Positions 1 to 20,141 of a stretch of DNA of 20,141 bases are shown here, in pieces; within the stretch, counting starts at the first letter, position 1; every line of letters starts with the position of its first letter. The notes under the pieces were generated by a model that saw only the letters and a program-made list of their open reading frames with translations, was not told where the DNA came from and did not search any database. Source of the DNA: a virus; IMG/VR virus record IMGVR_UViG_3300042888_000469, positions 1-20,141 of that record; one strand, written 5' to 3'. The translations under genes were made by a program, and so were the position numbers.

Positions 1-774
1 GGCCCTTTCTTTAATTCCCATAGCATCATCATGGAGCTGTGTGTGCTGTACTTGTCTGCTGAATTCTTGTAGCTGTGCAATCTGCTCACTCATACGTACA
101 ATGGCCTTGCCGGCTGGATCGTGTGGAACACCGCCATGATCAACGTGTTGAGCCATAGCAAATGCACCTGCTGGATGAATGAACGGATATTTAAATCTTT
201 CACCGTCTCTATTTTGAATGTAAATTGCCTTGATGTTTTTCTTTTGGCTACGTGCGCCTGGATACATTTCATCAACTGGACTGTGATGTCTAACAATAAC
301 TTCAGTTGCACCTTTAACAGCGCGGCTAGTTTTTTTAGAACTCTTTTGGTTCCAGCGTGATTCGTTCATAGTATTCATTTCGGGTTCTTCCTTGGGACCT
401 TGCGTTGTTGCAAGATGTTGAAAATCATTTTTGTCTAGATTTGTTTTAGCAATATCTCTGGTATCAAATCGCAATAGTCTGCGCATAGCAAACGATCGCA
501 TTTCTTTCAAAAAATCATACCATAATTGCTTTGCGGGGTCGTCTTGATTTTCAGTAATACCTTGACTGTAATAAATCTTTAAACTTCCTAAGTCGTTTAG
601 GCTAATGCTCACACGGCCTAGATTTACACCTTCGTTAATAAAGTCAAAATCAAAGAATCTTGCCTCTGCAGGATCGATAGTTACTGCACCGGTTTCATCG
701 CCCATTTCTAAGTTTTGAAAACGGCTTCGGACTTTGTCAAATAGGTCTTGACTGATTATTTGGATAGCTTTCAT
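1..774 (-). CDS. Conserved hypothetical T4-like phage protein, C-terminus beyond window
   Basis: An open frame runs from ATG at 774-772 to the window edge with no stop, giving 258 codons starting MKAIQIISQDLFDKVRSRF. It is a soluble, charged protein with no membrane segment. Visible stretches include RFFDFDFINEGVNLGRVSIS, MRSFAMRRLLRFDTRDIAK and GERFKYPFIHPAGAFAMAQH. From memory, proteins with this pattern are common beside the structural genes of marine T4-like phages and are annotated as hypothetical or structural; I assign no function. It directly follows gp17 with 12 nt between the genes. There is no Shine-Dalgarno sequence, but an ATAAATA motif lies 6 nt before the ATG. The frame is certain from its length and codon pattern; the role is unknown. 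Confidence 0.85.
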   Translation of the reverse strand, partial: MKAIQIISQDLFDKVRSRFQNLEMGDETGAVTIDPAEARFFDFDFINEGVNLGRVSISLNDLGSLKIYYSQGITENQDDPAKQLWYDFLKEMRSFAMRRLLRFDTRDIAKTNLDKNDFQHLATTQGPKEEPEMNTMNESRWNQKSSKKTSRAVKGATEVIVRHHSPVDEMYPGARSQKKNIKAIYIQNRDGERFKYPFIHPAGAFAMAQHVDHGGVPHDPAGKAIVRMSEQIAQLQEFSRQVQHTQLHDDAMGIKERA

Positions 775-780
775 ATGTGT

Positions 781-787
781 TATTTAT
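781..787 (-). promoter_or_regulatory. TAAATA late-promoter-like motif before the 258-codon gene
   Basis: The minus strand reads ATAAATA, 6 nt before the ATG at 774. It matches the core of the T4-type late promoter (TATAAATA). It overlaps the first base of the gp17 stop codon. There is no Shine-Dalgarno sequence between motif and start. Promoter function is inferred from recurrence of the motif at other gene starts in the window. Confidence 0.5.
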
Positions 788-2367
788 TAGTAATTAGATA
801 TATAGATAGGCATGGGCATCAAGAATTCGTCTTCTCTCTCTTCACGCATCTTATCATAAATTGCAGGGTCCCATTCTTGTAACATTAAAGCCATGCGTAT
901 AACCAGTAATGTAGCACTTACTAAGTCGTCATGGAGTCCTACTTTGGCTTCAAAACTGACACCTTTTGCAATATATCCTTTTAATTCGCTGATTAACGGT
1001 TTAGATCTTATACGGAATCTTTTGCTTTCTATTAAGTGTTTTAGTTTAGCACAGGCATTTATTTTACTAGAATTAGTAGTGTTAAATCCCTTACGGAAAC
1101 GACGCACATGACCTTTCTTTATTGGCTCGCTTAAGAATAGACCCGGAATGCTTTCTTCCCCAATTTCTTCAATTGCAACTAGTGCCGCTTCGCCAATATT
1201 GTTGTTTTCTACTGAATAATATATGCTTGCCTGCACACCTTTGTTAGCACATTCATCGTTGATAAAGTTTGCTAAATCTCGAAGTATTCGAACTTGCCCT
1301 TGAATAGTAGTTAAGTTATGTTGCCACTCTGCTACCTGTTCGAAGCTGGGAATTTCTAAAATTTGTATAGCAGCAGGGTCGCCGCCTGTACCTAGACTAG
1401 GATCTAATGCTAGCAAATAGGTACTCATTGGATTAACTTTTTTGTACCAACGAGCCTGCCCCATCTTCATGTAAGGCTCGTCACCTTCCATACCTGCTAG
1501 ACAAATACTGTTAATTAATGTTTCGTCAAATACTAAGAATTCACAATCATGCTCACGACGGAAACGTTCTTCACCGATGCGCGATCGTTCTTCATTTGCC
1601 CAGTTTTCATCACGATCTGGATGCTCATTCCAATATGCTCTAAATGGAAAGAATCCGTTGCGACCTACTGTTTGTTCGTTTCCAAATTCGTCAAATTTAT
1701 GATTTGCTTCTTTCCAGATGTTAGCAAACTGATCTTCATCACTGTTAGGAGTTGATGTAATAATTGCCTTACCACCAGTTGCCAGTGTAGGGCTAATAGA
1801 TGTCCAGAATTCAACGGCAATGTTAGGTTCAACGAACGCAAACTCGTCGGCGTATAGTAATGACAGAGACAAACCTCGACCAGTTGTTTCGGTTGTTGTT
1901 TGTGCAATAATACGCGACCCATTATCAAATTCAATACTTTGTTTGTTATAGCTTTTAACACCGCAACGTATATGGTCTGCACATAATTCATATGCATAAC
2001 GAATACGCGACATAATTTCTTGAGCACCCGTAAATTTGTGCGCCGCAACTAACACAGTTGCATCAGGAATAAACATAGCGTACCATAACAAGTATCCTGC
2101 TGCGGTTGTTGTTTTACCTGTTTGTCGAGGTAACAAATTTACATTGAAACGATTTCCGTGATAGCTGTCAATCAATCTGCGCTGATATTCAAATGGCTCG
2201 TATTTTAGCTTACCTTTTGTAGGGTGTTGAATATAAAAGAAATTATCAAGAAAATAGTGAGGACCATTTATTGGATCGGTACATTTCATTAATTCTTCAA
2301 TATCCTGCTCGGTATATTTTTGAGAACTGTATGCAGTTTTAACTAATTTATTATCCGTGTATGCCAT
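787..2367 (-). CDS. gp17: Terminase large subunit (DNA packaging motor ATPase/nuclease)
   Basis: This 526-aa protein is the T4 gp17-type motor that pumps DNA into the prohead through the portal and cuts the concatemer. The N-terminal ATPase shows a Walker A motif PRQTGKTT at residues 80-87, Walker B LLYADEFAFV at 170-179 with D174 and E175, and a coupling motif ITSTPN at 203-208. The C-terminal RNase H-like nuclease shows its three acidic positions: D322 in LALDPSLG, E387 in SVENNN and D480/D481 in GLHDDLV. T4 gp17 is about 610 aa, so this version is shorter, but all catalytic residues are present. The ATG at 2367 has no Shine-Dalgarno sequence and is preceded 5 nt away by GTAAATA. Unlike T4, it is separated from gp16 by two genes. 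Identification is firm. Confidence 0.97.
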   Translation of the reverse strand: MAYTDNKLVKTAYSSQKYTEQDIEELMKCTDPINGPHYFLDNFFYIQHPTKGKLKYEPFEYQRRLIDSYHGNRFNVNLLPRQTGKTTTAAGYLLWYAMFIPDATVLVAAHKFTGAQEIMSRIRYAYELCADHIRCGVKSYNKQSIEFDNGSRIIAQTTTETTGRGLSLSLLYADEFAFVEPNIAVEFWTSISPTLATGGKAIITSTPNSDEDQFANIWKEANHKFDEFGNEQTVGRNGFFPFRAYWNEHPDRDENWANEERSRIGEERFRREHDCEFLVFDETLINSICLAGMEGDEPYMKMGQARWYKKVNPMSTYLLALDPSLGTGGDPAAIQILEIPSFEQVAEWQHNLTTIQGQVRILRDLANFINDECANKGVQASIYYSVENNNIGEAALVAIEEIGEESIPGLFLSEPIKKGHVRRFRKGFNTTNSSKINACAKLKHLIESKRFRIRSKPLISELKGYIAKGVSFEAKVGLHDDLVSATLLVIRMALMLQEWDPAIYDKMREEREDEFLMPMPIYISNY

Positions 2368-2372
2368 GTACT

Positions 2373-2379
2373 TATTTAC
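2373..2379 (-). promoter_or_regulatory. TAAATA late-promoter-like motif before gp17
   Basis: The minus strand reads GTAAATA, then AGTAC, then the gp17 ATG. The motif begins only 6 nt after the terminator hairpin, so it would restart transcription for gp17. If initiation falls about 6 nt downstream as at T4 late promoters, the mRNA would begin at or next to the start codon. Confidence 0.55.
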
Positions 2380-2380
2380 T

Positions 2381-2409
2381 GAAAAAAATAGCCTCCGAAG
2401 AGGCTATTT
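2381..2409 (-). terminator. Intrinsic terminator with UUCG tetraloop, upstream of gp17
   Basis: A perfect 10-bp stem pairs 2409-2400 with 2395-2386 (minus strand AAATAGCCTC and GAGGCTATTT). The four-base loop is TTCG, giving the very stable C(UUCG)G tetraloop typical of T4 terminators. The stem runs into a T-rich tract ending near 2382. It lies just after the stop of the 217-aa gene and just before the gp17 promoter motif. The plus strand is also A/T flanked, but the loop and U-tract favour the minus strand. Confidence 0.9.
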
Positions 2410-2426
2410 GGTAAAAGCTAGTTCAA

Positions 2427-3080
2427 TCAATTTTCATTGACAAACCGCTTATACTGTGCAAATAGATCTGTTACTGCTTCGTTCATATCCGCGTATGCTT
2501 TTGGACGATCTCCGTCCATCCTATCGCCTTGCCCTGGCTGATTCTCTTGATGAGCATGTGCGTTTGCATCAAACTCGTCTTTATCATTTGGGTCAGCTGG
2601 AGTATTGTCGTACTCATCAACTGGCTCTTTCTTTTCCATATCGTGATCATCCATATCGTGATCACCGTCGTTGTCTAAATCACCGTGTGCTTTATTAACA
2701 TCATCTTCACCGTTGTCATCCATCGGGTTCAACTTATCAATCACACTACGCATACTGTCAGCTGCTGATCCACCGTTAGTTGGTTCTAATATTCCAGGAG
2801 GAGTCGGACTGTTGTCCAATGCCGGTGATGCCGATACAGGCTTGTTCTGGCCAGCAAGTTGCATAATAGTAGCTAACATGTTGCTTAGTTCATCACCGCT
2901 ACCGGCAGTCATATTGATGCTAGCTGGCATAGATGGCTTCTCTGGTGCCATATCCATGCCCATTTCTGGAACCATGCCCGGCATCATTCCGCATTCATCG
3001 ACTTGAGCACTTTCCTTAACAATATTAGGATTCTGTGAATCAAGTGCCGCTAATCTTTTCATTACGTCGATCATTTGCAT
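2427..3080 (-). CDS. Acidic, disordered 217-aa protein between terminase genes
   Basis: I place the start at ATG 3080-3078 because AAAGGA lies 7 nt upstream and the previous gene stops at 3082; the frame is open further upstream but there overlaps that gene. The product begins MQMIDVMKRLAALDSQNPNI, continues as a low-complexity Met/Pro/Gly segment (MMPGMVPEMGMDMAPEKP), then a strongly acidic Asp/Asn-rich tail, and ends DLFAQYKRFVNEN. A stretch DLDNDGDHDMDD resembles an EF-hand or thrombospondin-type calcium loop (DxDxDG). No enzyme domain is visible. Position between gp16 and gp17 and the acidic, disordered composition suggest an accessory head or internal protein, but I do not recognise it. 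It is probably cotranscribed with the 195-aa gene and is closed by the UUCG terminator. Confidence 0.8.
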   Translation of the reverse strand: MQMIDVMKRLAALDSQNPNIVKESAQVDECGMMPGMVPEMGMDMAPEKPSMPASINMTAGSGDELSNMLATIMQLAGQNKPVSASPALDNSPTPPGILEPTNGGSAADSMRSVIDKLNPMDDNGEDDVNKAHGDLDNDGDHDMDDHDMEKKEPVDEYDNTPADPNDKDEFDANAHAHQENQPGQGDRMDGDRPKAYADMNEAVTDLFAQYKRFVNEN

Positions 3081-3081
3081 A

Positions 3082-3669
3082 TTATTTTCCTTTGCTGCCA
3101 AATAGGCTAGTGTTACTTGGCTCTGCATCCGTATTGTATTTGGCAGCACCTTCTGTTGGGATTTCTTCTCCGCGTTCTTTGCGTTGAAGTTTTAAGATAT
3201 CATTCAATTCTTTAACGAAACCAGTATTGTACTTATCACCGTAGTAGTCTTCAAACTGCGGACTACCTGCTTCTTTATAGTCAGGATCTAGCAATAATGC
3301 ACCTTCTCTTTTCTCAACAGGCATTTGATATTCTTCACTAGGTTCGCCTGGACGACGAACGACAAGATTTTGTTTTCCGATACCTAGTTCAGCCGCTAGA
3401 TATTCTGTTAATTCAAACGGTGTTGTTGGAAAATCTAGCGTGACTTCGTAGATATTCACTTCACAGTTTTTAACTTGAGGAAAGTCTAACGGCACTGCTT
3501 GGATAGGCGTCTTTGATTTTTTAAATCCTGTTAAGGTATTTTCGTTAGTAAAACGCCCTAGCAAACGCTTCATTGTGTCTTCTTGTTCAGAAGTCATGTC
3601 TCCTGCAATTTTAATGCGGAAGTCGTATTGCTTCTTAGATTCTGTTAGGTATGCGGTGAATGATTTCAT
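3082..3669 (-). CDS. 195-aa protein with possible capsid-targeting N-terminus
   Basis: The protein starts MKSFTAYLTESKKQYDFRIK. The first eleven residues resemble the capsid-targeting peptide of T4 internal proteins and Alt (MKTYQEFIAEA as I recall it), which is removed by the gp21 prohead protease after an (L/I)-x-E motif. Here LTE followed by Ser would be the cut site. The rest is a soluble alpha/beta-looking chain (CEVNIYEVTLDFPTTPFELT near residues 69-88) and a charged C-terminus ending FGSKGK. It could be packaged inside the head, but this is inference. The gene lies between gp16 (stop 3676) and the 217-aa gene. It lacks a Shine-Dalgarno sequence and has ATAAATA 7 nt before the ATG. Confidence 0.85.
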   Translation of the reverse strand: MKSFTAYLTESKKQYDFRIKIAGDMTSEQEDTMKRLLGRFTNENTLTGFKKSKTPIQAVPLDFPQVKNCEVNIYEVTLDFPTTPFELTEYLAAELGIGKQNLVVRRPGEPSEEYQMPVEKREGALLLDPDYKEAGSPQFEDYYGDKYNTGFVKELNDILKLQRKERGEEIPTEGAAKYNTDAEPSNTSLFGSKGK

Positions 3670-3675
3670 GATGAT

Positions 3676-4155
3676 TTATTTATGCATATTCTTAAGTTTC
3701 TCAAGTATGCTGTTCCTGTCAGTAACAATATACCCTTCTCCTTCTATAGCGCCGCCACCTTCTTGGCCGTGCTTTTTGTCAATTGCTAACTTTTTAAGCT
3801 GTAGATCTACCATCTTTAGCTTTTTGTCAATTTTATTAGTCTTAGCGGTAATTGCAGCATTCATCATTTGAGCTGCAATTTCAAACATCCTAGAACCGTA
3901 TCTAGGTTCTACGTTCATACCTAAGTCCATTAAATCGTCGTATGCTTTTTCTGCTTTGTCTGCTAGTGCATCTAATTCGCCATCGGCCATGTCTCCTAGA
4001 CCTTTAACTCTAGGCAATGCTGATGCAATCTTATCAAATTCTTCTAACTTATCCTGTAGATCAATTGTAGCTACTGGTTCAGCATCTACTGGTTGTACAT
4101 CTACCATAGGCTCGGACGATTCTATGTTTAGCAGTTCTTCTAACTTTTTTGTCAT
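3676..4155 (-). CDS. gp16: Terminase small subunit
   Basis: This 159-aa protein matches T4 gp16 (about 164 aa) in length and in the pattern of its central helices. A stretch around residues 84-125 has PRYGSRMFEIAAQMMNA followed by KTNKIDKKLKMVDLQLKKL, corresponding to the T4 PRHMEVFATLMGQM...NREILKLHKDMKD segment, the coiled-coil oligomerisation core. The N-terminus is acidic and probably disordered. gp16 forms a ring that regulates gp17 ATPase and nuclease activity and marks the DNA for packaging. It sits 11 nt after gp4. The start at 4155 has no clear Shine-Dalgarno sequence; a weak GAAATAA lies upstream. In T4, genes 16 and 17 overlap, whereas here two genes intervene. Confidence 0.85.
   Translation of the reverse strand: MTKKLEELLNIESSEPMVDVQPVDAEPVATIDLQDKLEEFDKIASALPRVKGLGDMADGELDALADKAEKAYDDLMDLGMNVEPRYGSRMFEIAAQMMNAAITAKTNKIDKKLKMVDLQLKKLAIDKKHGQEGGGAIEGEGYIVTDRNSILEKLKNMHK
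3677..3683 (-). promoter_or_regulatory. TAAATA late-promoter-like motif before the 195-aa gene
   Basis: The minus strand reads ATAAATA, then AATCATC, then ATG. It overlaps the end of the gp16 reading frame (the final His-Lys codons and stop), so part of its conservation could be coding. No Shine-Dalgarno sequence is present for the downstream gene. Confidence 0.45.
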
Positions 4156-4166
4156 AAACTTACTTA

Positions 4167-4607
4167 TTACTTATTTCGTCCATTATGAAAAATATCATGT
4201 TCATTTAGAATGCGGAACTTAACTCCTTGGTTTCTACACCATATAGTTGCTGCTGCCCATTTGGCTTGATTCTTAACAAACTGTGCTTGATTGTAGGGAT
4301 TCTTTCCTACTTTTTCTAATATCTGTTGGTTTGCAGGTTTTACTTCCCATAACTCTGCATGTCTTTTTTGATTTCTATCTACAAACGTTACTAAGAAGTC
4401 AGGTACATATACTGACTGTTTTCCTGTTAAAGGGTCTCGATATGGAATCTTTACAGGTTCGCTAGACCATTGTTGTATAGACGGGTTCTCATCACACATT
4501 CTCATAACTGCAATTTCCCAACTGCTACGATATGTAGGACCCGATGTTCCTACATATTTTTCAGGGTTTTTTAGAGAGTATGCCCCTTTAGAAAATTTTA
4601 AACTCAT
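4167..4607 (-). CDS. gp4: Head completion protein, TnsA-like nuclease fold
   Basis: The 146-aa protein closely follows T4 gp4: N-terminal NPEKYVGTSGPTYRSSWE (residues 14-31), NPSIQQWSSEPVKIPY, then a nuclease-like core with VPD (68-70) and ELWEVKP (85-91). The acidic residues E31, D70 and E88 with K90 fit the PD-(D/E)xK arrangement of TnsA-type endonucleases. In T4, gp4 is needed to complete DNA-filled heads before tail joining and is thought to trim packaged DNA ends. The start overlaps the stop of the preceding 122-aa gene by ATGA, so translation is probably coupled. Confidence 0.92.
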   Translation of the reverse strand: MSLKFSKGAYSLKNPEKYVGTSGPTYRSSWEIAVMRMCDENPSIQQWSSEPVKIPYRDPLTGKQSVYVPDFLVTFVDRNQKRHAELWEVKPANQQILEKVGKNPYNQAQFVKNQAKWAAATIWCRNQGVKFRILNEHDIFHNGRNK

Positions 4608-4972
4608 GCAAGTATATTTCTTTGTATTTCCGGATTAGGCTGAAATTTCTGAGCATATCCTAAACTGCTTGATTTAAATCTATTGTAATTAAGTATTTCA
4701 GAAACTAGACCAGAAAGTTCTATATCATTTAGACCTCGTAGTGTATCTAAAATCTGCATAGGATTATAACCATCCTGTTTTGCCTGTCTAATAATAGTAA
4801 CTGCAATAGACTCTGCAGATACTTCACCAAAATTTCTAGAAGTGAAATATCCCTTCATAGCTGCTAAGGTAGTTGCATTTATCTCAATGGGTTGAGAATA
4901 AAAAGAATCAAATGCTTGAACTGTTTGATCTTGTGTTGTACTTAACGGTACATTGGAATAGTTGTTATTCAT
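4604..4972 (-). CDS. Small conserved phage protein, 122 aa
   Basis: The product starts MNNNYSNVPLSTTQDQTVQA and carries the helix-rich segment ESIAVTIIRQAKQDGYNPMQ followed by ILDTLRGLNDIELSGLVSEI. From memory similar small proteins accompany the gp48/gp4 region in marine T4-like phages and are listed as structural, but I do not know its role. It lies between the tube-cap gene (2 nt gap) and gp4 (4-nt ATGA overlap), so it is almost certainly cotranslated with them and is probably a virion assembly component. A weak purine stretch AAAGAGA precedes the ATG. Confidence 0.8.
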   Translation of the reverse strand: MNNNYSNVPLSTTQDQTVQAFDSFYSQPIEINATTLAAMKGYFTSRNFGEVSAESIAVTIIRQAKQDGYNPMQILDTLRGLNDIELSGLVSEILNYNRFKSSSLGYAQKFQPNPEIQRNILA

Positions 4973-4974
4973 TG

Positions 4975-6111
4975 TTATCTCTTTCCGGGAAATATAATTG
5001 CTGCGGGATTAGCTCTAATTTTCCCATCTACTCCGGTATTGATTGCTTTAAAAATGTTAATGCCTACTCCGCCAGGTAATGTAAATATCCCTGGTTGATC
5101 TTCGGCAGGCGGGGGAGTGTAGTATTTTCCAGGTGCAGTTTTAGATAGTGCGCCAAGGGCGCCGTTTGCTATGTTATACGCTCCTGCTTTCGTTCTAGTA
5201 ATACCGTTTGTATTAACATAATTCTTAGCTAATATTCCGACAATATTTAATAATGGATTAGAAGCCGAGTTACTTCCTCCGACTCTTCCAAATATTCTCT
5301 GTGCGCCGGGTTTATCAAACCCTGTTTCTCTCTTAACGTAACTTGCACTGTTTAATGGATTTCCTGCAATCGATAACGGACTCGGAGTTTTGTCATAATA
5401 GACACTAGTGAATCCCGGCGGGTCAGTCTCTGCAACAATTTGACCATAATCGTATAAGACATTTTCGTATGCGATTGTCATTCTATTTTGCATCACTTTG
5501 CTGCCCTCGGCCTGATTCAAAGAGTCGTGTGCCCATTCTGTAATTTTAGGATTTATTAAAGTTATCTGCGTAAAGTTCTGTTGATGCAACGAGTATATAT
5601 CGATGGATGTAATAAAAGGAGTCTTAACTCCGTTGTCATATATACCATATTGGAAATCAGTCTCGCCGTACTTTGTATCATAAAATGATGTTGGGACCTC
5701 ATTCCTAGATTTACCATACTTGCTGTCTGCAAAATGATGTTTGTAATAGTTAGTCCATAATTTATTAACGATGTCTAAATTGTCGTCGTGAAATTCAGCA
5801 CTAACCGGAGTATAATTTAGTTTAGTCTGTACCACAGTTTTTCTATTGTATTGATTAACTGTTTCAGTAGTAACTCCGAATTTAGGAAGATCAATTTTTT
5901 TAACCAACACGCCAACATCTAATGATCCAGTGTTCTTCCAACGCTCGTCGGATATTGCTGCAGGATTTAGATTAAACACAACATAATAAAGAAATCCTAG
6001 CTTAGGAGAATATCCGTAGTTGTCATCTACATATAGCCTGCTAGCATGTTGGTAATCTCGCAATACAGTATTACCGCTTGCTGATAAAAAATTATTAAAG
6101 GCGTTACTCAT
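4975..6111 (-). CDS. gp48: Baseplate tail-tube cap/initiator protein (gp48/gp54-like)
   Basis: The 378-aa protein starts MSNAFNNFLSASGNTVLRDY. Its pattern ASRLYVDDNYGYSPKLGFLY, then VKKIDLPKFGVTTETVNQYN and VSAEFHDDNLDIVNKLWTNY, matches what I recall for proteins annotated gp48 in cyanophage-like T4 relatives. The central part resembles a tail-tube domain: a beta-hairpin-rich fold with a helix after HDD. The C-terminus is Gly/Ala/Pro rich. In T4, gp48 and gp54 build the baseplate hub platform on which the gp19 tube polymerises; which of the two this is cannot be settled here. It is the first gene after the gp19 terminator. There is no Shine-Dalgarno sequence; CTAAATA lies 5 nt upstream of the ATG. 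Confidence 0.8.
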   Translation of the reverse strand: MSNAFNNFLSASGNTVLRDYQHASRLYVDDNYGYSPKLGFLYYVVFNLNPAAISDERWKNTGSLDVGVLVKKIDLPKFGVTTETVNQYNRKTVVQTKLNYTPVSAEFHDDNLDIVNKLWTNYYKHHFADSKYGKSRNEVPTSFYDTKYGETDFQYGIYDNGVKTPFITSIDIYSLHQQNFTQITLINPKITEWAHDSLNQAEGSKVMQNRMTIAYENVLYDYGQIVAETDPPGFTSVYYDKTPSPLSIAGNPLNSASYVKRETGFDKPGAQRIFGRVGGSNSASNPLLNIVGILAKNYVNTNGITRTKAGAYNIANGALGALSKTAPGKYYTPPPAEDQPGIFTLPGGVGINIFKAINTGVDGKIRANPAAIIFPGKR

Positions 6112-6116
6112 GCAAA

Positions 6117-6123
6117 TATTTAG
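6117..6123 (-). promoter_or_regulatory. TAAATA late-promoter-like motif before the gp48-like gene
   Basis: The minus strand reads CTAAATA, then TTTGC, then ATG. It comes directly after a terminator hairpin, so it would begin a new transcription unit. The 5-nt spacer is the same as at gp13 and gp17, and no Shine-Dalgarno sequence is present. Confidence 0.6.
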
Positions 6124-6125
6124 TC

Positions 6126-6156
6126 AAATAAAAAGCCCAGGTATTAAGCTGGGCTT
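6126..6156 (-). terminator. Intrinsic terminator after gp19
   Basis: A perfect 8-bp GC-rich stem (AAGCCCAG paired with CTGGGCTT, 6156-6149 with 6140-6133) encloses an 8-nt loop. On the minus strand it is followed by TTTATTTG, giving a U-rich tail. It lies 20 nt past the gp19 stop and just before the next promoter motif. Confidence 0.85.
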
Positions 6157-6176
6157 GTGTTTTGTCAATTTAACTA

Positions 6177-6827
6177 TTAACCTGTAGCTAGGCCTTGTGC
6201 CCCTGCTGGTCTTACTACACGACCTACATCTACACCAATACCGCTAGCTGTGCCACCTGGGGCTTCTAACTGAATTGCGTTATCGTATGTGATAGTTAAT
6301 GCAATATCCATTGGACTTGTTGCATCAGCATAGTCGCCACCTTGATAGACAGCCTGCTTAATGAAGCAACCTAAGAATTCAAAACTTTCTAATGTAACTG
6401 GCTCAAACGCTCCGTTACCGCCATCTAACATTTCGACTCTCATTCTAAATTTATAATCGATACCGCTAGCAGCACCGCTTTGTTCAAAGAAGTCAAATTG
6501 CTTCTGTAGTTGCTCGCCGACTTTACGACTAACAATACCGCTTGCATCATCGCGAATCGTTAGCTTTGCATCTGCAAAACTGTGTTTGCCTAATAACTTA
6601 ACTGTGCTGTTATATACAGGCAACTTGATTTCTTCAAATGTAACATCTGGACGAGTCACGTTCATGACTTGTTTAGTCAGCTCAGTTGAAGGAGTACCTG
6701 CAACACCAAATTGATCTAAAGTAACGCGGAAACGAAACTTTAACTTTGGCATCAACAGACCCTGGGTCGAAGCTGCCTGTGTTGCGCTCAACGGTACTGT
6801 AAATCTATTTAAACTTGCAATTGGCAT
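6177..6827 (-). CDS. gp19: Tail tube protein
   Basis: The 216-aa protein matches the length and pattern of T4-like gp19: LKFRFRVTLDQFG near residue 29, TKQVMNVTRPDVTFEEIKLP with the VYNSTVKLLGKHSFADAKLT segment (about 51-89), and LESFEFLGCFIKQAVYQGGD near 146-165. gp19 hexamers stack into the inner tube that carries DNA through the contracted tail. The start is well supported by AAGGAG placed 7 nt before the ATG and by a GGTAAATAA motif further upstream. It follows gp18 with a 31-nt gap and is closed by the terminator at 6126-6156. Confidence 0.95.
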   Translation of the reverse strand: MPIASLNRFTVPLSATQAASTQGLLMPKLKFRFRVTLDQFGVAGTPSTELTKQVMNVTRPDVTFEEIKLPVYNSTVKLLGKHSFADAKLTIRDDASGIVSRKVGEQLQKQFDFFEQSGAASGIDYKFRMRVEMLDGGNGAFEPVTLESFEFLGCFIKQAVYQGGDYADATSPMDIALTITYDNAIQLEAPGGTASGIGVDVGRVVRPAGAQGLATG

Positions 6828-6834
6828 ATAAATG

Positions 6835-6840
6835 CTCCTT
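6835..6840 (-). promoter_or_regulatory. Strong Shine-Dalgarno of gp19
   Basis: AAGGAG on the minus strand, 7 nt before the ATG at 6827. It fixes the gp19 start and contrasts with the many genes here that lack such a site. Confidence 0.85.
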
Positions 6841-6848
6841 ATTCTTTA

Positions 6849-6857
6849 TTATTTACC
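6849..6857 (-). promoter_or_regulatory. Late-promoter-like GGTAAATAA before gp19
   Basis: The minus strand reads GGTAAATAA just past the gp18 stop, 21 nt before the gp19 ATG. The identical nine bases precede gp18. Initiation here would give a short leader that keeps the AAGGAG site. Confidence 0.6.
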
Positions 6858-6858
6858 A

Positions 6859-9795
6859 TTACAGACCAGCTGCAATATCGCCAGTGTTCTTCAATCTTAG
6901 AGGAATGTAAATGTATTCAACTGCTTTTACTGGTTCAATAGCAATGTCTAAGTACAATTCGCTGCGATCAACTCTTGCAGGAGTATTATTAGTTTCGTCA
7001 CATACTACTACAAAATCATAAAGTGCTCGCTGTCCTACTAATTCTAACATTAGGCTTTCGGCAGCAGCTTTAATTTCACGACGAGTTTGCGCATCATTAG
7101 GTTCAAACAAGAACGGTCTTGCTAGTACATCTAGTTGCCTACGCAGATATACAACTAAGCGAGCAACGTTAATCCTGTCCAATGCACTAGCATTTCTTGC
7201 ACGAGTTCTCTGACCGTAGGCTAATACACCCACTCCAGTTAGTGTTGCAATTGGATTAACCTTAACATCGTCGAGTACATCTCGAAGACCTTGATGCAAT
7301 GCAACTGTTTTAAATTCGCCTTCATCAGTGATGTAACCAACCGATGTAGCATTATCAACACCGCCTCGTCTAGTACCTGCAGGAGCGAACCACGGATAGC
7401 TCTTAGCATCACTATTAATGATAGTGCGTAGCATCATGTGACTTGGTGGAACAACAATATAGTTTCCTGTATTATCGTTTGTGTATCCACTTGGATAATA
7501 CATAGCCATGTATTCGTCGTAACTGGTTGCACCAGTGTCTCCGTTGTCAAGTGCTAGGTTAGTGTTTAAACCCCACTCTCTTAAAGCAGTTCCTGTTGGT
7601 TGCAATCTGAATGGAGTGTCACCTACAACAAATGCAGTTAGTCCTCGATCAGTGTTAAGTGCAATCATATTCTGAATAGTTTCAGGATATCCAGGTGTTG
7701 CCATTAGGTTAAATCCTAATGTGTCAGTATCACGAACTGATGTGTTAGTATCAATTAATGACTTAAATGCTGCAACAACTTGTGCTCTTTGTGCAAGGCG
7801 ACCAAATTGTGGTCCTCCGTCTTCGGCTACTGCATTTTGACTTACCCAACGATCTCCAAAATAAGAAGTCATTGCACTATTGTTTTGACGAGGGTTAGTT
7901 GCATTTTTATTAATGTAACCAACAACGTATTGTTTGACGTTAAATCCACTACGGCGTGTATTCCATAGTCTCATTCCTCTTGGGTATAGTGCAGGATCTG
8001 GTGTATCAGGGTCTAGGTAATTGCTAGTCAATAGATCAACGATGCTGCTTGGGGTGCTTACAAGAGGACTATTTGCCCATCTTGCATCTGCAAATAACCA
8101 TCCGTCGGGTGTTGATTGATCAGTTACGTCTTGTTTGACCCAACCTGCAGATGTGCTATAAACATAAATGTCTCTACCGTATGCATTTGGATTACTTGTA
8201 TCGATCCAAATATCACCATTGGCTAATGCTCCGCCTGCGGAATTTCCTGTCGCAGCATCTGGTTCAGTTGCTGAGATGATAGGACCAGCAGGGTCAGATC
8301 CTGGAAATGCTGTTGCATCCTTATAACCTACCCAGGTAGTTCCGTTGTGATATAAGATATCTGCGGTTAGATTAGTATCATACCACATGGTGCCATCTGC
8401 AGGAGTTGTAAATGGTGCAGTATTACTTGCTTCATATGCTAATGGCTTCCATGTAGTTGCAATGAAGTTGAATGGGGTAGTACCTGTATAGTAGTCACCT
8501 GTTGGTGCAGTGTATAAGTTAGTAGTTGCTCCACTGAAGAAGTTAGTTAAAGGTGCATTTAGTCCGTCTGCTAATTCAAATGCTCCTCCACCGGTGTGTA
8601 ATAATGTCAACGAATTTGTAGTGGCGTTCCACTGTGCAGTAGTATAAACTAGTCCCTGTGCGGCCATTTCAGCAGCAAATAACGAACCTAATTTAATACC
8701 AGTAAATCCTGTTGTCATGGTTACTGTTTTTACACTGCTCCATGCGCCGCTTAAATTAGTTTCTCTGATACTAAACACATAGTTAGTGCCTGTTGTAACA
8801 GTAGTAGCAGTAGATCCTGTGATTGTAGTTGAACCAATGCTGCCTTTTCTCCAAATTTTAAAACTTGCAGTTGCATTATTATTATAATCGGAATCGATAA
8901 AAATAGAACCCACTGGAACATTCTTGCCACCGCCAGTTGGATCTAATGCATAATTCGCTGTTTGTATGCCGGAATAAATTGGGCTAGTTACAGTAGTCCA
9001 AGATTGTCCCGAACTACTGTATAATTTAACTGACCAATTAGCTCCATTTGCAGGAGTTGTGGTAGTTACCCAAACACTTCCTGTTGCTGTACTAGTAGTA
9101 AAAGTTGGATAGGTATAGTGCGGGCTAACCTGTACTGATTTTCCAGAGAACCCATGTTGAACCAACGACCAAGTGTTGTTTAAATTTTTATAGTATAATT
9201 CGTTGGTATTATTTTTTGTAATTACCATGCAATAGTCGCCGCCGATACCTACAGAAGTATCCGGAATTGACCCGTTAAAGCTAGATGCACTAGAATTATC
9301 GTTTAATACAATTGGAGTCTTGACAGTAAATTTCTGCGTACTAGAATTCCATTCTTTAACACCATACAGTGATGTTGCAGTATCTACCCAATATGTTCCG
9401 GCAACTGGGCCACCTAGTGGGATAGTGCTTGTTGGTACTAAATCTGACAAATCTAAATCTGCACGAACAACATATGCTCTTGAGCTAACACCAAGTGTGC
9501 TGTATGCAGTTTGCAATCCGTACTCATTTAGTTCATTGCCATGCTGAGCATTTCCGCTAGAATCAGTATAGAACAAAGGAGTGCCAAACGTGTCTGTTAG
9601 ATCTCTCTGACTAGTGATCAACCATACTTTACCGGCGTTGGCAGCGGTAGTACCCTGAGCAACTGTGCCACTTGGGTTAATTTTGTCTTGTGCAGACGCT
9701 ACGAATAAAATAGGTACAGTGCCCGGTGCAGACGGAGTATAAAAACTCTCGTCAATAACTTGTACTTGTACGCCTGGTGAATCTAATGTTGCCAT
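6859..9795 (-). CDS. gp18: Contractile tail sheath protein, enlarged by repeated insert
   Basis: The 978-aa protein has the conserved ends of T4 gp18 (659 aa): N-terminal LDSPGVQVQVIDESFYTPS and a C-terminal core with DVLDDVKVNPIATLTGVGVL, GQRTRARNASALDRINVARL and VYLRRQLDVLARPFLFEPND, which form the sheath-to-sheath contacts. The extra length lies in residues about 120-560. There a Trp/Tyr-rich motif of the form G-x-x-W-x-D-T...Y...W recurs six times, for example GTMWYDTNLTADILYHNGTT at 468-487 and GDIWIDTSNPNAYG at 527-540. In sheath proteins such inserts usually form outward-facing domains on the tail surface; surface exposure here is inferred. The start has AAGGAG 9 nt upstream and a GGTAAATAA motif. 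Identification as sheath is firm. Confidence 0.95.
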   Translation of the reverse strand: MATLDSPGVQVQVIDESFYTPSAPGTVPILFVASAQDKINPSGTVAQGTTAANAGKVWLITSQRDLTDTFGTPLFYTDSSGNAQHGNELNEYGLQTAYSTLGVSSRAYVVRADLDLSDLVPTSTIPLGGPVAGTYWVDTATSLYGVKEWNSSTQKFTVKTPIVLNDNSSASSFNGSIPDTSVGIGGDYCMVITKNNTNELYYKNLNNTWSLVQHGFSGKSVQVSPHYTYPTFTTSTATGSVWVTTTTPANGANWSVKLYSSSGQSWTTVTSPIYSGIQTANYALDPTGGGKNVPVGSIFIDSDYNNNATASFKIWRKGSIGSTTITGSTATTVTTGTNYVFSIRETNLSGAWSSVKTVTMTTGFTGIKLGSLFAAEMAAQGLVYTTAQWNATTNSLTLLHTGGGAFELADGLNAPLTNFFSGATTNLYTAPTGDYYTGTTPFNFIATTWKPLAYEASNTAPFTTPADGTMWYDTNLTADILYHNGTTWVGYKDATAFPGSDPAGPIISATEPDAATGNSAGGALANGDIWIDTSNPNAYGRDIYVYSTSAGWVKQDVTDQSTPDGWLFADARWANSPLVSTPSSIVDLLTSNYLDPDTPDPALYPRGMRLWNTRRSGFNVKQYVVGYINKNATNPRQNNSAMTSYFGDRWVSQNAVAEDGGPQFGRLAQRAQVVAAFKSLIDTNTSVRDTDTLGFNLMATPGYPETIQNMIALNTDRGLTAFVVGDTPFRLQPTGTALREWGLNTNLALDNGDTGATSYDEYMAMYYPSGYTNDNTGNYIVVPPSHMMLRTIINSDAKSYPWFAPAGTRRGGVDNATSVGYITDEGEFKTVALHQGLRDVLDDVKVNPIATLTGVGVLAYGQRTRARNASALDRINVARLVVYLRRQLDVLARPFLFEPNDAQTRREIKAAAESLMLELVGQRALYDFVVVCDETNNTPARVDRSELYLDIAIEPVKAVEYIYIPLRLKNTGDIAAGL

Positions 9796-9804
9796 TCTTT
9801 AAAT

Positions 9805-9810
9805 CTCCTT
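9805..9810 (-). promoter_or_regulatory. Strong Shine-Dalgarno of gp18
   Basis: AAGGAG on the minus strand, 9 nt before the gp18 ATG at 9795. Confidence 0.85.
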
Positions 9811-9825
9811 AATGGATTACTTGAG

Positions 9826-9834
9826 TTATTTACC
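9826..9834 (-). promoter_or_regulatory. Late-promoter-like GGTAAATAA before gp18
   Basis: Identical nine bases to the motif before gp19, here 30 nt before the gp18 ATG, allowing a leader with the AAGGAG site. It is divergent from the TTAAATA motif at 9858-9864 that faces the HNH-like gene. Confidence 0.65.
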
Positions 9835-9857
9835 ATAAGTTGTATAAAACCTCCTGG

Positions 9858-9864
9858 TTAAATA
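9858..9864 (+). promoter_or_regulatory. TAAATA motif before the HNH-like gene
   Basis: The plus strand reads GGTTAAATACA and then ATG. It is the only promoter-like signal for this isolated plus-strand gene. With initiation about 6 nt downstream, the first ATG (9867) would sit at the mRNA end and ATG 9879, preceded by AAAAGGG, could be used instead. Confidence 0.4.
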
Positions 9865-9866
9865 CA

Positions 9867-10229
9867 ATGAAAAGGGCAATGAAAAGGGCGGGAATGAGAG
9901 ATTTATGTAATATTTGCGGCCAACGACCGGTTGCAATTAACTATTATAAGGATGGGAAAGCATTCTATAGATCAAAGTGCGATCATTGTTCCAGGAATCG
10001 CAACGACGGAAAACCTAAGTGGGAGGTAGTTGGTTACAAGAAAAAAGCCGCATGTGATAAGTGCGGCTTTGTTTCAAAACACCCTGAACAATTTAATGTC
10101 TATTATGTAGATGGAGATCCGTCTAATTGCAGATTTTCTAACTTAAAAACAGTATGCGCTAATTGCCAGCGCATACTTCATAAACTTAAGATGCCGTGGA
10201 AGCAGGGCGATCTAAAACCAGATTTTTAA
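9867..10229 (+). CDS. Zinc-ribbon / degenerate HNH-like protein
   Basis: The 120-aa basic protein has four CxxC pairs (C14/C17, C38/C41, C63/C66, C97/C100). The second half follows the HNH nuclease layout: CDKCG, then FNVYYVDGDPSN, then SNLKTVCANC. In HNH enzymes the segment before the turn is usually His-His or Tyr-His; here it is Tyr79-Tyr80, so the catalytic metal-binding His is missing while N93 of the SNL motif remains. The first half repeats the scheme (CNICG, NYYKDG, CDHC), suggesting an internal duplication. It probably binds nucleic acid; cleavage is doubtful. The frame is open to a TTG at 9840 (adding nine residues), which I cannot exclude as the start. The stop overlaps that of the convergent dNMP kinase by 4 nt. 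Confidence 0.85.
   Translation: MKRAMKRAGMRDLCNICGQRPVAINYYKDGKAFYRSKCDHCSRNRNDGKPKWEVVGYKKKAACDKCGFVSKHPEQFNVYYVDGDPSNCRFSNLKTVCANCQRILHKLKMPWKQGDLKPDF
10041..10070 (-). terminator. Minus-strand terminator embedded in the HNH-like coding sequence
   Basis: A perfect 9-bp stem pairs AAAGCCGCA (10044-10052) with TGCGGCTTT (10062-10070) around a 9-nt loop. Read on the minus strand it is followed by a run of T ending at 10041, the form of an intrinsic terminator. On the plus strand the tail is only TTTGTTTC. It would stop transcripts leaving the convergent dNMP kinase gene about 155 nt past its stop codon, inside the neighbouring gene. Confidence 0.75.
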
Positions 10230-10903
10230 ACTAAATCTAAAGCTATCTTTGTACTAAATGGCAAATCCGCCGGGGGTAGTAATTTCTTAATCTGATCAAA
10301 TAGGTCATCAATAGATGAATCGTTATGTACGACATTATCTACATCTATGCCGACCCATGCTGTTTCGCTTGCATGAATTTTAAGTTTTTCTAACTTAGAC
10401 CTGCTAATGCTCCAGGTTGCATTACCATTGGGTCCGGCATTTGCACTAACCGCAGCATCATACCATTCAGGGTCCTCTCCGCGCTTAACACGAACAACAA
10501 TACCGCCTGCGTTATGAATGGCTTTGATTTCGTTAGGGAAGCGTACATCGCTAATAACAATGTTGTCAGTAGTCTTACGCATTTTGTTTTCTAAGCTGGC
10601 AATCCAGATGTCATCATGAAAAGCATCTCGACATACTTCTGTACCCCAATATTGCAGAACCCAACGTGGTGTTAGCTTAGGCATGTTTAATCGTTCAGCC
10701 CACCATGTATCGACTTGTTCACGCCATTCACGAGCTTCTTTCGTACGACCTTCTAGCAGGACGCGGTCCCAACCGAATACAGCCGAAACCGCGTCTTTTA
10801 ATGTATTTGCAAATGAATCTCTTCTAAACCCGTGCGTATTAACCAAATAATCTGCGGCAGTATCCTTGCCCGACCCTATAAACCCAACAAAGCCAATGAT
10901 CAT
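10226..10903 (-). CDS. gp1: Deoxynucleoside monophosphate kinase (gp1-like)
   Basis: The 225-aa protein phosphorylates dNMPs to dNDPs for phage DNA synthesis if it acts like T4 gp1. It shows a P-loop GFIGSGKDTAADYL starting at residue 7, the segment WVLQYWGTEVCRDAFHDDIW (81-100), the core motif VISDVRFPNE (116-125) and HASE (177-180), with a final VVHNDSSIDDLFDQIKKLL typical of the family (NDGS followed by a helix). The start at 10903 is supported by AGGGG in the loop of a hairpin that also holds the AUG. It lies after gp13 with a 56-nt gap and converges on the HNH-like gene. An early-type metabolic gene inside a late morphogenesis block is unusual and may explain its own promoter. Confidence 0.9.
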   Translation of the reverse strand: MIIGFVGFIGSGKDTAADYLVNTHGFRRDSFANTLKDAVSAVFGWDRVLLEGRTKEAREWREQVDTWWAERLNMPKLTPRWVLQYWGTEVCRDAFHDDIWIASLENKMRKTTDNIVISDVRFPNEIKAIHNAGGIVVRVKRGEDPEWYDAAVSANAGPNGNATWSISRSKLEKLKIHASETAWVGIDVDNVVHNDSSIDDLFDQIKKLLPPADLPFSTKIALDLV

Positions 10904-10925
10904 AACATCCCCTAGATGTTATAAT
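10899..10925 (-). promoter_or_regulatory. Start-codon hairpin of the dNMP kinase mRNA
   Basis: On the minus strand ATTATAACATC (10925-10915) pairs with GATGTTATGAT (10909-10899): eleven pairs including one U-G, around the loop TAGGG. The Shine-Dalgarno bases lie in the loop and stem top and the AUG (10903-10901) is wholly inside the 3' arm. Such a structure should block initiation in any mRNA that contains both arms. Confidence 0.65.
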
Positions 10926-10951
10926 TTATTACATTTAGCCTACAAGGTCAA
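10923..10951 (-). promoter_or_regulatory. Possible sigma70-type promoter for the dNMP kinase
   Basis: The minus strand has TTGACC (10951-10946), a 17-nt spacer, then TAAATT (10928-10923). Predicted initiation near A10917 would fall inside the 5' arm of the start-codon hairpin and leave AGGGG before the ATG. Spacing is ideal; the -10 element is moderate. A host-polymerase early promoter would suit this gene. Confidence 0.45.
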
Positions 10952-10959
10952 TATTTTTT

Positions 10960-11718
10960 TTAGCCAATTACAAATGTAAGAGGTGTGCCACCGTCTTTGT
11001 AATTTACTAGATCCATTTCTAGCGTTTCCATCTCAGCTTTGCCTTCTGCTTTTAAGGCTGTTCCGTTTAGGGCAGTTCCGCCTTGCGGGCTAGCAATCTG
11101 ATTAAATTTTTCACGAGCCTCACCTAGCATCATTTTACAGCTAGCAAGACTATAATCTTTTAACCACTGATTTGCAGAAGGATCTTGCAATAAATTGAAG
11201 TCCGGCCTATAGTTATATAACCATACTAGGACTTCTTCCTCACTTCTAGGACGTTGCATAATGGTCAATTTCTTTGTCGTTTTGTTAAACGTAAAGTTAA
11301 TATCGCTGCCGAACATTTTGCCAACTTGTTTTTGGTAGCTTGCAAAGGCATAATAAGTGGCTAGGCCACCCATGTTCGATGAAGTTAATAAGTATGTATT
11401 TGAATAAGCAAGGTTAAACGGTTCAAATAATGTACCACCTTGCCCGCCACCTGACCTAGAACCTATACTTCTTCTAAACATCTGTCGAACAGCCATTACT
11501 TCTGATGGTAAAGTGTAGTCGTTTTTATCAACTTCTATCATCAAAAATGCAAAACTTTCTTCTACTGCATTACTGCTGCGTTGTCGGAACTTGTTTAAAG
11601 CTCTGTCAATAGCAATATTATAATGTGCAGGGTCTAGCTCCACATCAACCATGCCATCACCTAGCATTAGTTTGCAGTAGTCTATTACCTTTTGGCGTTC
11701 GTTTTCGTTCTCGGTCAT
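10960..11718 (-). CDS. gp13: Neck protein
   Basis: The 252-aa protein fits the gp13 family of T4-like phages (T4 gp13 is about 309 aa): N-terminal VIDYCKLMLGDGMVDVELDP with a helix DRALNKFRQRSSNAVEESFA, then a beta-rich middle (LMIEVDKNDYTLPSEVMAVR, KKLTIMQRPRSEEEVLVWLY) and a C-terminal helix WLKDYSLASCKMMLGEAREK. With gp14 it forms the neck that closes the filled head and accepts the tail. It has no Shine-Dalgarno sequence; CTAAATA lies 5 nt before the ATG. It is divergent from gp14, whereas in T4 genes 13 and 14 are colinear. The downstream gene is the dNMP kinase and no terminator is seen between them. Confidence 0.85.
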   Translation of the reverse strand: MTENENERQKVIDYCKLMLGDGMVDVELDPAHYNIAIDRALNKFRQRSSNAVEESFAFLMIEVDKNDYTLPSEVMAVRQMFRRSIGSRSGGGQGGTLFEPFNLAYSNTYLLTSSNMGGLATYYAFASYQKQVGKMFGSDINFTFNKTTKKLTIMQRPRSEEEVLVWLYNYRPDFNLLQDPSANQWLKDYSLASCKMMLGEAREKFNQIASPQGGTALNGTALKAEGKAEMETLEMDLVNYKDGGTPLTFVIG

Positions 11719-11723
11719 ATCAA

Positions 11724-11740
11724 TATTTAGCTTATAAATA
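11724..11740. promoter_or_regulatory. Back-to-back late-promoter-like motifs between gp13 and gp14
   Basis: The plus strand reads TATTTAG-CT-TATAAATA. CTAAATA on the minus strand (11730-11724) faces gp13 with 5 nt to its ATG. The full T4 consensus TATAAATA (11733-11740) faces gp14 with 7 nt to its ATG. The two motifs are only 2 nt apart and together form an imperfect palindrome. The whole divergent intergenic region is 29 nt. Confidence 0.65.
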
Positions 11741-11747
11741 CAAGACT

Positions 11748-12938
11748 ATGCCACGCTTATCTCTATACCGCCCGGAAAAAGGCAATGATTTTAAATTTAT
11801 AGATCGCGCCATCAACGAACAGTTTCAGGTTGGTGGTACGGATGTCTATGTACACAAATACTTAGGACCTTCAGACCCGGCTGAAGGCGAAAGTAGCCCT
11901 ACACTCCCCGCTAATGTTAGCGAAAAAGGTGAGTTTGGCATTCAGGATCTACTGTTCATGGAGAATAGAGATCGCAGATACGATCCCGATGTTTATATTA
12001 TTCGCGGAATATATACGTTGCAGGATATTGATTTTAACTTGAGTCAATTTGGATTATTTTTACAAAATGACAACATTATGATCAATTTTCATCTAAGAAG
12101 TTCTTTTGATGCCATTGGCAGAAAATTGATGCCAGGTGATGTTATTGAACTACCGCATCAGAAAGATGAATATGCATTAGACGATGCATTGGTTGCATTA
12201 AAACGATTTTATGTTATAAGTGAAGTTAATCGACCTGCATCGGGATACAGTCAAACGTGGTATCCGCATTTGATTAGAGCCAAGTGTGCTCCGTTAGTTG
12301 ATACACAGGAGTTTAAAGAAATTTTAGACCAAGACAGTGGCGCCGGCGACGGAAGTACTTTAAGAGATTTAATGTCAACATACAAACAAAGTATCGAAAT
12401 TAATGATCAAATTATTGCACAGGCACAGAGCGATGTGAATCGCAGTGGGTATGATACTCATCAGTTTTTTGTTATTCCTACACGAGAAGATGGCTTAGTA
12501 GATATCGCAGATGTAACTATGGACGGTGATGCCAGTATGGTAAATTCTGCGCTAGATGCAAGTATTGTATTACAGAGTCCTAACAAAGATACCTATGTAG
12601 GATACTTAACAGGAGACGGAATTCCTCCTAACGGTAAGCCTTTTGGTCACGGAATTACCTTTCCCGGTAATCCTATCGAAGGACAATATTACTTAAGAAC
12701 AGACTATTTGCCAAATCGTCTGTTTAGATATGACGGAAGACACTGGATCAAATATGAAGATAATGTCAGAATGACTGTTAGTATGCAAGGCGAGACGCAA
12801 ACAACTGATCCAACAAAAGTCAGAAGAACACAAAAAGGCACATTTGTCAATAATACAACTACTGCTACAATTGGCGGCCAGGTTGTTCAAGAACGCCAGG
12901 CTCTGAGTCAGGTGTTGAAAGCAAAGGCAGACAATTAA
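11748..12938 (+). CDS. gp14: Neck protein
   Basis: I start at ATG 11748 (MPRLSLYRPEKGNDFKFIDR), because the longer open frame would overlap gp13 antisense and has no signals. The 396-aa product shows the gp14 pattern in residues 66-190: LLFMENRDRRYDPDVYIIRG, LSQFGLFLQNDNIMINFHLR, RKLMPGDVIELPHQKDEY and FYVISEVNRPASGYSQTWYP, which parallels the T4 region with FGMQVQDEVTLSINP and EGDLIYFP. T4 gp14 is 256 aa; the extra C-terminal part here includes a Trp/Tyr-rich motif, EGQYYLRTDYLPNRLFRYDG followed by RHWIKYED (311-338), which resembles the insert repeats of gp18. The protein forms the neck with gp13. There is no Shine-Dalgarno sequence; a full TATAAATA lies 7 nt upstream. Confidence 0.85.
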   Translation: MPRLSLYRPEKGNDFKFIDRAINEQFQVGGTDVYVHKYLGPSDPAEGESSPTLPANVSEKGEFGIQDLLFMENRDRRYDPDVYIIRGIYTLQDIDFNLSQFGLFLQNDNIMINFHLRSSFDAIGRKLMPGDVIELPHQKDEYALDDALVALKRFYVISEVNRPASGYSQTWYPHLIRAKCAPLVDTQEFKEILDQDSGAGDGSTLRDLMSTYKQSIEINDQIIAQAQSDVNRSGYDTHQFFVIPTREDGLVDIADVTMDGDASMVNSALDASIVLQSPNKDTYVGYLTGDGIPPNGKPFGHGITFPGNPIEGQYYLRTDYLPNRLFRYDGRHWIKYEDNVRMTVSMQGETQTTDPTKVRRTQKGTFVNNTTTATIGGQVVQERQALSQVLKAKADN

Positions 12939-12939
12939 A

Positions 12940-12946
12940 AAGGAGG
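12940..12946 (+). promoter_or_regulatory. Shine-Dalgarno-like AAGGAGG after gp14
   Basis: AAGGAGG begins one base after the gp14 stop codon. No ATG, GTG or TTG in the gp15 frame lies at usable distance: a stop TAA in that frame follows at 12955-12957. A small hairpin CGGT/ACCG (12950-12953 with 12959-12962) lies between it and the presumed gp15 start. Confidence 0.6.
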
Positions 12947-12972
12947 CTTCGGTTTAACACCGTTGTACGCAA

Positions 12973-14367
12973 ATAGACTATTTTTACGATGGCCAGGTTA
13001 GAAAATATCTAACACAATTTATGCAACTTATGAGTAATTTTGCCTATAAGGATTCCAAAGGGCAATTGGTTCGAGTGCCTGTTCGCTACGGAGATATGAA
13101 CAGGCAAGTTGCACACATATTAAGAAAAAATAGCGAAAATGCAATTCCCAGTGCTCCGTTTATCTCATGTTATATTAAAGACCTACAGTATGATTTAACA
13201 AGATTACAAGATCCAACATTTGTTAGTAAGGTACATGTTCGTGAAAGAGAGTGGGACGGTGATTCCGGAACCTATTTAAACACTCAAGGAAATAATTTTA
13301 CCATTGAACGAATTATGCCCAGCCCGTTTAAAATCTCATTTGCGGCTGATATATGGACTACAAACACTGAAATGAAATTTCAATTATGGGAACAAATTGC
13401 AGTGTTTTTCAACCCTAGCTTTGAGATACAAACAACAGACAATTATATAGACTGGACCAGTCTATCTACTATTACCTTGGACGGTCAAGTATGGAGTAGT
13501 AGGACTGTACCGCAAGGTGTTACTGAAGATATCGACATCCTTACTATGAATTTCAGTGCGCCAATCTGGATTACTCCTCCTGCAAAGGTTAAGAAGTTAG
13601 GAATTATTACAAAAATTATTTCTAATGTGTTTGCCGCTGGTGCTCAAGGTACTATACAATCTGAGTATAATACATCCGGAGCAACGGAAATGTTTGAAAA
13701 CATAAGTCCTGATGCTACTGTAACAATCACACCGGGTAATTTTGATCTGCTGGTCATTAACAATACTGCTAGACTCGTTAATAGACATTCGTCTGATGTT
13801 GATATAATGAGTCCTGCTAACAGCACTGCATGGACTAGATTGTTAGATCTTCATCCGGGAAAATTTAGAGCAGGATTGAGTCAATTAAGATTTACACAGC
13901 CTGCAGGCAATGAAATAATTTCGTACATCAGTCTTAATCCCAGTGATGAACTTTCGATGATATTGAATATAGACTCTGATACTGTGCCGGGAAATACTGT
14001 CATTGCTGGCCGAGGAACTGTCGATGCTGTAATTAATCCCGAGACATATAATCCAACAGGTGCAGTTGCCGGTACTAGATATCTAATATTGGAAGATATA
14101 AACATAACTGAACGATTTAACGAAGTGGGATTTGACGGACCGGATGCTTGGAAAAATGCAGACAGTTCAGATTTTCAGGCACATGCTAACGATATTATCG
14201 AATGGGACGGAGCAACATGGTCTGTAATATTCGATTCTACAACAGAAACTGAAGTAACTTACATAACTAATTCATACACAGGTACTCAATACAAGTGGAT
14301 TGAGAATACTTGGAGTAAAAGTTATGAAGGCATCTATGATGCAAGGTTATGGCGTCTAATTCTGTAA
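12973..14367 (+). CDS. gp15: Tail completion / sheath terminator protein, apparent non-AUG start
   Basis: gp15 caps the top of the tail tube and sheath and binds the neck. The body matches the family well: GQLVRVPVRYGDMNRQVAHI, APFISCYIKDLQYDLTRLQD, RIMPSPFKISFAADIWTTNT, FFNPSFEIQTTDNYIDWTSL and PIWITPPAKVKKLGIITKII. The first ATG is at 13021, but the same frame upstream encodes IDYFYDGQVRKYLTQF, which aligns with the T4 start (GYFYNSSFRRYATLM as I recall it). Coding therefore reaches at least 12976. The only candidates before the in-frame TAA at 12955 are ATA (12973) and ACG (12967), so a rare start, or a sequence error, must be assumed. From 12973 the protein is 464 aa against 272 in T4; the C-terminal 200 residues form an extension ending with a Trp-rich segment. 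Confidence 0.85.
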   Translation: MDYFYDGQVRKYLTQFMQLMSNFAYKDSKGQLVRVPVRYGDMNRQVAHILRKNSENAIPSAPFISCYIKDLQYDLTRLQDPTFVSKVHVREREWDGDSGTYLNTQGNNFTIERIMPSPFKISFAADIWTTNTEMKFQLWEQIAVFFNPSFEIQTTDNYIDWTSLSTITLDGQVWSSRTVPQGVTEDIDILTMNFSAPIWITPPAKVKKLGIITKIISNVFAAGAQGTIQSEYNTSGATEMFENISPDATVTITPGNFDLLVINNTARLVNRHSSDVDIMSPANSTAWTRLLDLHPGKFRAGLSQLRFTQPAGNEIISYISLNPSDELSMILNIDSDTVPGNTVIAGRGTVDAVINPETYNPTGAVAGTRYLILEDINITERFNEVGFDGPDAWKNADSSDFQAHANDIIEWDGATWSVIFDSTTETEVTYITNSYTGTQYKWIENTWSKSYEGIYDARLWRLIL

Positions 14368-14789
14368 ATCAAATAATTTGTAGTGGTGGTATTTTTCTTG
14401 CCAAAGATACTGGAAGATTTTTATTCTTATTAAGAACTCAAGGCAAGACCGCAGGGTCGTGGGGGCTAGTGGGTGGCAAAAAAGAACCTAACGATACTAC
14501 CCCATACGATACGCTGACTAGGGAAATTGAAGAAGAAGTAGGAAAAACACCTACTATTAAGAAAATAATTCCTCTAGAATTATTCATTAGTAACGATCAA
14601 CACTTTCAATATAACACCTACGTGTTGCTAGTTGATCGAGAATTTACTCCTACACTTAATGCAGAGCATTCAGGATATGCTTGGTGTAACTATGATAATT
14701 TTCCTAAACCGTTGCATCAGGGTGTTAGAAATTCTTTTTCAAATAAAATTATCAGAGCTAAGTTGGAACTGTTGTTAGACTTAATTTAA
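14349..14789 (+). CDS. Nudix hydrolase
   Basis: The 146-aa protein has the Nudix fold pattern: ICSGGIFLAKDTGRFLFLLR, then WGLVGGKKEPNDTTPYDTLT followed by REIEEEVGK. The REIEEEVG half of the Nudix box, which binds magnesium, is intact. The first half has one extra residue, and the Gly-Glu of MutT-type boxes (GGKIEMGET in MutT) is replaced by Asn-Asp. Family members hydrolyse nucleoside diphosphates linked to another moiety; the substrate cannot be read here, but a nucleotide clean-up role alongside the dNMP kinase is plausible. The start overlaps the end of gp15 by 19 nt and has AAGG 5 nt upstream, so it is coupled to gp15. The stop overlaps the convergent glycosyltransferase by 9 nt. Confidence 0.88.
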   Translation: MASNSVNQIICSGGIFLAKDTGRFLFLLRTQGKTAGSWGLVGGKKEPNDTTPYDTLTREIEEEVGKTPTIKKIIPLELFISNDQHFQYNTYVLLVDREFTPTLNAEHSGYAWCNYDNFPKPLHQGVRNSFSNKIIRAKLELLLDLI

Positions 14790-15437
14790 TAAATCTGCAT
14801 TAAATGCATATGTTCCTAGATGATGCATTTCTTGACTTAGGCTAGTATCTACTTTAATAGTATATCCGGCAGCATTAATTTTTTGACATAGGTACATATC
14901 CTCACCTAGGAAATCATTAGACTCCGGACTCCATTGAAAATCAAACCAAGGTTTAGATAGTTCTTGAAAAATACTAGTTTTAATCAGCATACATCCCATA
15001 CCGATTCCTTCAATAGGTACTAATTCATCCTGCACATCGAACGGTAGCGGATTTTGCCAATCTCCGATAGTCTCATAAGCAACACCTTTATAGGGCTTCT
15101 GCCTACGAACATAATTTGCTGCAACGACCGGTTCATTATGCTTCATCAATCTAACTGCTGTAGTTGCAGGGAATACCATATCGCTGTCTAACCACAGCAT
15201 ATAATCGGCACCTAAATTCACTGCTTCCGTGGCCAATCGCTCTCGTTGTGTTAGTAAAATTGTACTGGCATCCATGAACACATGCGTGTCTATATCATTC
15301 ATGGTGTTAAATTTAACCAGCTCAGCAAGTGCAAGAGCGTGAGCAGAATGCAGAGTATCCCTACATGGGATCAGTACTGCTAATTTACCTTTTTTACTTG
15401 ACCAACTGCTTGATGAGAATACTGATTGTTTTTTCAT
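14781..15437 (-). CDS. Glycosyltransferase, GT-A fold
   Basis: The 218-aa protein opens with LAVLIPCRDTLHSAHALALA and carries a DxD-type motif, WLDSDMVFP (82-90, D84 and D86), which binds metal and sugar nucleotide in GT-A enzymes. Later motifs are NDFLGEDMYLCQKINAAGYT (174-193, likely catalytic GED) and VDTSLSQEMHHLG (196-208), typical of the GT2-like family. No membrane segment is visible. It is the last gene of the fibre cluster and overlaps the 157-aa gene by ATGA, so it is cotranslated with it. Glycosylation of a virion fibre or of host surface sugar is possible; the acceptor is unknown. Confidence 0.88.
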   Translation of the reverse strand: MKKQSVFSSSSWSSKKGKLAVLIPCRDTLHSAHALALAELVKFNTMNDIDTHVFMDASTILLTQRERLATEAVNLGADYMLWLDSDMVFPATTAVRLMKHNEPVVAANYVRRQKPYKGVAYETIGDWQNPLPFDVQDELVPIEGIGMGCMLIKTSIFQELSKPWFDFQWSPESNDFLGEDMYLCQKINAAGYTIKVDTSLSQEMHHLGTYAFNADLLN

Positions 15438-15907
15438 GTGCCTGCAACATCCATACTAAGTGTTTCGCCTTTGACAACTAACCCTTGAATAGCATTGATT
15501 AGATCTTGGGTTCGTTTAGCACATAGTATAAAGTCATTGGGGCTAAGTTTGCAAGCAGTATTCATTGTTTCAAAATTGATTTTCCCACCAGTTAAGATTT
15601 CGATAGCACTAGTCCTGGCTAAATTTTCAATGAATAAATTTTTGATATCTTCGTCAGTCTGATTTATTAATTCCAAACAGTCATCTTCTTCCATGTCGTC
15701 TAGGAGATCTAACAAATTTGCCAATTCTTGCAGCTCACTAGCAGTAGCTGTTTCGGTTAGGCCTTGTAACTCTTGTATTCTGGTTAAAAATTTAGATAAT
15801 GTTTCAAGGTTACTTGCGCGATCATAATATACTACAGTGTCTAATTCCCATTTACTAGGGCAATTGCTAATCTTAGATAATATATCTTTAATTTGTGATG
15901 ATTTCAT
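15434..15907 (-). CDS. Unrecognised 157-aa helical protein
   Basis: I choose ATG 15907 because it falls right after the stop of the 74-aa gene; a longer frame to 15985 would overlap the conserved end of that gene. No clear Shine-Dalgarno sequence precedes it. The product (MKSSQIKDILSKISNCPSKW onward) is mostly helical, with a strongly acidic centre, ELANLLDLLDDMEEDDCLEL, and no enzyme motif that I recognise. Its stop overlaps the glycosyltransferase start by 4 nt. Position suggests a fibre-related accessory protein such as a chaperone, but that rests on context only. Confidence 0.7.
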   Translation of the reverse strand: MKSSQIKDILSKISNCPSKWELDTVVYYDRASNLETLSKFLTRIQELQGLTETATASELQELANLLDLLDDMEEDDCLELINQTDEDIKNLFIENLARTSAIEILTGGKINFETMNTACKLSPNDFILCAKRTQDLINAIQGLVVKGETLSMDVAGT

Positions 15908-15908
15908 T

Positions 15909-16133
15909 TTAAGAGTAAGGTCCGGTTTTGCCACCGAATGTGAAAGAGAATCTAATACTTGTACCAACTGCTTGTCCAATGCCATACGTTGCGTTATTTC
16001 CTAACACAGCACTTAGTCTAATATTCTGTCCCCCTGCTGGCGCATTACCGGCGGCTCCGGGAGTCTGGTTAGTAAACACCCTGTTAACTTGTCCAAATGA
16101 TATTGCTGATCCTGTTGCTGGTAATGTTGCCAT
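15909..16133 (-). CDS. Small fibre-associated protein, 74 aa
   Basis: The product starts MATLPATGSAISFGQVNRVF and is rich in Gly, Ala, Asn and Thr, ending SIRFSFTFGGKTGPYS. The opening (MATLPxTGxISxxQVN) is a pattern I recall from short fibre or structural proteins of marine T4-like phages. It lies between the S74 fibre (20-nt gap) and the 157-aa gene. AAGGAGG occurs 15 nt before the ATG, rather far, and TTAAATA (16161-16155) overlaps the fibre stop codon and could be a promoter. A virion or fibre-tip role is inferred. Confidence 0.75.
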   Translation of the reverse strand: MATLPATGSAISFGQVNRVFTNQTPGAAGNAPAGGQNIRLSAVLGNNATYGIGQAVGTSIRFSFTFGGKTGPYS

Positions 16134-16153
16134 AAGTTTCTCTAGCGGCCTCC

Positions 16154-18613
16154 TTATTTAATGGCCAAGTTTTTCAAGGCCTGTGAGATCTGATTAATTT
16201 GACGTTGTTGATCTTTAACAGCTTCAATTAACAGTGCTACAAGCTTCTCATATTTAACCACTTTGGTACCATCATCTCTCTCAGCAACAATTTCTGGAAG
16301 TACCTTTTCAACTTCTTGTGCAATAACACCTATATCATGCTTACGGACAAAATACCCATCTTCACCGCCACGAGCTTTAATATGCTCATCAGTCCAATCG
16401 TAATAAACACCGCGGATCTGATTTACAATAGTAATCGGATCTGCAATTAATCTAATGTTTTCTTTGAGTCTAATGTCCGAACTGAAGTAGGCTGTAATTT
16501 CGTTTGCTGCTCGAATTTCACCAATGACTCCACTAGAAGTTGTACCAATTGCTAGCGACCTGCCAATTATTACATCACCCCCTATACCCACACCGCCGAC
16601 TACTCGTAAGGCACCAGTAATAGTAGAAGTTGCTGCCGTCGTTGACTGGATGTTAACAACTCCTTGCGCTAAGAATTGGACCGGTACGCCAGAATTACCA
16701 GCATTAATTGTAATAGATCCTGCTGCACCAGATACACCAGTAATAGCTGTTGGAAAAGTTCCGTCCCAAGCGAACGATCTGTTTGCATCAATCTTAAGGC
16801 TGCCGCCTGCTATATGAGCAATTGATGCTGATCCGGTCTGACTAGGTGCTGCTATTCCGAGTGCAAAAGTAGATCCTACCGTTGATGCAGTTATGCTACC
16901 ACCAACACTTATATTGCCACTCTGAGGATTAATTGTAAAACTACTAGTTGTATAGACAGTTTCAGCTGTAGCACTGGCATTATTGCTGTCAACAAAAGTT
17001 AAGAAATGACTAGCATTAGTTGTACGTAGAACTGTTTGTACTTGTGTTGCAGTACCTGCGGTTAACCCACTTACAGCTACCCAAGTAGGAGATGCGTTTC
17101 CGTTACTTTGTAAAATTTGTCCGCTTGTTCCATAGGCTGTGCCAGTTGCACCAAAACTTACGCCTCCGGTAGACGTAATACGTAAGCGCTCTGTTGAGTT
17201 AGTAGACAGCACTAGTCCCGCAGAACTACTGTTCGATACCAAAGTAAATGTAGTGCCATCAAAAGAAATGTTAGCGTTGCCGCTGGCCGCAGTTGGCAAA
17301 TTGATTCCACTAGAACTTACTGACATTGCAAGAGACAATGTTGCTGTACTGCCAATTGCTAAAGTTTGGCTTGCACCTACATACCAGTTATGTACGTTAC
17401 CAGCAATAGTATAGGCGCCTCGTGTTAGAGCGAGACCCGAAGAACTAAAGAATGCACCGGTAGCCGTATTACTCGGATATACCCCGTAACCTAATACCGG
17501 TCCGCCACTACTGTATTCTGTACCAAGATTAGTAATAGAACCTGTTCCATATTGGCCTTGAAGAATAATAGAGCCGTTGGTGCTACTTGCACTACCTGCG
17601 ACAATACTACCTGTCACATTTAATCTGTTAGTAAAACCAGTGTTTAATTGTGATGATCCACCAGTTAAAAATAATGCAGAGCTGTTGTGAAACATCCAAG
17701 TAGTTGCTTGGTCGCCCCATGCCTGACTAGTGGTGTTAGGATCTCGATCCCACCATGTTCTAGTGTCTGTCATCGGAGTAGTAAAACTAGCATCTACCCA
17801 AATACCGTCATGAATGTTCTGTGTTGACCAGTCCGTGCCTGCGGCTCTTCTACGGCGCCACTCTGTTCTATAAACATTATTGCCAAGGCCGCCGCTGGCC
17901 TGTGTTGTGAGTATCCTCTGAAAACTGTTAATAGTTCCAGATAAAGTAGATAACGCTCTTACGTTTAATGGAGATGCTCCATCTTGGCTACCAACGCCAA
18001 CAAAGCCCGTGGCAGGATTAATAGTAAATGTACTTGTTGTATAGACTGCTTCGGCAGTAGACACTGCATTATTGCTGTCAACAAAGGTTAAAAAATGGTT
18101 ATCACTAGTTGTACGTAATACAGTATTAACTTGACCAGCTGCACCACTAATACTACTATCAGTGAATGCAACGTCTTTAAAAGTTGAATATGCTGTTGCA
18201 CTTCCCCATGCTTGTTGATAAATTCTCATACCAATAGCATCTTTTCGGAACATGACTAAATTGTCATTGCCGCCAGTGCCGTCAGCATAACTTCTTAAAT
18301 GTAGATAATCTGCGTATGGCGATGTATTGTTGTTAGCAAGTGATGTAAATCCAAAACGCATTGCACTTGCACTATCATCACTCGGTGCTTTAACCCTATC
18401 ATCAGAACTTGCTATATATGTTGCGGTGCCAGCAGCAATACTACTAGCAGCAGCCCATATGGGAGCAGTTCCGCTACTGGTCAATACTGTGCCAGCGGCA
18501 CCAATAGAAACAAACACTGTTGAGCTAGTTGCACTCTGATAGGGAATACTGCCCAGTGCGCCGCCTCTTACACTAGTTGCTGTGGAAAACGATAATTGAC
18601 TAGCTATACCCAT
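16154..18613 (-). CDS. Tail fibre with C-terminal S74 intramolecular chaperone
   Basis: The 819-aa protein is a Ser/Thr/Gly-rich beta-repeat fibre. The last 108 residues are a Peptidase_S74 (endosialidase chaperone) domain: SDIRLKENIRLIADPITIVN, GVIAQEVEKVLPEIVAERDD and YEKLVALLIEAVKDQQRQIN. In endosialidases the chaperone trimerises the fibre and then cuts itself off before Ser, using a Ser-Lys pair five residues apart; here S712 and K717 fit, so cleavage before S712 is predicted. Two copies of a module of about 48 residues (near 161-208 and 523-570, each with FLTFVDSNN and INP) show an internal duplication. The release point leaves a fibre of 711 residues. It is likely a host-recognition fibre; the receptor is unknown. 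Confidence 0.92.
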   Translation of the reverse strand: MGIASQLSFSTATSVRGGALGSIPYQSATSSTVFVSIGAAGTVLTSSGTAPIWAAASSIAAGTATYIASSDDRVKAPSDDSASAMRFGFTSLANNNTSPYADYLHLRSYADGTGGNDNLVMFRKDAIGMRIYQQAWGSATAYSTFKDVAFTDSSISGAAGQVNTVLRTTSDNHFLTFVDSNNAVSTAEAVYTTSTFTINPATGFVGVGSQDGASPLNVRALSTLSGTINSFQRILTTQASGGLGNNVYRTEWRRRRAAGTDWSTQNIHDGIWVDASFTTPMTDTRTWWDRDPNTTSQAWGDQATTWMFHNSSALFLTGGSSQLNTGFTNRLNVTGSIVAGSASSTNGSIILQGQYGTGSITNLGTEYSSGGPVLGYGVYPSNTATGAFFSSSGLALTRGAYTIAGNVHNWYVGASQTLAIGSTATLSLAMSVSSSGINLPTAASGNANISFDGTTFTLVSNSSSAGLVLSTNSTERLRITSTGGVSFGATGTAYGTSGQILQSNGNASPTWVAVSGLTAGTATQVQTVLRTTNASHFLTFVDSNNASATAETVYTTSSFTINPQSGNISVGGSITASTVGSTFALGIAAPSQTGSASIAHIAGGSLKIDANRSFAWDGTFPTAITGVSGAAGSITINAGNSGVPVQFLAQGVVNIQSTTAATSTITGALRVVGGVGIGGDVIIGRSLAIGTTSSGVIGEIRAANEITAYFSSDIRLKENIRLIADPITIVNQIRGVYYDWTDEHIKARGGEDGYFVRKHDIGVIAQEVEKVLPEIVAERDDGTKVVKYEKLVALLIEAVKDQQRQINQISQALKNLAIK
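16926..17039 (-). repeat. Internal repeat copy 2 in tail fibre gene
   Basis: Diverged copy of 18015-18128. The longest shared exact run is 20 nt covering the codons for VDSNNA. The encoded copy reads TVLRTTNASHFLTFVDSNNA and continues AETVYTTSSFTINP. Confidence 0.75.
18015..18128 (-). repeat. Internal repeat copy 1 in tail fibre gene
   Basis: The encoded copy reads TVLRTTSDNHFLTFVDSNNA, then AEAVYTTSTFTINP. Both copies follow a short L-x-S-x-G...P-x-W motif (residues 44-53 for this copy, further away, and about 499-510 for the other), so the duplicated unit may be larger. Confidence 0.75.
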
Positions 18614-18638
18614 TTAATATTCTCTATGTTTAATTTCA

Positions 18639-20141
18639 TTAAGCCTGTGCTTCGCCCCAACGTAGTAATACCGATGCTGCGGTGGTACCTGATACAGTTC
18701 TAACGTTGATTGCTAAAATATCAGGACCGTTTGGATATGCACCTACGCCGCCAAACGGGCTGTTAGTAAGTTCTTTCAATGCAGTTAGGTCCAATCTATC
18801 ATCGCTGTTAGGAGTTGCAGCAAACGCAAATACCTGCTCACCCGGCACTGCAAATGTACCACTTGCCCAAGTAACTGATGTTGCCACCTGCGCCAAACTT
18901 GGTTGTCCACCTTGACTTTCTAAGTTAAGTGTTTGCCAAGTTGCAGCGGTAAAGTTTTTAGGATTTAACACGCCTTCAACAATAACGGAACCTTGACTTG
19001 CGCCAGGACCGGTACCGTAGGTCTGAATACCCACAGCGTTTAGTAATAGTTGAGAACGATTTAACAAATCTTTGGCACCTAAGTCACCCACCGCAGCGTT
19101 CGAAACACTTGGCGCAAGTCTGATCAAGAATGCAGTTACCGCAGTAGTTCCAATTGCTAATGCAGTTCGTTGATAGTTAAAAATGTATCCACGATCTTCG
19201 TCAAAACCACCATCACAAATTAACGCACTACCCCAGTGACTTAATGTCGGGCTTGCAGTATTTGAAACTAATAATACACCAACGCCAACTGCATGTGTAG
19301 CCGCAGTGCTCCCGGTAAAACTTCTAGTACTTCCACCAGTGTATTGACTTAATGTTGCAGCCCGGCCGCAACCAGTGAACGATGTAGCAGTTTTGCCTGT
19401 GTAACTGATTAACTCGTTGTCAATATATAATGTTCCTGCTGAAGGAAAATATGTTGTATCATTAACGTTAAGAGTTGTGCCACCTGAACCGGGATCCGCA
19501 GTTAAGAAAGTAGTCTGCGGACTTCCGTCATTATCAATACTATAGCGCACTGGCAAGTTACCAGTTCTCATATGGGCTTCTGTGTTAACGTTGTTATTCT
19601 TAATACGGTGTGCATAAACCCAATTACCATCTCCGCCTCGAACCATGTAGTCAATAAATCCAGCACCATACCACGTATATTGTAATCCTAACATGTGCAT
19701 CTTACCAGTATCAATAACAAATCCACTAGGACCAGTGCCATCTAATTTGTCAATATTGAATTGACTTTGCGGTATTCGAGTTTCTTGAACTAAACTGGCT
19801 TTTGCTCCTGCAATATTAGATGTTCCTCTAAAGTCGGGGTTAACGTTCATAGATGTATTACTCGAAACTTGTGTAACATAATGAGTCATTCCTCGAATAA
19901 CTATTTTATCACCCGCTCTTACTTGACTGGTAAATCTAGTGTTAGTGCCTGTCACTGCGTTAGAGTTTGCATTGATAGCAATAGTTCCGCTCAACTGTTG
20001 TGTAGCATTTCTACGTACTACTGCTAGAGTAGTACCGTTAAATTCCCAAAACATTCCATTTTGATCATCAAAACAGCCAGCACGAACAACACCACCGTGC
20101 CACGCTGCTATAGTAACTTTTGCACTGATGTCTAATACAGG
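18639..20141 (-). CDS. Large virion structural protein, N-terminus beyond window
   Basis: The frame is open to the right edge: 29 codons upstream of the internal Met at 20054 encode VTIAAWHGGVVRAGCFDDQN and lead into GMFWEFNGTTLAVVRR. That FDDQNGxFxExxG...VxRR motif recurs, from memory, in structural proteins of marine T4-like phages. Visible are 500 residues. Central features are YTWYGAGFIDYMVRGGDGNW, a GTLYIDNELISYTGKTATSF segment and a C-terminal Ser/Ala-rich beta region ending LLRWGEAQA. No catalytic motif is seen. It is separated from the S74 fibre by 25 nt and probably forms part of the same fibre or baseplate-periphery assembly. Exact role is not assigned. Confidence 0.85.
   Translation of the reverse strand, partial: PVLDISAKVTIAAWHGGVVRAGCFDDQNGMFWEFNGTTLAVVRRNATQQLSGTIAINANSNAVTGTNTRFTSQVRAGDKIVIRGMTHYVTQVSSNTSMNVNPDFRGTSNIAGAKASLVQETRIPQSQFNIDKLDGTGPSGFVIDTGKMHMLGLQYTWYGAGFIDYMVRGGDGNWVYAHRIKNNNVNTEAHMRTGNLPVRYSIDNDGSPQTTFLTADPGSGGTTLNVNDTTYFPSAGTLYIDNELISYTGKTATSFTGCGRAATLSQYTGGSTRSFTGSTAATHAVGVGVLLVSNTASPTLSHWGSALICDGGFDEDRGYIFNYQRTALAIGTTAVTAFLIRLAPSVSNAAVGDLGAKDLLNRSQLLLNAVGIQTYGTGPGASQGSVIVEGVLNPKNFTAATWQTLNLESQGGQPSLAQVATSVTWASGTFAVPGEQVFAFAATPNSDDRLDLTALKELTNSPFGGVGAYPNGPDILAINVRTVSGTTAASVLLRWGEAQA

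Follow-up and report, generated by a model that had tools for sequence, protein, structure and literature searches.

The window analyzed here is a 20 kb viral record (20,141 nucleotides) from a large set of uncultured giant phages represented by metagenomic viral contigs. It carries a dNMP kinase gene between the genes for a gp13-like head-tail adaptor and the tail sheath, with a candidate promoter and a hairpin at the kinase start. The features on which the analysis turns are as follows, in the order in which the minus strand is read.

11719..11734, minus strand: late-type TAAATA motif just 5' of the gp13 ATG (GCTAAATATTGATATG)
10960..11718, minus strand: gene for the gp13-like head-tail adaptor Ad2, upstream of the kinase and a candidate source of late read-through
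10946..10951, minus strand: -35 element TTGACC, of which TTGAC is shared by 48 of 53 distinct relatives
10923..10928, minus strand: -10 element TAAATT (TATAAT in a second clade of relatives)
10916..10917, minus strand: predicted transcription start inside the 5' arm, placed by the -10 spacing (7 nt past the end of the -10)
10914..10925, minus strand: 5' arm of the hairpin, overlapping the end of the -10 and lying mostly upstream of the predicted start
10909..10913, minus strand: Shine-Dalgarno (SD) sequence AGGGG, in the loop and the top of the stem; a G-rich SD is kept in SD-led relatives
10899..10910, minus strand: 3' arm of the hairpin, containing the AUG (10903-10901) and part of codon 2
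10226..10903, minus strand: dNMP kinase gene (225 aa; phrog_139 / PF21448)
9840-10229, plus strand: small HNH-like gene (phrog_2255, weak match), convergent to the kinase, between kinase and sheath
6859..9795, minus strand: tail sheath gene, downstream of the kinase, with its own TAAATA late motif and SD

The start region itself reads TTGACC-N17-TAAATT followed by ATAACATC TAGG GGATGTTATG, and a scan of the window for terminator-like sites gave none on the minus strand in the interval from gp13 to the kinase. The HNH-like gene is antisense to the late unit and is present in nearly all of the 80 relatives of the first clade described below.

The first-pass annotation, which was made from the letters of the sequence, had placed the kinase AUG in an 11-bp stem with AGGGG in the loop. 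Folding recovers this stem as 10925-10914 paired with 10910-10899, with 12 pairs of which one is a terminal U-G (hence 11-12 bp); the loop is AGG and the SD lies partly in the stem, so that the AUG and most of the SD are buried. The predicted energy is -11.3 kcal/mol (z -3.0), a value equalled by 3 of 200 shuffled sequences. A long outer helix was also predicted; the argument makes no use of it. The annotation had also proposed a sigma70-like promoter starting near 10917, within the 5' arm, whose mRNA would be unable to form the hairpin. Both points hold up: the promoter is a 9/12 match with a spacer of 17, its -10 spacing predicts a start at 10916/10917, only AUC/GAU of the stem is left in an RNA begun at 10917, and this truncated RNA of 68 nt shows nothing unusual in its predicted folding (z +0.4). 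Promoter-like sites number 25 in the window against 18.9 expected. Judged on the window alone, the combination of hairpin and promoter is moderately beyond chance, which is suggestive but not strong; it is conservation among relatives that lifts the layout beyond chance.

The nearest relatives (clade 1) are 80 viral contigs with kinases 74-100% identical, nearly all of which have the order gp13, kinase, convergent HNH-like gene, sheath. Upstream of the kinase nearly all carry TTGACA-N17-TAAATT-ATAGTATC-loop-GGAGATACTATG or a version of it in which the pairing is retained. An exact-pattern scan with one version of the whole layout found 117 IMG/VR stretches, and among the matches listed 80 of 80 lay at kinase starts; a covariance-model (CM) search of 11 large contigs gave one strong match per contig. 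Across 45 distinct clade 1 sequences, 89.7% of the pair cells are paired, against 25-65% in shifted registers, and the inner pairs vary (GC/AU, UA/UG/CG and AU/GC). The promoter spacing is fixed even in the group of L028, where the stop of gp13 is nearer and the last codons of that gene contain the -35, a Leu codon that is CTT in the window having become TTG. Insertions between gp13 and the kinase were also seen: a methyltransferase-like gene in L047, L055 and L067, which retain the kinase promoter and hairpin; an insertion in L077; and in L027 (267-1164) an HNH-like gene with its own TAAATA and SD, where the kinase promoter and hairpin are replaced.

Clade 2, with kinases mostly 62-72% identical, has the same layout in other letters. 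The -10 is mostly TATAAT, and the arms are AATGTCT/AGACATT, AATGCTC/GAGCATT, AATAGTCT/AGACTATT, AATATCC/GGATATT or AGCGT/ACGCT. Among 195 distinct kinase upstream regions, 182 have a sigma70-type promoter, and in 180 of these a start-site stem folds across the predicted start (173 of 175 SD-led and 7 of 7 leaderless-type starts). Stems occur in 89 distinct sequences, with AU, UA, GC and CG all found at the same positions, and on the kinase tree three stem positions need 23, 21 and 20 changes of Watson-Crick type. These tree counts take in pairs that form, and a test with swapped arms therefore serves as the control for selection of paired cases. It was applied to the 131 distinct promoter-bearing starts of clades 1 and 2, in which the duplex formed by a sequence's own arms stands at -9.8 kcal/mol as compared with -4.4 kcal/mol for swapped, different arms, and own arms are the better in 127 of 131. 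In the same 131 starts the spacer is 17 in 121 and 18 in 10, and the start region folds at -9.7 in full-length RNA and at -1.1 in RNA from the predicted start. RNAalifold on a MAFFT alignment predicted no consensus structure, and the comparison of own with swapped arms was used in its place. Both arms are also under other constraints, the 5' arm through its overlap with promoter DNA and the 3' arm through its overlap with the SD and AUG. The compensatory changes that the annotation had asked to be sought in related phages are thus present in both arms, and homologues that lose the stem while keeping the flanking sequence are not the pattern: the stem is kept while its sequence changes.

This variability bears on two readings in which the conserved element is a binding site. 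An inverted repeat that overlaps the -10 and +1 sits where operators usually do, and the repeat could be a DNA site through which a repressor or activator acts on the promoter; stems of 89 different sequences at one place, arm spacings that vary with loops of about 3-8 nt, and some arms that lie upstream of the -10 make this very improbable, as do one-sided changes that often keep a G-U pair (UA to UG at one pair in 14 sequences, for example), by which DNA symmetry is broken and RNA pairing kept. The hairpin could instead be the target of an RNA-binding repressor, a phage or host protein comparable to T4 gp43, gp32 or RegA that controls the kinase, and leader structures near T4 start sites do serve as protein targets (PMC3014915). 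The chance that this is the right account appears slim, given that loop and stem sequences are freely variable and that a protein of this kind could act on read-through RNA only, the predicted promoter mRNA being without the hairpin.

In clade 3 the kinases begin MTKIIG or MTTK and the -10 lies just 5-6 nt 5' of the ATG. This puts the predicted start at the AUG, and an mRNA from the promoter would be leaderless. The hairpin is retained and the AUG buried, as in L345 (TGTGTT-AATAT-AACACATG), L386 (ATGCTA-TTATAC-TAGCATG) and L330. What stays constant through clades 1-3, therefore, is that the gene's own mRNA begins only after most or all of the 5' arm. Retention of the stem in a leaderless clade that has no SD, together with an SD in the window that is GGGG, also makes it highly unlikely that the main role of the hairpin lies in protecting or processing read-through mRNA (by way of 5' stability, entry of RNases, or shielding of GGAG from a RegB-like nuclease) with the block to translation secondary, even though relatives commonly have GGAG in their SD and structure shields GGAG from RegB in T4 (PMC3014915).

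By the criteria used, 13 of the 195 starts lack a promoter; 7 of the 13 still show a recognisable -10, and 5 of those 7 have the leaderless layout with a start-site fold. In six promoterless kinases (L014, L268, L337, L332, L027 and L344) the stop of the upstream ORF lies -7 to +4 nt from the ATG. This spacing fits a switch to coupled translation; the joint loss of promoter and hairpin is not significant when the hairpin is scored independently of the promoter, and one replacement could remove the two together. Among cultured relatives, the device is absent from Phosso, CBB, 121Q and Cassandra. In PA5oct-like phages (Cassandra) the kinase begins 4 nt after gp13 with no comparable promoter and hairpin, so late synthesis of the kinase is probably tolerated there. 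Agrobacterium phage Atu_ph07 (L083, about 4950-4992) has a different, larger inverted repeat, GGTATTCTCT..AGAGAATACC, that ends just 5' of the kinase ATG and is possibly the same idea reached separately.

A stem at the start of an early gene is not in itself a specific observation. In these AU-rich leaders the base rate is high, with a 6-bp stem reached by 17 of the 43 other early genes. Since stem counts are this unspecific, the case is built on covariation, swapped arms and energies. The difference between full and truncated energies is -11.0 kcal/mol for the kinase as compared with -3.3 kcal/mol for other early genes. In SD-led early genes other than the kinase, own arms (-1.9) show no excess over swapped arms (-2.2), and all early genes taken together show no overall hairpin excess. 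A hairpin of this kind at all early genes was considered and rejected, there being only a tail of 10 of 103 genes at -10 kcal/mol or below against 4 expected, with late genes similar; an association of hairpins with early genes located behind late genes is not significant (p 0.095). In a simpler genome scan the kinase ranked first in three clade 1 genomes, and in a broader scan of the second-clade genome G012 it did not rank first, so uniqueness of the kinase hairpin is not claimed.

The temporal class of the kinase and its neighbours was assessed from their upstream motifs, with the genes of large contigs called by a simple script and promoters called by consensus. Counts of upstream hexamers in three relatives (354, 207 and 167 kb) place TAAATA and TTGACA among the most over-represented. 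Most genes behind promoters of the type TTGAC-N17-TATAAT are non-structural, and TAAATA is found ahead of sheath, fibre-like and baseplate-like genes; both motifs are carried by only 5 genes in the genome-wide count of the three relatives, which makes these nearly separate gene sets. The jumbo phages CBB and GAP32 share these two classes, an RpoD-like TTGACA at early genes and ATAAATA at structural genes, as well as a gp55-like sigma factor (PMC5259590); the CBB kinase (CBB_203), unlike the kinase here, has no such promoter and start-site hairpin. Among distinct relatives, TAAATA precedes gp13 in 44 of 44 (TTGAC in 0 of 44) and the sheath gene in 31 of 31, as against 0 of 53 for the kinase, which has TTGAC in 48 of 53. 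The kinase is thus a gene with an early-type promoter inside a late unit.

The reading that we consider very probable is that the kinase start is silent in any mRNA that begins farther upstream, and open in transcripts of the gene's own sigma70-type promoter. Read-through RNA of the late gp13 unit would hold both arms, its SD and AUG would fold into the stem of 11-12 bp, and it would be translated poorly; RNA started at about 10917 would be without most of the 5' arm and would present the SD and AUG single-stranded. In the relative G003, whose hairpin is identical to that of the window, the computed cost of opening the SD and AUG is 11.1 kcal/mol in read-through RNA and 2.4 kcal/mol in promoter mRNA. 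With an early-class promoter of its own and late-class neighbours, the kinase is proposed to be made early and not through late read-through. The early-on, late-off switch of the first-pass annotation stands in this form: the motif counts bear out the early-class promoter and the late-class neighbours, and "late-off" is the half that we infer. Computed support extends to both arms, their covariation, the fixed geometry of promoter and arm, and the promoter classes. What we infer beyond these concerns the exact 5' end, the early and late timing, the factor by which translation is reduced, and the reason for which late kinase synthesis would be disfavoured. At about -11 kcal/mol the AU-rich stem could be partly openable by ribosomes, and as to benefit, a guess is that ribosomes are saved for structural proteins.

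Start-site helices of this kind are known from T4 genes e, soc, 49 and I-TevI and from Aeh1 mobE, in which the SD and/or AUG is held in a helix on long transcripts and a promoter immediately upstream yields RNA without the 5' part of the helix (PMC3014915, PMC2988022); for gene e, lysozyme synthesis from the long transcript is lower by about 100-fold (PMC3014915). The kinase resembles e, soc, 49 and I-TevI in the predicted sequestration of SD and AUG on long transcripts, by folding and covariation, and in a local promoter that would start inside or after the 5' arm, by promoter geometry in 131 and 182 distinct relatives. It differs in that the local promoter is of the sigma70 type, whereas that of the T4 type is a late promoter (TATAAATA/TAAATA). 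The reviews consulted describe the switch for late genes against early transcripts only (PMC3014915, PMC2988022), and all genes under such hairpins in a 2010 review are late genes on early or middle transcripts (PMC2988022). In T4, early and middle read-through is silenced and the gene is late; here, an early gene appears to be shut against late transcription, and the annotation was right that T4 works in the reverse sense. As compared with the T4 set, the relatives here are far more numerous and include a leaderless form. A similar geometry is found in the transposase genes of IS10 and IS50, where transcripts from outside fold the start site shut and the element's own promoter produces RNA without the upstream arm. 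There a mobile element is shielded from external activation, whereas here the gene is a dNMP kinase in the conserved synteny gp13-kinase-sheath. The device has been kept through near-complete sequence turnover and across the shift from SD-led starts to leaderless ones. It would allow timing to be set by the position of the RNA start, with no repressor needed, and it suggests that an mRNA spanning a gene in a polycistronic phage unit need not express that gene, which matters for the reading of RNA-seq as expression.

Two other early genes have layouts that suggest a wider rule. In the gene 'MSKAFGAPEQAKIKQI' ('MSKAFGAPEQ'; 89-99 aa), an anti-SD lies inside the spacer between -35 and -10 in many relatives (L454-L533; G001 75753) and covaries with the SD region (CTCCTTGT/ACAAGGAG, CTCCTTAT/ATAAGGAG, CTCCTGTG/CACAGGAG); it is absent in some relatives. 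In the leaderless gene 'MTNTITAEAL' (L534-L594; G012 100009), the -10 is in the loop and the AUG in the 3' arm, with the stem sequence changing. Anti-start arms within promoter DNA would mean that each such gene is translated from its own transcript only, and a general rule of this kind at selected early genes, silent on read-through RNA, is a real possibility that we hold to be somewhat less likely than its absence. The sites of the arms under that rule would, tentatively, be the spacer ('MSKAFGAPEQ'), the surroundings of the -10 (leaderless genes) and the stretch just past the -10 (kinase). Strong stems at leaderless-type starts were also seen at G002 18801, around the -10 and AUG (CATACCTGC-TATCAT-GTAGGTATG), and at G014 171000, in a GIY-YIG-like gene (ATACCATAA..TTATGGTATG).

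A separate observation concerns the late motif: many genes that have no SD carry TAAATA 4-7 nt 5' of the ATG (17 of them at a distance of 5 nt, where control words give about 1). Such starts occur in the window at 11719-11734, 6112-6125 and 2368-2381 (minus strand), in G001-G003, and at gp13 in 44 of 44 relatives. By analogy with the geometry of T4 late promoters, the mRNAs of these genes would be leaderless, and a widespread leaderless late class is possible.
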